64,000 bases of DNA from Phycisphaerae bacterium. Lineage in GTDB: Bacteria; Planctomycetota; Phycisphaerae; UBA1845; Fen-1342. A model generated the notes under the pieces. The model saw nothing but the letters and a program-made list of their open reading frames with translations, did not search any database and was not told the DNA's origin. The DNA is taken from contig JANQNU010000072.1 of NCBI GenBank assembly GCA_028279405.1, forward strand, positions 1 to 64,000, written 5' to 3'. A program made the translations under genes and the position numbers. Below, one piece after another: positions 1 to 64,000 of the stretch; the stretch's first letter is position 1; every line of letters begins with the position of its first letter.

Positions 1-1083
1 GGTTACCGCGCCCATGAGCCCGCAGCCGCCGCCGTCTCCGGCGAGGGCGCGGACGTCGCCGCCATCCGCGCCGGCCTGTTTGCCGTCGCTGCCGACGGCG
101 CGCGCATTACCGCCTTTGCCGCCACTGAACCAACCTTGCGCGCCGTCTCCGCCCTGCACGTCCAGTTCAAATGCGCTGTCTTCCATCGAGCGGTTCCGGC
201 GTTTCGCCGTGGTCAGGGACTCTGCGAGTTCGATCGTAATGTCGCCGGAGTCGCCGCCGATGCCGCCGGCGAATGGGTTGGGGGCGAGCGTGAGGTCGAG
301 GGCGGTGATCTCGTCGCCGGGTCCGCCGACACGCTGGCCGCGGACGTCGATCAACTCCTGCTCCAACGTGATGGTTTCAGGTTCGATTCCCTCAACTACG
401 GCGACGTTGATGATCGGCACGCCGGAGCGTCCGCCGAGGTTGTCGAAGTTCTCGGGTAATGTTGCGGGATCGAGCCGCGCGTCGGTGAACTCGACGTCGG
501 CGCCACGGCCGCCGTTGCCGAGGTGGATTACGCCGTTCGCGTTCGGTAGCGTCAGCGAGCCGTTGGGCGCGGTCAGGATGACGTCGCCGCCGCGTCCGCC
601 GGCGCCGCCGGTCATGCCGTCTTCGTTGAGGGAGCCGTCGGCGCCATCGCCGGCCGTGATTTGTGCGGTGTCCATCAGGATGATGCTGCCGTTCTTGGAC
701 TCGATCGAGACGTTTCCGCCTGTCCGACTGGCGTTCGTTTGCGACCGGAGTGAGCGGGCGGTCTCGGTGTTCGGGTTTGCGTTGCCGGCGACGATCCGGC
801 CCGAGACGACGATGTCGCCTTCGGCCTCGATCGTGATCGATTGGCCACGATCCTGGTCGACCAGCAGGTCGCCGTCGATCATGACGATCCCGCTGGCCCG
901 GATCGTGAGGTCCTCCTCGACGGTTCGGGTTGCCCCTGCCTCAAGCACGAAGTTATCGGCGTCGACAACATCCTGGACATTGTCGGCGGGCGGCTCCGGT
1001 GCCGGGCAGCCCGCGATCAAACCGGCTGCGAGCAGGGCGATGGCACTGCTGATTCCCGTCCACATCTTGGCATTGATTCTCAT
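1..1083 (-). CDS. Gly/Asp-rich lipoprotein, 3' end outside window
   Basis: An open frame runs on the minus strand from ATG at 1083 to the window edge (361 codons, no stop). A GAGGGAGA ribosome site lies just upstream of the ATG. The N-terminus is a lipoprotein signal: a short basic start, a hydrophobic stretch and a lipobox ending LIAGC near residue 26, followed by a Pro/Glu-rich tether. The rest is repetitive, rich in Gly, Asp and Asn, with recurring patterns such as GGNVSIES, GGDVILT and GDITIEL. That is what a right-handed beta-helix or adhesin-like surface protein looks like, and I infer an outer-surface location. No catalytic motif is visible. Function unknown. Confidence 0.8.
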   Translation of the reverse strand, partial: MRINAKMWTGISSAIALLAAGLIAGCPAPEPPADNVQDVVDADNFVLEAGATRTVEEDLTIRASGIVMIDGDLLVDQDRGQSITIEAEGDIVVSGRIVAGNANPNTETARSLRSQTNASRTGGNVSIESKNGSIILMDTAQITAGDGADGSLNEDGMTGGAGGRGGDVILTAPNGSLTLPNANGVIHLGNGGRGADVEFTDARLDPATLPENFDNLGGRSGVPIINVAVVEGIEPETITLEQELIDVRGQRVGGPGDEITALDLTLAPNPFAGGIGGDSGDITIELAESLTTAKRRNRSMEDSAFELDVQGGDGAQGWFSGGKGGNARAVGSDGKQAGADGGDVRALAGDGGGCGLMGAVT

Positions 1084-1224
1084 GTCCGATCTCCCTCGGT
1101 TGACGACAGTCCTGGCCCGACGGCGCCTGCGGCGGGGCCGTCGCGTACTGTCGTGTCCGAGGGGATGTGCCGTCGGTGCATGGACGGGATCAAAAAAAGC
1201 GGACCATCCGCCCGCTCTCGTACC

Positions 1225-1315
1225 CGTTGCTTGCGCAACGGTGCCCCACCCTTCTAGGGTGGGGGATGTGTTTCGTGCACCAAGTGGACGTGTCCCCCAG
1301 GGTAGAACCCTGGGG
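1225..1315. repeat. Palindromic repeat hairpins between divergent genes
   Basis: The 422-base gap between the lipoprotein and ribBA contains three hairpins. One is CGTTGC/GCAACG at 1225-1240. One is a perfect 8-bp stem CCCCACCC-TTCTA-GGGTGGGG at 1244-1264. One is CCCCAGGG-TAGAA-CCCTGGGG at 1295-1315. The last two belong to the 'CCCCACC...GGTGGGG' family (family B) found in most intergenic gaps of this window. No gene is visible in the gap. Confidence 0.75.
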
Positions 1316-1505
1316 CACCAAACCATCTACAATACCAGCACCAAGGTGCCCAGCTATCGCGTCCTTCGTGCGCCTTCTTTACGAGCGAGGGGATGAGGGG
1401 ATCGTCGCTGTCGGAAATCGCTTATCTCCGCTAGAATCAAGTCGAACCGCGGCAGGACGAAATGGTCGAGTGTCGCGGAAACATCAAACCGAAACCGAGG
1501 GACGC

Positions 1506-2771
1506 ATGCCAGGATCGAGGTCGCAGGAAAGGTCGGGGTTCAGTTCGATCCCCGAGGTGATTGAGGAGTTGCGCGCCGGCGGATTGATCGTGCTCGTGGA
1601 TGACGAGGACCGCGAGAACGAGGGGGATCTGGTGTGTGCTGCGGAGATGATCGACCCGGCCAAGGTGAACTTCATGCTTCGCTACGGTCGCGGGACCATG
1701 TGTGTGCCGCTGACGGAGGCGCGTTGTCGGCAATTGCAGTTCGAGCCGCAGTCGCCGAGGAATACGACGCGCTTCGGGACCGCGTTCACGATCACCATCG
1801 ACGCGGCCCCGGAGTTCGGCGTCACGACCGGCGTCTCCGCTTCCGACCGGGCGCGGACGATTCAGCAGTGCGTCGCGGAGGAGGCGCAGCCGGAGGATTT
1901 CGTGCGGCCCGGACATGTCAACCCGTTGATCGCCTGCGACGGTGGCGTGCTGGTGCGCGCCGGTCAGACGGAAGGCTCGGTCGACCTGTGCCGGCTCGCC
2001 GGCCTGATGCCCGCGGCGGTGATCATCGAAATCCTCAACGAAGACGGCACGATGGCCCGCGTCCCGCAGCTTCGTGAGTTCTGTGCGCAACACACGCTGA
2101 AAATGTGCACGGTTGCGGACCTCATCGAGTATCGCATGCAGCGCGAACGGCTGGTGGAGCGCGCCGAGACGGTGACGATCCACAATGACCTCGGCGAGTG
2201 GCAACTCGTGGCGTTTCGCTCGCGTGCGGACAACGGGGTTCACATTGCGCTGTGCAAGGGCGGCATCGGCGCGATCGACGGTGACGGCAATGTGGCGGAG
2301 TTGGATGAGCCGACGCTCGTGCGGGTTCATTCGGAGTGCCTGACCGGTGACGCATTCGGGAGCATGCGTTGCGAGTGTGGGCAGCAGCTGCGCGGCGCGA
2401 TGGAGCGGATCGCCGAGGCCGGGCGGGGTGCGTTGATCTACCTTCGGCAAGAGGGCCGCGGCATCGGCCTGCTCAACAAGCTGCATGCTTATCGGCTGCA
2501 GGACGGGGGAATGGACACGGTCGAGGCGAACCTGGCGCTGGGGCTGCCGGCTGATCGACGAGACTACGGCGTCGGTGCCCAGATCCTGCGCGAGCTGGGG
2601 CTCAAGCGGATCCAGATCCTGACGAACAACCCGAAGAAGATCAATCGGCTCCAGGTGTACGGACTCGAAATCGTCGATCAACTGCCGCTCGAGTTCGCAC
2701 CCAATGAGCACAACCGGCGCTACCTGGAAGTCAAGAAGACAAAGATGGGGCATACGCTCAAGGGTGTGTAA
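1506..2771 (+). CDS. ribBA: RibBA: DHBP synthase / GTP cyclohydrolase II
   Basis: Bifunctional enzyme for both starting branches of riboflavin synthesis: ribulose 5-phosphate to 3,4-dihydroxy-2-butanone 4-phosphate, and GTP to the pyrimidine precursor. Start ATG 1506 is chosen because GAGGGA sits 5-10 bases upstream and the product (421 aa) has the family length. The N-terminal half shows DDEDRENEGD (about residue 32) and RPGHVNPL. The C-terminal half has the zinc cysteines C278, C289 and C291 and the YLRQEGRGIGL motif. Oddity: the usual metal-binding GHTE motif of the DHBP synthase half reads GQTE (Q154), so that half may be impaired. It is followed by tsaD after 39 bases and then pdxH, an apparent operon. 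Confidence 0.93.
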   Translation: MPGSRSQERSGFSSIPEVIEELRAGGLIVLVDDEDRENEGDLVCAAEMIDPAKVNFMLRYGRGTMCVPLTEARCRQLQFEPQSPRNTTRFGTAFTITIDAAPEFGVTTGVSASDRARTIQQCVAEEAQPEDFVRPGHVNPLIACDGGVLVRAGQTEGSVDLCRLAGLMPAAVIIEILNEDGTMARVPQLREFCAQHTLKMCTVADLIEYRMQRERLVERAETVTIHNDLGEWQLVAFRSRADNGVHIALCKGGIGAIDGDGNVAELDEPTLVRVHSECLTGDAFGSMRCECGQQLRGAMERIAEAGRGALIYLRQEGRGIGLLNKLHAYRLQDGGMDTVEANLALGLPADRRDYGVGAQILRELGLKRIQILTNNPKKINRLQVYGLEIVDQLPLEFAPNEHNRRYLEVKKTKMGHTLKGV

Positions 2772-2810
2772 CCGCCGGCACCGTCCGGCATTCCTGTCGG
2801 TGGACGTGTC

Positions 2811-3860
2811 ATGGCGCTGATTCTCGGTATCGAAACCTCCTGTGATGAAACGTCGGCGGCCGTTGTCGCCGACGGCTGGGACGTACGTTCGAACGTCGTG
2901 CGCTCGCAGGTCGACCTGCACGCGCGCTACGGCGGCGTCGTGCCCGAGATCGCGGCCCGGGCTCACATCGAGTGCATCGAACCGGTCGTCTCGGAAGCGC
3001 TGCGCGCGGCGGACGTGGAGTTCGCGGACCTCTCGGCGATTGCGATTGCGGACGGGCCGGGCCTCGTCGGCTCGCTGCTGATCGGGATGACTGCGGCCAA
3101 GACGATTTCGTTGGTGCATGGGCTGCCGCTGGTTCCGGTCGATCACATCGAGGCTCACGCGACAAGTGCCGCGCTCGGAAGCGCGGATGCGCCCTGGCCC
3201 GCGATCGCGCTGGTCGTCAGCGGTGGTCACACGTCGTTGTACGCGGTGCGCGGCTTTCTCGAGATCGAGTTGCTGGGGCAGACGTTCGATGACGCTGCAG
3301 GTGAAGCCTTCGACAAGGTCGCCGCACTGTTGGAACTCGGCTTTCCCGGCGGTCCCGCGGTCGACCGGCTCGCTCGCGAAGGGAATCCGCAGGCGATTGA
3401 CTTCCCCCGCACGTGGATCAACGAGCCGCACGACAACTTCTCGTTCAGCGGGCTCAAGACAGCCGTGCTCTATCGCGCGTTCGGTACGGGGAACAAGTAC
3501 CGCACGGCGCCACTTGATGAGCGGACGCGCGCGGATATTGCTGCGAGCTTCCAGGCAGCCTGCGTTGATACGCTGGTGGCCAAGACGGTTCGTGCCGCGA
3601 CCGAGCGCGGCGTTTCGACCGTCGTGGTGGGCGGTGGCGTGGCGGCCAACGCCGGGTTGCGCGCCGGATTGACGGAAGCGTGTGAGGCGCGGGGGCTTGC
3701 GCTGCATCTGACGCCGATGAAGTATTGTACGGACAACGCGGCGATGATCGCCGGCCTTGGATACCATCGCTGGCGGGCCGGGCAGGTGGCGGCGCTCGAT
3801 GCCGAGCCGCGGTCCGGATTGCGCCGGCCGGCGCGACCGAAGAAAGGAAGACAGGCATGA
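2811..3860 (+). CDS. tsaD: TsaD, tRNA threonylcarbamoyladenosine transferase
   Basis: A 349-aa Kae1/TsaD protein that transfers threonylcarbamoyl from TC-AMP to A37 of ANN-decoding tRNAs (t6A). The ASKHA-fold phosphate motif ILGIETSCDETS opens the protein. The iron-binding histidines are seen in AARAHIE and HIEAHATSA, followed by VSGGHTSLY and the DAAGEAFDKVA loop. Length and motif order are standard. The stop codon overlaps the pdxH start (ATGA at 3857-3860), which suggests translational coupling. The tsaB/tsaE/tsaC partners are not in this window. Confidence 0.96.
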   Translation: MALILGIETSCDETSAAVVADGWDVRSNVVRSQVDLHARYGGVVPEIAARAHIECIEPVVSEALRAADVEFADLSAIAIADGPGLVGSLLIGMTAAKTISLVHGLPLVPVDHIEAHATSAALGSADAPWPAIALVVSGGHTSLYAVRGFLEIELLGQTFDDAAGEAFDKVAALLELGFPGGPAVDRLAREGNPQAIDFPRTWINEPHDNFSFSGLKTAVLYRAFGTGNKYRTAPLDERTRADIAASFQAACVDTLVAKTVRAATERGVSTVVVGGGVAANAGLRAGLTEACEARGLALHLTPMKYCTDNAAMIAGLGYHRWRAGQVAALDAEPRSGLRRPARPKKGRQA

Positions 3861-4501
3861 GTGAGCGCGATGTGCACGGGATGCGCGCGGAATACGTACG
3901 GCACGAACTTCAGGAGGCAGACGCCTCCAGCGATCCGGTGGAACAATTCGCGCGTTGGTTCGACGAGGCGCGTGCGTCGAACGTCGTGGAACCCAATGCG
4001 ATGATCCTGGCAACGGTCGATGCTGACGGCGCGCCCAAGGCGCGGACCATGTTGCTCAAACAGTTTGATGAGGCAGGTTTCGTGTTTTTCACGAACTACG
4101 AGAGCGACAAGGGCCGTCAATTGGCCGCGGATCCACGGGCGGCGTTGTGCTTCTGGTGGCCCGGCGTCGAGCGACAGGTGCGCGTCGAAGGCGCGATCGA
4201 GAAGGTCGCCGACAGCGAATCCGACGCCTACTTTCGCGAGCGGCCACGGGAGAGCCAGATCGGTGCGCTGGTGTCGAAACAGAGCGCCGTCGTCCCGTCG
4301 CGTGAGGTGCTCGATGAGGCCTACGACGATGCCCTGGCGGAGTATGACGGGCGCGACGTTCCACGGCCGGCGTTTTGGGGCGGGTACCGCGTCGTCCCGC
4401 GATTGATCGAGTTCTGGCAGGGCCGACGCGGTCGGTTGCACGATCGGCTGCGCTACGTCCGCGCGGACGGTGCCTGGCGCCGCGAACGACTCTCACCGTG
4501 A
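3857..4501 (+). CDS. pdxH: PdxH, pyridoxamine/pyridoxine 5'-phosphate oxidase
   Basis: A 214-aa FMN-dependent oxidase that makes pyridoxal 5'-phosphate from PNP or PMP. The start at 3857 overlaps the tsaD stop by four bases. Family signatures seen are PNAMILATVDADGAPKAR near the N-terminus, the FMN-contact region FFTNYESDKGRQL, the substrate-contact segment RPAFWGGYRV, and the conserved C-terminal end RRERLSP, so the protein is complete. It sits with ribBA (source of FMN precursor) and tsaD. The shared operon links flavin supply and PLP synthesis by position only. Confidence 0.95.
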   Translation: MSERDVHGMRAEYVRHELQEADASSDPVEQFARWFDEARASNVVEPNAMILATVDADGAPKARTMLLKQFDEAGFVFFTNYESDKGRQLAADPRAALCFWWPGVERQVRVEGAIEKVADSESDAYFRERPRESQIGALVSKQSAVVPSREVLDEAYDDALAEYDGRDVPRPAFWGGYRVVPRLIEFWQGRRGRLHDRLRYVRADGAWRRERLSP

Positions 4502-4611
4502 GGGTTGCTTGCGTGTGGGTGGCACTGGCGTCGGTGTAGACTGGCGTGGGTGGCAATCGCGGCTTTCGCATGAAGGCGGCTAGCGCGGAGTAATTCGGTC
4601 TTTCCGGGTGG

Positions 4612-4634
4612 CACTGGCGGCTTGTCCGCCAGTG
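4612..4634. repeat. Family A hairpin repeat
   Basis: In the 231-base gap between convergent pdxH and the SRAP gene lies CACTGGCGG-CTTGT-CCGCCAGTG, a perfect 9-bp stem with a 5-base loop. It is flanked by GGGTGG on the left and TTCGGG on the right. It is one of at least eight copies in the window and may serve as a transcription stop for both flanking genes. Nothing else is recognisable in the gap. Confidence 0.85.
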
Positions 4635-4732
4635 TTCGGGAGGTACTGGGACGGGTTGCTTGCTACCGAGGAGTAGTAGGGGCGTTCCGTTCGCGCAACG
4701 CACCCGAAAGCCGGATGGCGTTCAATATCCCC

Positions 4733-5416
4733 TTAGTCAAACAGCGAACCCTCGACCGCGATCGGCTGGATGCAGCGCGGTCCCTCGTGCTGCGCGTTGT
4801 TGACGAACGTGCTTACCGCGACGAGTTCGAGCAGGTCGTCCGCCGCCGGCGCGAACAGTGTTTCGAGCGCCGCCGATTCGGCCGACGGATCCAGCCAGGT
4901 TGCGAGATCCGCCTGTTCGAGCACGACCGGCATCCGGTCATGGAGGTCGCGGATGGCCTCGTTCGGCTCGGTCGTCAGTACCGTGAATGTCGGAACCTGC
5001 TCGTTGCTCGGGGAGGTCCAGACCGAGCGCAGCCCGGCGAGCGCCAGCGGCCTGCCGTCTCGCCGACGGACATAGTATGGCTGTTTGATGCGACCGACCC
5101 GTTTCCATTCGAAGAAGCCGTTTGTAGGGACGACGCAGCGGCTTGTCCGAAACGCCTCCCGGAACGCGGACCGCGTTGCGACCGTTTCGCTGCGGGCGTT
5201 GAGCAGCCGATTACCGATGCTCAGGTCGCTGGAGCCCTTCGGCACCAGTCCCCAGCGATGCGACAAAACGACCCGTTCCGTCCCACGTAAGCATACGACG
5301 GGGGCGTCCTGGGTGGGCGCGATGTTGTATCGCGGCTCGCGCGGCGGTGGATCGCCGACCTCGAAGTAGTCCGCGTACTCCTCGTCCGTCAGATACTCGG
5401 CGTAGCGATTGCACAT
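4733..5416 (-). CDS. SRAP (YedK/HMCES-type) abasic-site crosslinking protein
   Basis: A 227-aa SOS-response-associated peptidase family protein. The start is placed at ATG 5416 because the family needs Cys2, exposed after Met removal; the protein then begins MCNRYAEY. Other expected residues are present: YNIAPTQ, the ARSET segment, the Glu of GFFEWKR and the His of HDRMPVVL. Known family members form a thiazolidine crosslink between Cys2 and abasic sites in single-stranded DNA, protecting them. The gene lies 10 bases after the OppF-like gene on the same strand, so it may be co-transcribed with the OppF-like and CBS genes. Confidence 0.93.
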   Translation of the reverse strand: MCNRYAEYLTDEEYADYFEVGDPPPREPRYNIAPTQDAPVVCLRGTERVVLSHRWGLVPKGSSDLSIGNRLLNARSETVATRSAFREAFRTSRCVVPTNGFFEWKRVGRIKQPYYVRRRDGRPLALAGLRSVWTSPSNEQVPTFTVLTTEPNEAIRDLHDRMPVVLEQADLATWLDPSAESAALETLFAPAADDLLELVAVSTFVNNAQHEGPRCIQPIAVEGSLFD

Positions 5417-5426
5417 CGGGCCCAGC

Positions 5427-6473
5427 CTACGGTGCCTCCACCAGATGACAAGCCACACGCCGACCCACCGGATCGGTGTCGCATTCGTCCCGATCGGTGC
5501 GCAACGCCGGGGTTGTCTCTCGACAACGCGGCTCCGCGAGCGGACACCGCGGATGAAACGCGCACCCGTTGGGCGGATTGATCGGATTCGGCGGCTCTCC
5601 GGGCAAAACGTTCAAAGCGTTCGGAGTCGCGCGCGGCAGCGGAACGCTGTCGAGCAGGGCGCGGGTGTACGGATGCCTTGGTCGGGAGAAGACGGTGCGT
5701 GTCGGCCCCTGCTCTACGATTCGGCCGAGGTACATGACCGCAACCTGGTCGCAGAGGTCGGGGACGATTGCGAGATTGTGCGTAATGAACAGCAGCGCGA
5801 CGCCGGTGTCGTGCTGGAGTTGTCGCAGCAGGTCGAGGATTCGTGCCTGGACCGACACGTCGAGCGCTGAGGTTGGCTCGTCGCAGATCAGCAGCCGGGG
5901 TGCGGTCGCGAGGGCCCGGGCGATCGCGATTCGTTGACGTTGGCCGCCGGAAAAGGCGTCGGGTCGGCGAACGGACCAGGCCGGGTCGAGGCCGACTTGC
6001 TCCAATAGCCTGGCCACATGCATGCGTCGTTCGTCGGTGTTGCGCCCGATGCGGTGGATCTCGAGGGGCTCGCGGAGTGTCTCGGCAATGGTGAGTGCGG
6101 GGTTCAAGCTGCCGAGTGGGTCTTGGAACACCATGCTCATTCGGGCCCGCATTCGCCGAAGGTCGGGACGTCGCAGGGAGTGGATGTCAGTTCCTTCGAA
6201 GCGGATCGTACCGGCATCGATCGGCATCAGGCGCAGGATCAGGCGCGCGAGCGTGCTCTTGCCGCAGCCGCTCTCGCCGACGATGGCCAGGGCGCCTCGT
6301 TCGGGCACCTGAACCGAAACGCGGTCGAGGGCGCGAACTGCACGATGCCGTTCGCGGCGCAACGGGAATGACTTGTAGACGTTGGTCAACTCGAGCAACG
6401 GGGCGCCCCGGGCGGTGGTTCTCGGCCCGGGCGCCGTCCGGCTCGTTGGCGTTACAGGGATTGGGGGGCCCAC
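5427..6473 (-). CDS. Oligopeptide/dipeptide ABC transporter ATPase (OppF-like), orphan
   Basis: A complete ABC ATPase of about 348 aa. Walker A is GESGCGKST, the Q-loop is FQDPLGSLNP, the signature is FSGGQRQR, Walker B is LLICDEPTSALD, and the switch His is in FITHNL. The C-terminal OppF/DppF-type extension contains PNGCAFHPRCP and a spaced Cys, as in peptide importers. The start is uncertain: GTG 6473 gives a 22-base overlap with the upstream CBS gene, and a TTG a few codons on would also work. No permease, binding protein or OppD neighbour is present, so its partners must be elsewhere. Confidence 0.88.
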   Translation of the reverse strand: MGPPIPVTPTSRTAPGPRTTARGAPLLELTNVYKSFPLRRERHRAVRALDRVSVQVPERGALAIVGESGCGKSTLARLILRLMPIDAGTIRFEGTDIHSLRRPDLRRMRARMSMVFQDPLGSLNPALTIAETLREPLEIHRIGRNTDERRMHVARLLEQVGLDPAWSVRRPDAFSGGQRQRIAIARALATAPRLLICDEPTSALDVSVQARILDLLRQLQHDTGVALLFITHNLAIVPDLCDQVAVMYLGRIVEQGPTRTVFSRPRHPYTRALLDSVPLPRATPNALNVLPGEPPNPINPPNGCAFHPRCPLAEPRCRETTPALRTDRDECDTDPVGRRVACHLVEAP

Positions 6474-6904
6474 TCGCCGACCATGTACTCGTAGAGGTAG
6501 CGAATGGTCTCGTCCTGCTCAGCCTCGGCGTCCTCCGTGAGGTCACCGATGGAGATCATGCCGATCAGGGCGTCGTCTTCGACGACCGGCAGGTGACGGA
6601 TCCGTTTGCCGCGCATCACGGTACGGCATTCGGCCCGACTCGTGTCCGGCGAACACACCGCGACCGGTGCGGTCATCACGTCCCCGACGGTGACCGATGC
6701 AGGGATCTTCTGCATCGCGACGACCCGATTGAGCACGTCGCGCTCCGTGAAGATGCCGACCACCTTGTCGTCGCGCGTCACGACCAGCGCGCCAATCCGG
6801 TGTTCATTCATGACCTTGGAAGCATCGAGCACGGTCGCATCTTCGGCGATGCTGACCACCTCGCCGCGCGGCTTGCGCTCCAGAATCGAACGGACGGTAT
6901 GCAT
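6452..6904 (-). CDS. CBS-domain pair protein
   Basis: A 150-aa protein made of two CBS domains and little else: roughly residues 8-62 (VVSIAEDATVLDASKVMNEH, GIFTERDVLNRVV) and 70-130 (VGDVMTAPVAVCSPDT, MISIGDLTE). Start ATG 6904 has AAGGAGAG eight bases upstream. CBS pairs usually bind adenosyl nucleotides and sense energy state. Stand-alone versions of this type are common, with unknown partners. It is the first gene of an apparent minus-strand operon with the OppF-like ATPase and SRAP. Confidence 0.9.
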   Translation of the reverse strand: MHTVRSILERKPRGEVVSIAEDATVLDASKVMNEHRIGALVVTRDDKVVGIFTERDVLNRVVAMQKIPASVTVGDVMTAPVAVCSPDTSRAECRTVMRGKRIRHLPVVEDDALIGMISIGDLTEDAEAEQDETIRYLYEYMVGEWAPQSL

Positions 6905-7113
6905 GGAGGCTCTCCTTGATGTGCTGTCGGCGACCCCTCCGACGTGACCGTTATTGTCGCCCAGCGTTCGGCGGGAAGTCAAGGAAAATCGCCTGCACGA
7001 GGTCCGATAGGGCGGTTGGTTTCGGGCGTGCCGTTACTTTCCCCTGGACGGTCGATGCTGGCGGCGGCTATCTTTCGCTTGTGAGCCGACCCCGATCGTA
7101 ACCTCGAACATGG

Positions 7114-8427
7114 ATGACAATCATGCATATGAGTTCGCAGAATCTTCGAACACCCATCGTCCAGGGCCGCCTGCTGTTGCTGGTCTCAATGCTCACGCTC
7201 TGCTTCGGTGGCGGGCTGGCGCGTGCCGCCGACGGGTGGGAGCAGTGGGGCGGGCCCAACCGGGACTTCACGACGCGCGGTGCCGCAATCGCGACGAGTT
7301 GGCCGGAAGCCGGCCCGCGACAGCTCTGGAGCCGGGAACTGGGAGATGGTCACTCGACGATCGTTACCGACGGCCGAACCCTGTTTGCGACCTACCTCGC
7401 CGGCGAGCAGGAAGAAGCGGTGATCGCCATCGATGCCGCGACCGGCAAGACGCGCTGGGAGCATCGATATCCGATCGAGTACGTCAACGAAAGCGATGAT
7501 CGCCGACACAACCGCGAGTTTGGGGGCGCGCCACAGTCCACGCCGTTGCTGATCGGAAATCGGCTCTACACCGTCGGGTTCACCAGCGTCATGCACTGCC
7601 TGGACGCGTCGAGCGGCAAGGTGCACTGGAAGCAGGATCTGCTCCGCGACCTGAAAGGAACGTTGCTGTTCTTCGGCTACGCGGCCAGCCCGATCGCGTA
7701 TCGCGACACGGTCATTCTTCCGCTCGGCGGTAAGGGCCAGGGTATCGTCGCGCTCGACCAGAAAACCGGCGCGGTGCGTTGGAAGGCGACCGACTACGAC
7801 GCGAGTTGGTCGTCGCCGATTCTGGTGAAGGTAGACGGCGAGGATCACCTGGTGACGTTCATGGCCGGATTTGTCGTCGGCATCTCGCCGGTTGACGGCA
7901 AGGAGCACTGGAGCATCGAATACAAGAATCGATTCTCATCCAGCATCGTGACGCCGGTCTGGTGTCCGGACAATCTGCTCTATTTCGTTGCCGGCGGCGA
8001 TACCACCGGCGGTCGCATGGTTCGGCTGAAGCGCGCCGACGGGCGCATCGCGCCCGAAGACGTCTGGCAGAACAACAAGGTGCAGGGGGGGCTCGCGAAT
8101 CCCGTTTGTGCGGGAGACGTGATGTATGGTGCCGGACCGACGCGCACGAGCATCATGATGGCTTTCGACGTCAAGACGGGCGAGATCGTTTGGCGTGAAC
8201 GCGGCTTCAGTTCGCCGAAGCCGATCAAGGTCGGCGACAAGTTGATCATCCTCAACGAGGACGGCACGCTGATGGTCGCCTCACCCACGCGCGAAAAGAT
8301 CGACGTGCACTGCAAGGCCCAGTTGCTCGAAGCCAAGGCATGGGCAGCGCCCACGATCGCCGGCACGAAGCTCTACCTCCGCGACCGCAAGCGGATCATG
8401 GCCCTCGACCTCGGCATGGAGAGCTAG
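7114..8427 (+). CDS. Exported PQQ-like beta-propeller protein
   Basis: A 437-aa protein with a signal peptide (hydrophobic stretch about residues 20-38, cut after ARA-AD). The mature part is a WD40-like PQQ propeller built from repeats such as VIAIDAATGKTRWEH, MHCLDASSGKVHWKQ, IVALDQKTGAVRWKA and MAFDVKTGEIVWRE. No quinoprotein dehydrogenase domain or cytochrome motif follows, so it is probably a structural or binding propeller rather than a dehydrogenase. Planctomycetes carry many such proteins. The start could also be the ATG at 7123 or 7129. Function unknown. Confidence 0.85.
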   Translation: MTIMHMSSQNLRTPIVQGRLLLLVSMLTLCFGGGLARAADGWEQWGGPNRDFTTRGAAIATSWPEAGPRQLWSRELGDGHSTIVTDGRTLFATYLAGEQEEAVIAIDAATGKTRWEHRYPIEYVNESDDRRHNREFGGAPQSTPLLIGNRLYTVGFTSVMHCLDASSGKVHWKQDLLRDLKGTLLFFGYAASPIAYRDTVILPLGGKGQGIVALDQKTGAVRWKATDYDASWSSPILVKVDGEDHLVTFMAGFVVGISPVDGKEHWSIEYKNRFSSSIVTPVWCPDNLLYFVAGGDTTGGRMVRLKRADGRIAPEDVWQNNKVQGGLANPVCAGDVMYGAGPTRTSIMMAFDVKTGEIVWRERGFSSPKPIKVGDKLIILNEDGTLMVASPTREKIDVHCKAQLLEAKAWAAPTIAGTKLYLRDRKRIMALDLGMES

Positions 8428-8449
8428 CATATCGGTGCTGAAACGGTGC

Positions 8450-8770
8450 CCCATCCCTTTCAGGATGGGTGACTGCAAACGAATCTCTTCCGTCCCCCAC
8501 CCCAAGATGGGGTGGGGCATTCGCGCTCGTTGGTCTCGAAGCTACGAGTCGCGAGCGCTCGCATGCTGCAAGCGTACGTTCCGGATCGGGTGGCACTGGT
8601 AGCTTGCTACCAGTGTTCAGGGGGTGCCTGTATGGTGTTCGCCTGATCCACGAACGACTTGATCAAACGCGCGTTCCCAACACTGGCGGACAAGCCGCCA
8701 GTGCCACCCAGAGAGACCGAATCACTCCGCGCTAACCATCTTCATGCGCAAGCCGCCAGTGCCACCCGGT
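8450..8770. repeat. Cluster of family A and B hairpin repeats
   Basis: The 393-base gap between the PQQ protein and the dockerin protein holds no gene but several repeats. Two family B palindromes (CCCCATCC... and CCCCACCCC-AAGA-TGGGGTGGGG) lie near 8450-8519. A family A variant at 8594-8615 (CACTGGTAGC-TT-GCTACCAGTG) has compensating changes on both arms. A standard family A hairpin in reverse orientation lies at 8682-8704, and a half copy near 8747-8770. The intervening bases look like unique filler. Confidence 0.8.
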
Positions 8771-8820
8771 CGCGAGCGTTAGCGAGCGGTCTAGCGCGGC
8801 CCGAACCCGTCGCTTGAGCT

Positions 8821-9909
8821 CTAACTCCCGACGAGCAGCGCCACGAAGCCGTTGATGTCCGCGACGCTGACGTTGCCGTCGTTAGAGATATCTGCGTTGC
8901 GGATGTTGCAGTCGGGAAACTGCTTGGCGTAACCATCGGGGTCGGTCAGCGCCAGCACGAATCCGTTGATGTCGCCGACACTGACGGTGCCGTCGCAGTT
9001 CAGATCGCCGGGTACCGTCGCCGGCTCGTCGTTCACGATCCGGATCGCGACCGGTCCCGCCAGCAGACCCGCGAACGGCGGAACGACCACGTCGATCTCG
9101 GCGGCCGTCGCGTAGTCGAATCGAACCACGCTGCTCGTGCCGTACGAGCACACATACAACGTTCCGTCAGCCGACAGCGCCAGGTCCGTCGGCTGTTGCA
9201 GGTTCGTGGACGCGAATGTCCGGAGGTAGTCGCCGGTCGCGCCGTCATACTCCAGGACTTCGTCCGTCGCGAAGGAGCACACCAGGATCGTGTCAGGGGT
9301 CATGCAGAAACCGCGTGGCGCCGCCAGCCCCTCACTTTCATCGATCGGCGTCTGTGGATCATCCCACACCAGATTGCGTAGCAGCCCGCCGTCCTGGACG
9401 TCGTAAATCGCGACGCGGTCGTCACCGGCGTCGCCGACGACCAGTTCGTCGTTCGGCTGTAGATTCACCGCGCTGACGCCGGCCACGGTCGTTACGGTAC
9501 CGAGGAAGGCCCCGTCCGTCGCATACCGCAGGATGGCGCCGTCGCCGGCGTTCGCGACGAAGAGGGTCGTGCCGGACGGACCCGCGCACAGGGCGGTTGG
9601 CTGATTGAGCGGCGGCCCGAGCGCGACGACGCCCACCAATGCTTGCGTCTGCGGGTCGAATCGTAGCAGGGTGTTGCTCTGGGCCGAGGCCACGACCAGT
9701 CGGCCGTCGGGTTCGATGAAGAATCCGCTGGGCAGGGCCAGGCCCCCGGCCCCGCTCGGTACGGCACTGCCGAGGTGGGTGCCGGTCGTCGCGTCGTAGC
9801 GTTCGACGCTGTTGCTCAGTTCGCCGCAGACGAACAGTTCCGCGGCCATCGTTGTGCTACACGTCGAAAGTATCCCCAGCAGGCAGACGAGCGGCGTCCT
9901 GGATCCCAT
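8821..9909 (-). CDS. Exported NHL/SMP-30-like propeller protein with dockerin
   Basis: A 362-aa protein with an N-terminal signal peptide (about residues 1-22). Six or so propeller blades follow, with the pattern LRFDPQTQALVGVV, ILRYATDGAFLGTV and VLEYDGATGDYLRT. The C-terminus has two calcium-loop dockerin-type repeats, DLNCDGTVSVGDINGFV and DISNDGNVSVADINGFV. This paired repeat ending is characteristic of secreted planctomycete proteins and is the best taxonomic marker in the window. I infer an extracellular or cell-surface protein; the ligand is unknown and no scaffold cohesin is visible nearby. Confidence 0.9.
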   Translation of the reverse strand: MGSRTPLVCLLGILSTCSTTMAAELFVCGELSNSVERYDATTGTHLGSAVPSGAGGLALPSGFFIEPDGRLVVASAQSNTLLRFDPQTQALVGVVALGPPLNQPTALCAGPSGTTLFVANAGDGAILRYATDGAFLGTVTTVAGVSAVNLQPNDELVVGDAGDDRVAIYDVQDGGLLRNLVWDDPQTPIDESEGLAAPRGFCMTPDTILVCSFATDEVLEYDGATGDYLRTFASTNLQQPTDLALSADGTLYVCSYGTSSVVRFDYATAAEIDVVVPPFAGLLAGPVAIRIVNDEPATVPGDLNCDGTVSVGDINGFVLALTDPDGYAKQFPDCNIRNADISNDGNVSVADINGFVALLVGS

Positions 9910-9951
9910 GGCGTTCCCCTTCGCAGGTTGTAGATAGCAGCTAGTAACCGG

Positions 9952-11445
9952 CTACCAGTTTAACAACCTTCTCGCCACATTCCAGAGGTCCAGCGCCACG
10001 GACGCCCATAGCGACATTCCGACCGCGCCAACGAAAATCGCGAGCTTGATCAGTCCGAGTTGTTGCTCGAAGCGCCTCATTGCCGCCGGGTCGTGTGCGA
10101 GTTTTTGCAGGAATCGGGATCGCGACGCGATCGAGCCGTGTCGCATGTTCGATACGTCGGCGGAAATGCCGTTGAGCTTGGCTACATCGTGGAGGGTGTC
10201 GCCGAAGACGTGTGCGGCCGTCGCACACACCGCGTGTCGTGGCTGAGGATTCGGTGCCGGTTCACCCGGCTTCCCGTGCACGGCACACGGCGCATGGCAG
10301 GGCAGGCCGGCGATCGTCAACGACGCCGCTCCGTAGAGATCAGCCTGTCGTTCGAACTTTCGCGAGATCCAGAAGAACAGCACACCCCATTTGAATGCCA
10401 GCAGCAGCCCGAGCAGGACCGACGCGATCTGATACTGCTCCGGGCGGAGGCCGCGCGACTCGACCGAAAAGATGGTGACCGTACAGCCGCTGATCAGCGC
10501 AAACAGCAGGAAGAAGGTGATGTGGTGCCGTTTGACGTGGCCGGCTTCGTGCCCGAAGACCGCCTCGATCTTGGTATCTTCAAGCTGTTCGATCATCGCG
10601 TCCGTCAGGAGCACGTAACGCAGCGGCGCGAGCACGCCGATGACGGCGGCGTTGACGATCATGCCGCCGGAGTGCCAGACAAGGATCTCCCCGCAGCGCA
10701 GCCGAAGCTTTTTGCTCATGTGCTGAAGCTTGTCCCGTAGCGGACCCGCCGGGAGCGGTCGGGTGACCCACACATACCGCAGCACCAGCGGAATCAGGAC
10801 GGCGATCATCGCTGCGCACCCACCGAGCAGCAGGTCGCCGATGTTGGCGACCTGGGAGAGCCGGCGCAGGTCCGCGTGGTACCAATGGACGAGGTCGCGC
10901 ACTGCCAGGATCGGGATCATCGGAATCAGGATCAGCAGCACTTCGTGCCGGAGGTTGTAAGTGACGAATTGCCACCGTGTCCACACCGGGTGGACCGGAC
11001 GTTGGCGGAAAAGGTAGATCTCGAGCGCGATCTGGCGGATTGCCCGGTCGGCGTCATACACCACCGTCCAGATGAGCACGACACAGACCAGGAACGGCAG
11101 CGCCGTCAGCAGCCCGGGAACCGCCAACCACCCGCCGACCAGCGGGGCATGCTGGCACACGGTCTGCCAATCGGTGAACAGCAGGAGGGTCGCGTGCAGC
11201 CCGCCGAGTGTGAAGCGGGCAAGTGTCATGCCGCGGGCGTACGCGGATTGCCCATAGCTCGGGTCGTCGGGAAATCGGTCGAGCAACTGCACCGCTCGGC
11301 GGGAGTACCGCCACGCGATCGCGGGCGGGATCAGCGTCGCGGCCAGCGCCGCAACGATCACCCACCGTGAATCGGTCACGATCGATTGCAGGGGCTGCGG
11401 GAAGCCGAGGATCAGCGACAGGATGGCTACGACCAGGAACAACAT
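9952..11445 (-). CDS. Membrane M48-family zinc metallopeptidase
   Basis: A 497-aa integral membrane protein. Start ATG 11445 is chosen because it begins directly with the first membrane segment; upstream codons would overlap the leader of trpF. Several hydrophobic segments occupy the first 230 residues. The HExxH zinc motif is in FGHEAGHVKRHH, followed by two more membrane segments, and the third ligand is the Glu of FERQADLYG. This is the layout of Ste24/HtpX-like peptidases, which cut within or near membranes for quality control. The His-rich and Cys-containing part after the active site (GLPCHAPCAVHG) may be variable. Substrates unknown. Confidence 0.88.
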   Translation of the reverse strand: MLFLVVAILSLILGFPQPLQSIVTDSRWVIVAALAATLIPPAIAWRYSRRAVQLLDRFPDDPSYGQSAYARGMTLARFTLGGLHATLLLFTDWQTVCQHAPLVGGWLAVPGLLTALPFLVCVVLIWTVVYDADRAIRQIALEIYLFRQRPVHPVWTRWQFVTYNLRHEVLLILIPMIPILAVRDLVHWYHADLRRLSQVANIGDLLLGGCAAMIAVLIPLVLRYVWVTRPLPAGPLRDKLQHMSKKLRLRCGEILVWHSGGMIVNAAVIGVLAPLRYVLLTDAMIEQLEDTKIEAVFGHEAGHVKRHHITFFLLFALISGCTVTIFSVESRGLRPEQYQIASVLLGLLLAFKWGVLFFWISRKFERQADLYGAASLTIAGLPCHAPCAVHGKPGEPAPNPQPRHAVCATAAHVFGDTLHDVAKLNGISADVSNMRHGSIASRSRFLQKLAHDPAAMRRFEQQLGLIKLAIFVGAVGMSLWASVALDLWNVARRLLNW

Positions 11446-11487
11446 CGCCGACGGATCATATGCGAAACGGCAACCGCGGGTATCCTC

Positions 11488-11511
11488 GACTCCCGACGAG
11501 TCTTTTTTTTT
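11488..11511 (+). terminator. Intrinsic terminator or attenuator in the trpF leader
   Basis: GACTC-CCGAC-GAGTC followed by nine T residues (11503-11511) lies in the 128-base gap between the divergent M48 gene and trpF, oriented to stop plus-strand transcription before trpF. AACGGCAA at 11465-11472 can pair with TTGCCGTT at 11511-11518, which could hold the hairpin in a larger fold. It is either an attenuator of trpF or a stop for read-through. Confidence 0.55.
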
Positions 11512-11573
11512 GCCGTTCGCCGTTCCCGCGATCCGGTCCTGCAATCGCCGGCAGCGCTGTAGAATCAGTTCCG

Positions 11574-12278
11574 ATGAAGCGCCACCCCACAATCAAGATC
11601 TGCGGCATCACGACGGTCGATGACGCGTTGCTCGCCGTTCGGGCGGGAGCGGACTACCTCGGCCTGATCCGCGCCGACGGGCCGCGGCGCGTCAGCCTGG
11701 AGGATGCCGCCCGAATTGCGCGCTCCGTGCCGCGCCAAACGCAGACGGTCTTGCTGTTCAAGGATGCATCGGCCGAGCAGGTGCTGGAGGAGTCCGCAGC
11801 CGTGCGTCCCGACCATATCCAACTGCATGGTCGTGAGCCCGCCGAGCTGCTGCTCACGCTCCACGCTGTTCGGCCGCTGACCGGATTGATCAAGGTCTGG
11901 GAGTTGCCGGCTGCTGCGACCGATTCGGCGCATTCGCACGATCCGTTGTCAATCGCGGACGGCATCCGGGACTACGTCCGTTCGTTGCAGTCGGCACCGC
12001 TGGTATTGCACGCGTTGCTGCTCGACGTACCGAAAGGAGGAGCGCATCCCGGCTTCGCGGCGATGGGTGGCGTGGCGCGGCTGTTGGCAGATTCCATCAG
12101 TCTGCCGATCTGGTGTGCCGGAGGCTTGACGCCGACGAACGTGCGCGAGGCGCTCGACCAGGGGCCATTCGCCGGCGTGGATGTCGCCCGCGGCGTCGAA
12201 TCCGCTCCGGGACGAAAAGACGCCCAAGCCGTGCAGCGATTCGTCCGCGCCGTGCGGGGGTTTCACGACGACGCATAG
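11574..12278 (+). CDS. trpF: TrpF, phosphoribosylanthranilate isomerase
   Basis: A 234-aa (beta/alpha)8 enzyme converting N-(5-phosphoribosyl)anthranilate to CdRP in tryptophan synthesis. Start ATG 11574 places the catalytic Cys in KICGITT near residue 9. The catalytic Asp is in LLLDVPKGG, and the phosphate-binding C-terminal strands are CAGGLTPTNV and GVDVARGVESAPGRKD. DHIQLHGRE is the usual central motif. It stands alone rather than in a trp operon. A T-tailed hairpin in its leader hints at attenuation. Confidence 0.94.
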   Translation: MKRHPTIKICGITTVDDALLAVRAGADYLGLIRADGPRRVSLEDAARIARSVPRQTQTVLLFKDASAEQVLEESAAVRPDHIQLHGREPAELLLTLHAVRPLTGLIKVWELPAAATDSAHSHDPLSIADGIRDYVRSLQSAPLVLHALLLDVPKGGAHPGFAAMGGVARLLADSISLPIWCAGGLTPTNVREALDQGPFAGVDVARGVESAPGRKDAQAVQRFVRAVRGFHDDA

Positions 12279-12325
12279 CGCCCGCGCAATGGTCGAGCAT
12301 CCACGGTCAGGGCGGGGTACCGGTG

Positions 12326-12346
12326 CCCATCCCTTCTAGGGATGGG
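12326..12346. repeat. Family B palindrome
   Basis: CCCATCCC-TTCTA-GGGATGGG, a perfect 8-bp stem, lies in the 215-base gap between convergent trpF and the peptidyl-prolyl isomerase. It is followed by a degenerate piece of the Gly/Cys-rich 'GAGCCGCGAACGCGAGCGA' module (about 12408-12430). No gene is seen. Confidence 0.8.
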
Positions 12347-12493
12347 GGACCGACGAAGAGCTTTGTTCGCGCCGGCGCCACCGGCTTCGAAAGGAAACCG
12401 CCCACAGCGAGCCGCGAACGCGAGCGAGCGGGCAAGGTGCGCTGGAGGTGGAGGGTGCTCCCCTCAAGGAAACGCACCATCCGGGTCGTCGGC

Positions 12494-13567
12494 CTATCGC
12501 TTGGGCGGTGACTTGTCTTCTGCGTCGTCCGTTGCGTCGTCGTCCGGTGTCGGCGTTTCAGTTTCGCGCCGGATTTCCGTCGCATCGTCGGTGGATGCCG
12601 GCGGCGGTACGGGTTGTGAGGCGGCAGCGGGTACCAACTCACCGGGCTCATTGTTCGCGATGCGCTTCGCGGACGTGATCCGCACGGTCATCGTCGGCTG
12701 GGTCAGGTAGGTCTTGTCGCGCAGCCGACCGGGCACCACATCGATGCCCGCGAGGCGTTCGAGAATATCCAATCCTTCGACAACGCGCCCGAACGCGCTG
12801 GAGCGCCAGCCGCTGGTGTCGAGCTGCGGGTTGTCGTCGAGATTGATGAAGAACTGTGACGTCGCGGAGTCCATCCGTGCGGAACGCGCCATCGCGATCG
12901 TACCGCGCGTATTCTTGATGTTCTTGTTGTCCTCGAACGGCACCGGATCGTGCAGGCCGTCCCATTTCGGCGTCTCCGGGTCGGTGTAGCCGCCACCCTG
13001 CATGATGAAGCCATCGATGATTCGATGGAAGATCGTGCCATCGTAGTAGCCCTCGTCGACGTATCGCAGGAAGTTCGCGACGGTCTTCGGCGCCTCTGAC
13101 GGCTCGACCTCGACGACCACTCGACCCATCTCTTGTTCATCCAACGAGACCATGATCGCGACGCGTATCGGCGGGCCGGCCGGTGCCGCGGGCGTATCGT
13201 CCCCGGCCGGTACCGCGGGCTTACCGTCCGCTTTACCCGGCGTAATCGTCGCCGGTTTGCCGGTGTTCCGTTCCTGGGCTTCCTTGGCGGCGGCACGGTT
13301 GGCAGCGCGCTCCTTCTGACGGGCACGGATGTCCTCGATCCGCTTGCGGCGCTCTTCCATCAGGCGTTTGCGTCGCTCCTCCGGCGTTTCCTCGTCTTCG
13401 CCTGCAACGGGCTCGTCCGTGTCCGGGGGCGTCGGCCGCCCGGGGCGCGGCGTTGGCTGTTGCGAAGGGGACCCCGACGGCTCGTTCTGCGCCGACAGCG
13501 GAGCGGCTCCCTGCAAGGCGATGGCGAGCATGGCCATCGCGATCAGCGTATTGCGTGGATTGAGCAT
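12494..13567 (-). CDS. Exported cyclophilin-type peptidyl-prolyl isomerase
   Basis: A 357-aa protein. Start ATG 13567 gives a clean signal peptide (hydrophobic MAMLAIALQGAAPLSA). Next comes a Pro/Glu-rich segment and a highly charged, probably helical stretch (about residues 50-95, RRKRLMEERRKRIEDIRARQKERAA). The cyclophilin domain covers about 130-315: ETVANFL-type opening VANFLRYVDEGYYDGTIFHRII, then FIMQGGGY, and SQFFINLDDNP. The insert lengths fit bacterial periplasmic PpiA-like enzymes. The C-terminal 45 residues are acidic and low complexity. It is the last gene of a minus-strand group with the thioesterase and CDGSH genes. Confidence 0.9.
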   Translation of the reverse strand: MLNPRNTLIAMAMLAIALQGAAPLSAQNEPSGSPSQQPTPRPGRPTPPDTDEPVAGEDEETPEERRKRLMEERRKRIEDIRARQKERAANRAAAKEAQERNTGKPATITPGKADGKPAVPAGDDTPAAPAGPPIRVAIMVSLDEQEMGRVVVEVEPSEAPKTVANFLRYVDEGYYDGTIFHRIIDGFIMQGGGYTDPETPKWDGLHDPVPFEDNKNIKNTRGTIAMARSARMDSATSQFFINLDDNPQLDTSGWRSSAFGRVVEGLDILERLAGIDVVPGRLRDKTYLTQPTMTVRITSAKRIANNEPGELVPAAASQPVPPPASTDDATEIRRETETPTPDDDATDDAEDKSPPKR

Positions 13568-13590
13568 GTTGGATACTCCTGCCCGGTCGA

Positions 13591-14010
13591 TCAATTGACC
13601 ATCAATGCATAGATATCGTCCGGCACCGCCTTCGGCTTGCCGTTCCGATCGACGCAAACGAGCGTCGACGTTGCTTCCGTCAACAGATCGTCGCCACGCG
13701 TCAGTCGATAGGCGTGGTCGATCCGTACGGGGCTGATTCGCTCGGTGGTCGTGGTCAGCGCGACCACGTCGTCGTACCGTGCCGGCAGCCGATAGCGCAC
13801 TTCGAGCTTCGCTACGACGTAGAAGAAGCCGGCTTCTTCCATTTGCCGATAGGAAAAGCCGCACTGCCGCAGAAGCTCCGTGCGCCCCATCTCGAAATAA
13901 ACGAGGTAGTTCGAGTGATGCAGGTAACCCATCGCATCGGTTTCCGCGTAGCGGACCCGCACCTCGAGCGTACACGCGCCAACCTGGACGTTCCCACGCA
14001 CCGACCTCAC
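13591..14010 (-). CDS. YbgC-like 4-hydroxybenzoyl-CoA thioesterase family protein
   Basis: A 139-aa single hotdog-fold protein. The YbgC/FcbC signature is RYAETDAMGYLHHSNYLVYFE with the catalytic Asp in ETDAMG, followed by the GRTELLRQCGFSY helix. The start is GTG 14010, overlapping the CDGSH stop by four bases (GTGA). Relatives hydrolyse acyl-CoA or acyl-ACP thioesters. The chain-length preference cannot be read from sequence. A link to the nearby lipid clusters is possible but not supported by operon structure. Confidence 0.88.
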   Translation of the reverse strand: MRSVRGNVQVGACTLEVRVRYAETDAMGYLHHSNYLVYFEMGRTELLRQCGFSYRQMEEAGFFYVVAKLEVRYRLPARYDDVVALTTTTERISPVRIDHAYRLTRGDDLLTEATSTLVCVDRNGKPKAVPDDIYALMVN

Positions 14011-14255
14011 CCCTTTTTCAGCCGACTATGGGTACCGTCGCACCAAGGCGGGTTGCCGGTTTGATGGCATTGGCAAACCGCTTTCTTGCCTGCTTCGGTG
14101 ACTTCGCACTTGAACGGGACGCAACCGGTTTCCATCCGGTTGTGCGCGCCGTCACAATACGGCAATTTGTCCGACCAGCCGCAGGTGCAATAGGACTTGC
14201 GGCCGGGCGTTTCGTCGATCACGATCGGGGCGTCGCCGTGCTTGGGATCTGCCAT
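14007..14255 (-). CDS. Tandem CDGSH iron-sulfur protein
   Basis: An 82-aa protein with two CDGSH motifs: CTCGWSDKLPYCDGAH (about residues 23-38) and CQCHQTGNPPWCDGTH (about 61-76). Each supplies the three Cys and one His that hold a 2Fe-2S cluster. Members with two motifs on one short chain are small cytoplasmic redox or iron-sulfur proteins. It heads a minus-strand operon with the thioesterase (GTGA overlap) and the peptidyl-prolyl isomerase. The redox partner is unknown. Confidence 0.93.
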   Translation of the reverse strand: MADPKHGDAPIVIDETPGRKSYCTCGWSDKLPYCDGAHNRMETGCVPFKCEVTEAGKKAVCQCHQTGNPPWCDGTHSRLKKG

Positions 14256-14407
14256 CTCGTCCTCCCTGTTCAGCAGTCCGCGTCCATTACGCCGAACCTC
14301 TGGGGCCGGCCATCACGAAACGTGACGCCGATGAGTATACACGCCCGGCTGCCGACGGTCGCACGATCCCGAGCTGAGTGTTGGCAGGCAGTCCCAGTCG
14401 CTGTGCT

Positions 14408-14655
14408 CCGGGCTTGCACCGGCGCCACCGGCTCCGAAAGGAAACCGCCCACGGCGAGCCGCGAGCGCGAGCGAGCGGTTCAAGCGACGCGAGACATCAG
14501 AACCCGTCGCTTGCGCTCCGGGCTCGTCTTGACGTAGCTCGGCTTTGTCCCGACTCGCCAGGCATCGAACACAACGAGCCCCGAGCGCCAGCGAGGGGAT
14601 CAAGGTGCGCGAGATAACCCCCGGTCGGGTGGCACTGGCGGCTTGCCCGCCAGTG
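14408..14655. repeat. Composite repeat block (families C and A)
   Basis: The 582-base gap between the divergent CDGSH operon and trkA contains three pieces. One is a family C element with terminal inverted repeats (about 14455-14526, CGAGCCGCGAGCGCGAGCGA to TCGCTTGCGCTCCGGGCTCG). One is a second partial C arm (14574-14600). One is a family A hairpin CACTGGCGG-CTTGC-CCGCCAGTG at 14633-14655. The last 180 bases before trkA are unique and should hold its promoter. No gene is seen. Confidence 0.75.
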
Positions 14656-14837
14656 TTCGGAACATGACGGTTGATCGGGTGGTACTCTATGTACGTAGAG
14701 GTCCTGGCCTCAGCACCTGACGACCGGCGCCCACGCGATTCCTCCACGGCGGTTCGCACCCGTCCGGCGCCGGATTGAAATCGGGGGGTAGCTGGCCTAC
14801 CATCCGCGACCCGGAAAGGGACGAGGTCTTGCAATCG

Positions 14838-16175
14838 ATGAACGTGGTTATTTGCGGCGGTGGACAGGTGGGGAGCCACGCCGCCGAACTGCTTACCAAC
14901 GAAGGTCACGCCGTCACCGTTATCGACCGCAGCGCCGAACGGCTGCGGACGATCACCGAGACGCTCGATGTCCGCACGCTGGAAGGCAGTGCATCGGACG
15001 CACGGGCCTTGAAAGAAGCGGGGGTCGCCGACGCGGATCTGATCGTGGCGGCCACCAACTTCGACGAGATCAATCTGGTAGCCGCGTCGATCGGTGCCGC
15101 GATGGGGGCGAAGCGGTCGATCGCGCGGGTGCATCATAGCGCGTTTCTCGGCCAGAGCGATCTGCACTACGAGCGTCATTTCGGTGTCGATCGATTACTG
15201 TGTCCGGAGTACTCGACTGCGACAGCGATCGCACGCTCGCTGCGCAATCCGGCTGCGCTGGCGATCGAGAACTTCGCCGGCGGACGAATCGATCTGCACG
15301 AATTCTCGGTCAGTGCGAATGCGCCCGCGATCGGGCGTCCGCTGGCCAAAGTCAGCATGCCGGGACACTCCCGACTGGCTGCGGTGTCCCGTAACAACAA
15401 GGTATTCCTGCCCGAGGCCGGCACGGAGTTGCAGGCCGGCGACCGCATTGTGTTGGTGGCCAACTCCGAGGTCTTTGACGAAGCCCGCCGGCAGTTCCGC
15501 ACCGAGAAACCGCAGCGCAAGACCGTCGTCTTGCAGGGTGGCACGCCGATGGCGGTCTGGCTCTGTAAGGCGCTGCATGATCGCACGTGGTCGATCCGTC
15601 TGTTCGAGACCAACCGGCCGCGTGCCGAGGAGTTGGCGGAAAAGCTCGATTGGGTCACGGTCTTGTGTGCGGACCCGACGGACAAGAGTGTTTTTGCCGA
15701 AGAAAGGCTGGGGCTCGCGGACGTCTTCGTCGGTTTGCTCGACGACGACGAGGACAACATCGTCGGCGCGGTCCTGGCCAAGGCCGGCGGGGTGATGGAG
15801 TCGATCGCGGTGGTGCAGCGTTCGCGCTATCTCGACTTGCTCTACCACATCGGCGTCGACCGTTCGTACAGCCCGGGTATGACCGCTGCCAAGGAGATTC
15901 TCAATCTGCTCGACGACAGCCCGTTGCGGCTGCTCGCGACGCTGACGGCCGAGTTCGACGTGTTTCATGTCCGGGTCGGGAATGAAGGTGCATTGGTCGG
16001 CAAGGCGCTGCACGAGACACAGCTCGCGCCGAACTGGGTCGTCGGCGCCATCCGTCGTGGTGAGGACGTCTGGGTGCCGGGAGCCAAGGACGTGATGCAG
16101 CCCGGAGATGCCGTTCTCGTGATTGGTCGGCACGGGACCCAGGAGGGCCTGCGCGCGTTGCTGCTGGCCGAATAA
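14838..16175 (+). CDS. trkA: TrkA, NAD-binding regulator of potassium uptake
   Basis: A 445-aa cytoplasmic protein of two RCK units. The first Rossmann domain opens with VVICGGGQVGSHAAE and has the acidic strand end VIDRS. A C-terminal RCK_C domain follows (about 140-220). The second Rossmann domain (VVLQGGTPMAVWLCKAL) and second RCK_C domain come after. Start ATG 14838 is set by the first Rossmann strand. TrkA rings gate TrkH in response to nucleotides. trkH follows after two bases, so the pair is one transcription unit. Confidence 0.95.
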   Translation: MNVVICGGGQVGSHAAELLTNEGHAVTVIDRSAERLRTITETLDVRTLEGSASDARALKEAGVADADLIVAATNFDEINLVAASIGAAMGAKRSIARVHHSAFLGQSDLHYERHFGVDRLLCPEYSTATAIARSLRNPAALAIENFAGGRIDLHEFSVSANAPAIGRPLAKVSMPGHSRLAAVSRNNKVFLPEAGTELQAGDRIVLVANSEVFDEARRQFRTEKPQRKTVVLQGGTPMAVWLCKALHDRTWSIRLFETNRPRAEELAEKLDWVTVLCADPTDKSVFAEERLGLADVFVGLLDDDEDNIVGAVLAKAGGVMESIAVVQRSRYLDLLYHIGVDRSYSPGMTAAKEILNLLDDSPLRLLATLTAEFDVFHVRVGNEGALVGKALHETQLAPNWVVGAIRRGEDVWVPGAKDVMQPGDAVLVIGRHGTQEGLRALLLAE

Positions 16176-16177
16176 GC

Positions 16178-17743
16178 ATGAATCGTCACATCATCGTCAG
16201 TCAGCTCGGGCTTCTCTTCGTGTTGCTGAGCGCGATCATGCTCGCGACCTCGGCGTTGCAGTTTCTCGCGGATGTGATTCAGGGTCAGGCGATCGACGCT
16301 TCGGCGGTCGGTGCACTGTTCATTACCGGCGTTGCAGGCCTGCTCGTCGGTGGGATTGCCTGGCAGACTCACCGGCGCGGCTCCACGTTCCTGGGTCGCA
16401 AGGAAGCGTTGCTGCTCGTCGCCGCCAGTTGGTTCGGCGGTGCGTTCATCGCGGCGTTTCCCTATTGGCTCTGGGCCTGGCTGCATTTCGCTCGGGGCGA
16501 CGCGCATCCGTTCCTGTCGTTCGTCAGCTGTTACTTCGAGGCGATGAGCGGCCTGACGACGACTGGCGCCACCGTGCTCACGAACATCGAAGCCCTGCCG
16601 CCGAGCTTGTTGCTATGGCGGGCGTTGACGCACTGGCTTGGCGGCCTCGGAATCGTCGTTCTGTTCGTTGCCGTGCTTCCAGGACTCGGCGTAGGGGGCA
16701 AGCGCCTGTTTCAGATCGAGTCGCCGGGCCCGTCCCCGGAAGGGCTTCAGCCGCATATTCGCGAGACCGCCCGCTGGCTCTGGTTCATCTACCTGGGGTT
16801 GACGAGCGCCCAGATTCTGGCGCTGTGGGCCCTTTCTCCGATGGACCTCTACGAGTCAATTTGCCACACGATGGCCACGCTCGCGACCGGCGGCTTCAGC
16901 ACCATGAACGCCAGCGTCGGCGCCTACCATGGAACGCTCGCCACGGACCTGATCGTGGTTTTCTTCATGCTGCTCGCCGGCATCAATTTCGGCCTGTACT
17001 ACCGAATCTGCAAGGGCAATGTCCGGGCGCTCTTTCGCGATACCGAACTGCGCGTTTATCTCGGCCTGATCGCGCTGAGCACCATCGTGATCGCATCCGT
17101 GCTGGCGCTGAGCCCGGATCCAATCGTGCTGACGACCGGTGAACGCGCGGAATCGACAGTCGGCGAGTCGGTGCGGCAAGGGCTGTTCACCGCCGTCGCG
17201 ATCCAGACGACGACCGGCTTCTGTACGTCGGACTTCAGCTACTGGCCGTTCGTCGCAAAGGCGATCCTGATCGGGCTCATGTTCGTCGGCGGCTCGTCCG
17301 GCTCCACGGCGGGCGGGATCAAGATCATCCGGATCTGGATCGCGTTCAAGGTGCTCGCTTCCGAGATCGAACAGGTCTTCCGCCCGCACATCGTTCGCCC
17401 GGTCCGGGTCGGTCGAACCGCCGTCGATCCGGAAATGAAGCTCGGGGCTGTCACGTACGTGCTGGGCATGCTCGTTCTGGCGGCCGCGGGATCCGTGGCG
17501 CTGATGGTCCTTGAACAGGTATTCGCGCCGGAGGGACGCTGCGATTTCACCACCGCCGCCACTGCCTGCTTCGCGACGCTGTTCAACGTCGGCCCCGGAC
17601 TGGCGCACGTCGGCCCCGTCGAACACTACGGCTGGTTCTCTGCAACCAGCAAAGCGCTCATGTGTCTGCTGATGGCACTCGGGCGCCTGGAAGTGTTTGC
17701 TATCATCGTGTTGTTCAATCGCCGATTCTGGCAGCGATTGTGA
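16178..17743 (+). CDS. trkH: TrkH, potassium uptake channel subunit
   Basis: A 521-aa membrane protein with the four pore-loop repeats of the Trk/Ktr/HKT family: SGLTTTGATVL, MATLATGGFSTMN, QTTTGFCTSDF and FATLFNVGPGLAH. Each gives a selectivity-filter Gly. Membrane segments surround each loop, and the intramembrane loop between repeats 3 and 4 carries GGSSGSTAGGIKIIR, as in TrkH. It is translated with trkA. Role: potassium import driven by membrane potential. Confidence 0.95.
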   Translation: MNRHIIVSQLGLLFVLLSAIMLATSALQFLADVIQGQAIDASAVGALFITGVAGLLVGGIAWQTHRRGSTFLGRKEALLLVAASWFGGAFIAAFPYWLWAWLHFARGDAHPFLSFVSCYFEAMSGLTTTGATVLTNIEALPPSLLLWRALTHWLGGLGIVVLFVAVLPGLGVGGKRLFQIESPGPSPEGLQPHIRETARWLWFIYLGLTSAQILALWALSPMDLYESICHTMATLATGGFSTMNASVGAYHGTLATDLIVVFFMLLAGINFGLYYRICKGNVRALFRDTELRVYLGLIALSTIVIASVLALSPDPIVLTTGERAESTVGESVRQGLFTAVAIQTTTGFCTSDFSYWPFVAKAILIGLMFVGGSSGSTAGGIKIIRIWIAFKVLASEIEQVFRPHIVRPVRVGRTAVDPEMKLGAVTYVLGMLVLAAAGSVALMVLEQVFAPEGRCDFTTAATACFATLFNVGPGLAHVGPVEHYGWFSATSKALMCLLMALGRLEVFAIIVLFNRRFWQRL

Positions 17744-17782
17744 CCGGACCCGACCGTCCGGCCACTCTCTCGTGAAGTGGTT

Positions 17783-17866
17783 GGGGAAGGCACACCGCCC
17801 CGTGACCCCCGGGCCTACCGGCGTGCGCTGCAACGCACGCCAGTTGCAGGCGGTGTGACCTTCCCC
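17783..17866. other. Large Y-shaped hairpin downstream of trkH
   Basis: The left arm at 17783-17799 pairs with 17849-17866 over 17 bp with a single bulged base. Inside lies a second perfect hairpin, GGCGTGCG-CTGCAA-CGCACGCC (17820-17841). GAGTTTTCTC follows. It starts 40 bases after the trkH stop. It could be the trk terminator or another structured element; its weak T tail makes a simple intrinsic terminator less certain. It does not match repeat families A to D. Confidence 0.6.
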
Positions 17867-18018
17867 GAGTTTTCTCGTCCACGCCGCTCCCGGGCAACCC
17901 CGGTCGCCTTGCAGCGCCCCTGGGACGCCGTCGTACCCGCAAGGACACGCGCGCAGAGTGCCCGTTCGGGCTCATTAACCCGTGATTGACGCGTTTGCGT
18001 CCGCTTCGGTGCATCGAC

Positions 18019-18056
18019 AAAAAAAGCCGAGCGACCGATGAATAGGGCCGTTCGGC
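18019..18056 (-). terminator. Intrinsic terminator, minus strand
   Basis: Read on the minus strand, GCCGAACG pairs with CGCTCGGC (one mismatch) around a 15-base loop and is followed at once by seven T (18025-18019). This is a good rho-independent terminator. The only candidate it could serve is the small transcription unit starting near 18166. Confidence 0.65.
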
Positions 18057-18088
18057 GGGAGTGCGTCGTCATCGTCATTCGGCAACAA

Positions 18089-18166
18089 CTACCGGCTGAA
18101 CGACCTCCCCGGACCCAGCTCGGGTCCGCCCAAATCCATGTTGTGCACTGCACGTTCTGACATCAT
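18089..18166 (-). CDS. Possible leaderless 25-aa ORF or small RNA gene
   Basis: ATG at 18166 (a second ATG follows directly) opens a 25-codon frame ending in TAG at 18089. The predicted transcription start of the promoter at 18173-18201 falls on this ATG, which would make the message leaderless. The transcript would end at the terminator at 18019, about 148 nt in all. It contains a 7-bp hairpin CGGACCC-AGCTC-GGGTCCG (plus-strand reading, near 18110-18130). The peptide has no recognisable features and is mostly polar. It may equally be a non-coding RNA. No other minus-strand gene lies here. Confidence 0.4.
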   Translation of the reverse strand: MMSERAVHNMDLGGPELGPGRSFSR

Positions 18167-18172
18167 GCCCGA

Positions 18173-18201
18173 AAGATACTGGTACCCAGTCGAACCGTCA
18201 A
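18173..18201 (-). promoter_or_regulatory. Sigma-70-type promoter, minus strand
   Basis: On the minus strand, TTGACG (18201-18196) is a -35 box, followed by 17 bases and TATCTT (18178-18173) as -10 box. Match to the TTGACA/TATAAT consensus is 5/6 and 4/6 with ideal spacing. It fires away from pfaD toward trkH. Confidence 0.55.
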
Positions 18202-18289
18202 TTACAAAATGCCACACACCCTCTAACAACCGCGAAGTAAGTCGTGCTATTCCCGATACTTCGGCGCGACGCCCGACCGGCAATCGACC

Positions 18290-18475
18290 CGTCGCTCGCG
18301 CTCGCGGCTTGCCCTGGCGCCCTTGGCCACACAACGAGCCCCGAGCGCAAGCGAGGGGATCAAGGGGCGCACGACGATAGGCCCCGTCGTTTAACCGCTC
18401 GCTCGCGCTCGCGGCTCGCCCTGGCGCCCTTGGCCAACACAACGAGCCCCGAGCGCAAGCGAGGGTATCTGGGCC
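18290..18475. repeat. Family C repeat pair upstream of pfaD
   Basis: A family C element spans about 18335-18418. It starts CGAGCCCCGAGCGCAAGCGA and ends TCGCTCGCGCTCGCGGCTCG, so its ends are inverted repeats. It is flanked on both sides by further arms (18290-18310 and 18445-18470) and copies of CCCTGGCGCCCTTGGCC. It lies between the minus-strand small unit and the presumed pfa promoter. Confidence 0.75.
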
Positions 18476-18511
18476 ACCCGGCCCCGAATCGGCGCCCGAC
18501 CGCAAAACTGG

Positions 18512-18540
18512 TTTCACAATCCCGCTCAAGCGGCTATCAT
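18512..18540 (+). promoter_or_regulatory. Candidate promoter of the pfa-ole operon
   Basis: TTTCAC (18512-18517), a 17-base spacer and TATCAT (18535-18540) resemble -35 and -10 boxes (4/6 and 5/6). Transcription would begin near 18547, leaving a leader of about 127 nt with GC-rich inverted repeats before the pfaD start. It is the best match I find upstream of the cluster, but it is weak on its own. Confidence 0.35.
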
Positions 18541-18673
18541 CTCTCGACTTAGCGCTCACGAGCGGTCGGACCGGAGCGGTCTGTCCGCCGTGGGCGGGTG
18601 AGTGCCGGCCGGCTGGCCCGGTCGGCAATGCGCGGTCCTTCTGAACTTCTGACGGCGAGCCAACGGGAACTCG

Positions 18674-20368
18674 GTGACTCCGCACACTTCGCAGATGGCG
18701 CCTGCCGTTTCGGTGCCGCAACCGGTGCAGCCCGCTCCGGCGCCCCCATTCGTCGGCGTCTGGGACGGCGATCCAGCTGCGCTCCAGCCGGCTCCACAAC
18801 ACATCGCGCGCGCGATCCAGGACTTCACCCGGCCGGTCTACGTCGTCGACGGGCCGGCGGGCTTGTCCGTTACCTCCGTCGGGGAAATCCGCTGTCCGAC
18901 TGTGTCCGACGCCGACGGTTTGCCGCTGCGTGCCGTAGCGCTTCCACTCGAGCCGAGCGCCCTGGGTGACCCGGCGTTCCGGGCCGCTCATGGTGTGCGT
19001 TACGCCTACGTTGCCGGCGCGATGGCCAACGGCATTGCGTCGGTCGAGCTGGTGGTGGCGATGGCGGAGGCCGGGATGGTCGGCTTTTTCGGCGCCGCCG
19101 GGCTCGAGCTGGCCGAGATCGAGCGTGCGATCCATCGAATACGGGACGCGGTCGGCGAGCGGCCGTTCGGCTTCAATCTGATCCACAGTCCGCACGATCC
19201 GGCGCTCGAGGACGGGACGGTCGACCTCTATCTGCGTCATGGTGTCGAGCGTGTCAGTGCCTCGGCGTACCTGGGCTTGACGCTGCCGCTCGTGCGTTAC
19301 CGCGTCAGCGGGATTCATCGTGGTGCGGGCGGCCGGGTCGTGGTCCCCAACCAGGTGTTTGCCAAGGTATCGCGGGTCGAGGTCGCACGGCATTTCCTGT
19401 CGCCGCCGCCGGAGAAGATGCTCGCGGTGCTTGTTGAGCAGGGCCACATTTCGCCGGAGCAAGCCGCGCTCGCGGGTGAGATCCCGATGGCCGAGGATAT
19501 CACGGCCGAGGCGGATTCTGGCGGCCACACAGACAACCGGCCGGCGCTGGCGCTGATTCCGACGCTGGTAGCGCTCCGCGACGAGCTGCAAGCGGTCTAC
19601 GGCTTTGTGCCGACGCCGCGGATCGGTGCGGCCGGCGGGATTGCGACGCCGGTATCGGTCACGGCGGCGTTCGCGATGGGGGCCGCGTACGTTTTGACCG
19701 GTTCGATCAACCAGGCGTGTGTCGAGGCCGGCACGTCCCCGGCCGTCAAGCAGATGCTTGCGGAAGCCGGCCAGGCGGACGTCATGATGGCGCCGGCGGC
19801 GGACATGTTCGAAATGGGCGTCCAGGTCCAGGTGCTCAAGCGGGGGACGATGTTCGCGTTGCGGGCCCGGAAGCTCTATGAGCTCTACCGCGGGTATGCG
19901 AGCCTGGAGGAGATCCCGGCCGACGTTCGTGCCGGGCTGGAGCGCGATTACTTTCGCGCCTCGCTGGACCAGGTATGGGCAGAGACGCGGGCGTTCTTTG
20001 CCCGGCGCGATCCGGCGCAGATCGAGCGTGCCGAGCGTGATTCGCGGCACCGCATGGCGCTGGTGTTCCGCAGCTACCTCGGTCGTTCGTCGAACTGGGC
20101 CAACTTGGGTGAACCGAGTCGAAAAGCCGATTATCAGATATGGTGCGGGCCCGCGATGGGCGCGTTTAATGAATGGGCGCGCGGCTCGATCCTGGAATCG
20201 GCAGTGGAGCGGAGAGCGCCGACCATCGCGATCAACCTGCTGGCCGGAGCGGCCAGCCTCTCACGCGCGAACGCTCTGCGAATGCAGGGGCTGACGTTAC
20301 CACCGGAGGCCGTTCAGTATCGGCCGCGGCCGCGGACTGAGATTCCGACGGCACGTGGCGCCACGTAG
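18674..20368 (+). CDS. pfaD: PfaD, PUFA synthase enoyl reductase subunit
   Basis: A 564-aa FMN-dependent enoyl-ACP reductase of the PfaD / 2-nitropropane-dioxygenase-like family, which saturates selected double bonds during polyunsaturated fatty acid assembly. Recognised by HGVRYAYVAGAMANGIAS, the FGFNLIHSPHDP strand, the flavin-site segment ADSGGHTDNRP, IGAAGGIATP and MGAAYVLTGSINQA, plus the PfaD-specific C-terminal half with YQIWCGPAMGAFNEW. The start is GTG 18674 (GGGAA upstream); ATG 18695 is the alternative. A Pro-rich N-terminal stretch of about 25 residues is probably flexible. It is the first gene of the pfa-ole run; the next start lies 11 bases past its stop. Confidence 0.94.
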   Translation: MTPHTSQMAPAVSVPQPVQPAPAPPFVGVWDGDPAALQPAPQHIARAIQDFTRPVYVVDGPAGLSVTSVGEIRCPTVSDADGLPLRAVALPLEPSALGDPAFRAAHGVRYAYVAGAMANGIASVELVVAMAEAGMVGFFGAAGLELAEIERAIHRIRDAVGERPFGFNLIHSPHDPALEDGTVDLYLRHGVERVSASAYLGLTLPLVRYRVSGIHRGAGGRVVVPNQVFAKVSRVEVARHFLSPPPEKMLAVLVEQGHISPEQAALAGEIPMAEDITAEADSGGHTDNRPALALIPTLVALRDELQAVYGFVPTPRIGAAGGIATPVSVTAAFAMGAAYVLTGSINQACVEAGTSPAVKQMLAEAGQADVMMAPAADMFEMGVQVQVLKRGTMFALRARKLYELYRGYASLEEIPADVRAGLERDYFRASLDQVWAETRAFFARRDPAQIERAERDSRHRMALVFRSYLGRSSNWANLGEPSRKADYQIWCGPAMGAFNEWARGSILESAVERRAPTIAINLLAGAASLSRANALRMQGLTLPPEAVQYRPRPRTEIPTARGAT

Positions 20369-20378
20369 GGAGACTGAC

Positions 20379-23300
20379 GTGACCGGCAAGACGCCGACCG
20401 AAACCCAGCACGAACCGATCGCAATCGTCGGAATGTCCAGCCTGTTCCCCGATGCCAGCGGGCTCAAGGCCTATTGGCGGTTGATCCGCAACGGACGGGA
20501 CGCTATTCGGGAAGTCCCGCCGACGCACTGGCACGCGAACGACTACCTCAGCGCCGATCCCAAGCAGGCGGACCACGTCTATTGTGCCCGGGGCGGCTTC
20601 CTCGATCCGACGCAATTCGATCCGCTCGCAAACGGCGTTCCGCCGACGACGCTCGAAGCGGTCGATACCGCGCAGCTCCTCGGCCTGACCGTCGCGCGAC
20701 GGGCGCTCGAGGACGCCGGCTACGGCGAAGATGCGACCTTCGACCGCGAGCGCACGTCGGTTGTTCTTGGCGTGACCGGCGCACTCGAGATGGTGGTTCC
20801 GCTCGGAGCGCGTCTCGGGCATCCGCACTGGCGCCGTGCCCTCGCTTCGGCCGGCGTCGATTCCGCGGTCGCGGAGCAGGTCATTCAGCAAATCAGCGAG
20901 TCGTACGTCGGCTGGCAAGAGAACTCCTTCCCCGGACTGCTGGGGAATGTCGTCGCGGGCCGGATCGCCAACCGCCTCAATCTACGGGGCACGAACTGCG
21001 TCGTCGATGCAGCTTGCGCCAGCTCGCTCAGCGCCGTGCACATGGCGATGATGGAGTTGCACACCGGCCGGACGGACATGGTCGTCACCGGCGGCGTCGA
21101 CACGTTTAATGACATTTTCATGTTCATGTGCTTCTCGCGCACCCAGGCGCTCTCAACGTCCGGCGACGCGCGCCCCTTCGATGCGGACGCCGACGGAACG
21201 GTTCTCGGCGAAGGGGTCGGCATGCTGGTGCTCAAGCGGCTCAGCGACGCGCAGCGCGACGGCGACGACATCTATGCCGTCATCCGCGGCGTCGGTACGT
21301 CCAGCGACGGCCGGTCGCAATCGATCTACGCGCCCGTCGCCGAGGGGCAGGGCCGAGCGCTGCGCGATGCCTACGCGGTCAGCGGCGTTTCGCCGGCCGA
21401 CGTCGATCTGGTGGAAGCGCACGGAACGGGGACCAAGGTTGGAGACGTGGTCGAGTTCGACGCGTTGCAGGAGGTCTTTAGCGAGGCATCTCCGGACCCG
21501 CGGTGGTGTGCGCTCGGGTCGGTCAAGGCCCAGATCGGACATGCGAAGGCGGCGGCCGGGGCAGCGAGTCTGATCAAGGCAGTGCTGGCCCTGCACCATC
21601 GGGTGATCCCGCCGACGATCAAGGTCGATGCGCCCAACCCCAAGCTCGCGGTGGATGACAGCCCGTTCTATCTGTCGACGGTCGCGCGGCCCTGGTTCCG
21701 ACCGGACGGGACGCCGCGCCGGGCGGGCGTCAGTTCGTTCGGCTTCGGCGGCAGCAACTTCCACGCCGTGGTCGAGGAATACCCGTGTGCGGATCGGGCG
21801 CCGGCCTGGGACGGCAGTGTGGAGATTCTGGCCTTCTCGGCGGGCAGCGAGGTTACCCTGACGGCAGCGCTGGAACAGTGGCGCGGAGCGTTGGAGACGG
21901 GCTTGTCGTCGGACGAGTTCTCTCGTCGAGCGGCTGAAACGCGGGCGAACTTCGCGCCGGATGCAGCCTGTCGGCTGACGCTCGTGCTGGGGCAGGAGGC
22001 CTCGCCGGCAGAGTTGATCGATCAGGCACTGGCGCTGCTTGCGGCGCGCGGTACGGCCCAGCCGTGGAACGTGCCGAACATTTACTTCGGTTGCGCCGCT
22101 CACGCGTCCGGCAAGCTTGCTTTTCTGTTTCCCGGTCAGGGCAGCCAGTACGTCGGCATGGGCCGCGATCTGGCGATGACATTCCCGGAGGCGCACGACG
22201 CGATCGCGGAAACGGATGCGATCTTCGGCGCCGACAGCGAGCCGCCGATCTCCGACACGATCTTTCCAGCGCCCACCTTCGACGCCGATCGGCAACAGGA
22301 GCAGGAGTCGGCGTTGCGACAGACGCACGCGACCCAGCCGGCGCTGGGCGCGGTCAGTCTGGCGATGCTGCGCGTGCTGTCCTGGTTCGGCGTCAGGCCC
22401 GACGCGGTTGCCGGCCACAGTTTCGGCGAACTGGTCGCACTGCGTGCGGCTGGGCGCGTCGGCGACGAGGCGTTGCGTGTCTTGTCGCGCTGGCGCGGCC
22501 GGTTCATGGGCGAAGGCGACGAGGATCGCGGCGCGATGGCGGCCGTGCAGGCGCCGCTTCACGAGATCGACGAACTGGTTCAACGCGAGGCGCTGGACGT
22601 CGTCGTGGCGAATCGCAACGCGCCAAACCAGGGGATCATCTCCGGGACGCGCGACGCGCTTGCCAACGCGCTCAAGCTGTGTAACGCTCGTGGTTGGCAG
22701 ACGCGGATGCTGAACGTTGCGGCCGCGTTCCACAGCCGACTGATGCACACGGCACAGGACAAGTTCGCCGCGGTGCTCAAGGAGATCGACTTTCATCCCG
22801 GCCAGTGCGCGGTACTCGCGAATTTGACGGGGCGTGAGTACCCGAACGATCCGGACGTGGCCCGCAAGCAGCTCGTCGAACAGATGACCAACCCGGTGCT
22901 GTTTGTCGAGGAGGTACGTCGGCTTTACGAGATGGGCGTTCGCACGTTCGTCGAAGTCGGCCCGAAGGCGACGCTCACGGGGCTGGTCCGCGCGATCCTG
23001 AACAACGAACGGTTCGAAGCTGCGGCGGTTGACGCGTCCGGCGGCCGCGGGCATGGCATCGTGGATCTCGCGAAGGTCCTGGCGCTGCTGGCCGTGCTCG
23101 GCTACCCGGTCGATCTGTCGGCGTGGGAAGCTCCCGAGCCGGCGCCGCCGGCGCCGAAGATGTCGGTCGCAATCTCCGGTGCGAACTATCGCGGTCAGCG
23201 CTCCGCCGACGCGGATCGCGTTGCCGCTCAACCCCCTGTTGCAGCTCAACCGACAAGAGGTGCCCCGGCAGTACCCGCGGGCGCGACAATGGCTGACGAC

Positions 23301-26300
23301 CCGGTGTCGATCCCGGCGCCAACGGCTCGTGGTGGAATCGATGATCCACGGAACGAACATTTGGACTCGAATGATCAGGCAGGAATCACGAAGATGACGA
23401 ACGCCAATGGAAATGGTATGCACACATCTACGACGGCCATGGGGGCATCGCCGCCAACGGCCGCGCCAACCTGGGCTGCAGATACCGAGGTCGGGAGCGT
23501 GCCTGCCGGGCCGGCGCGGGAAATCCCGCCGCCGCCGCCGCGCGCCGTCGCGCCCGATGCGGTTCAGCACGCGCTCGCGCTTGCCCATGAGGGCTTGCGA
23601 CTGATGCAGACTTTGCAGCAGCAGACAGCTCATGCCCACCAGCGCTTCCTCGACGGCCAGGAAGCGGCCCATCGCAGTTTTCAAATGGTGATCGAGAACC
23701 AGCAGCGTTTGCTGGAACGTGCCTGCGGTATGCCGGCGCGAGGCCCGGAACCGATGATCGGACAGGTTTCGCAGCCGACCGCGGCGCCTGCCCAGTCGAG
23801 CCCGGGTTATGCGAACGGCGTTTCCGGGGCACCTGCCTACCCGGCCCCGGTGGTTCCGGCGCAGCCCGCGCCGCAGCCCGTCGCGCAGACGTCGGTGGTT
23901 GAAACGAACGGGCATGGGGCGGAGGCTTCGACCGACGTGAGCTCGGGGCGGATGGCGTCGACCGGCGGACCGGACTTGGCGCCGGTCTCTACGGAAGCGC
24001 CGACAGTCCGCACGAATGGGCATGCGCCAAGCACGCCGGCCGCGGTGCCCGCGCAATCGGGAGCGGGCGTCGGGTTCGAACAGACGCTGCTCGAAGTCGT
24101 TGCGGAACTGACGGGTTATCCGGTCGACATGCTGAACGTCGACATGGATATGGAGGCTGACCTCGGGATCGATTCGATCAAGCGTTTGGAGATCCTATCC
24201 GCGGTTCAGGAGCGGATGCCCGAGCTTCCGCAGGTCGACTCGCAGTATGTCGGTAGCCTCCGCACATTGCAGAACATCATCGACTACATGACCGACCAGG
24301 AGTCCGCGGTTGTGGTCGGAGGGCCCCCCCCGGGAAAAGCGCATAGCGGTGCGGCACTCGCCGTACCGCATCAGACCGCACCGGCTGCGAGCGTAACGGA
24401 CGGGACCGCTTCTGCGGGCGTCCGTGCTGCCGACGATTCTGGTGATGCGTCGGGCTCGGTCGACAACGCGTCGACTGAGGCTGCATCGCAATCGGCCGTG
24501 GCCCCGACAGAGGCGATTGTTCCCGATACGGTCCGCCGCGTGCTGGGCGTTTCGGAATTGCCCGCGGCGCATCCGCGACGGGACCTATTGCCGCCTGAAT
24601 CGACAATTCTCGTGACGGACGACCGCGGTGGATTGGCCGAAGAGGTCGTCGCGCAGCTGGTCATGGAAGGCCTGAACGCACGGATCGTGCCGCTCGACGC
24701 CGGCCCGCGCCGCGATGCGTACGCCAACCTCGCCGGTTTGGTGATTGTGGCGCCAACGACGTACGGACCGCACGCGTCGGAAGCGGCGCTCGACAGTATC
24801 GAGTTTTTGAAGGCGGCGTTTCGGCTCGCGAAGTTCTACGGTCCGCACTTACAGCAGGCTGCTTCGCAACGGCCCGTGTTCTTCGCGACCGTTTCGCGGA
24901 TGGATGGCGCATTCGGCCTGATGGACGGCGCGTTCGACCCGGTGATGGGCGGTCTGGCCGGTCTGGCCAAGACGGCGGCTCACGAGTGGTCCGGCGTGGC
25001 TTGTCGCGCGCTCGACGTCGCGAGTGCCTGGTACAGTCTTTCGGACGCAGCGGGGGCGATCGCACGTGAGCTGTTAGCGGATGGGCCGCTCGAGGTCGGG
25101 CTTGATGCCGGGCAACGCCGAACGCTGGCGCTCGAGCAGCGCGAGACCGGTCGATTGCGTCCGCTGGAGTTGACGGCCCAGGACGTCATCGTGATCACCG
25201 GCGGCGCTCGCGGCGTCACGGCAGCGTGTGCAGAGGCGCTCGCGAAATCTTCCGACGCGACGTTGGCGCTGCTCGGGCGTTCGCCGGCACCGGTTGCAGA
25301 GCCCGCTTGGCTTGCACTCTCCGAGACCGAAGCACAGATGAAGCGCGCGTTGCTCGAGCACAGCGGTCGGCGCCTCAAGCCCGCCGAGTTGGAAGCGGAG
25401 TATCGGCGGTGGTCGGCGAACCGAGAAATCGCACGGACGCTCGAACACATTCGGGCTGCGGGTCGGAGTGTTGAGTACCACCGCGTCGACGTTCGCGACG
25501 CGGCCGTGATGGATGCGATCATTCACGATCTGCGGCAACGACATGGTCGGATTGCGGGGCTGATTCACGCGGCCGGCGTCATCGAGGATCGCTGGATCAC
25601 AGAGCAGGAGCAGGAACAGTTCGACCGCGTGTTCGATACCAAGGTCCTCGGCCTTTCGGCGCTGCTCGAAGCCACAGCGGAAGACGATCTGCAATTCGTT
25701 GCGCTGTTCTCCTCCGTGAGCGGTCGCTACGGTCGGCAGGGGCAGGTGGCATACGCGATGGCCAACGAGGTGCTCAACAAGACGGCCCAGCAGCTTGCGA
25801 CGCAACGCCCGCAATGCCGCATCGTCTCCATCGGATGGGGACCGTGGGACGGCGGCATGGTCACGAGCGCTCTCAAGCGTGAGTTTGCGCGCCTTGGCGT
25901 CGGGCTCGTTCCGTTGCGCGATGGTGCGGCACTGCTTGTGGAGGAGGTGCGGGCGCTCGCCGGGGCACCAACCGAAGTGCTGATCGGCGGCAGCTTCCCG
26001 CAGGCTGAGAACGCCGCTGAACCCGCGACAGCAACGGCTCCTTCTGCATCCGTGCCGTCCGAGGACCGCGAGATCGCAGCCGAGTTTAGCGTCTCCGTCG
26101 CCGAGCAACCGTGCCTTGTCGATCACGTGATCGACGGCCGACCGGTCGTGCCGTTGGCGTTGCTGCAGGAATGGCTGGCGGCATCCGCTGTCCACGCCAA
26201 CCCGGGTCTTCAGGTGTCGGCGGTTGAGGGTCTGCGTGTATTGAAGGGTGTCGTTCTCGATGGTGCGCCGCAACAAGTGCGGCTGTACACCAGCCCGGCG

Positions 26301-26933
26301 TTTCGGCGCGAGGACGGGTTTGCGGTCGACGCCGAATGCGTCAGTCTCGACGGCGGCCGCGCTGTACCGCGGGCCCGCGCGACGATCCTGCTGGCCGAGC
26401 AACTCGAGCCGGCGGACGCCGCCACGGTCGACTACGATCTTGCGGTCCATGCCTACGACGGCGGGCCGCAGCGGGCCTACGAGCAGGTCTTGTTTCACGG
26501 CGCGCGTTTCCAGGTCATCGAAGCGATCGAGGGTTGGTCCGAGTTTGGGTTGGTCGCGCGCGCCTGCGGTTCGACGCGGCCGGCCGACTGGCTCGCTACA
26601 CCCAATCGTTCGAGCTGGTTGATCGATCCGGCGATGGTGGATTCCGTCCTGCAGCTTGGGATCGTCTGGTGTGATGTTGCGCGGGAGTCACTTTGCCTGC
26701 CGAGCTATGTTGCGAGCCTGAAACGCTACCGCGCGTCCTTCCCGGACGAAGCAGTCGTCGTGCAGCTCCAGGTGCGCGACGTCATTCGCACGCAGTTGCG
26801 GGCCGATGCGCGGTTCATCGACGCCGATCAGCGCGTAATCGCCGAGATGCTTGGCATAGAGTGGACGATCGATGCCAACCTGCGCGATGCGTTCCAACGC
26901 CGGGCGCTGAGTACCGCCAACGCCGACGCGTAG
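20379..26933 (+). CDS. pfaA: PfaA-type PUFA synthase, KS-AT-ACP-KR-DH
   Basis: A 2184-aa megasynthase. GTG 20379 is preferred over the in-frame GTG 20355 because AGGGAGA lies six bases upstream. Domains: KS (12-465; catalytic C213 in DAACASS, H348, K383/H388); malonyl-type AT (about 578-880; S681 in GHSFGE); a long linker with a Gln-rich helical stretch (about 1075-1120, QEAAHRSFQMVIENQQRLL); one ACP (1229-1310; phosphopantetheine Ser S1266 in GIDSIKR); KR (about 1600-1850; TGGARG, Y1792 in YAMANE); and a PKS-type DH-like domain (1908-2180; H1916 in DHVIDGRPVVP). It makes the malonyl-primed, reduced and dehydrated intermediates of PUFA synthesis. Oddity: only one ACP, whereas known PfaA proteins have several in tandem. 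No Pfa phosphopantetheinyl transferase is in the window. Confidence 0.95.
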   Translation: MTGKTPTETQHEPIAIVGMSSLFPDASGLKAYWRLIRNGRDAIREVPPTHWHANDYLSADPKQADHVYCARGGFLDPTQFDPLANGVPPTTLEAVDTAQLLGLTVARRALEDAGYGEDATFDRERTSVVLGVTGALEMVVPLGARLGHPHWRRALASAGVDSAVAEQVIQQISESYVGWQENSFPGLLGNVVAGRIANRLNLRGTNCVVDAACASSLSAVHMAMMELHTGRTDMVVTGGVDTFNDIFMFMCFSRTQALSTSGDARPFDADADGTVLGEGVGMLVLKRLSDAQRDGDDIYAVIRGVGTSSDGRSQSIYAPVAEGQGRALRDAYAVSGVSPADVDLVEAHGTGTKVGDVVEFDALQEVFSEASPDPRWCALGSVKAQIGHAKAAAGAASLIKAVLALHHRVIPPTIKVDAPNPKLAVDDSPFYLSTVARPWFRPDGTPRRAGVSSFGFGGSNFHAVVEEYPCADRAPAWDGSVEILAFSAGSEVTLTAALEQWRGALETGLSSDEFSRRAAETRANFAPDAACRLTLVLGQEASPAELIDQALALLAARGTAQPWNVPNIYFGCAAHASGKLAFLFPGQGSQYVGMGRDLAMTFPEAHDAIAETDAIFGADSEPPISDTIFPAPTFDADRQQEQESALRQTHATQPALGAVSLAMLRVLSWFGVRPDAVAGHSFGELVALRAAGRVGDEALRVLSRWRGRFMGEGDEDRGAMAAVQAPLHEIDELVQREALDVVVANRNAPNQGIISGTRDALANALKLCNARGWQTRMLNVAAAFHSRLMHTAQDKFAAVLKEIDFHPGQCAVLANLTGREYPNDPDVARKQLVEQMTNPVLFVEEVRRLYEMGVRTFVEVGPKATLTGLVRAILNNERFEAAAVDASGGRGHGIVDLAKVLALLAVLGYPVDLSAWEAPEPAPPAPKMSVAISGANYRGQRSADADRVAAQPPVAAQPTRGAPAVPAGATMADDPVSIPAPTARGGIDDPRNEHLDSNDQAGITKMTNANGNGMHTSTTAMGASPPTAAPTWAADTEVGSVPAGPAREIPPPPPRAVAPDAVQHALALAHEGLRLMQTLQQQTAHAHQRFLDGQEAAHRSFQMVIENQQRLLERACGMPARGPEPMIGQVSQPTAAPAQSSPGYANGVSGAPAYPAPVVPAQPAPQPVAQTSVVETNGHGAEASTDVSSGRMASTGGPDLAPVSTEAPTVRTNGHAPSTPAAVPAQSGAGVGFEQTLLEVVAELTGYPVDMLNVDMDMEADLGIDSIKRLEILSAVQERMPELPQVDSQYVGSLRTLQNIIDYMTDQESAVVVGGPPPGKAHSGAALAVPHQTAPAASVTDGTASAGVRAADDSGDASGSVDNASTEAASQSAVAPTEAIVPDTVRRVLGVSELPAAHPRRDLLPPESTILVTDDRGGLAEEVVAQLVMEGLNARIVPLDAGPRRDAYANLAGLVIVAPTTYGPHASEAALDSIEFLKAAFRLAKFYGPHLQQAASQRPVFFATVSRMDGAFGLMDGAFDPVMGGLAGLAKTAAHEWSGVACRALDVASAWYSLSDAAGAIARELLADGPLEVGLDAGQRRTLALEQRETGRLRPLELTAQDVIVITGGARGVTAACAEALAKSSDATLALLGRSPAPVAEPAWLALSETEAQMKRALLEHSGRRLKPAELEAEYRRWSANREIARTLEHIRAAGRSVEYHRVDVRDAAVMDAIIHDLRQRHGRIAGLIHAAGVIEDRWITEQEQEQFDRVFDTKVLGLSALLEATAEDDLQFVALFSSVSGRYGRQGQVAYAMANEVLNKTAQQLATQRPQCRIVSIGWGPWDGGMVTSALKREFARLGVGLVPLRDGAALLVEEVRALAGAPTEVLIGGSFPQAENAAEPATATAPSASVPSEDREIAAEFSVSVAEQPCLVDHVIDGRPVVPLALLQEWLAASAVHANPGLQVSAVEGLRVLKGVVLDGAPQQVRLYTSPAFRREDGFAVDAECVSLDGGRAVPRARATILLAEQLEPADAATVDYDLAVHAYDGGPQRAYEQVLFHGARFQVIEAIEGWSEFGLVARACGSTRPADWLATPNRSSWLIDPAMVDSVLQLGIVWCDVARESLCLPSYVASLKRYRASFPDEAVVVQLQVRDVIRTQLRADARFIDADQRVIAEMLGIEWTIDANLRDAFQRRALSTANADA

Positions 26934-27007
26934 CACGCCGGGATTTCGACTCGCCGTCGATCGCACCGGTTGTCTTTCGCGCGCGTGTCGGCTGATGGGA
27001 ACGGATC

Positions 27008-30000
27008 ATGGGTAACGGTTCGAGATCCGAAACAGCGTTCTCTCCGATTGCGATTGTCGGGGCGGCGGGTGTCTATCCCGGCGCCGCAGACTATGCCGCG
27101 TTCGGGGATCTCGTGCTGCGCGGGAGCGACGTGGTGCGTGATGTGCCTGCCGAGCGCTGGATCGTCGATCCGTCGGCGGGCGTGTCGGATGCGCTCCAAC
27201 CCGACATGGCCTATGCACGACGCGCGTGCTTCATTGACGAGTTCCGTTGCGATCCACGTGGGCTCGAGATCGATCCCGAGCTGCTCGTCCAGTTGGACCC
27301 TGTGTTTCAGCTGGTGCTGCATGCTGGCCGGGACGCACTGGACGCGGCGCGCCAATCGTCTCTCGATCGCGACCGGGTTGGCGTGGCTCTCGCGGCGATC
27401 GCGCTGCCGACCGACGGTTCTTCGGCGATCACGCGGGAGATTCTCGGCCGTGACTTTCAGCGGCGTTTGCTGGGCCCAGGCGTTTCCGGTAGCGCGTTGC
27501 TCGCGTCGCGCACGCATCCGCTCAACAGTCGCGTCGTGGGCATGCCGGCCGGTCTGCTCGCCCGGGCACTCGGTCTCAACGCGGGCAGCTTTACCCTCGA
27601 TGCGGCCTGCGCCTCGAGCCTGTACGCGATCAAGCTCGCGTGCGATGCGCTCCAGTCAGGTCGCGCCGACGCGATGCTCGCGGGCGGCGTTTCGCGCCCC
27701 GAATCGCTCTACACGCAGGTCGGCTTCTCGCAACTTCGCGCCCTTTCTCGTAACGGTGTTTGTCGACCGTTCGATGCCGACGCCGACGGCTTGATCGTTG
27801 GCGAGGGCGCCGGTTTCGTCGTCCTCAAACGCCTCGATGATGCGTTGGCGAACGATGATCGAATCCTTGCCGTCATTCGCGGAATCGGGCTATCGAACGA
27901 CCTGGCCGGCAGTCTGATCGCCGCGGACAGCGAAGGGCAGCTGCGTGCGATGCGCGATGCGTACCGCGTCGCGGGTTGGCGGCCGAGCGATGTCGACCTG
28001 ATCGAGTGCCACGGCACGGGAACGCCGCTCGGCGACGCTGTCGAGTTCCGCAGCCTTCGAACGCTCTGGGGCGATTCGGGCTGGGAACGCGGGCAATGTG
28101 CGATCGGCTCCGTGAAGTCCCAGATCGGCCATCTGCTGACGGCTGCCGGTATCGCCGCAGTGCACAAGGTGCTGCAAGCCTTTGACCGCGCGACGGTGCC
28201 GCCGACGGCGAACTTCGTCCGTCCCAACCCGGAAATCGAACTCGACGCGAGCCCGTTCCACGTGCCGCAGGCGCCGCGGGCTTGGGAACGCCGAGACGCA
28301 GCGCTACCACGCCGGGCTGCTGTCAGTGCGTTCGGCTTCGGCGGGATCAACGCTCACCTGCTACTCGAAGAGCCGGGAACCGACCTTGCCGCGCCTCGAC
28401 TTTCGGACCAGGACCGTCCCGAGTCTCGGCGTCAAACGCATACGTTGCCGCCCCAAGCGAAGTCGGCGCCTTCGCGCGCCCCGAGTCACGCGGAACCGAT
28501 CGCGATTGTTGGATTAGCGGCTCAGCTCGGGCCGCATGCGACGCCCGACGCGCTGCGCCGAGTACTCTATTCGGGCACCGTACCGGCCCAATCGAACGCC
28601 GCCCGACGTTGGCAGGGCATCTCTCCCGAGACCGTCGTTCACGGTCGTGCAGGTCCCAGTGAATGCGCCGCCATCGACGCGCTCGAGGTTCCGGTCGGAC
28701 GTTTTCGCATCTCGCCGAACGAGATACCGCAGACGTTGCCGCAACAATTGCTCGCGTTGCAGGTGGTCGCGGACGCGCTGGCGGATGCCGGCAGCGAATC
28801 AACCGGGCCCGAAACACGCTCGGGCGCATTTGTCGGGATGGGCCTCGACCTGAACACGTCCAACTACCACCTGCGCTGGGTGATGCCGCGGCTTGCACGA
28901 GATTGGATCGGACAGCTCGGGCTGTCACTTTCTGACGCGGAGTTCGATGAATGGGTTGCGCAATTGCGCGACGCGGTCGGACCGGCCCTCAACGCGCCAC
29001 GCGTTCTCGGCAACCTCGGCGGCATGATCGCGAGCCGCATTGCGCGTGAGTTCCAGTTCGGCGGTGCGAGCTTCGGCGTCTCATCCGAAGAGACGTCCGG
29101 GCTCCGGGCGGCGGACATCGCGCTGAACGCCTTGCGGACCCATGAACTGGACCGCGCCGTGGTCTGCGCCACCGACCTGAGCGCCGATGTGCGCAACGTG
29201 ATCTGTACAGCACAGATGAGCGACCGCGGCCCAAACCAGTACGCGGTCGGCGAAGGCGCCGTAGCGCTGGTGCTCAAGCGACTTGTCGACGCCGAGCGCG
29301 ACGATGACCGGATTCATGCCGTCATGGCCGACGTGGTCATGGGGAGTGAGCGCGCGCCGTTGGAGGACGAATCAGCCATGGGCGCCGACCTGCTCATCGT
29401 TGACGGTCCGGTCGCGGAAACACCTGGCCTGTCGGCTCCGATTACGTTCCGACCAGCTTCGGTCATCGGGGACTGTGGTGCCGTGAGCGGTTTGGCGGCA
29501 ATGTTTGCCGGTGCGCTGTGCCTGGCGGACCAGACCGTTCCGGTTGCCGGCGTCGGTCCGCGTCATTGGGTGCGCAACCGCGCCGACGGGCCACGCCGAA
29601 CGCTTGTGCGAAGCCAAGGCCTCGACGGTACGTGCGCAACCGCAGTGCTTGTTGAGTACGAGCCCACCGACATCGACGGACCTGCGAAGCCGATCATTGG
29701 TGCGAGGGCGCGCGAAACGAGCGGCACCAGCGACGCGCACCAATTGTCGCATGTCGCTGAGGCCCGTCCCATCGCGGCGTTCGCGGTTCTTGGTGCCGAC
29801 CCTGCCGAGCTGGGTGCGGGGTTCGATGGCTTGGAGGCGCTGGTCGCGCGATCCTCGAGCGCGTCGATCGAGCGGTTGGCCGCCGAGTGGCATGCAATGA
29901 CGCGTTCGGCGGATCGCTCGGACACGCTGCGTGCGGCGTCGCTTGTCGCGCCGGATGTCGCGACGCTGCGTTCCCGGTTGGCAGACGTTCGTCAGCACCT

Positions 30001-33000
30001 GGTGGCGCATGCCGACGTCGCGCTGCGTCGGCGCGGGATGTACTACTCCCCGATGCCGGTCGGCGCGGATGCATCGGTCGCGTTCGTTTATCCCGGTTCG
30101 GGGAGTGACTATCCCGGGATGGGCGCCGCGGTGAGCCGATACTTCCCAGGTATCTTGCGAGCACAGGATCTGGAGACGGCTCGGCTGGCAGATCAGTTGC
30201 TGCCAGCGTACTACGCGAATGCGTCTACGCGGGGGGACAGCGAGGCGAGTGCGTCGGCGGCGGGCCCGGCCACGCTCGAGCAGATCCTCGGGCAGGTTGC
30301 TCACGGAATCGTGAACACGGACCTCTACCGGGCACTCGGCGTGATGCCGTCGGCCGCGATCGGATACAGCCTCGGTGAGACGGCGAGCCTCTTCGCGTTG
30401 CGCGCCTGGCAGGATTGGGAGGGCATGCTGCATCGGCTGCGGTCGTCGCCGTTGTTCCGGGTCGAACTTGCAGGGCCGTGCGACGCCGCTCGGCGGGCCT
30501 GGAAGCTGCCAGCGGACGAGCCGGTCGACTGGGTCGTGTACGCTGTCAATGCCGATGCGAAGCGGGTTCGTCGAGCGCTGGCCGCGTTCGAGCGGGCAGC
30601 GCTGCTGATCGTCAACGCGCCGGACGAGTGCGTGGTCGGCGGCCAACGGTCGCATGTTCGCCAGGTGCTCGAGGCGCTCGGCTGCGAGTCGATACCGCTG
30701 CATGGCGCGTCGACGGTGCATTGCGCGATTGCCGAGGAAGTGTCGGCGGACTATCTCGAACTACATCGGTTGCCGGTGACCGCGCCGGCCGATGTTCGTT
30801 TCTATTCGGCGGCCGATGCGTCTCCGTATGCGGTAACAACCGAGTCCGCGGCGCGGTCGATCTTTGCCCAGGCTCGCGATGGGTTTGATTTTCCGCAGGT
30901 GATCAACAGCGCCTACGATGACGGGGTGCGCGTTTTTCTCGAATGCGGGCCGGGTGCTTCCTGCACGCGGATGATTCGCAGGATCCTCGCGGGGCGGCCG
31001 CATCTCGCGCATTCGATCTGTCAGCCGAACGAGGATGGGCTGGAGACGATCATCAACACTGCGGCGTTGCTGGTTGCTGAGCGGGTGATCCCGGATCTGG
31101 GCGGTCTCTACGGTGAGGTATCGCATTTAGTCGTAAACGCCGGCGCGCCTGCTCCGACGGGGCACACGGTCACCGTGCCGATTGGCCGAGCGCCGTTCGC
31201 GCCGCCGATGCCCGTCGTACCGACGGCCGTCAGGGATGTTTCACGTGAAACGTCGCAGCCGACGACTGCGCCTGTGGCCGCGCAGCCCATGTCGGCGTCG
31301 CGGTCAGTGGCGGATTCGGCCGCGATTCCAGCGGTTCCGTCGGATCTGCCGCGCGAGGTTGCGTCGGCGTCGATGGCGGTCTCTGCTGCTCATGATCGTT
31401 TCCTGGCGTTCAGTGCGGGCGCGACGGGTACGCTCAGTGACCTGCTCGCGTGGCAGTCGTCGCTGCTCGAGCAGGCGCTCGGAAGTGAATCGCGTGGGCT
31501 CCCTGGTCTCTCGGCGGTAGCGTCGCCGACGACCGTCGCGCGCAACGATGTTTCACGTGAAACGGCGTTGACGGCCCCTCACGCGCCGCATCATGTTGCG
31601 GCCCCCGAGTCGGCGGTGGCGTTCACCCGCGAGCAATGCATGGAGTTCGCCATCGGCAAGGTCGGTAACGTGCTTGGTGCGATGTTCGCCGATGTTGATC
31701 GCTACCCGGTTCGCGTTCGGCTTCCGGACGAACCGCTGATGTTGGTCGATCGGATCGTGTCGATCACCGGCGAACCCGGCTCGTTGTCCAGCGGCCAGAT
31801 CGTTACCGAGCACGATGTTCATCCGGGCGCATGGTACCTCGACAACGACCGTGTGCCGGTGTGTATCTCAGTCGAGGCCGGCCAAGCGGATCTGTTCCTG
31901 TCGAGCTATCTCGGGATCGATCTCGCAGTCCGCGGCACGCGCGCCTACCGTTTGCTCGATGCTACGATTCAGTTTCATCGTGGCTTGCCGCGCTCAAACG
32001 ACCTGATTCGCTACGACATCCAGATCGACAAGTTCGTGCGACAAGGGGACGCGTACCTCTTCTTCTTCCGATTCGAAGGGACGATCGACGGTGCACCGTT
32101 CCTGTCGATGACCAACGGCTGTGCCGGGTTCTTCACGACCGAGGAGATCGAACGTTCCGGCGGCATCTTGCTGGGCCCGGATGAACAGGCGCCGACGCAC
32201 CGCGACAACATATCCGGCTTTCGGCCGCTGGTCGCGCAGCGACGTGAAGCGTACGACGAAGCCCGAATCGATGCCTTGCGTCGCGGTGATCTCAGTGCGT
32301 GCTTCGGTGCCCCGTTCGATGCGCTTCCGCTACAGCGCCCCGTTCGTCTTCCGGATGGACGAATGCGCCTGCTGCACCGGGTCATCGATCTCGATCCTGC
32401 GGGCGGGCCGTTCGGCCTCGGTCGAATCCGGGCGGAAGCCGACATTCATCCCGATGACTGGTTCCTGACGTGTCACTTCGTCGACGACATGGTCATGCCG
32501 GGCACACTGATGTACGAGTGTTGCGCTCATACGTTGCGCGTGCTGCTGCTTCGACTGGGCTGGGTCGCGGAACATGATCAGGTAGCTTATGAGCCCGTGG
32601 TCGGCGTGCCGGCGAAGCTCAAGTGTCGCGGTCCGGTGACGCGTGACACGCGTGTCGTTACCTATCAGGTGGACGTGAAGGAAATCGGCTATCGGCCGGA
32701 GCCGTACGTGATCGCGGACGCGCTCATGCTGGCCGACGGTCGGCCGATCGTGACGTTCACCGATATGTCGATGCAACTCACCGGCATGACGCGCGAGATG
32801 ATCGAGTCCGTGTGGAACGCGACGGACGTTTCGAACACTGGCGGGCAAGCCGCCAGTGCCACCCAAACAGGGCAAGCCGCCGGTGCCACCCAGCAGGTGT
32901 CGCCGATCGGTGACGTCGCGGTGTCGGCGGGCGCGCTGCCGGGCTTGTACACGTTTGAACAGATTCGTGCTTTTGCGAACGGCCGACCATCGGACGCGTT

Positions 33001-34159
33001 CGGTGCCCCGTATTCGGTCTTCGATACGGATCGGCGAATCGCTCGGCTGCCGGGTCCGCCGTACCAGTTCCTGGACCGCATCACGCGGATCGATGGTTGT
33101 CAGCCATTCGTACTGGAAGCGACCGGCTGGATCGAAGGGCAGTATGACGTGCCGCGCGATGCGTGGTACTTCGCCGCCAATCGGCAAGCGTCGATGCCGT
33201 TCGCCGTACTGCTGGAGGTGGCGTTGCAGCCGTGCGGGTGGCTGGCGGCGTATCTCGGGTCGGCGCTGCGGAGCGGTGAGGATCTTTCGTTCCGCAATCT
33301 CGGCGGATCGGCCACCCAGTTGGCTGAGGTGTTCGCGGATGTCGGAACGCTGACGACCCGCGTGCGGCTGACCAGCGTTGCAGAGGCCGGGGGAATGATC
33401 ATCCAGAAGTTCGACATGCAGGTGTGGGCCGGCGCGAATTGCGTGTATGACGGCGATACCAGCTTCGGATTCTTCACATCCGCAGCACTTGCGGATCAGG
33501 TCGGGATTCGCGGAGCGTCCGACCGCGCATATGTGCCGAATGCGGACGAGTTGGATCGAGCGCAATCGTTCGCGCTGCCCGACGATCCACCGTGGACGCC
33601 GAGTGATGCCGGCGGCGAACCGACCCCGACAACTAACGACGTGACGGCGCGTGTCACGTCGGCCGTTACCCTGTCGACACCGGCGCATCTGAGCGGCGCG
33701 GCGCAACAGCAGATGCCGACGCGGGCGTTTCGCATGGTCGATCAGGTCGATCTGTGGATTCCGGACGGCGGACCGCAGGGGCTGGGTTTCATTCGTGGCA
33801 GCAAATCCGTGCGGCCGGAAGAGTGGTTCTTCCAGGCGCATTTCTACCAGGATCCGGTCTGTCCCGGTTCGCTCGGGCTCGAGTCGCTGCTTCAGTTGTT
33901 GAAGGTGGTCGCGTTGCACCGGTGGGGGGGGCATGCTTCGGAGACGCACCGGTTCGAGCCGATACGCTTGTTCGCGCCCCATACGTGGATCTACCGCGGG
34001 CAGATCATTCCGGCGAACTTGCGGGTCGAGGTCGACGCATCGATCACGCGCATCGACGACGGGCCGGTGCCGACGATCGTGGCTGACGGGTTCCTGCGGG
34101 TCGACGGCAAGTATATCTATGAGATGACGGACTTTGGCGTGCGGATGGTTCCACGATAG
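27008..34159 (+). CDS. pfaC: PfaC-type PUFA synthase with built-in AT, KS-CLF-AT-DH-DH
   Basis: A 2383-aa megasynthase. Domains: KS (about 14-460; C201, H335, K370, H375); CLF (about 495-930; E695 replaces the catalytic Cys, as expected for a chain-length factor); a PfaB-like AT (about 1020-1360; S1121 in GYSLGE); and two FabA-like double-hotdog dehydratases (about 1541-1935 with H1823 in CHFVDDMVMPG, and 1975-2383 with H2278 in AHFYQD). The FabA-type DHs set and retain the skipped cis double bonds. The order pfaD, KS-AT-ACP-KR-DH, KS-CLF-AT-DH-DH resembles the three-gene sets known from myxobacteria, but there is no C-terminal acyltransferase. The AT-DH linker holds two parS-like sites, and the DH-DH linker holds an intergenic repeat in frame. 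The stop touches the oleA ATG (TAGATG). Confidence 0.94.
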   Translation: MGNGSRSETAFSPIAIVGAAGVYPGAADYAAFGDLVLRGSDVVRDVPAERWIVDPSAGVSDALQPDMAYARRACFIDEFRCDPRGLEIDPELLVQLDPVFQLVLHAGRDALDAARQSSLDRDRVGVALAAIALPTDGSSAITREILGRDFQRRLLGPGVSGSALLASRTHPLNSRVVGMPAGLLARALGLNAGSFTLDAACASSLYAIKLACDALQSGRADAMLAGGVSRPESLYTQVGFSQLRALSRNGVCRPFDADADGLIVGEGAGFVVLKRLDDALANDDRILAVIRGIGLSNDLAGSLIAADSEGQLRAMRDAYRVAGWRPSDVDLIECHGTGTPLGDAVEFRSLRTLWGDSGWERGQCAIGSVKSQIGHLLTAAGIAAVHKVLQAFDRATVPPTANFVRPNPEIELDASPFHVPQAPRAWERRDAALPRRAAVSAFGFGGINAHLLLEEPGTDLAAPRLSDQDRPESRRQTHTLPPQAKSAPSRAPSHAEPIAIVGLAAQLGPHATPDALRRVLYSGTVPAQSNAARRWQGISPETVVHGRAGPSECAAIDALEVPVGRFRISPNEIPQTLPQQLLALQVVADALADAGSESTGPETRSGAFVGMGLDLNTSNYHLRWVMPRLARDWIGQLGLSLSDAEFDEWVAQLRDAVGPALNAPRVLGNLGGMIASRIAREFQFGGASFGVSSEETSGLRAADIALNALRTHELDRAVVCATDLSADVRNVICTAQMSDRGPNQYAVGEGAVALVLKRLVDAERDDDRIHAVMADVVMGSERAPLEDESAMGADLLIVDGPVAETPGLSAPITFRPASVIGDCGAVSGLAAMFAGALCLADQTVPVAGVGPRHWVRNRADGPRRTLVRSQGLDGTCATAVLVEYEPTDIDGPAKPIIGARARETSGTSDAHQLSHVAEARPIAAFAVLGADPAELGAGFDGLEALVARSSSASIERLAAEWHAMTRSADRSDTLRAASLVAPDVATLRSRLADVRQHLVAHADVALRRRGMYYSPMPVGADASVAFVYPGSGSDYPGMGAAVSRYFPGILRAQDLETARLADQLLPAYYANASTRGDSEASASAAGPATLEQILGQVAHGIVNTDLYRALGVMPSAAIGYSLGETASLFALRAWQDWEGMLHRLRSSPLFRVELAGPCDAARRAWKLPADEPVDWVVYAVNADAKRVRRALAAFERAALLIVNAPDECVVGGQRSHVRQVLEALGCESIPLHGASTVHCAIAEEVSADYLELHRLPVTAPADVRFYSAADASPYAVTTESAARSIFAQARDGFDFPQVINSAYDDGVRVFLECGPGASCTRMIRRILAGRPHLAHSICQPNEDGLETIINTAALLVAERVIPDLGGLYGEVSHLVVNAGAPAPTGHTVTVPIGRAPFAPPMPVVPTAVRDVSRETSQPTTAPVAAQPMSASRSVADSAAIPAVPSDLPREVASASMAVSAAHDRFLAFSAGATGTLSDLLAWQSSLLEQALGSESRGLPGLSAVASPTTVARNDVSRETALTAPHAPHHVAAPESAVAFTREQCMEFAIGKVGNVLGAMFADVDRYPVRVRLPDEPLMLVDRIVSITGEPGSLSSGQIVTEHDVHPGAWYLDNDRVPVCISVEAGQADLFLSSYLGIDLAVRGTRAYRLLDATIQFHRGLPRSNDLIRYDIQIDKFVRQGDAYLFFFRFEGTIDGAPFLSMTNGCAGFFTTEEIERSGGILLGPDEQAPTHRDNISGFRPLVAQRREAYDEARIDALRRGDLSACFGAPFDALPLQRPVRLPDGRMRLLHRVIDLDPAGGPFGLGRIRAEADIHPDDWFLTCHFVDDMVMPGTLMYECCAHTLRVLLLRLGWVAEHDQVAYEPVVGVPAKLKCRGPVTRDTRVVTYQVDVKEIGYRPEPYVIADALMLADGRPIVTFTDMSMQLTGMTREMIESVWNATDVSNTGGQAASATQTGQAAGATQQVSPIGDVAVSAGALPGLYTFEQIRAFANGRPSDAFGAPYSVFDTDRRIARLPGPPYQFLDRITRIDGCQPFVLEATGWIEGQYDVPRDAWYFAANRQASMPFAVLLEVALQPCGWLAAYLGSALRSGEDLSFRNLGGSATQLAEVFADVGTLTTRVRLTSVAEAGGMIIQKFDMQVWAGANCVYDGDTSFGFFTSAALADQVGIRGASDRAYVPNADELDRAQSFALPDDPPWTPSDAGGEPTPTTNDVTARVTSAVTLSTPAHLSGAAQQQMPTRAFRMVDQVDLWIPDGGPQGLGFIRGSKSVRPEEWFFQAHFYQDPVCPGSLGLESLLQLLKVVALHRWGGHASETHRFEPIRLFAPHTWIYRGQIIPANLRVEVDASITRIDDGPVPTIVADGFLRVDGKYIYEMTDFGVRMVPR
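31237..31252. promoter_or_regulatory. parS-like ParB-binding site 1
   Basis: TGTTTCACGTGAAACG matches the bacterial parS consensus (ending A in place of G) at 15 of 16 positions and contains the perfect 14-bp palindrome GTTTCACGTGAAAC. It lies inside pfaC, in the flexible AT-DH linker, read in frame as Asp-Val-Ser-Arg-Glu-Thr. Confidence 0.85.
31549..31564. promoter_or_regulatory. parS-like ParB-binding site 2
   Basis: A second identical TGTTTCACGTGAAACG, 312 bases after the first, is again in the AT-DH linker of pfaC and again encodes Asp-Val-Ser-Arg-Glu-Thr. Two copies this close are typical of parS clusters. Confidence 0.85.
32836..32893. repeat. Family A repeat inserted in frame in pfaC
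   Basis: CACTGGCGG-GCAAG-CCGCCAGTG (32836-32858) with its usual CCACCC flank, followed by a second half copy (GGCAAGCCGCCGGTGCCACCC), lies inside the pfaC frame between the two DH didomains. It encodes about 21 residues rich in Gly, Ala, Gln and Thr (about 1942-1962) and keeps the frame. Confidence 0.9.
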
Positions 34160-35200
34160 ATGCAGTTTACGCGAACGTACATCGAATCGATCGGCTACGA
34201 TCTGGCGCCGCATACGGTCACCTCCGTCGAGTTGGAGGAGCGGATCGCGTCGGTGCTGGAGCGACTCCGAATCCCGCGGGGACAGCTCGAAGCGCTCACG
34301 GGAATTCGCGAGCGCCGGTGGTGGAGTCCCGGCCAGAGCATGCACGAGCCGGCGGCGCGTGCGGGGCGCCGGGCGCTCCAGGAGGCCGGTATCGCGCCGA
34401 ACGCGCTGGGCATGCTGATTTACGCCGGGGTTTGCCGGGACAACCTGGAACCGGCCACCGCGTGCGCTGTCGCGGATGCGTTAGATGTACCGAGCGATTG
34501 TCGCGTGTTCGACATCTCGAACGCGTGTCTCGGGGTGATGAACGGCATTGTCCAGGTGGCCACGGCGATCGAGTTGGGGCATGTTCGAGCGGGACTGGTC
34601 GTGTCGTGCGAGTCGGCGCGGCAAATCGTCGACCTGATGATCGATCGGCTGCTACACGAACCGAGCATGGAGCGCTTCAAGACGACGCTGGCGACGCTCA
34701 CCGGCGGGTCGGGTGCGATTGGCGTGCTGGTTGTCGACGAGTCGCTTAGCACGCGCGGCCATCGGCTGCTCGGCGGCGTGCTCCGCAACAGCGTTCGGCA
34801 TCATCGCTTGTGTCGTTGGGGGCCCGACAGTGGGGTCCCGACCAGCGGTCCACAGATCATGGAAACGCACGCGATCGGCGTGCTCGAGCACGGTGTCGAA
34901 CTGGGCATCGAAACCTGGAACGCTTTTCGACCGGCTGTCGAGTGGCCTGCGGATGCTCCTGACAAAGTCATCTGCCATCAGGTCGGGTCGGCGAACCGAG
35001 ACGCGATTCTGCGCGCGATCCAGATACCCGTCGAGCGCGATTTCTCGACCTATCCGTACCTTGGCAACATCGGCACAGTATCGCTACCGATCTCGGCTGC
35101 GATTGCGGAGCAGCGCGGGTTCCTGCAACAGGGTGACCGTGTCGGAATGCTCGGCATCGGCAGCGGTCTTAACTGCATCATGCTCGGTGTCGAATGGTGA
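34160..35200 (+). CDS. oleA: OleA, thiolase-family head-to-head condensing enzyme
   Basis: A 346-aa thiolase-superfamily enzyme that joins two fatty acyl thioesters by non-decarboxylative Claisen condensation to a 2-alkyl-3-ketoacyl product. Seen: C123 in ISNACLGV, H273 in CHQVG and N303 in LGNIGT form the catalytic set. E97 in CRDNLEPATA matches the Glu that OleA proteins use as base and that FabH enzymes lack, which separates it from FabH. Its ATG directly follows the pfaC stop, so translation is probably coupled. That position points to PUFA-synthase products as its substrates (inference). Confidence 0.93.
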   Translation: MQFTRTYIESIGYDLAPHTVTSVELEERIASVLERLRIPRGQLEALTGIRERRWWSPGQSMHEPAARAGRRALQEAGIAPNALGMLIYAGVCRDNLEPATACAVADALDVPSDCRVFDISNACLGVMNGIVQVATAIELGHVRAGLVVSCESARQIVDLMIDRLLHEPSMERFKTTLATLTGGSGAIGVLVVDESLSTRGHRLLGGVLRNSVRHHRLCRWGPDSGVPTSGPQIMETHAIGVLEHGVELGIETWNAFRPAVEWPADAPDKVICHQVGSANRDAILRAIQIPVERDFSTYPYLGNIGTVSLPISAAIAEQRGFLQQGDRVGMLGIGSGLNCIMLGVEW

Positions 35201-35244
35201 ATGTAAGATAGGCAGGTCGCGCGTGGCTCGGACGACCAGGTGAA

Positions 35245-36276
35245 ATGCAAGTGAACGACGAACTACTTCGCAAACACTTCGACTTCAAGCGGAACTGGCT
35301 TACGCTACCGGAGCCGGCATCGGCGGGAAATCCGCGCGGCGACACGGTGTCAAAGGACCGATCGTCGTTGAGAATGCACTATGTTGACGAGGGTGTCGGC
35401 GCGCCGGTGATCTGCGTGCACGGCAATCCGACCTGGTCGTTCTACTACCGCGACGTGATCAACGCGCTGCGCGCGACCCACCGAGTCATCGCGCCCGATC
35501 ACATTGGCTGCGGGCTGTCCGACAAGCCGGACGACACGCGGTATTCGTACACACTGGCGCAGCGTGTGGCCGATCTGGAGGCGCTGCTCGACCACCTGGA
35601 GCTGCACGAAAACCTGAGCTTCGTCGTTCACGATTGGGGTGGGATGATCGGTTTGGCCGCCGCGCTCCGCAGGCGGTCGGCAGTGGCGCGGGTGGTCGTG
35701 CTCAACACGGCGGCGTTCCGTAATCCGAAGGGGCTCCGCTTGCCGTGGCCGCTCTGGTTCGTGCGGAACGTCCCGTGGCTGGCGAACCCGATGATTCTCG
35801 GCGGAAACGCGTTCGTGCGCGGGACGTTGCGGTACGGTGCACGACGTCCACTGGGGGCCGAGATCGCTGCGTGCTATCGGTTGCCGTACGATTCGTGGGC
35901 GAACCGACGCGCGACGTTGCGTTTCGTACAGGACATCCCGATCGTGTCGACCGATGCGAGTTACTCGCTGGTGCAATGGACCGACGAACAGCTGGATGCG
36001 CTGCGAGCAGTTCCAATGCTCGTGTGCTGGGGACGGCGCGACTTCGTCTTCGACGATGCGTTCCTCGCGGAATGGCGCACGCGGATGCCGCATGCGGACG
36101 TGCATGCATTTCCGGACGCGGGCCACCTGGTGCTGGAGGACGCGCGTGAACAGGCGATTCCGCTCATCAGCGCGTTTGTTCGGGATGCGCGGCCGGCCGT
36201 CGTCGCCAAATCGGTGGCGCCGATCGGCGAGCGCTCGACGAACACGGATCAAGCAGTCAGGCAGCACGTAAGATGA
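35245..36276 (+). CDS. oleB: OleB, beta-lactone decarboxylase (alpha/beta hydrolase)
   Basis: A 343-aa alpha/beta-hydrolase resembling haloalkane dehalogenases. The oxyanion motif is CVHGNPTWSFYYRD, nucleophile D130 is in HDWGG and catalytic H294 is in DAGHLVLED. OleB enzymes of this shape decarboxylate the cis-beta-lactone made by OleC to the final cis-olefin. The family likeness alone would also allow a dehalogenase; the oleA-B-C-D context decides it. It overlaps oleC by four bases (ATGA). The C-terminal 35 residues are polar and probably disordered. Confidence 0.93.
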   Translation: MQVNDELLRKHFDFKRNWLTLPEPASAGNPRGDTVSKDRSSLRMHYVDEGVGAPVICVHGNPTWSFYYRDVINALRATHRVIAPDHIGCGLSDKPDDTRYSYTLAQRVADLEALLDHLELHENLSFVVHDWGGMIGLAAALRRRSAVARVVVLNTAAFRNPKGLRLPWPLWFVRNVPWLANPMILGGNAFVRGTLRYGARRPLGAEIAACYRLPYDSWANRRATLRFVQDIPIVSTDASYSLVQWTDEQLDALRAVPMLVCWGRRDFVFDDAFLAEWRTRMPHADVHAFPDAGHLVLEDAREQAIPLISAFVRDARPAVVAKSVAPIGERSTNTDQAVRQHVR

Positions 36277-38075
36277 ACACGGTTCAGTCAACGGCAGCGG
36301 GCGCTGCATCGACGGCGACCGTCGACCGGCGTACAGCGTGCGTCAACATCGCGGATCGGCTGCGCGAGATGGCGTCCCGTTATCCGGGCAAGCCGGCCGT
36401 GGTCATGGCCGACGGGCGGGGATCGACCGGTGCAATGACGTTCAGTGGCCTGCAAGGTGAGGTCGAAGTTCTTGCCCGCGGACTGTCGCGTGCTGGAGTG
36501 CGGCGCGGTATGCGGACGATCCTGTTCGTCAAGCCGGGGCCGGAGTTCTTCGCGTTGACGTTTGCGCTCTTTCGAATCGGTGCGGTTCCGGTGCTGATCG
36601 ATCCGGGGATCGGACGACAGCAGATGAGCCGCTGTTTGCGCGAGGTCGACGCGCAGGCATTCATCGGTATCCCGTTGGCGCATGTCTTTCGGTTGCTTTA
36701 CAAGCGCCTGTTCGCGAAGCTGGAGGTCGTGGTCACGGTCGGTCGGCGCTGGTGCTGGGGCGGGCTGAACCTGGCTCGTGTTCGGGCGCTGGGCGTTTCA
36801 GGGGCAGACGCCGCTGATGACACAGTGGAAACGGACGCTGACGATCCGGCAGCGATTCTCTTCACCAGCGGAAGCACGGGCCCTGCGAAGGGCGTGGTCT
36901 ATACGCACGGTATATTCGACGCGCAGGTCGACTATCTGCAGTCGCACTACGGTTACGGCCCGGAGGAGGTTGACCTGCCGACGTTCCCGCTTTTTGCGCT
37001 GTTCGACGCCGCGCTGGGGATGACAGCGGTGATTCCGCGGATGGACTTCACGCGACCGGGCGCGGTTGACCCACGGCGGATCGTGGCGGCAATCGAGGCG
37101 CATGGCTGCACGCACATGTTCGGCTCCCCGGCGCTGCTCAAGCGTGTAGCGGCGCATGGCGTCGAGCGCCACGTTCGTTGTACGTCGATCAAACGCGTGA
37201 TCACCGCAGGTGCACCGATCCCGCCAAGCGTCCTGGGCGACATGCATCGGATTATCGCTGAGGATGGAGAGGTGTTTACGCCGTACGGTGCGACGGAGTC
37301 GTTGCCGGTATGTTCGATCGGCAGTCGGGAGATCCTGCGCGAGACAGCCGAGCGGACGGAACAGGGGGCCGGCACCTGCGTCGGTCGACCGCTCGCGGGG
37401 ATCGACGTGCGGATCATCCCGATCTCGGACACACCGATCGGCGCGTGGTCTGACGACTTGTCGCTCCCGAGCGGCGAAATCGGCGAAGTGGCCGTGCGTG
37501 GCCCGATCGTGACGCGCGAATACTGGAACAATGCCTCGGCGACGGATCACGCGAAGATTCGCGATGACAATCAGATCTGGCATCGGATGGGCGATCTTGG
37601 CTGGCTGGACGGAGCGGGTCGGTTGTGGTTCTGTGGTCGCAAGGCACACCGCGTCGTCGTCGGTGCCGCTGAAACAGTGGGACCAGTGACGGGCGGAGTC
37701 GCAGACGATGCGGGTGGTACGTCCGTGCCGGCGACGAAGTACGCGGATCGGGTGTTGTTTACCGTGCCGTGCGAGGCGATCTTCAATCAGCACCCGGCGG
37801 TGGCCCGATCGGCACTGGTCGGCGTGCCGGCGGGAAACAGCTCGTCCCAAGTCGCGGTGATCTGCGTCGAACTTACGGAGCAACATCGAAGCTTCGATCG
37901 CGAACAGTTACGGTCGGAGTTGCTGAAACGGGCGGCGCAACATCCGCACACGCGCCCGATCCGACACGTGCTCGTTCACCCACGGTTTCCCGTGGACGTC
38001 CGGCACAACGCGAAGATCTTCCGCGAGAAGCTCGCTGTCTGGGCGACGCGCAGCCTCGGAAGCGTCGGCTCATGA
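36273..38075 (+). CDS. oleC: OleC, beta-lactone synthetase (AMP-forming)
   Basis: A 600-aa member of the acyl-adenylate-forming (ANL) superfamily that cyclises the 2-alkyl-3-hydroxy acid to a beta-lactone using ATP. Seen: the phosphate loop FTSGSTGPAKGVVYTHG (about residue 197), the ITAGAPIP strand, the adenine motif YGATESLPV, and a C-terminal lid domain with the hinge near MGDLGWLD and WFCGRKAHRV. A short variable insert (about 465-490, Gly/Val/Thr-rich) sits in the lid. It overlaps oleB and oleD by four bases each. Confidence 0.93.
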   Translation: MNTVQSTAAGAASTATVDRRTACVNIADRLREMASRYPGKPAVVMADGRGSTGAMTFSGLQGEVEVLARGLSRAGVRRGMRTILFVKPGPEFFALTFALFRIGAVPVLIDPGIGRQQMSRCLREVDAQAFIGIPLAHVFRLLYKRLFAKLEVVVTVGRRWCWGGLNLARVRALGVSGADAADDTVETDADDPAAILFTSGSTGPAKGVVYTHGIFDAQVDYLQSHYGYGPEEVDLPTFPLFALFDAALGMTAVIPRMDFTRPGAVDPRRIVAAIEAHGCTHMFGSPALLKRVAAHGVERHVRCTSIKRVITAGAPIPPSVLGDMHRIIAEDGEVFTPYGATESLPVCSIGSREILRETAERTEQGAGTCVGRPLAGIDVRIIPISDTPIGAWSDDLSLPSGEIGEVAVRGPIVTREYWNNASATDHAKIRDDNQIWHRMGDLGWLDGAGRLWFCGRKAHRVVVGAAETVGPVTGGVADDAGGTSVPATKYADRVLFTVPCEAIFNQHPAVARSALVGVPAGNSSSQVAVICVELTEQHRSFDREQLRSELLKRAAQHPHTRPIRHVLVHPRFPVDVRHNAKIFREKLAVWATRSLGSVGS

Positions 38076-39094
38076 CGCAATCGAAGGCCGGGCCGGTCGC
38101 ACTCGTTACCGGTGGCGGGGGGTTTCTCGGCCAGGCGGTCGTCGAGCACCTGGTTGCCGACGGATGTCGCGTGCGGAGCCTGTCGCGCGGAGATTATCCG
38201 GCGCTGGCTGCGCTCGGCGTCGAGCATATCCGAGCACCGTTGACCGATGCGGCGGCAGTCCGGTCGGCCTGTGCGGGCGTGGACGTGGTCTATCATGTCG
38301 CGGCAAAGGCCGGGTTGGGTGGAAGATACGCCGACTATGTTGACGCCAATGTGCGCGGCACCGAGGTGATCCTCGATGCATGCCGGCATGCGGGGATCGG
38401 CCGGCTCGTGTACACAAGTTCGCCGAGCGTGGTATTCGACGGATCGGATATGGAAGGTGCGGACGAGTCGGCCTCGTACCCGGCGCACTATCATTCGCAC
38501 TACAGTGCGACAAAGGCGCTCGGGGAGCAGGCGGTGTTGGCGGCGAACGATTCCTCGCTGCGAACGTTGGCGCTGCGGCCGCACCTGATCTGGGGGCCCC
38601 GGGACAACCACATTCTGCCGCGGATCGTCGCGCGGGCGCGGTCCGGAAGGCTGCGGATCGTCGGCGACGGGCAGAATCGCGTCGATACCGTTTACGTCGA
38701 CAACGCGGCGGAAGTGCACCTGTGCGCGGCGCGGGCGCTTGATGCGGAGCCGCAATCGTCCGGGCGGGCTTACTTCATCAGCAACGACGAGCCGGTCAAC
38801 GCGTGGGATTTCATCAATCGGCTGCTGGCGGTCGCCGGTGTTGCGCCGGTGCGCAAGCGGATTTCGCGGCGTGCGGCACGCAGTGTCGGCGCCGTGTGCG
38901 AATGGCTATGGACCGTTTTGCCACTTTCCGGCGAGCCGCCGATGACGCGTTTCCTGGCCGACGAGCTGTCGACGTCTCACTGGTTCGACATCTCGGCGGC
39001 GCGCCAACTGCTCGGGTACTCGCCGCGCGTGTCGCTGGATGAAGGATTGGGGCGTCTGCAGGCCTGGTTGCGCGACGAAGAATCGCGGCAATAG
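38072..39094 (+). CDS. oleD: OleD, NADPH-dependent 2-alkyl-3-ketoacid reductase
   Basis: A 340-aa extended short-chain dehydrogenase. The nucleotide motif VTGGGGFLGQAVVEHL is at residue 12, and the catalytic Y144 and K148 are in YSATK. Start ATG 38072 overlaps the oleC stop. OleD reduces the 2-alkyl-3-ketoacid from OleA before OleC acts. With oleA-C all four genes of the olefin pathway are present and apparently intact. The order A-B-C-D is the reverse of nothing unusual; the close coupling shows that they work as a set. Confidence 0.92.
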   Translation: MTQSKAGPVALVTGGGGFLGQAVVEHLVADGCRVRSLSRGDYPALAALGVEHIRAPLTDAAAVRSACAGVDVVYHVAAKAGLGGRYADYVDANVRGTEVILDACRHAGIGRLVYTSSPSVVFDGSDMEGADESASYPAHYHSHYSATKALGEQAVLAANDSSLRTLALRPHLIWGPRDNHILPRIVARARSGRLRIVGDGQNRVDTVYVDNAAEVHLCAARALDAEPQSSGRAYFISNDEPVNAWDFINRLLAVAGVAPVRKRISRRAARSVGAVCEWLWTVLPLSGEPPMTRFLADELSTSHWFDISAARQLLGYSPRVSLDEGLGRLQAWLRDEESRQ

Positions 39095-39220
39095 CCGCGC
39101 GTACCCGCTCCAGGGCAACCAAATCGAACCGAAGTGTCGAGCCGTTATCGCGCTCGTCGGAAATCCCGGCGGAAGGGGGGCTATCGTCTTGCAGATGAGC
39201 TTGGACATAGGAGGTGCGTG

Positions 39221-39430
39221 ATGCGCATTCGAGTCGAGATTCGGAATGATCGTGGCGAGAACGTCGATTGGAGTTTGCCGGAGGAGCGCGCGTTCGTAAC
39301 AATCGCTGACGAGCGAATCGGGATCGTCACAAATGCAATCGAGCTTGCGGTGCACGCTGCCCGCAACCCGGCGTCAACGTCGGCGCGTCTGTTGGAGGCT
39401 GCGCTCGAGGAGCGCAACGCCGGCGGGTGA
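39221..39430 (+). CDS. Small 69-aa protein of unknown function
   Basis: ATG 39221 follows a textbook Shine-Dalgarno (AGGAGGTG, 39209-39217), so this short frame is probably translated. The 69-aa product is charged and soluble. It has an apparent beta-rich first half (MRIRVEIRNDRGENVDWSL) and a helical second half (AIELAVHAARNPASTSARLLEAALEE). It has no signal peptide, Cys or metal motif. It is 126 bases after oleD on the same strand and could be the last gene of the pfa-ole operon or an independent unit. I do not recognise it. Confidence 0.7.
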   Translation: MRIRVEIRNDRGENVDWSLPEERAFVTIADERIGIVTNAIELAVHAARNPASTSARLLEAALEERNAGG

Positions 39431-39796
39431 TGCCGTGGGTGGGCGCGGAAAGCACCAACGACGGGGCACCACGCCTTTTTCAGTGTCACCCATCGGCTCG
39501 GACGTAGCGCCGGACTTCCAGGTGTAGCGATCGGGGAAGGTGTCATCCTTCGATGCCCCACCTCAAAATGAGACGGGGCCCTTTTCACGGACGCGCCGGA
39601 GCGCGATATCCGGCGCTACAGCGCAGGTAGGGTGCGTTCCTTTGAAGCAACACGCCAAACGAGCCCCGAGCCGCAGCGAGAGGGCCGACAGCGCGCGGCG
39701 TTGCCGCGGGGTAGGTCGCCGTTGAGGAATCTGCTAATATGAATGCTCGTGTCGAGGGAGTTTGAGCGCGGCCGATCGGGTCGTGGGGGTAGGTAG
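39431..39796. other. Intergenic region with degenerate repeats
   Basis: This 366-base stretch between the 69-aa gene and the zinc-ribbon membrane gene has no ORF with a ribosome site. It holds a degenerate family B palindrome (GCCCCACCTC-AAAA-TGAGACGGGGC, about 39553-39580) and a single family C arm (CGAGCCCCGAGCCGCAGCGA, about 39660-39680). Its 3' end should carry the promoter of the next gene. Confidence 0.6.
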
Positions 39797-40912
39797 ATGA
39801 TTGCATCGTGCGAGTGTGGTGCACGCTATCGGGTCGGAGACGACGCTGTGGGGCGTCGTTTTCGGTGCAAGAAATGCAATGGGGTGATTCACGTCTCCGC
39901 CAGCAAGTCGGCCGATCGTGCGCCGGCAGCGGCTGACGATGCCGCGGATGCGCTGTCAGCACTATCCGGCGGTAGTACGGTCGAGCCGTCGCGGCGCGCG
40001 GAACACGCCGCAGCACAGAGCGCCGCTGAGGCGGCAGGCGCTTCAGCCGGAGATGCGACGATGGCGCCCGATGGCGCCAAGCTGCCGCGTCCGCCGGGCA
40101 GTTTCGCGGGCTTCCTGCCGTTGGTCGGCCGGTGCTATTTTCTCCCGGTCAAGGGCGAGAACATGGTGCCATGGGTGGTCATCGCTGTCTTCGTCGCTGC
40201 GTCGCCTTTGCTGAAGTTCGTCTACTGTCTCTGGATGACCGGCGGACTCTTCATCTACTGCTGGTATGCGGCCTTGCAGTTCAATGTGCTGATTGATGGT
40301 GCGTCCGGCGAGGAACGGATCGAGGTGCCCGCGATCAGTGATTGGATCAGCGATGTGTTCATTCCCGGGCTGTATTTGTGGTTAAGCAAACTGATCGTGC
40401 GTTTACCTGCAGTGGCCTATCTCGGGTCGGTCTTCGCGCGGGACGGCATTGACCTGATCGAGGGGATCGTGATGGTCATTCAGGTGGTCGTCATGGATCC
40501 GGCGATACCAATGCTCCTGCTGGAGCCGATCGACATCGGCATCTATCTCGGCGTGCTCCTCATCGGGCATTTTTTCTGGCCGATCGTGCTATTGGTGATC
40601 GCGGTTGGTGGCAACCCCTTTGACGGCCTCCGCTTCGACCTCATGGGACGCACCATCGTGAAGACACTTCCCGGCTATCTCTTTGTCGTTTTCTGCATGT
40701 ACGCGAGTCTGGCGGTAACGACGGCAACGTACGCCGTGATCTATCTTGTCTGGGGCGAGGGGATGACGATGCTCTCGGGTGACTTCTGCGCGCCGGTTTC
40801 CGCCTGGCTCGGCGCGACGTTGCTGGAGGTCTATCTGATGGTCTCCGTGATGCGGATGATCGGCGTGTACTACCACCACTTCAAAAGCAAGTTCGCTTGG
40901 AGTTGGGGCTGA
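39797..40912 (+). CDS. Zinc-ribbon-tethered polytopic membrane protein
   Basis: A 371-aa protein in three parts. Residues 1-32 form a small zinc ribbon (CECGARYRV...FRCKKCN: two CxC/CxxC knuckles) of the kind planctomycetes attach to many proteins. Residues 33-105 are an Ala/Ser/Asp-rich linker. The rest is a hydrophobic region with about six or seven membrane segments and the motif GNPFDGLRFDLMGRTIVKTLPGY. I know no function for the membrane part. It is downstream of, and co-oriented with, the pfa-ole run, but 366 bases away. Confidence 0.8.
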   Translation: MIASCECGARYRVGDDAVGRRFRCKKCNGVIHVSASKSADRAPAAADDAADALSALSGGSTVEPSRRAEHAAAQSAAEAAGASAGDATMAPDGAKLPRPPGSFAGFLPLVGRCYFLPVKGENMVPWVVIAVFVAASPLLKFVYCLWMTGGLFIYCWYAALQFNVLIDGASGEERIEVPAISDWISDVFIPGLYLWLSKLIVRLPAVAYLGSVFARDGIDLIEGIVMVIQVVVMDPAIPMLLLEPIDIGIYLGVLLIGHFFWPIVLLVIAVGGNPFDGLRFDLMGRTIVKTLPGYLFVVFCMYASLAVTTATYAVIYLVWGEGMTMLSGDFCAPVSAWLGATLLEVYLMVSVMRMIGVYYHHFKSKFAWSWG

Positions 40913-40953
40913 GCGATCGGCGCGTTGCTCGAAAGAACGGGGAGCGAGCAAGC

Positions 40954-41886
40954 TCACGCTCCGGCTTGAACTGGCGTGGCCGCCGACAATCCGAGCGGTA
41001 GGGGGTGGGTGCCCGGGTCAAGTGTGTGGGCGAGGATCTCCAGGCTATCGACCAATCGCGGACCGGGTCGGCTGAAGTACGCGGACCCGTCCACGACCCA
41101 GGCGCGGCCCGCTTGCACACAGGGCAGCGCGGCGACCGGCGATGTTGCCAGCCAGCACTCCACGTCGCGCAGCGTTCGTTCGACGGTGTATCCGCAGCAC
41201 GCGATGACGATCGCGTCCGGATCGGCGCCGACGACTTCGTCCGCCGTCACCAATCGGCTGCGCTCGCCGGGGCTTGCCAGGGGCTCCTGCCAACCTGCTG
41301 CCGCCACAAGTTCCGGCGTCCAATGCCCGCACGAAAACAGCGGGTCAAGCCACTCCAGCACGACGACCCGACGCCTCCGGGCACGGTTGCCGTCGTGCGC
41401 CTGGCTCTGTCGGCGAATCTGCTCGACGCGTTCCTGAAGCTGGCCGACCACTGTTGCCCCCGCCGAGGAGACGTCGGCCGCGGACGCGACCGTCTCGATC
41501 GAATCGAACACGTGCTCGAGACGTGTCGGCTCGAGATACAGCACGCGCGTCGTGTTCGGCAGGACGCGCAGCGCATCCCGCACCTCCGCGTCCGCGACGG
41601 CGCATACATCGCAGAGTGTCTGTGAGACGATCAGGTCCGGCCGTGCCCGCGTGAGGGCGTCCAGGTCCAATCGATACAGCGCATCGCCGCCACTGAGTTG
41701 CTCGCGGACAAGCGTATCGATCGCGCCGCTCTCGGCGTCGGTCGGAATGAGCGTGTGGGTTACGGTAGCCTTGCCGCGCACGGTCGTCGGCCAGTCGCAC
41801 TCATGGGTCACGCCAACCAGCGCATCCTCGAGCCCGATCGAACAGATGATCTCGGTGGCACTCGGCAATAACGAGACGATTCGCAT
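40954..41886 (-). CDS. Cobalamin-binding-type protein (BtuF/helical-backbone fold)
   Basis: A 310-aa protein of the class III periplasmic-binding-protein family. Typical N-terminus MRIVSLLPSATEIICSIGL followed by VGVTHECDWP, then DLIVSQTLCDVC, VVVLEWLDPLFSCGHWTPELVAAAG, and DAIVIACCGYTVERTL. Unlike E. coli BtuF it has no signal peptide from ATG 41886; a GTG 11 codons earlier adds none either. Relatives of this kind are annotated as cobalamin-binding proteins, but the ligand is inferred. No BtuCD neighbours are present, though a cobalamin adenosyltransferase lies 17 kb away. Confidence 0.82.
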   Translation of the reverse strand: MRIVSLLPSATEIICSIGLEDALVGVTHECDWPTTVRGKATVTHTLIPTDAESGAIDTLVREQLSGGDALYRLDLDALTRARPDLIVSQTLCDVCAVADAEVRDALRVLPNTTRVLYLEPTRLEHVFDSIETVASAADVSSAGATVVGQLQERVEQIRRQSQAHDGNRARRRRVVVLEWLDPLFSCGHWTPELVAAAGWQEPLASPGERSRLVTADEVVGADPDAIVIACCGYTVERTLRDVECWLATSPVAALPCVQAGRAWVVDGSAYFSRPGPRLVDSLEILAHTLDPGTHPLPLGLSAATPVQAGA

Positions 41887-41993
41887 ATAAGGATCATATC
41901 GCGCGCCGACGCGGAACACCCGCGCGGAATCGTGCGTTAGAGTGGCGCTGGCGAAATCTTGGGGTGGGGGGCTGATACGGCGTTCTCTCAGTC

Positions 41994-42016
41994 CCCCATC
42001 CCTGGAAGGGATGGGG
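41994..42016. repeat. Family B palindrome
   Basis: CCCCATCCC-TGGAA-GGGATGGGG, a perfect 9-bp stem, followed by a family C arm fragment (CTCGCTCGCGCTCGGGGGCTCG, written here only as its start CTCGCTCGCGCTCG), lies between the cobalamin-binding-type gene and the ketosynthase gene, both on the minus strand. It may terminate the ketosynthase operon. Confidence 0.8.
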
Positions 42017-42103
42017 CACCTCGCTCGCGCTCGGGGGCTCGTTGGTGTCGGTGTTTGTTTGCGCAGGGGCCAGCGGCGTACCGGGGTTGAACCCTTGGTG
42101 CAC

Positions 42104-43396
42104 CTAAGTCATTTGCCGAACGATCAGGGTGTCGTTCTGGCCGCCGAAGCCGAAGCTGTTGCTGAGGCAGACGTTCACATCGTGCTGACGTGGTTCGTTC
42201 GGCACGTAGTCGAGCGGGCAGTTCGGGTCTGGATGGACGTAGTTGCTGGTCGGCGGAATGACCTTGTCGCGGATTGCGAGCACGCATGTGATCAGCTCGA
42301 CGGCGCCGGCGGCGGCCACGAGGTGGCCCATCATGCTTTTGATGCTGCTGACCGCGACGTTCTTGGCGTTATCGCCGAAGACGTTGCGGATCGCGAGCGT
42401 CTCGAGCTTGTCGTTCTCTTCCGTTCCCGTTCCGTGCGCGGAGATGTAATCGATTTGATCGGTCTTCACGTCGGCGTCGTCGAGCGCCATTCGCATTGAA
42501 GCGGTCGCACCGCGGCCTTCTTCATGGATATCGGTGACGCGAAAGGCGTCCGCGGTCGAGCCGAAGCCGACAATCTCCGCCAAAATCGAGGCGCCTCGTC
42601 GACGCGCGTTCTCGAGTTCCTCAAGAATGAGCATGCCGGCGCCTTCGCCGAGCACGAACCCGTCACGCGTCCGGTCGAACGGGCGCGAAGCGGTGGTCGG
42701 TTCGTCGTTTCGCGTGGAGAGCGCGGTGAGGCGATTGAATCCGGTGACGCCGAGCGGATGAATCATGCTGTGTGCGCCGCCTGAGATCATGATGTCGGCG
42801 TCGCCGCGCCGGATCTGGGCCGCGGCCTCGCCCAGTGCCTGGGTACTGGCCGCACACGCCGTCAGCGTGTTGAAGTTTGGGCCCTGTGCGTTGAATCGAC
42901 ACGCGATGTGCGAAGCCGCACAGTTCGGATCCTGCTCGAGTTCGTGCACGGCCGACAGTCGTTCGTAGGCTACGTCAGCCCAGCGGACGGCGTCGAGCGT
43001 GCGCTGCTCGTTGTCCCAGCCGTTGACAGCGGCTGCTGCGAAGTTGCCGAAGTCGAGCGGGCCCTCGCCGCCGCCGGGATACACACCGACCATCTCGGCC
43101 GAAACGCCATGGGCACCGTTGAGGCCGGCATGCGACCATGCCATCTCAGCCGCCGCGAGCGCGAACCGCGCGTTACGACTGGCCGAGATGTGCTGTGCCG
43201 CGCGGTCACCGAGGATCGCGTCGAAGTCGAAGCCTTTGACCTGCGCTGAGAACTGGGTCGGAAACGTCCCGGCGTCGAAGATCGCGGTCGTCGACACACC
43301 ACTCTCGCCGCCCAGGAGCCGCTGCCAGGTACGCTCGAGGTCGCAGCCCAATGGCGTGACCCAGCCCATTCCCGTAATGACAACTCTGCGGTTCAT
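42104..43396 (-). CDS. Type II ketosynthase, catalytically intact (FabF-like)
   Basis: A 430-aa FabF-family 3-ketoacyl-ACP synthase. Start ATG 43396 begins MNRRVVITGMGWVTPLG. The catalytic triad is complete: C181 in LTACAAS, His in YISAHGTGTEENDK, and Lys/His in SIKSMMGHL. It is the last gene of a five-gene minus-strand set (FabZ-like, ACP, FabZ-like, CLF-like, KS) and follows the CLF-like gene after 37 bases. The pair would work as a KS-CLF heterodimer elongating a chain on the neighbouring ACP (inference). Housekeeping FabF is the alternative, but the neighbour makes a specialised role more likely. Confidence 0.9.
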   Translation of the reverse strand: MNRRVVITGMGWVTPLGCDLERTWQRLLGGESGVSTTAIFDAGTFPTQFSAQVKGFDFDAILGDRAAQHISASRNARFALAAAEMAWSHAGLNGAHGVSAEMVGVYPGGGEGPLDFGNFAAAAVNGWDNEQRTLDAVRWADVAYERLSAVHELEQDPNCAASHIACRFNAQGPNFNTLTACAASTQALGEAAAQIRRGDADIMISGGAHSMIHPLGVTGFNRLTALSTRNDEPTTASRPFDRTRDGFVLGEGAGMLILEELENARRRGASILAEIVGFGSTADAFRVTDIHEEGRGATASMRMALDDADVKTDQIDYISAHGTGTEENDKLETLAIRNVFGDNAKNVAVSSIKSMMGHLVAAAGAVELITCVLAIRDKVIPPTSNYVHPDPNCPLDYVPNEPRQHDVNVCLSNSFGFGGQNDTLIVRQMT

Positions 43397-43433
43397 CCGA
43401 ATGCTCGCTTGCTCTTGCCCGTCCCCGATCCTC

Positions 43434-44762
43434 TCATCGAAACGCCTTGAGCGCCAGGGCAGCGTTCTGCCCGCCACCTAACGCGTATGCTGTCGTCAGT
43501 GCCACGTCGACCGGCGCGTCCACCGGCCCGTCCAGCACGACGTTCAGGCCGCACTCCGTGTCCAGTGGATCGCTGTTCACCGCGGCGGTGATCGTGTTGT
43601 GATGCACGGCAAGACAGGCGGCGATGAAGTCGATCGCGCCCGTACCCGCACCGTTGTTACCAATGCCGCCATTGACCGCCATTACCGGCACATCGTCGAA
43701 CAGACTGCGCAGGCCCGCTGCCTCCGACGCATCGTGCACAGACAAACCGCACGCCATCGGCACCACCAGTCGGACGTCCGCGTTGGCCAATCCTGCGTCG
43801 CGCAGCGCCTTCTGCGCCGCGAGCGCCACGCCCCGACCTTCCGGGTGCGGCGTCGTCGGCTGCATCGGCGTGTGTGCATCATGCGCGGCGCCGAAACCGA
43901 CCAGCTCCGCGTAGATCCGTGCTCCACGCGCTTGCGCGTGCTCCAGCGATTCGAGAATGACCAGACCGCCACCTTCGGTCGCGACCGTTCCGTCGCGGTC
44001 CTTTCCGAACGGCCGACAGGCGCTCTCGGGAGCGTCATTGCGCGTCGAGAGGCGCTTACCGAGGCTCTGGCGAATCAGTGCCATCGGGTTGGCCTTGCTT
44101 TCGGCGCCGCCGCATATGCAAACGTCGGCCGTGCCGCGTTCGATGGTCCGGTATGCTTCGCCGATCGCGAGGTGGCTGCTGGCTTCGCCGCAGGTGATCG
44201 TATTGCTCGGCCCCTGTGCGTCGTGCACGATCGTGACGTGACACGCGAGCATGTTCGGCAGGAACTTGAGCAGCCACAACGGCGTCAGATTCTGCATCCC
44301 TTCGTTGCCCCAGATCCGCAACGAGAACAGGTCCTCTGTCGTCGACTGCGCGAGTGCTTCGGAAAGCTCGCCGAGATCGGCGCAAATCAGGCCCGCGCCG
44401 ATGTTCGCCCCGAATCGGGCGCTGTCCAGATTCTGCGGGCCCTCGGCGTCGGCGCGCTCGATGATGCACTTGGTTCGCAGGCCGGCGTCCATGACGGCAT
44501 GCCAGGCGGCGACAACCGCCAGTTCGATGTCGCGGGCCATGATCTTCCCGGCCTTGCGGTACCCCTTCGGAACGAAGTCGTTGACCTTTCGAACGTCCGC
44601 GATCTCACCGCCGATCTGGGAATCGAAGCGGCTCGGATCGAAGCTTTCGATGCGGTGGGTGCCGCTTCGCCCGTCCAGCAGTGCCTGCCAAAAGGCATCG
44701 ACGCCGACGCCGATAGGGGTGACGGGACCGAGTCCGGTGACGACGACGCGACGCTTGCTCAC
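43434..44762 (-). CDS. Ketosynthase-like chain-length-factor subunit, active site lost
   Basis: A 442-aa KS-fold protein starting MSKRRVVVTGLGPVTPIG (GTG 44762, overlapping the upstream stop as GTGA; AGAAGGTG upstream). Aligned with its intact neighbour, the catalytic Cys is Glu (E193, ITCGEASSH). The first His motif AHGTGT has become MACGLS. The Lys/His motif KSMMGH has become NGGIGNN. All four catalytic positions are changed, yet the fold, length and dimer-region motifs are kept. That is the pattern of a chain length factor (CLF/KSbeta) from type II polyketide or aryl-polyene-type systems, not of a decaying gene. Confidence 0.88.
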   Translation of the reverse strand: MSKRRVVVTGLGPVTPIGVGVDAFWQALLDGRSGTHRIESFDPSRFDSQIGGEIADVRKVNDFVPKGYRKAGKIMARDIELAVVAAWHAVMDAGLRTKCIIERADAEGPQNLDSARFGANIGAGLICADLGELSEALAQSTTEDLFSLRIWGNEGMQNLTPLWLLKFLPNMLACHVTIVHDAQGPSNTITCGEASSHLAIGEAYRTIERGTADVCICGGAESKANPMALIRQSLGKRLSTRNDAPESACRPFGKDRDGTVATEGGGLVILESLEHAQARGARIYAELVGFGAAHDAHTPMQPTTPHPEGRGVALAAQKALRDAGLANADVRLVVPMACGLSVHDASEAAGLRSLFDDVPVMAVNGGIGNNGAGTGAIDFIAACLAVHHNTITAAVNSDPLDTECGLNVVLDGPVDAPVDVALTTAYALGGGQNAALALKAFR

Positions 44763-45247
44763 AGCGACACCTTCTGCCGGCCGGCGGGCCGGTACGTTCG
44801 CAGCAGGTTCATGAACTCTTCCGTGAACACGAAGTTCTCTTCGGGAAACGCGAGACCACTCATATTCTGGTCGATGTGCGAGAAGACGATGTCCACCTCG
44901 CCAAGCGGCGCCCCGTCCAACTCGATCTTACCCAGGGTGGTGGCTGCAGAATCGGTCAGTTGCTCGATTTCCGCGACATACCGCAACTGGTCGCCGGGAC
45001 GCACCAGCGCCTCGAACGCGGCACGCTTGACCTTTGCGAGGATCACCTTTTCCGAGAACTGCCGGGCCTCGCCCACCAGGATGCCCGCGGTCTGGGCCAT
45101 GCCTTCAATCATCAGGCTGGCCGGCATGATCGGAAATCCGGGAAAATGGTCGTGCAGATGATCTTCTGCGAGCGTGACGTTCTTGACGGCCACGGCGCGC
45201 TTGCCGGAGTCGAACTCCTCAAACCGGTCAAACCAGATCCAGCGCAA
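44759..45247 (-). CDS. FabZ-like 3-hydroxyacyl-ACP dehydratase 2
   Basis: A 162-aa hotdog protein with the FabZ active-site helix region HFPGFPIMPASLMIEGMAQ. The catalytic His is kept, and the usual Gly after MP is Ala. The start is TTG 45247, eight bases after the ACP stop, with a TAGGAT ribosome site. It overlaps the CLF-like gene by four bases. It would dehydrate 3-hydroxyacyl chains on the adjacent ACP. The C-terminal 25 residues extend beyond E. coli FabZ length. Confidence 0.87.
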   Translation of the reverse strand: MRWIWFDRFEEFDSGKRAVAVKNVTLAEDHLHDHFPGFPIMPASLMIEGMAQTAGILVGEARQFSEKVILAKVKRAAFEALVRPGDQLRYVAEIEQLTDSAATTLGKIELDGAPLGEVDIVFSHIDQNMSGLAFPEENFVFTEEFMNLLRTYRPAGRQKVSL

Positions 45248-45255
45248 CGGGAATC

Positions 45256-45648
45256 CTACCCACCAAGCTTGGCCTGAACGTAGCGCACGATCGTGCCGAC
45301 AGTGAAAACCTCGGCAATGTTATCGATCACCGGATCCTTCTCGAATTCGGAGAGGTCGGCATGCGGCATCGCGGCCTTCAATGCGGCCACGCCCGCCTCG
45401 TTGAGCTTCTTGTCGACGACATAGTCCGGATTGCTGAGGATCTGACGCGGGAAGAGCTCCTCCTGCGGGATCTTGATCCCGAATGTCTTCTCCAACTGGA
45501 ACGCGATGTCCAAAAAGTCGATCGACTCGGCGCCGAGATCCTCCTGGAGCCGCGCGGTTTCGGTAACCTCGTCATCGTCGACGCTCAGCGCGTCCACCAG
45601 CGTTTCCTGAACCTTCTCGAAGATCTCATCCTTGGTCATCGTGGGCAT
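45256..45648 (-). CDS. Acyl carrier protein, long form
   Basis: A 130-aa carrier protein. ATG 45648 is chosen because AGGAGG lies at the right distance; GTG 45651 and ATG 45639 also fit the frame. The phosphopantetheine site is Ser in DLGAESIDFLDI, followed by an acidic helix. It is about 50 residues longer than a standard ACP: after the site there is an insert (about 65-105, PRQILSNPDYVVDKKLNEAG) before the last helix VGTIVRYVQAKLG. A dedicated carrier for the KS/CLF pair is inferred. Confidence 0.9.
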   Translation of the reverse strand: MPTMTKDEIFEKVQETLVDALSVDDDEVTETARLQEDLGAESIDFLDIAFQLEKTFGIKIPQEELFPRQILSNPDYVVDKKLNEAGVAALKAAMPHADLSEFEKDPVIDNIAEVFTVGTIVRYVQAKLGG

Positions 45649-45688
45649 CACGCCTCCTCATACCTGATCGCGTCGCAACGTGATCGCG

Positions 45689-46192
45689 TCACGCCGTACT
45701 GGCCGTCGACAACGACGTACCACCATGCAAACATAGCAATTCCAGCTGCTCTCGCAGGTGAGCGCGAATCCGCTCATCCGTAGCCGAAAGAGTCGCGTCC
45801 GTGGCGGCCAGCGACAGGTGCCGCAGCGTCAAGCGACCCTTCACGATTTCCTTGCCATCCACGGAACCACTCGCCGCGAAAACGCTGGTCTCTTCCGACA
45901 TTTCCTTACAAATCGACTCGATCCGCAGGACGTGGCCCGGAGCGAGAAAACTCTTGTAAGTGACGTTGCGGGCCTCGCGCAGGACAACCAGGCTCGGCCG
46001 AAACGCCAACGCCGTCCGCGCCACCCACGCCGACGCCTGCACCAGCCCTTCCAGCATCAGCACGCCGGGAAGCACCGGGAACCGCGGAAAATGGTCCGCC
46101 AAGTACTCCTCGGCGAGCGACAAGGCCTTTTCCGCGCAGATCCGCTTGCCCGGCTCGAGCTCGCGAATCCGATCGATCAACACGAACTTCAC
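45689..46192 (-). CDS. FabZ-like 3-hydroxyacyl-ACP dehydratase 1
   Basis: A 167-aa hotdog protein with HFPRFPVLPGVLMLEGLVQ, the FabZ-type active site (His and the Glu of LEG). The start is GTG 46192 with a poor ribosome site. It is the first gene of the five-gene minus-strand set and is related to, but clearly different from, the second FabZ-like gene 440 bases on. Two dehydratases with one KS/CLF pair suggest a product with several double bonds or a two-subunit enzyme. No ketoreductase lies nearby. Confidence 0.85.
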   Translation of the reverse strand: MKFVLIDRIRELEPGKRICAEKALSLAEEYLADHFPRFPVLPGVLMLEGLVQASAWVARTALAFRPSLVVLREARNVTYKSFLAPGHVLRIESICKEMSEETSVFAASGSVDGKEIVKGRLTLRHLSLAATDATLSATDERIRAHLREQLELLCLHGGTSLSTASTA

Positions 46193-46477
46193 GCTAGTCG
46201 GTACCCATTACCATACCTGCGAGTCGACGGCGCGGACACACCGGACCCGCGCATCATGCCGCACCGATTAATCCGGGGATCATACACAAGACCCGCCCAC
46301 TTATCCACCCCGCGGGCACGCTCGGCGACCGGGGGGGGCGAAGCCATGGGGCGGTCATCCCGGCGCTTGCTCCCGCTCTTTGCTCGCGGGTGCGGATCTG
46401 AAACCGAGAAGGGATGGGGACCATGCTTGTGCTGAGACTGGCAAATCTGGAGTGAACTCAACCACCGCAAATTCGAA

Positions 46478-46500
46478 CACTGGCGGAAAAGCCGCCAGTG
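46478..46500. repeat. Family A hairpin in a 753-base gene-free gap
   Basis: CACTGGCGG-AAAAG-CCGCCAGTG is the only clear feature of the gap 46193-46945 besides a GGGAGCTTGCTCCC palindrome near 46588-46603 and an isolated C-type arm. The gap separates two divergent operons and must hold both promoters. I cannot identify either with confidence. Confidence 0.8.
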
Positions 46501-46945
46501 CCACCCGCTCGTTCGCGCTCGTGGCTCGCTGTGTCTTGGTCTCTGATTCGCGCTGGGGCCCGTGGCGTAGACACGGACCTCGCAGAGGGAGCTTGCTCCC
46601 CCCCGAGCGTAGGCGACATGTATTCGGCGATCGTGTCGGCAACGGTGCGCCGTGCACTTCACACCGCTACCGCCATCCACATCACTCAACCTGACGGCAG
46701 GCGACAGTTGCGTGGTCGCTTCACGGTGTCGTGACGGAATTCTAAATCAAAAAGTCAGGCATGACGTCGACGCTTTCATGCGCGCGTCGGCACTTCCGCC
46801 GATTGGCAAACAAGAAACTCAACGCGCTTCGTGAGTAATCGACCGTGTGCGTCGCTCCACCCCGAGCGTAATTAATTGTCACCCAAAACCAACCGGGTGT
46901 GCTCGGAAGCATGCCCGACAAGACGACGACAAGGAGAAGCACGTC

Positions 46946-48634
46946 ATGCGAAATCGAATGAAGTGTCTGGTGATCGCAACCGTTGTCCCGCTCGCGGGCG
47001 TTCTCGGCGCTGCCGGCGTTACACAGCCTGGTGGCAAGGCGCCGTCGACGACACCGACGACCGCGACGAACGTAACGATTGACGAGTCGCCAGTGCCCGA
47101 TACGCGGGACGAAACGACGACGCCAGCGACCCTCGCACCGATCCTTCACACTCTCAGTCAACAATGGACGTTCCAGGCCGTACTCACCGACGGTGGCGGC
47201 GTCCCATTTCCCGGACCCACGGTCGACCTTTCGTTCCAGCTGTATTCCGCAATCGGTGTACAGAGCTCGATCGGCGCCCCGATCGTCGTGAACGATGTCC
47301 CGATCGTCAACGGGTTCGTCAGCGTTGCGATTCCGCTCAGTCCATTGAACTTCGCCGGTAGCCCGCGACTGATCGGAGTCAGTGTCGACGGCGGCGCAGA
47401 ACTCACGCCGCGCACCCCGATCGGCGCCGTACCGTACGCGTTTCGAGCCCATCGGGTCGCCAGTGAAGAGCTTGACGACGCCATTTTCCTCGGAGCTGTG
47501 GGCCAGCAGGGTTACTTGCACATTTTTAGCAACGGCGATGGCACCATCACGCTCGACGGGGACGAGCCCGGCGGAGCCGGAGCCATCCGCATGACCAATA
47601 CGGTGGACGAACAAACGATCGAGATCGACGCCGACGAAGGCGGCAACGGCGTCATCCGCGTCAACCAGGCTGACGGCAGCCTCGGCGTCACGCTCAACGG
47701 CGCCGGCGCCAACGGCGGTGGCGAGGTGTTCCTCCGTAACGGCGCCGAAGTGACGACCGTCGAACTCGACGCCGACGAGAACGGCCGCGGCGTGGTCCGT
47801 GTGCACCAGGCCGACGGCGGTATCGGCATCACCCTCGACGGCGAAGAGTCCGACGGTGGCGGCCAAATCCTCGTCCGCAACGGACAGAACGTCCAAACCG
47901 TCGAAATCGACGCCGACGTCAGTGATCGCGGCGTCATCCGCCTCAGCGGCCCCGCTGGCGAGCTCGGCGTGACCCTCGACGGTTCCCAAGCGGACGGCAG
48001 CGGCGGTGGCCGGATCATCGTCCGTAACGATCAGGAGATCGCCACCCTCGATATCGACGCCGACATCGACGACCGCGGCGTCATCCGTGTCAGCAGTGCC
48101 ACGGGACAACTCGGCGTGACCCTCGACGGTGAGCAGACCGACGGCGGCGGTGGCGGTGTCACCGTCCGCAACTCCTCCGGATCCGCCCGTATTCGACTCG
48201 AAGGTGACAACAATGGCGAAGGTCACGGCTTCTTCGACCGCATTGGCGTCGGTACCAGCAACATCCCCCGCAACACCCGCGTCGCCATCGGCGGCACGCT
48301 CCGCTGTGAAGAAGTCGTCGTCCAACTCGAAGTCGACTGGCCCGACTACGTCTTCGCACCTGATTACAACCTGATGCCGCTCGACAAACTCGAAGGCCAC
48401 CTCGAGCAGGCCCGACATCTACCCGGTATTCCGGCCGCCAACGAAGTCAAGGCCTCAGGCATCAGCGTTGGGGAGATGCAGGCCAAGACCATCGAGAAAG
48501 TCGAGGAACTCACGCTCTACGTCATCCAGCTCAATAACGAGCTCGAGTCGATCCGGGCCGAGAAGAACCACCTGCAGCAGCGCCTGGCCAACCTGGAAAC
48601 CGGTCGCAGCAACGCTGATCGGGAGATGGAATAA
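46946..48634 (+). CDS. Exported tail-fibre-like repeat protein
   Basis: A 562-aa protein. Start ATG 46946 has AAGGAG upstream. Parts: a signal peptide (about 1-25); an N-terminal domain with FQAVLTDGGGVPFPGPTVDL and ELTPRTPIGAVPYAFRA, common in bacterial fibre-like proteins; and about five repeats of roughly 40 residues (47611-48180). The repeat core runs TVEIDAD...RGVIRV..ADG.LGVTLDG. The C-terminal segment WPDYVFAPDYNLMPLDKLE...HLPGIPAANEVKASG...GEMQAKTIEKVEELTLYVI ends in a coiled coil (about 520-555). That ending is well known from Bacteroidetes and phage-like fibre proteins. I infer a trimeric surface fibre. It overlaps the next gene by one base (TAATG). Confidence 0.85.
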   Translation: MRNRMKCLVIATVVPLAGVLGAAGVTQPGGKAPSTTPTTATNVTIDESPVPDTRDETTTPATLAPILHTLSQQWTFQAVLTDGGGVPFPGPTVDLSFQLYSAIGVQSSIGAPIVVNDVPIVNGFVSVAIPLSPLNFAGSPRLIGVSVDGGAELTPRTPIGAVPYAFRAHRVASEELDDAIFLGAVGQQGYLHIFSNGDGTITLDGDEPGGAGAIRMTNTVDEQTIEIDADEGGNGVIRVNQADGSLGVTLNGAGANGGGEVFLRNGAEVTTVELDADENGRGVVRVHQADGGIGITLDGEESDGGGQILVRNGQNVQTVEIDADVSDRGVIRLSGPAGELGVTLDGSQADGSGGGRIIVRNDQEIATLDIDADIDDRGVIRVSSATGQLGVTLDGEQTDGGGGGVTVRNSSGSARIRLEGDNNGEGHGFFDRIGVGTSNIPRNTRVAIGGTLRCEEVVVQLEVDWPDYVFAPDYNLMPLDKLEGHLEQARHLPGIPAANEVKASGISVGEMQAKTIEKVEELTLYVIQLNNELESIRAEKNHLQQRLANLETGRSNADREME

Positions 48635-49641
48635 TGGCCGCTTCGCGCAACACCAACCACGCACTCCTGATCGCTACGGCAGTGATCGCGCTCAGCGCGA
48701 CCGCCGCCCAGGCGCAGCAAGGTGCGCTCCCGATGTCACGCTGTGTCTTTCGACTGCCATACTTCGAAACGACACCGACCATTAACGTCAATCCGAGCAA
48801 TCTCATCTACATGGGACACAACGGCACCGACCTCACCGGCGGGCCCCCCATCCTCTACGATCCCTTGGATCCGGCGACGCCCCCTTGGCCCATCGGCTAT
48901 CCGCTGGTCGCCATGGCCGACGGTGTCGTCCGCTGGGTCGAAGAGGATAACACCGACTGCTGTCGCGGCTGCGGCGGCTGCAACAACCGCATCTACGTCG
49001 AGCACGCCAGCGGCGACTTCTCGGCATACGCTCACATCGCACCCAACGGTGCCATCGCTGAGTGCGGCGACACGGTCGTCGCCGGCCAGATCATCGCCCT
49101 CGAAGGCGACACCGGTGCCAGCTGTGGCGGCAACAACTCCGGCGGCAACAACCGGCCACCCACCACCTGCAACGGCCAGGGACCTGCGGCCAGTTGTGCG
49201 AACTGGTGCGGCATCCACTGCCACATGTCGACGTTCTTCGGCTATGACGCCAGCACGTCGTACTGTGCCGATACGAACCCGTCCAGCGCCTTCGAGTGGC
49301 AGACGATCCCCGTGTTCTGCAACATCGTCGGAAACATCATGCTTCCCGGTGCCACATACGATAGCACAGAAATGGGTAGCTGCAGCAGCATCTGCATCGC
49401 CGACTTCGTTATCTTCAGCGAGGTCTTCGACGCGACCGCAATCGATGTGCGCCAGGCCGAGTACACCATCACTGCCAACGCCGTCGAAATCCATGGCCCG
49501 GGCGGCCCCCTGCCCGGTGCGAGCGTCTCGTTCCGGGCCGGCGACGAGATCCGGCTCCAACCCGGGTTTCACGCCGAACCTGGATGCTATTTCCTCGGGA
49601 TCATCAGCCCGTGTAACGGGTGCCCGCCGGAGCGCGACTGA
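48634..49641 (+). CDS. Exported Cys-rich M23-like protein with surface domain
   Basis: A 335-aa protein with a signal peptide (cut after AQAQ, about residue 29). The middle (about 45-210) follows the M23/LytM metallopeptidase plan: GHNGTD supplies the HxxxD ligands, MADGVVRWVEED and YVEHASGDFSAYAHI the core strands, and IHCHM the HxH motif. It is rich in Cys (CCRGCGGC, CGGNNSGG, CANWCGIHC), unusual for the family, so disulfides or metal sites are likely. The C-terminal SVSFRAGDEIRLQPGFHAEPG is a repeat domain found on secreted proteins. It is translationally coupled to the fibre-like gene, so the two probably act together at the cell surface. Confidence 0.8.
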   Translation: MAASRNTNHALLIATAVIALSATAAQAQQGALPMSRCVFRLPYFETTPTINVNPSNLIYMGHNGTDLTGGPPILYDPLDPATPPWPIGYPLVAMADGVVRWVEEDNTDCCRGCGGCNNRIYVEHASGDFSAYAHIAPNGAIAECGDTVVAGQIIALEGDTGASCGGNNSGGNNRPPTTCNGQGPAASCANWCGIHCHMSTFFGYDASTSYCADTNPSSAFEWQTIPVFCNIVGNIMLPGATYDSTEMGSCSSICIADFVIFSEVFDATAIDVRQAEYTITANAVEIHGPGGPLPGASVSFRAGDEIRLQPGFHAEPGCYFLGIISPCNGCPPERD

Positions 49642-49861
49642 TCTCTCTCCGCGGTGACGGACCCGCTTCCGAGGCTCCTCTGATCGGGAGCGGGTCCCGA
49701 TCCCTCCATAACAACTTCCACAGCGCGGAGCGCGCCCGGTCACGACAGCGCAACCGGCTGAATCGATAGGTGGGTGCCCCACGGGGCCCCACCATTTGTT
49801 CGTTCTCGCAGTGGTTCAATATCCGCCGCGCTCGTCCAGCCGACGAACTCGGCGCAAACAA

Positions 49862-50205
49862 CGAGCCCCGAGCGCCAGCGAGGGGGGGAGCAAGCTCCCT
49901 TTGCGAGGCCTTTGTCTGCGCCAAAGGCCCCGGCGCGAACCCGACCAAACACAACGAGCCCCGAGCGCGAGCGAGGGGGAAGCAAGCTCCCTCTGCGAGG
50001 CCTTTGTCTGCGCCAAAGGCCCCGGCGCGAACCCGACCATACACAACGAGCCCCGAGCGCGAGCGAGGGATCAAGATGCGTGAGATGAAGAAAGCCGAAC
50101 GCCGATTGAACCCGTCGCTAGCGCTCCGGGGGGAGCAAGCTCCCTTCGCGAGGCCTTTGTCTGCGCCAAAGGCCCTTACAAGAGCCAGGCGCTGCACACA
50201 CGAGC
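49862..50205. repeat. Tandem array of composite C-D repeats
   Basis: Units begin CGAGCCCCGAGCG at 49862, 49955 and 50048 (93-base period). Each of the first two carries a C arm, the palindrome GGAGCAAGCTCC and the hairpin GGCCTTTG-TCTGCGC-CAAAGGCC (module D). The third is a complete family C element with inverted ends (50048-50129), followed by another D module to about 50205. A family B palindrome (CCCCACCCC-ATTT-CGGGGTGGGG) sits at about 50289-50310, next to the ahcY stop. Short open frames here are repeat-derived. Confidence 0.85.
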
Positions 50206-50332
50206 CCCGAGCGCGAGCGAGCGGTCAATAGCGAGCGAGAGGCTGCCCCACCCAGGTGTTCGACCCAGCTTGCGAGCATCGTCAGGCGCCCCACCCCATT
50301 TCGGGGTGGGGGAACACACGGCCCAACGTGTC

Positions 50333-51601
50333 TTACGTTCCCTCGCCGTAGCTGGAGAGATACAACTTCTGGTCGGATGTCAGCTTGTCGATTGCGACGT
50401 TCATCGACTTGAGCTTCAACTTGGCGACCCACTCTTCGATCTTTTGCGGCACGTCGTGGACGGCGACGTTGAGCTTCTTGCCGGACTTGTGCGCCCACTC
50501 GGCGGTGAGTGCCTGCGTCGCAAAGCTCATGTCCATCACACTGGCCGGGTGCCCCGTCGCGCAGCTCAGGTTGACCAGCCGACCATCCGCGAGCAGGTAG
50601 AGCCGCTTGTTGGCATTGATGACGTACTCATCAACGTTGGTACGCACGTTGCGGTTGACCTTCTTCGACATCTTCTGCAGCGCCGGGATGTCGATCTCGA
50701 CATCGAAGTGGCCGCTGTTGCAGATGATGGCACCGTCGCGCATCTTGCGGAAGTGCTCGCCGCGAATCACGTGCTTGTTGCCGGTGACCGTAATGAACAG
50801 TTCGCCCGCGGCCGCCGCCTCACCCATCGGACGTACGTCGAAGCCATCCATCACCGCCTCGAGCGCCTTAAGCGGATTGATCTCGGTAACCGTCACGTGC
50901 GCCCCGGCGCCGCGCGCCCGCAGGGCCGCACCGCGCCCGCACCAGCCGTAGCCGATGATCACGACCTTCTTGCCCGCGAGCAGCATGTCGGTCGCGCGCA
51001 CGACGCCGTCGAGCGTGCTCTGGCCGGTGCCGTAGCGGTTGTCGAACAGGTGCTTCGTGTCGGCGTCGTTGACCGCGATCACGGGGAACTTGAGATCGCC
51101 GCTCTCGTGCATCGCCCGTAGTCGGATCACGCCGGTCGTCGTCTCTTCCATGCTCGCCGAGACCGAGCCGGCATCCTTGCTGCGCTTCGTGTGCAGCAGG
51201 TTCACGAGGTCGGCGCCGTCGTCCATCGTGATATTGGGCTTGTTGTCGATCACCGAATTGAGGTGATCATAGAAGACCTTGACGCTTTCGGCCCGCCGGG
51301 CGTAGACGTCGACCCCGAAATCCTTGACCAGGCTCGCCGCCGTCTCGTCCTGTGTGCTCAGCGGGTTCGACGCACACAGCGCCACCTGTGCACCGCCCGC
51401 CTTGAGCGTCCGCATCAGGTTCGCGGTTTCCGTCGTAACGTGCATGCAGGCGCCGATCGTGGCGCCCTTGAGCGGCTTCTCCTTCTCGAACCGCTCGCGG
51501 ATCAGGTTCAGCACCGGCATATCCCGGTCCGCCCACAGAATCCGCTTTTTGCCGGAGGGCGCCATCTTCAGGTCCGTCACGTCATGCTTGCTTTTAGCCA
51601 T
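50333..51601 (-). CDS. ahcY: AhcY/SahH, S-adenosylhomocysteine hydrolase
   Basis: A 422-aa enzyme that splits S-adenosylhomocysteine into adenosine and homocysteine, relieving product inhibition of methyltransferases. Seen: IGACMHVTTETANLMRTL, CASNPLSTQDETAASL, the catalytic Lys/Asp region FPVIAVNDADTKHLFDNRYGTGQS, the NAD site VVIIGYGWCGRGAALRARGAG, and GHFDVEID. It ends with LSSYGEGT rather than the usual ...YKY, as in the short-insert bacterial type. Start ATG 51601 has GGAG upstream. No SAH riboswitch was found in the leader by eye. Confidence 0.95.
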   Translation of the reverse strand: MAKSKHDVTDLKMAPSGKKRILWADRDMPVLNLIRERFEKEKPLKGATIGACMHVTTETANLMRTLKAGGAQVALCASNPLSTQDETAASLVKDFGVDVYARRAESVKVFYDHLNSVIDNKPNITMDDGADLVNLLHTKRSKDAGSVSASMEETTTGVIRLRAMHESGDLKFPVIAVNDADTKHLFDNRYGTGQSTLDGVVRATDMLLAGKKVVIIGYGWCGRGAALRARGAGAHVTVTEINPLKALEAVMDGFDVRPMGEAAAAGELFITVTGNKHVIRGEHFRKMRDGAIICNSGHFDVEIDIPALQKMSKKVNRNVRTNVDEYVINANKRLYLLADGRLVNLSCATGHPASVMDMSFATQALTAEWAHKSGKKLNVAVHDVPQKIEEWVAKLKLKSMNVAIDKLTSDQKLYLSSYGEGT

Positions 51602-51937
51602 TCGTCGTCTTCTCCTCGCTACGGCGGATTACGCGTTCTTGCGCGAATCCAAAATCGTCGTCCTCACTCGTCGCACCCCGCAAGAGCGGGAACTTGACGC
51701 CGGCCGGGGTTCCTTCACCGCTCGCCGGTCATCCATCCGGGTTATGGTCACGTTCAAGGGACACACGCACGCATTCAGGGCAGGTGGAGCGCGCCAGGCA
51801 CGCCCGCTTCGCCGCGAAGGCGGGGAACCTTCCCGCTTTCTACAAGGTGACACCGGGCTTCCGTTCGCCGTTGCAGCGTGGACTGTCCCGTACGCTCACC
51901 ACATGCCGACTCACCGCGCCGGCAAACGGCCCCCAAA

Positions 51938-52021
51938 TGCGGCTGAAAGGATTCGAACCTTCACGGGGTTGCCCCCACTGGCACCTGAAGCCAGCGCGTC
52001 TGCCAATTCCGCCACAGCCGC
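51938..52021 (-). tRNA. tRNA-Leu (anticodon CAG)
   Basis: An 84-nt tRNA on the minus strand. The acceptor stem is GCGGCTG/CAGCCGC with discriminator A. The anticodon arm is CTGGC-TTCAGGT-GCCAG with anticodon CAG. There is a long variable arm (class II, TGGGGGCAACCCCGT) and the T arm is GAAGG-TTCGAAT-CCTTTC. The 3' CCA is not encoded. It reads CTG, the main Leu codon in this high-GC genome. It lies about 340 bases upstream of ahcY on the same strand. Confidence 0.96.
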
Positions 52022-52115
52022 ATCGTCTCTACGCCGCGCTCACACGCGAGTCACGTATCCTAGCTCCCTACCCCCCGACGTCAAGCCGCTGGACATCCAC
52101 CGGGCGGGGAGTTAG

Positions 52116-52342
52116 GGGATCAAGATGCGCGGGGTGATGAAAGCCGCACAGTGTTTGAACCCGTCGCTTGCGCTCCGGGGGGAGCAAGGTCCCTTTGCGA
52201 GGCCTTTGTCTGCGCCAGAGGCCCCGGCGCGAACCCGATACTTACCACAACGAGCACCGAGCGTCAGCGAGGGGTCCGTCCCCCACCCTAGAAGGGTGGG
52301 GCACCCTTGCAAGCAAGTCCCCAACAAGCCGCCAGTGCCACC
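52116..52342. repeat. Composite repeat C-D-C-B-A abutting a stop codon
   Basis: In order: a truncated C element (from ATCAAGATGCGC), a D module with GGCCTTTG...CAGAGGCC, a second C arm, a family B palindrome (CCCCACCC-TAGAA-GGGTGGGG, about 52270-52290) and a half family A copy (AAGCCGCCAGTGCCACCC). The last module ends two bases before the M16-like stop codon. It fills the gap between the tRNA and that gene and shows all four modules in one block. Confidence 0.8.
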
Positions 52343-52343
52343 C

Positions 52344-53591
52344 CTAGACGTCCAGCGGTTGCGGGCCGACCGTCGCGACGCACATTCGGTCCAACGCGAG
52401 TGCCGCTGCCCGTCGTCGAACATCGTCGGGCGTCACCGCTTCGATCGCCTGTAGCTTCGTCAGTGGATCGATCGGGCGCCCGTAGTGAAACAAGTCGTCG
52501 CTCAAGCTCGAAGCCCGCGCGCGAGTGAGATCGTCTTCCGTCTGGAACTGCGCGATCAGACCGTCCCGGGCGCGCGCGATCTCCTCGTCCGTCAGATCCT
52601 CCCGTAGCCGTTCGAGTTCGCGCACCAGCGTGCGGTACGTCTGGTCGCAGCGCTGCGGCGTCGTACTGGCGCTCAGGTGAATCATCCCCGCGCCACGTGG
52701 ATGCTCCTGCCATGCTCCGACGTAGTAAACCAACCCCTGCTTCTCGCGCACCTCGGTGAACAGCCGTGCTCCCATGCCTCCCGACAACACGCCGATGAGC
52801 ACCTGCTCCGCCCGGAACTCCGGTGCGGTCCGTGGGACACCCGGTAGCACCAAGGCAATGTACTGCTGCTCCGACTCCAACTGCCGGTGCTCCACCGTCG
52901 GCGAGAGCGCCACGTCGACGGGCGCGCGTCCCGCCGGCGTCGCATCGCCAAAACCGGCGAACCGTGCGTCGATCTGCGACGCCACGTCGTCGGGGTTGAC
53001 CGGACCTGCAATCGCGATTTGCAGCCGTCCGGCACCATAGAGGCCGGTCCAATGCTCCCACACGCGCGCAGCATCAATCCGCTGCAGCGATTCCGGCGTT
53101 CCGCCGACGTATCGCCCCAGCCTCGACCCGAGCGTCATACGGTTGATCAGAATCCGCAACAGGTCGTCCGGGTGATCATCGAGCGTTTCGTAGTCTTTGA
53201 GCGCCAGGTCTACCGCGACCCGACACGCCTCCTCTTCGAACGCCGGCGTTCGCAGCATCTCCGCCAGCAGATCGACCACGTCCGGTACGTACTCCGGCAA
53301 GCATACTGCGCGAAAAACAGTCGTCTGCCGACCGGTGTGGCTGCTCCAGCGCGCCCCGAGCAAATCAAACGCATCGGCGATCTCACGTCCGCTGTGCGCC
53401 TGGGTCCCCTTCGACAGTGTGCTTTCCGTGATCGCCGCGATGCCGTTCAGATCCTCCGGCTCGTCCGCGACTCCGGCCAGCAGCCGAAACCCGATCGCCA
53501 CCGTGTTTCGCGCCGGCAACACGTCGGCCGCGAATTCGACTCCGCAATCCAAGGTATGATGGACGTGTTCCGCCGCGAGTATCTCGACCAT
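52344..53591 (-). CDS. M16 peptidase-like protein lacking the zinc motif
   Basis: A 415-aa protein with the two-domain M16 (insulinase/processing-peptidase) fold. The second half is typical: GGMGARLFTEVREKQGLVYYVGA (the RE..GL.Y motif), YRTLVRELERLREDLTDEEIARARDGL. In the first half, however, the HxxEH zinc site is replaced by A53-x-x-E56-S57 within NGIAAITESTLSKGT. It cannot be a normal zinc protease and resembles the non-catalytic M16 partner subunits. No active partner is adjacent. Start ATG 53591; it is 17 bases after the phosphohexomutase gene on the same strand. Confidence 0.85.
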   Translation of the reverse strand: MVEILAAEHVHHTLDCGVEFAADVLPARNTVAIGFRLLAGVADEPEDLNGIAAITESTLSKGTQAHSGREIADAFDLLGARWSSHTGRQTTVFRAVCLPEYVPDVVDLLAEMLRTPAFEEEACRVAVDLALKDYETLDDHPDDLLRILINRMTLGSRLGRYVGGTPESLQRIDAARVWEHWTGLYGAGRLQIAIAGPVNPDDVASQIDARFAGFGDATPAGRAPVDVALSPTVEHRQLESEQQYIALVLPGVPRTAPEFRAEQVLIGVLSGGMGARLFTEVREKQGLVYYVGAWQEHPRGAGMIHLSASTTPQRCDQTYRTLVRELERLREDLTDEEIARARDGLIAQFQTEDDLTRARASSLSDDLFHYGRPIDPLTKLQAIEAVTPDDVRRRAAALALDRMCVATVGPQPLDV

Positions 53592-53608
53592 GTTGACCCT
53601 TACCCCCA

Positions 53609-55204
53609 CTATTCCTCTGCCGGCGTCCCCAGCATCGGCGTCAGCGCCGCGAGCTTCTCCTCGAGCACCTCCGGCGTCTTCGCTTCCATGTTCAGCCGTA
53701 GCAGCGGCTCGGTGTTCGACGCCCGCACGTTGAACCACCAATCCGGGTATTGTACGGTCACGCCGTCCAGTTGATCGATCTCGCCGTCCTTGTAGTTCTG
53801 CTCGATAGCGCGGAACGTTTCGTCCTTGGCGTCGCAGGTGAAGTTTCGCTCACCACTGTTGGCGTAGGTCAGGAACGGGCTCAGCAGCGCGCTCAACGGC
53901 TGTCCGCTGCGTGTCAGTACGTTTGCGATCGCCACGAACGTCAACATTCCGGAATCACAATAGAAGAAGTCCCGAAAGTAGAAGTGCCCGCTCAACTCCC
54001 CGCCGAAGACCGCCTCGTTCTCGCTCATCGTTCGCTTCATGAACACGTGCCCAACGCGCTCACGCTTCGGTACACCGCCGTGCTTGCGAATCGTCTCCGG
54101 CACGATCCGACTCGACCGCAGGTCATACACCACCGTCGAACCCGGGTTTTCGCGCAGGTACTCCCGCGCCAGCAACGCGGTCAGCGTATCACAGCGAACG
54201 ATCTCCGCGTTCTCGTCCACGAACATGCAGCGGTCGGCGTCGCCGTCGAAGCACGCGCCGAAATCGGCCTTGTACTCCCGCACCGCGTTGCGCAGCTGTT
54301 CGAGGTTGGCCTCCACCAGCGGATTCGGCGGGTGAACGAATTCACCGTTGTGCTCGAAATTCAGGCGGATCACCTCAAGGTTCGGAATGCCCTCGAACAA
54401 TACCGGGAACCAGCGCCCGGCCATCCCGTTCGACGCATCCACGACCACCTTCAACGGCCGCGGCTCGAGCAGGTACTTATGAATGTACGACCGGTACGAT
54501 TCCGACAGGTCCAGCTGCTGAATCGGTCCCAGGTCCGGCGTGCTGTGCGGCGCGATCGCCCGTGCGATCCGCGCAATCTCGTTCAGCCCCGTTTCGGCCC
54601 CGACCGGTTTGCCCTTCGGGCCGCAGATCTTGAACCCGTTGTAGTGTGCCGGATTGTGGCTGGCGGTCGTCTGCACACCGCCACAGCAGGGCATCTGATT
54701 GGTCGCAAAGTAGATCTGCGGCGTATCGACCATGCCGATGTCGATCACCTGTGTCCCGACCGACGCCGCCCCTTCGATGAACGCGCGCGAGAGCTTCGGG
54801 CTGTGCGTTCGCATGTCGCGCCCGACGATCAGCTTGTTCATGCTCGTGTCACTACGATCGTACCCGGTCAGCGACGTGCGCAGGAACTGCGCGGTCGCGT
54901 TACCGATTCGCCACGCGACTTCCTCGCTGAGCGGTTCGGGGTGAATCGCGCGGACGTCGTATGCTTTGAACACCTTGTCGATGTTGTCCATGTCGGTCGC
55001 TCCCTCCATCGCCGGCACTGAGGCCGGTCTGTTCGCGACCACCGTCGCCTCGAAGGACGGGCAGCCGCGCTCGTCGTCATTGAACTGGCAGCCCGGGCAC
55101 TTGTGAAAGTTGGCCCGCCGCCGACCCAGACAAACGGCGTCCGACAGCTTGATGTGGTCCTCGCCGGGACAATGCCGGAAGTATTTTTCCGATTGATCGC
55201 TCAA
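53609..55204 (-). CDS. Phosphomannomutase/phosphoglucomutase with Cys-rich N-terminus
   Basis: A 531-aa alpha-D-phosphohexomutase interconverting hexose 6- and 1-phosphates for polysaccharide or glycoconjugate precursors. Seen: phosphoserine loop TTASHNPAHYNGFK, metal loop DGDADRCMFVDE, sugar loop GELSGHFYFRDF, phosphate loop RASNTEPLLRL. The start is TTG 55204 with GGAG upstream. Before the usual domain there are about 70 extra residues with five Cys and two His (HCPGEDHIKL...CLGRRR...HKCPGCQFND...GCPSF), which looks like a small metal-binding module. The gene precedes the M16-like gene. Confidence 0.9.
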   Translation of the reverse strand: MSDQSEKYFRHCPGEDHIKLSDAVCLGRRRANFHKCPGCQFNDDERGCPSFEATVVANRPASVPAMEGATDMDNIDKVFKAYDVRAIHPEPLSEEVAWRIGNATAQFLRTSLTGYDRSDTSMNKLIVGRDMRTHSPKLSRAFIEGAASVGTQVIDIGMVDTPQIYFATNQMPCCGGVQTTASHNPAHYNGFKICGPKGKPVGAETGLNEIARIARAIAPHSTPDLGPIQQLDLSESYRSYIHKYLLEPRPLKVVVDASNGMAGRWFPVLFEGIPNLEVIRLNFEHNGEFVHPPNPLVEANLEQLRNAVREYKADFGACFDGDADRCMFVDENAEIVRCDTLTALLAREYLRENPGSTVVYDLRSSRIVPETIRKHGGVPKRERVGHVFMKRTMSENEAVFGGELSGHFYFRDFFYCDSGMLTFVAIANVLTRSGQPLSALLSPFLTYANSGERNFTCDAKDETFRAIEQNYKDGEIDQLDGVTVQYPDWWFNVRASNTEPLLRLNMEAKTPEVLEEKLAALTPMLGTPAEE

Positions 55205-55280
55205 TCCAGAAACTCCGTTTTCTGATCATGACGGATGCTAGCCGCACCGGCCTGAATCGGCTACCCTCGCGGGCGTCACC

Positions 55281-56480
55281 GTGCCTGTCAGCGCCGCCGC
55301 TCGGGCGCGTATCGTATTCGATTCAGAACGCGGGTGCATCGCTTTGAGCAGCGTCTCCTACGGACTTTTTTACCCCCTCTGGGCACACGACGCGACCGAT
55401 ACGGACCTCCTGACGCGTGTTACCGGCGACGTCGGCATCGACCACCTGACGATCCCCGTGGTCACCGGCGCGCATACCGCGATGCACTTCTGCCCGTTGG
55501 TGCAATCCAACCTGTTCGCGACGGAAGGCGGCTGGCATTATCCGCCACATCGCGAGCATTACCGCGCGACGGACGCCAAGGTGCGGGTCGCGCGTTGGTC
55601 CGGCAGTCGGAATATGCTCGAACGCGTCTGTCGCGCCGCCGAGCACGCCAGCGTCCCTACGGTGTTTCGCGTCAATCTCCGCGCCATCCCGCTCGTCACC
55701 GACCACGAACGGCACCTGCGGATGCAGAACGCCTGGGGCGACGATCTCGCGTTCGGCGGGCTCTGTCCGCTCAACCCGGAGGTCCAGGAACTGCTGCACA
55801 GCGTCATGCAGGATTTGCAGCCATACGGCCCCGACGGCTTCGAGCTCGTGGACTGGTGTTGTGACCAGCCGATCTTGAGCGGTGTCGACCGGCCCGGCAC
55901 GTGGCATCCCGATCTCGAACTCGCACTCGAAACGTGTTTCTGTCCCGCTTGCCGGCAAGTCGCGGTCATGGGCGGCGTCGATGCCGACGCAGCTGCCCGC
56001 AGCGCGCGCGTTCACGCCGGTCGGATGGCGGCGCAGGAGCGTCCAGCCGACCATTCGGAACCGTCCGTTCCGGACGACGACATCCTTTGGGAGTATCGCC
56101 AGGTTCGGCAGCACGAGCTCGTCAACTGGCTCGAGCGCTGCGCCGAGTCGACGGCAAGCGATCGGCTCTACTTGCTGCACGACAGTGGACACCTGCCTCA
56201 TTTCGACGCCCCCGGCTGGCAGCCGCTGGTTCGTGTCGGCGGCACGCTCCTCGACGGCACCTCGGCCGAACTGCTGGCCGAGTTGGAGGAGGAGGTGATC
56301 GGTGCGCTGTCGCTTTGGTCGTGGCAGCCGCAGTTCAAGGAGTCCAGCGACCTCGTTCGTACAGTGAGTGAGGCGGTGGAACTCGGCGTGCAGTTCTTTG
56401 ATTTCGAAGGATTCGAATGCGCTCCGGAGGAGGCGGTCCAATGGCTGCGACAGGCAGTCCGTTACGCTCGGCGTGGTTGA
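55281..56480 (+). CDS. Unknown protein, possible glycoside-hydrolase-like barrel
   Basis: A 399-aa soluble protein (GTG 55281; no signal peptide). Segments such as LSSVSYGLFYPLWAHD, DHLTIPVVTGAHTAMHFC, TVFRVNLRAIPLVTDHERHLR, CPLNPEVQELLHSVMQDL, GFELVDWCCDQPI and CFCPACRQVA resemble putative glycoside hydrolases, in which a TIM barrel carries a CxCPxC insert. Trp/Asp/Glu residues cluster where a sugar site would be. This is a weak resemblance, not an assignment. It is first in a three-gene plus-strand group with a lipoprotein and an O-methyltransferase. Confidence 0.65.
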   Translation: MPVSAAARARIVFDSERGCIALSSVSYGLFYPLWAHDATDTDLLTRVTGDVGIDHLTIPVVTGAHTAMHFCPLVQSNLFATEGGWHYPPHREHYRATDAKVRVARWSGSRNMLERVCRAAEHASVPTVFRVNLRAIPLVTDHERHLRMQNAWGDDLAFGGLCPLNPEVQELLHSVMQDLQPYGPDGFELVDWCCDQPILSGVDRPGTWHPDLELALETCFCPACRQVAVMGGVDADAAARSARVHAGRMAAQERPADHSEPSVPDDDILWEYRQVRQHELVNWLERCAESTASDRLYLLHDSGHLPHFDAPGWQPLVRVGGTLLDGTSAELLAELEEEVIGALSLWSWQPQFKESSDLVRTVSEAVELGVQFFDFEGFECAPEEAVQWLRQAVRYARRG

Positions 56481-57103
56481 AGCGCGCCGTTTGGCGAACC
56501 CTCAGTGCGATGCGCTGCGCCGCTCGCAGTGCGAGCCTGCTCATGCTGTTGGCGTCCGTAGCCTTGGGTGGATGCGACCGCGATGCACCGTCGGCGGATT
56601 CGAACGGCAACGCCAGCGATGCCTTTCGCGTTCGTCCGACGTATCGCTTCGCGGCGGGCATCCGCGAAGAACACCCGGAGATCGCACTCTTTATGCAGTC
56701 GTTCCTCGAAACCTGTCTGACGGAGGACTACGAGGGGTATCGGCGCTTCGTCAGTCGGCGCCGGCTGCCCGAGAGCAAGGAACGTTTCGACCGGATCTAT
56801 CAGGCGATTGAAACGCTACGGGTCGAGTCCGTCGATGAGGTGGCAATCAGCGAGTTGCCGGCGCCGGTCTTTCGTGTGATTTCGAGTGTGACGTTCAAGG
56901 AGGTCAACCGCCCGATCTTCCGGCGGGAGCGCAACCAGATCGCGATCCTTGTTTTTGAGGAAGAGGGTGAATACCGCATGCTGCCGGCGCCGGAGGCACT
57001 CCAGCCCGAACCGACTGCGAGCGTCGATGCCGCGCCGGAGGACCCGGCCGTCGAGTCCGAACCGCAGCAGCCGCACTATCCCTGGGACGAAGAGCCGGAC
57101 TAG
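56441..57103 (+). CDS. Lipoprotein of unknown function
   Basis: ATG 56441 has a strong GGAGGAGG site seven bases upstream and overlaps the previous gene by 40 bases (220 aa). ATG 56510 would give a more compact signal peptide (MRCAARSASLLMLLASVALGGC). Either way a lipobox LGGC follows a hydrophobic stretch. The mature part has a domain with EEHPEIALFMQSFLETCLTEDYEGYRRFVSRR and a predicted beta end (QIAILVFEEEGEYRML), then an acidic Pro-rich tail. The fold recalls small helical/NTF2-like lipoprotein domains. Function unknown. Confidence 0.75.
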   Translation: MAATGSPLRSAWLKRAVWRTLSAMRCAARSASLLMLLASVALGGCDRDAPSADSNGNASDAFRVRPTYRFAAGIREEHPEIALFMQSFLETCLTEDYEGYRRFVSRRRLPESKERFDRIYQAIETLRVESVDEVAISELPAPVFRVISSVTFKEVNRPIFRRERNQIAILVFEEEGEYRMLPAPEALQPEPTASVDAAPEDPAVESEPQQPHYPWDEEPD

Positions 57104-57113
57104 GCGCCGCGTT

Positions 57114-57794
57114 ATGATCGAACCAGCCTGGACTGCGGTCGACGACCATCTCGCGACGACACTCATACCAACTGACCCCGTGCTGGATGCCGTGCTCGAG
57201 TCGGCAGAGACGGCCGGCTTGCCCGCACACCATGTGTCTCCGTTGCAGGGCCGACTGCTACAGTTGCTGGCCGAGCTTCAGGGTGCCCGTCGAATCCTCG
57301 AGATCGGCACGCTAGCTGGTTACAGCACGATCTGTCTGGCGCGATCGCTGCCGCCGGACGGGTTGCTGATAACGCTGGAATCGGATCCAGGTCACGCCGC
57401 CGTAGCACGGCGCAACTTTGTTCATGCCGGCGTTCAAAAGCGCGTGGAGCTTCATGAAGGGGCGGCGCTGGATACGCTGCCCGCGCTCCATGCAAAAGGT
57501 GCGGGTCCGTTTGACTTCGTGTTCATCGACGCGGACAAGCCGAACAATCCCGCGTACCTGCGATGGGCGCTGTCGCTGACGCGCAGCGGGAGCCTGATCG
57601 TAGCAGACAATGTCGTTCGCGATGGGGCCATACTCGATTCAAAGACGCGCGATCCACCCGTCTCGGGCGTGCGCGAATTCCTCGCAGCACTCGGTGCGGA
57701 GACACGGCTATGCGCGACCGCGATTCAGATGGTGGGGTGCAAAGGCTGGGACGGATTCGCCGTCGCCCGAGTTCGTACCGACGGCGGCGACTGA
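57114..57794 (+). CDS. O-methyltransferase family 3 (COMT-like)
   Basis: A 226-aa SAM-dependent methyltransferase. SAM motif ILEIGTLAGYSTICLARSL, acidic strand LLITLESD, metal/active site FDFVFIDADKPNNPAYL and VADNVVRDG are those of cation-dependent O-methyltransferases related to catechol and caffeoyl-CoA enzymes. Start ATG 57114 is 10 bases after the lipoprotein stop. The substrate cannot be read from sequence. Confidence 0.92.
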   Translation: MIEPAWTAVDDHLATTLIPTDPVLDAVLESAETAGLPAHHVSPLQGRLLQLLAELQGARRILEIGTLAGYSTICLARSLPPDGLLITLESDPGHAAVARRNFVHAGVQKRVELHEGAALDTLPALHAKGAGPFDFVFIDADKPNNPAYLRWALSLTRSGSLIVADNVVRDGAILDSKTRDPPVSGVREFLAALGAETRLCATAIQMVGCKGWDGFAVARVRTDGGD

Positions 57795-57855
57795 CGGCCG
57801 GTGCAAGGCTGTGGCGGGGCGGCGTTTGCTCGCCATCGACCGGTCGCAAACACAA

Positions 57856-58224
57856 CGAGCCCCGAGCGCGAGCGAGGGGGGAGCAAGCTCCCTTTGTGAG
57901 ACCTTTGTCTGCGCCAAAGGCCCCGGCGCGAACCTGATACTCAACACAACGAGCCCCGAGCGCGAGCGAAGGGGGGGCGCAAGCTCTCTTTGTGAGGCCT
58001 TTGTCTGCGCCAAAGGCCCCGGCGCGAACCCGACCAAACACAACGAGCCCCGAGCGCGAGCGAGGGGGGAGCAAGCTCCCTTTGCGAGACCTTTGTCTGC
58101 GCCAAAGGCCCCGGCGCGAACCCGACCAAACACAACGAGCCCCGAGCGCGAGCGAGGGGATCAAGATGCGCGAGATGAAAAAAGCCGAACGCCGATTGAA
58201 CCCGTCGCTTGCGCTCCGGGCTCG
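57856..58224. repeat. Tandem array of composite C-D repeats
   Basis: Units begin at 57856, 57950, 58044 (94-base steps) and 58136 (92). The first three are C arm + GGAGCAAGCTCC + D hairpin. The last is a complete 89-bp family C element (58136-58224) with inverted ends. The architecture and sequence match the array at 49862-50205. The rest of the 542-base gap around it (57795-58336) shows no gene. It separates the convergent methyltransferase and 144-aa genes. Confidence 0.87.
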
Positions 58225-58336
58225 CATTGGCGCCGCTGGCCCTACGAACGTGTGTTGATCAAGAACAACGCTCTCCGCCGGGATCGGCGCAGAGCGTGTG
58301 TAGAGCGCGGACGCGCGTGCGGTCTGGTATTGCCGG

Positions 58337-58771
58337 CTACAGCGTGACGAGTTCTTCCTCGTCGACCTGTTGCTTGCGGGCTCCGCCCAGTGATTCGATG
58401 AACTGGTCGAGCGCTTTCTGCAGTTGGGTCGGCGCCCAGTCCGCCGTGATGTCGGCGACGCGCGCGTGCACCTTGCCGAGCTGCGGCTCTTTGCCCGGAA
58501 CGAAGATCTCGCTGCGTACTTCGAATTCGCCGACGCCGCCCGCGCGGAAGAGGACCAGCACGTAGGCGTTCTCAGCGAGTTCGAACTTGTACGATCGGCG
58601 GCCCTGCTCGCGGAGCGGTCGGCTGACGCTGAATCCGTTTTCCGTCAGGAAGGGGCGCAATTCGTCGAACGCCGGGTCGACGTGTTTCTCCATCGCGTGC
58701 TCGAACTGCCCGTTCCATTCGGACTGAGCATGGTTCAGCTTTTTGAGGAAGCTTTCCTTCCAGGCATCCAT
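58337..58771 (-). CDS. Conserved-looking 144-aa protein, unknown function
   Basis: ATG 58771 has GGGAG upstream. It is a soluble 144-aa protein with a helical N-terminus (WKESFLKKLNHAQSEWNGQFEHAMEKHV), a central beta-rich part (SYKFELAENAYVLVLFRAGGVGEFEVRSEIFVPG) and a helical end. There are no Cys, signal or known motif. Codon use is like its neighbours, so it is a real gene. It is divergent from the adenosyltransferase gene. Confidence 0.75.
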   Translation of the reverse strand: MDAWKESFLKKLNHAQSEWNGQFEHAMEKHVDPAFDELRPFLTENGFSVSRPLREQGRRSYKFELAENAYVLVLFRAGGVGEFEVRSEIFVPGKEPQLGKVHARVADITADWAPTQLQKALDQFIESLGGARKQQVDEEELVTL

Positions 58772-58964
58772 CGTGTTTCTCCCAGTAACAACACGGACTC
58801 TGCCAGCGGACCGTCCCGCCTGCCGGCCAACCTATCCAAATTGTTCAAAATGTGCCGCGCTCCGGTCCACCCATTTTCCCATCCGCCCGGTGGTTGGTTT
58901 TCGGACGCTGGCCCGGCTACGATCCGTTGATCGATAGATTGTCGAGATTATCGGAGACGAGTGA

Positions 58965-59528
58965 ATGCCACGCATTACTAAGGTATATACGCGCACTGGG
59001 GATGACGGCACCACCGGCCTGGGCACCGGCGAACGGGTCTCAAAGGAGGCGCCCCGTATTCAGGCTTATGGAGACGTGGACGAACTCAACGCCTATATCG
59101 GACTCATCCTGACGGGGACGCTGCCCGACGAACTCAGCGCGGTACTTCGGACCATCCAGAACGAGCTGTTTCACGCCGGCGCTGACCTTTGTATCCCGGA
59201 CGCCGACAAACCAAAGTTACCCGGACCGCGAATCGAACCGCGGCACGTTGCGCAACTGGAGAGCTGGATCGACCGGTTCAGCGAATCGCTGGCGCCATTG
59301 GAGAACTTCATCCTGCCCGGCGGTACCCCCGAGGCGGCTCAGCTGCACATCGCGCGGACCGTCTGTCGGCGCGCGGAGCGCACCGCGATCATGTTGCACC
59401 ATCAGGAGCCGATCTCGAGTGACCTGATCCACTACCTGAACCGTCTCTCGGATGCGCTCTTCGTGTTCGCACGTTACCAGAACCACTCCGTCGGTGTTGA
59501 AGATCCCTGCTGGGACAGCCGTTCCTGA
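58965..59528 (+). CDS. PduO-type cob(I)alamin adenosyltransferase
   Basis: A 187-aa ATP:corrinoid adenosyltransferase that makes adenosylcobalamin. Seen: the ATP loop YTRTGDDGTTGLGTGERVSK, RIQAYGDVDELNAYIG, and the substrate helix FILPGGTPEAAQLHIARTVCRRAERTA. Complete; ATG 58965 follows GGAGACGAG. No propanediol or other B12-enzyme genes are adjacent, so it probably serves general cofactor supply. Confidence 0.94.
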   Translation: MPRITKVYTRTGDDGTTGLGTGERVSKEAPRIQAYGDVDELNAYIGLILTGTLPDELSAVLRTIQNELFHAGADLCIPDADKPKLPGPRIEPRHVAQLESWIDRFSESLAPLENFILPGGTPEAAQLHIARTVCRRAERTAIMLHHQEPISSDLIHYLNRLSDALFVFARYQNHSVGVEDPCWDSRS

Positions 59529-59579
59529 GACGAAGCCGTCGCTTGCGCTCGCGGCTTGCACTGGGGCCCCTGGCCACAC

Positions 59580-60050
59580 CAACGAGCCCCGAGCGCGAGC
59601 GAGGGGGGGAGCAAGCTCCCATTGCGAGGCCTTTGTCTGCGCCAAAGGCCCCGGCGCGAACCTGATACTCAACACAACGAGCCCCGAGCGCGAGCGAGGG
59701 GGTCAAAATGCGCGAGATGAGAGAAGCCGAACGCAGTTCGGACCCGTCGCTTGCGCTCCGGGCTCGCATTGGCGCCGCTGGTCTCTCTCTCGACGAGCCC
59801 GGAGCGCAAGCGACGGGTCCGTTCTCCACTCCAAGATGAGGTGGGGCACCCTTGCAAGCAACTCCCCCACACTGGCGGACAAGCCGCCAGTGCCACCCAT
59901 TGCCTGTAAGTGACAGGTCCGTCCCCCACCCCAAGATGAGGTGGGGCACCCTTGCAAGCAACTTCCCCACACTGGCGGACAAGCCGCCAGTGCCACCCAT
60001 CACCTGTAAGCGACGGGTCCGTCCCCCACCCCAAGATGGGGTGGGGCACC
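59580..60050. repeat. Composite repeat block with 100-bp tandem units
   Basis: The block begins with a C arm and D module (59580-59670). A complete 89-bp family C element follows at 59678-59766. Next come 2.4 tandem copies of an exactly 100-bp unit starting at 59812, 59912 and 60012. Each unit has a family B palindrome (CCCCACCCC-AAGA-TG(A/G)GGTGGGG), the spacer CCTTGCAAGCAA and a family A hairpin (59870-59892, 59970-59992). The gap 59529-60078 has no gene. Confidence 0.87.
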
Positions 60051-60078
60051 GGGCCATTGCGCACTCTACGGTTGCTCG

Positions 60079-61905
60079 TTAGTTCGGGCCGGTCCAGGCG
60101 TCGGCGAGGCCCGGGAGGTCATCGCTTGTCAGGGCTTCGTCGAGCGAGAAATCGAGCAGGACGCAGGGGAGTGTCGGTGGTCCGTCAAATGCGACTCCGA
60201 TGCAGGGCTGCAAGGCGGCATAGTCGAGCAGGTCTGTATCGCGATCGAAGTCGGCGTCGGCTGACACATAGGTATAGATGTATGCCGTGCCGGCGTTCCC
60301 ATTGTTGAAGGGCGTGCTGAAGAAGACCTCGTCGAGTGCATCGCCGTTCGTATTCGCGGAGGCGATCCAGAAACCGATGCGGTCGTTGGGGTCGCCGACG
60401 ATCCGGACGTCGCTGTCCACCGCGGCTGTGTAGCGTTCTGCGGGCGCGAAGTCGCGGCCAAGCAGGACCTCGACCACGCCGTTCGTGCTCGGTCCGCCGA
60501 AGCGTTCGGCTGCGATGAGGTCGGCGATTCCGTCCCCGTTGATGTCGCCCGAGGTGACAAGCGTGCCGAGGTTCTCTTCGAACTCGCCAACGAACTCGAA
60601 GTCGCCGTTATTAATGTCGTAGTCGCGAATGTGCGTGCCGGTTTGGAGGTCATCGCTACCGAGCAGGCCGTAGACGATGCCGTCGCCGCGCTGATCGTTG
60701 AAGGCGCCGACGTCAGCACCCGGGGCCGCGACGGCGAGGTCGGTGATCGCATCGCCGTTGAAATCGCCGGAGGTGACGGACGCGCCGAGGTTGTCCTGTT
60801 GGCGGGCGCCGAGCAGCGTAATGTCGGCGTTGGTCGTAGCGAAGTTGAAGAATGTCGGATTCCAGTTGTTGCGGCCGCGAAGGATGTACGCGACGCCCTC
60901 GGAAGTAAAGAGGCCCTGGCTGCCATACTCGGTGGCCATGATGATGTCGTCGATCCCGTCGTTGGTGATGTCGGCTGCGTGTACGACCGTGCCCAGCTCG
61001 TCGAGTTCGCTCGCGCCCCAGGCGCTGATGTTGAACCCGTTCGCGATCGCGAAGTTGAACGTGAAGCCGCTGGGGATCGGTCCGCCGAACCGGACGTAGA
61101 CGCGGCCGGCGCCGTTGCTGCTTCCGCTGGCGAGGTGGACGCCGAGGATTACGTCGCCGAAACCGTCACCGTTGACGTCGCCAATGGCTGCGGCCTGGGT
61201 ATCGGCGCCGCCGAAGAGCAGGGCGCCGCCCATGTCACCGCCGGCGACGGGGCCGTAGAACCGCAGGTCCCACGAGCCGGCCATGGCCAGGTCGCGCATC
61301 GGCGCTGCGAAGAAGGTTGTCCCGCCGTAGATCAGATACGCGATGCCGGCGTCGGCGAATGCGGGTGGATCGCCCAGCGATGCCGCCAGCAGCAGGTCGT
61401 CGACCTCATCGCCGTTGACGTCGCCGACCGCGACGGAGGCGCCGAGGTTGTCGTCGACCTGGGCTCCGAAGATCACCTGATCCACGGGCGTTCCCGCCAG
61501 GTTGAGCGTGCCTTGGCCGTGCGCAACCGGGCCGCCGCGCACGACATACACGGTGCTGATGCCGCCACCAAAACTCTCGGCAGCGGCGACGACCAGGTCG
61601 TCGTAGCCGTCGTTGTCGAAATCGCCGGCTGCGAGTGGGCGGCCCCAGTCGAGACCACTGGCAGGGCCCAGCAGGATCGTGCCGACGTCCGTGCTGTCGA
61701 TCAGCCGCGGCGGGGCAGCGATGACGTTCCCTGCAACAGCGAGGAACAGGCTCGCCGCTGCGAACGCCGCGGGTCGCCGAAGATGTGTCGAGTTAGTTGT
61801 GGTGGTCGTGACCGACGTGTCATTCGCGCGTCCGTACATCCAGTTTCGCACGCTCCCGCTCCTCTCGCTCTTCTGACCGGACTCGTTCCGGCGCAATCGG
61901 GACAT
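60079..61905 (-). CDS. Exported FG-GAP (integrin-like) repeat protein
   Basis: A 608-aa protein. Start ATG 61905 is favoured by a GAGGGTG/GGGGG site upstream. It has a long basic N-terminus and a signal segment FAAASLFLAVAGNVIAAP (about 50-68). Seven or so FG-GAP repeats follow, with calcium loops such as GDFDNDGYDD, GDVNGDEVDD, GDVNGDGFGD, ADITNDGIDD, GDFNGDAITD and GDINGDGIAD, each followed by a ...GxxxYxxxG blade end. The tail DADFDRDTDLLDYAALQPC resembles a degenerate dockerin-like end seen in planctomycete secreted proteins. An extracellular adhesive or binding propeller is inferred. Confidence 0.9.
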   Translation of the reverse strand: MSRLRRNESGQKSERSGSVRNWMYGRANDTSVTTTTTNSTHLRRPAAFAAASLFLAVAGNVIAAPPRLIDSTDVGTILLGPASGLDWGRPLAAGDFDNDGYDDLVVAAAESFGGGISTVYVVRGGPVAHGQGTLNLAGTPVDQVIFGAQVDDNLGASVAVGDVNGDEVDDLLLAASLGDPPAFADAGIAYLIYGGTTFFAAPMRDLAMAGSWDLRFYGPVAGGDMGGALLFGGADTQAAAIGDVNGDGFGDVILGVHLASGSSNGAGRVYVRFGGPIPSGFTFNFAIANGFNISAWGASELDELGTVVHAADITNDGIDDIIMATEYGSQGLFTSEGVAYILRGRNNWNPTFFNFATTNADITLLGARQQDNLGASVTSGDFNGDAITDLAVAAPGADVGAFNDQRGDGIVYGLLGSDDLQTGTHIRDYDINNGDFEFVGEFEENLGTLVTSGDINGDGIADLIAAERFGGPSTNGVVEVLLGRDFAPAERYTAAVDSDVRIVGDPNDRIGFWIASANTNGDALDEVFFSTPFNNGNAGTAYIYTYVSADADFDRDTDLLDYAALQPCIGVAFDGPPTLPCVLLDFSLDEALTSDDLPGLADAWTGPN

Positions 61906-61973
61906 CCCCCAAACACCCTCACTACTATTATCACGATTCGCCGGTCCGAATCCAGGGCATCTCGCCGTGCCGG

Positions 61974-62423
61974 CTAGACGTCGGGTACGGGCCACCGGGC
62001 CGTCGTGCCGCATGAGCGGCAATGGGTTGACGTTTCGTGGCGAGCCGGGATCGTAGCGCCACAATGCCAGCATTCGGACTGCGGTGGTGGCGCGTGGCCC
62101 CATAACGTGATCCAGTTCAGCGCGCCGGGCGGGTGTCGCACGACGTTTTCCCAGCCGGGGAGGATGCCGAATCGGGAGTGGATACTTGCCAGGGCCGTGC
62201 GCCAGCCCGGTTCGCCTTCACCGAGAACGAACTCGCGGCGATCAGGCGAACGGACGAGTACGAGCGACACGATATCGAACGACCAGGTTGGCTGATTGAA
62301 GGCGGCGATTCCTTGGATCTGATTCCAGCGGACGCTCTTGATGATCCGAGAACGCAGACCCACAAGGCGTTTCCCGAGCCATTTGAGGCCTTCCTGAGTT
62401 ACCCGTACCTCGCATGCGTACAT
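61974..62423 (-). CDS. 149-aa protein with C-terminal zinc ribbon
   Basis: ATG 62423. The first 95 residues look like a PH-like beta sandwich (VTQEGLKWLGKRLVGLRSRIIKSVRW, FDIVSLVLVRSPDRREFVLGEGEPGWRTALASIHSRFG). The end has a clear zinc ribbon, CWHCGATI...THCRSCG (two CxxC knuckles). No signal peptide. It is upstream of the FG-GAP gene on the same strand with a 68-base gap. I do not recognise a family. Confidence 0.75.
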   Translation of the reverse strand: MYACEVRVTQEGLKWLGKRLVGLRSRIIKSVRWNQIQGIAAFNQPTWSFDIVSLVLVRSPDRREFVLGEGEPGWRTALASIHSRFGILPGWENVVRHPPGALNWITLWGHAPPPQSECWHCGATIPARHETSTHCRSCGTTARWPVPDV

Positions 62424-62510
62424 ACCACGATTGTAGTCTAGTTAGACTGCGTTCCCTGAAGGGAACGCACCCGATCGTTGCTCGATATGGCCAGGGGGGG
62501 CAACCAGTAG

Positions 62511-62919
62511 GAGCCCGGAGCGCAAGCGACGGGTTCGAACGGCGTTCGGCTTTTTCATCGCGCGCACCTTGATCCTCGCTCGCGCTCGGGGCTCGTTGTG
62601 GACGGCACTGGCTTGCGGTGGCGCTAGCGCGAGCCCGGAGCGCAAGCGACGGGTTCGAACGATGTTCGTTTTTTTCATCACGCGCACCTTGATCCCCTCG
62701 CTCACGCTCGGGGCTCGTTGTGTTCGATACCTGTTCGGTCGGTCCGGAGCCGGCGACGTCAATGCGAGCCGCGAGCGCAAGCGAGCGGTCCATGGCGGGC
62801 GGGACGCCCGCCCCACCCTGTGTTTCTTGGGAGCTGTTCTTGCCGCACAAAGGGGAGCTTGCTCCACCAGGAGGGCAAGCGACGGGTCCGCCCCCAACCC
62901 CAAGATGGGGTGGGGCACC
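62511..62919. repeat. Two inverted family C elements plus family B palindrome
   Basis: Family C elements in the opposite orientation to most others lie at 62511-62595 and 62630-62718. In the second, the core forms CGAAC-GAT-GTTCG followed by seven T, a terminator-like fold. A C arm (about 62765-62790), a GGAGCTTGCTCC palindrome (about 62851-62862) and a family B palindrome (CCCCAACCCC-AAGA-TGGGGTGGGG, about 62893-62916) complete the block. The 508-base gap has no gene. Confidence 0.83.
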
Positions 62920-62931
62920 TTATCGACTGGC

Positions 62932-63453
62932 TCAATTCCAGAAGGCGGCGATCGTGATCAGCAGCCAGATGGCCAGGCCAACGGCGATTTTTGCCAGCGT
63001 GCCGGCGAGTCGGCCGACGCCGGCCCCGACGCCGGAGAGTACGGCTTTGTTCATCTGCAGGCCGCCGTGCAGTTCGAACGCCCATGCGCCGGCCGCGGCG
63101 CCGACACAAGCACCGACGAGCGTACCGACGATCGGCATCGGGATCAGGAACGTGGCCGCGATGCCGCCCACGATCGACCCCAGCAATGCCCCCCACGAGC
63201 CGCGCTTCGTACCGCCGGCGCGGCGCGCGCCCCATGCGCCGAGCGCGAACTCCAGCAGCTCGCCGATGATGGCAAGGGCAGTGATGGTTACGAGCACCGC
63301 CAGACCGAACATCGGGTCGGCAGCGTCGTGCGTCCACCATGCCAGGAGCATTGTCAGCGCAACCATCAACCACGTGCCGGGAAGGCCGAGTACGACCAGC
63401 AGCAGGCAAAGCAGATTGACGATCGTGAGAAGCGCGGCCCAGAGCCAGATCAT
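62932..63453 (-). CDS. DUF456 family membrane protein
   Basis: A 173-aa, strongly hydrophobic protein with about five membrane segments. The DUF456 pattern is recognisable: LLVVLGLPGTWLMV near the start, EFALGAWGARRAGGTKRGSWGALLGSIVGGIAATF in the middle, and the Gly-rich helix VGACVGAAAGAWAFE. Function unknown in the family. It follows argH after 61 bases on the same strand. Confidence 0.85.
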   Translation of the reverse strand: MIWLWAALLTIVNLLCLLLVVLGLPGTWLMVALTMLLAWWTHDAADPMFGLAVLVTITALAIIGELLEFALGAWGARRAGGTKRGSWGALLGSIVGGIAATFLIPMPIVGTLVGACVGAAAGAWAFELHGGLQMNKAVLSGVGAGVGRLAGTLAKIAVGLAIWLLITIAAFWN

Positions 63454-63514
63454 GGTTCACCCGCGATGGTCGATGTTACGCCGCGGCGCCGCGCCGGCGC
63501 AGGCCGTTTGCGCG

Positions 63515-64000
63515 CTACTCCGATGCCGGCAGGAGCGCGGATTCCGCCGACGCGATTCGCGCGGCGACGTTAGCGCACTGCGACCGTAGCGCCGTACATT
63601 CGTCCCGAATCGCGTCCCAGATGGTATTCGCGACGCCAGTCGGATTATCGCGCCATTCTCGCGCGCGATTGGCGTCGAACCGGCCACCGCGCACTTCGTC
63701 CGCGATGCGACGATAGGCCTCGCGAAACGGCACGCCGGCCGTGGTGAGCGCGAGGGCCGCATGTGTTGCATACAGCTCCGGTCGCATCGCCGTTTGGAGT
63801 CGGTCGCGGTCGACCGTGAAGTCGGCGATCACCCGCGTCGCAATCAGCAACATGTCCGGCAACTCCTCGGCGGTGCGGATCGGCGGTTCCTTCGTCAGCT
63901 GCAAGTCGCGGTGGTAGCCGGACGTGAGCCCGGCCGTGACCGCTTCCAACTCCGACAGCCGGGTGCGCAGCCGGGCCCCGCGTGCCCGCAACAGCTCCAG
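63515..64000 (-). CDS. argH: Argininosuccinate lyase, C-terminal part
   Basis: The last 161 codons of a minus-strand gene that enters from beyond position 64000. The segment GLTSGYHRDLQLTKE is the conserved stretch that precedes the C-terminal helical domain in argininosuccinate lyases, and VPFREAYRRIADEV is the usual tail motif. ArgH splits argininosuccinate into arginine and fumarate. The catalytic Ser loop lies outside the window, so its integrity cannot be judged. Confidence 0.88.
   Translation of the reverse strand: MELLRARGARLRTRLSELEAVTAGLTSGYHRDLQLTKEPPIRTAEELPDMLLIATRVIADFTVDRDRLQTAMRPELYATHAALALTTAGVPFREAYRRIADEVRGGRFDANRAREWRDNPTGVANTIWDAIRDECTALRSQCANVAARIASAESALLPASE

Follow-up and report, generated by a model that had tools for sequence, protein, structure and literature searches.

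Known parS systems

In many bacteria, the well-studied ones among them, parS sites are located near the replication origin, and both the clustering of the sites at the origin and the variation in their number are stated as open questions (PMC7333895). Streptomyces chromosomes carry a mean of 22.8 parS sites and as many as 65, of which about 45% lie in a 50-kb island at the origin and most of the others near oriC (PMC8743542). In Pseudomonas aeruginosa and Caulobacter crescentus, extra parS sites are not tolerated at distances beyond about 600 kb from the origin. Scattered sites are used by Noc of Bacillus, a ParB-family protein that binds at many places on the chromosome.

The window analyzed here, a stretch of 64,000 nucleotides from a Phycisphaerae bacterium, contains two parS-type sequences within a gene for a PfaC-like synthase. 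As in chromosomal ParABS systems, the sites have the 14-bp core GTTTCACGTGAAAC with a pyrimidine and a purine as the adjoining bases, and the genome possesses ParB, a ParA-like ATPase and cores in and near parB. It departs from those systems in that the core has 27 copies that range across no less than a third of the genome, TTGCGC half-sites accompany about half of the copies, and parA and parB are unlinked. High copy number is common to this genome and Streptomyces, whereas concentration at the origin is a feature of Streptomyces that is not seen here. The scatter resembles that of Noc binding sites (NBS), but the core and the specificity residues differ and the protein is of the ParB type. 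Dispersed dyads are likewise known as REP, BIME or MITE-like palindromes, and in two related genomes (G020 and G186) the copies do occur within longer repeats; the source genome differs in having no homology past about 34 bp, a near-invariant core and three copies that arose in situ. High parS copy number is known already, and the larger finding is a set that is genome-wide, apparently selected and partly extended; three further genera of the order show a similar parS expansion. No description of dispersed parS in planctomycetes was found in the open-access literature, the coverage of which was incomplete.

The two core sites in pfaC

Both copies of the 16-mer TGTTTCACGTGAAACG reported in the initial annotation are exact and lie 312 bases apart on the same strand (Table 1). 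No copy arises in 100 dinucleotide shuffles of the window, and the window has no further site within three mismatches of TGTTTCACGTGAAACA. Chance would place 0.00008-0.002 copies of the 14-bp core in 64 kb, depending on the Markov order, which supports the view that the two are parS-type sequences beyond chance. They are read in frame 0 of the synthase gene, where VSRET forms residues 1411-1415 at site 1 and 1515-1519 at site 2, and the peptide DVSRET given by the annotation is encoded at each. With an identity of 35-38% between their 60-bp flanks, the two sites did not arise by recent copying of one from the other. The dyad at site 2 reads CAACGAT-core-GGCGTTG, and site 1 is without clear arms.

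Table 1. Positions of the core sites and of the gene that holds them (coordinates of the window)
Feature	Position	Strand	Remarks
parS-type site 1, TGTTTCACGTGAAACG	31237..31252, core 31238-31251	+	encodes D-V-S-R-E-T; weak outer arms
parS-type site 2, TGTTTCACGTGAAACG	31549..31564, core 31550-31563	+	encodes D-V-S-R-E-T
Extended 28-bp dyad at site 2, CAACGATGTTTCACGTGAAACGGCGTTG	31543..31570	.	exact extended-motif match
PfaC-like multidomain synthase, 2383 aa	27008..34159	+	2 ketosynthase-type domains, acyltransferase, 4 FabA-like dehydratase stretches
Variable AT-DH linker, residues 1366-1540	31103..31627	+	holds both sites; alignment of 73 orthologues
Conserved AHDRFLAFSA segment within the linker	31388..31417	+	between the sites; alignment of 73 orthologues

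The placement of the sites in a tolerant AT-DH linker, also proposed at the outset, agrees with the domain matches and with an alignment of 73 pfaC orthologues. The AT match stops at about residue 1325 and the conserved DH resumes at about residue 1541, and column occupancy and identity are low at both core positions. MAGs of Phycisphaerae and other Planctomycetota make up most of the closest pfaC relatives by identity. The sites themselves are not conserved in orthologous linkers, a point that the annotation had wished to see checked: an exact core is present in 0 of 73, which rules out parallel conservation of the core in pfaC and leaves regulation of the lipid operon unsupported. The best reading is that pfaC is an incidental, permissive host, and nothing links the core sites to lipid synthesis. 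Among 80 pfaC-bearing loci there is a single core, an exact one in a planctomycete MAG (PLA4; L042:17176), which lies about 6 kb downstream of the pfaC match and outside predicted genes.

The core in the genome and in relatives

The source genome is an assembly of 5.63 Mb in 92 unordered contigs that is 95.5% complete, and the window lies within contig C91. A whole-genome pattern search finds 27 exact cores on 21 of the 92 contigs, compared with a genome-wide expectation of about 0.01-0.17 and with no match to a reversed control pattern in the same genome. Allowing one mismatch adds just three sites. By our count, 16 of the 27 exact cores carry the pfaC-type 16-mer in one orientation. At L022:8144-8240 (from G000:C23:151143 on), a pair of exact cores spaced by 42 bp precedes a third, one-mismatch copy, GTTTCACGTGGAAC.

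Across 397 genomes of the same class, the core is mostly present 0-3 times per genome. The outliers are G020 with 61 copies, G186 with 51, G233 with 34 and the source genome, and the next-highest counts are 9, 9, 7, 6 and 6. Genera with 27-61 cores number four, that of the source genome included, and share a single order with genera having 0-3. Where a relative has one or two cores, the core adjoins parB: in the low-count genomes for which both could be located (G012, G014 and G016), the cores are within about 2 kb of parB. An order that holds both kinds of genera offers a natural experiment on the form of the bacterial centromere and the limits of its spread.

The extended dyad and the origin of the sites

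Alignment of the flanks of the sites reveals a longer dyad, GCGCAAnnnY-GTTTCACGTGAAAC-RnnnTTGCGC. Its CAA...TTG form (at most one mismatch) accompanies 14 of 27 sites in the source genome and 57 of 61 in G020; altogether 9 of 114 genomes from the order contain it, and it is absent from all 34 cores of G233. The left and right variable bases of the dyad do not covary in the three genomes compared. This favours a DNA site that is read by a protein over a hairpin, and suggests that the dyad consists of two half-sites recognized independently; a hairpin or RNA function is thus unsupported. Arms that lack a core show no excess over a control pattern, which rules out the arm as an independent element. 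Outer-arm positions are off consensus in about 20-30% of half-sites, and the core is nearly invariant. That damaged cores are nearly absent while the arms vary points to maintenance of the core by selection.

It is possible that the cores belong to a mobile or REP/MITE-like palindrome that spread through the genome and was inserted into the pfaC linker. In G020 and G186, cores are embedded in longer dispersed repeats, as such an element predicts. Linkers hold sites in DNA polymerase I (between the 5'-3' and 3'-5' exonuclease domains), in parB itself and in pfaC. Several linker sites encode one peptide, N-[DN]-VSRET-[AS]-L, although the proteins are unrelated, which is what copying of a 28-mer would produce. 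The flanks in the source genome tell against it, since beyond the dyad they give 9 similar pairs where random stretches give 6-13, and nothing is common to the sites beyond about 34 bp. So do the lack of an excess of core-less arms and the near absence of damaged cores. Moreover, three sites in conserved domains, those of DAHP synthase, the HscB J-domain and a formate-dehydrogenase-like protein, align to known structures without an indel, and the PYKLVSRE of the DAHP synthase site is found in 1rzm as well. Ungapped spelling of this kind indicates substitution, with no insertion, and judging from these alignments the three domain-embedded sites arose in that way; the argument covers these three and does not extend to sites in linkers, the two in pfaC included. 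Taken with these points, a mobile palindrome is an unlikely source of the set. Some sites would instead have arisen by substitution where this is tolerated, namely in intergenic DNA, in flexible linkers and at VSRE-like motifs.

In two of the relatives, the repeats have features of their own. Within longer dispersed repeats of G186 (L205-L218), the scattered cores often form pairs whose spacing of 31-32 bp amounts to about three helical turns. Most cores of G020 (L118-L153) carry, on one side, about 60 bp of conserved sequence, GACGCAAA...GGAGATTGGCGGATTT, a tail that resembles a dispersed repeat.

ParB, a ParA-like ATPase and DnaA

The lack of a parB gene had been named in the initial annotation as grounds against its reading. 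The genome encodes one ParB of the chromosomal type, the single protein above the TIGR00180 cut-off (match at C52:3213-3734), and cores are located beside its gene at C52:2589, 2792 and 3139 (C52:2589-3152), the last of them inside parB. The protein aligns with Spo0J, ParB and Noc structures across the N-terminal and DNA-binding domains, and it has at its N-terminus LGRGLDALL, a motif typical of chromosomal ParB. By our residue mapping it retains the counterparts of R173 and G201, residues that are absolutely conserved in ParB orthologues (Jalal et al.). The DNA-contact positions Q162 and K171 are occupied by A and E, and E at the position of Caulobacter ParB K171 is common to ParB proteins of this family (L016, L180-L190), those of relatives included. 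A ParA-like ATPase is encoded at C74:37147 (E 4e-53 to PF13614, under the NCBIfam ParA equivalog cut-off); its gene is unlinked to parB and lies about 5 kb from mreB (L294, G000:C74:30000-42000).

These residues bear on a Noc-like role, in which ParB or another reader of the core marks the nucleoid for division or membrane attachment and partition is secondary. Such a role would account for scatter of the kind found for Bacillus Noc sites. The core, however, is that of parS and not the Noc site, the protein has R and G where Noc would have Q173 and R201, and its N-terminus is of the ParB type, and we regard a primary Noc-like role as distinctly unlikely.

Two DnaA-family genes score above the curated cut-off (G000:C92:25327-26592 and G000:C28:16769-18046), and the copy on C28 is about 5.7 kb from the core inside hscB. 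In the window, between 40000 and 56000, the sign of the GC skew flips near 44 kb with gene orientation, and this is not read as an origin signal.

Distribution of the sites and proposed distributed ParB loading

A lower bound on the span of the set can be derived from the sizes of all 92 contigs if the 21 core-bearing contigs are taken as adjacent. Even under this arrangement the cores span 1.887 Mb, or 33.5% of the genome. In 2000 simulations, arcs of up to 2 Mb never reach 21 contigs; the corresponding p-values are 0.002 for an arc of 3 Mb and 0.05 for a uniform scatter, which fits the data. The minimum span and the simulations together indicate that the set is dispersed, covering at least a third of the chromosome and probably all of it. 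Alternatively, a second replicon may carry core sites.

The annotation had placed the lipid operon in a ParB-loaded origin region. According to that explanation, the pfa operon is near oriC and its sites belong to the usual origin domain, which would agree with the core sequence, with the presence of parB and with the origin-near parS of many bacteria. The genome-wide search for the 16-mer that it proposed returned many scattered copies, the outcome it had set beforehand as contrary to this claim. With cores on 21 contigs, most of them would not lie within a few hundred kilobases of oriC, the simulations leave no room for a cluster of up to 2 Mb, and contig C91 has no match to parB, parA or dnaA. 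The origin-domain claim for the pfa locus thereby loses support, and we consider it very improbable. Scarcely credible is the idea that the cores are operators for a transcription factor that recognizes the same sequence as parS, regulation of the lipid operon included: intergenic DNA holds more sites than expected (10 of 25 site loci in a genome that is 15% non-coding, p=0.0025, with approximate gene calls from a home-made codon-usage caller), but about half or more are inside genes, convergent pairs of genes holding sites are at least as frequent as divergent ones (19:11 over six genomes, p=0.10, not significant), which leaves a promoter operator unsupported, the host genes have no common pathway, and orthologous pfaC genes lack the core.

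The pfaC sites are thus probably ParB-binding parS, two members of a dispersed, genome-wide set of at least 27 that would serve distributed loading of ParB. On this model the 14-16 bp core is where ParB dimers would bind before closing into CTP clamps and sliding onto neighbouring DNA. About half of the sites have outer TTGCGC half-sites, which probably raise affinity or help define the element. With sites distributed across a third or more of the chromosome, loading of ParB, and probably of SMC too, would occur at many chromosomal places and not at the origin alone. Distributed loading of this type would serve to anchor or compact the chromosome or to segregate it in bulk. Binding by ParB is likely from the sequences of site and protein, while its occupancy, SMC loading and the cellular role of the set are what we infer from it. 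Several observations count against distributed loading at parS, namely the residues A and E that this ParB family has in place of Q162 and K171, the lack of clear arms at site 1 in pfaC, and the conflict between a dispersed set and the 600-kb rule of P. aeruginosa and C. crescentus. The same conflict with the origin-proximity rule makes the lineage worth study. We suggest tentatively, as a possibility and not as the expected outcome, that some planctomycete lineages are polycentric, with ParB at tens of selected sites, segregation and SMC loading distributed in a 'holocentric-like' manner and the origin-proximity rule broken, and that an extended TTGCGC parS co-evolved in one family.

The lipid operon

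In principle, ParB might affect pfa transcription locally, since in P. aeruginosa raised ParB reportedly leads to stronger repression of the promoters beside parS3 and parS4 (PMC5521831); the present sequence results lend such an effect no support. In the window, genes for PfaA-like and PfaC-like proteins are followed by OleA-, OleB-, OleC- and OleD-like genes, all co-directional on the plus strand (20379-39094). OleB and OleD are called from the appearance of their sequences, and the products of the operon may include long-chain polyunsaturated hydrocarbons besides PUFA.
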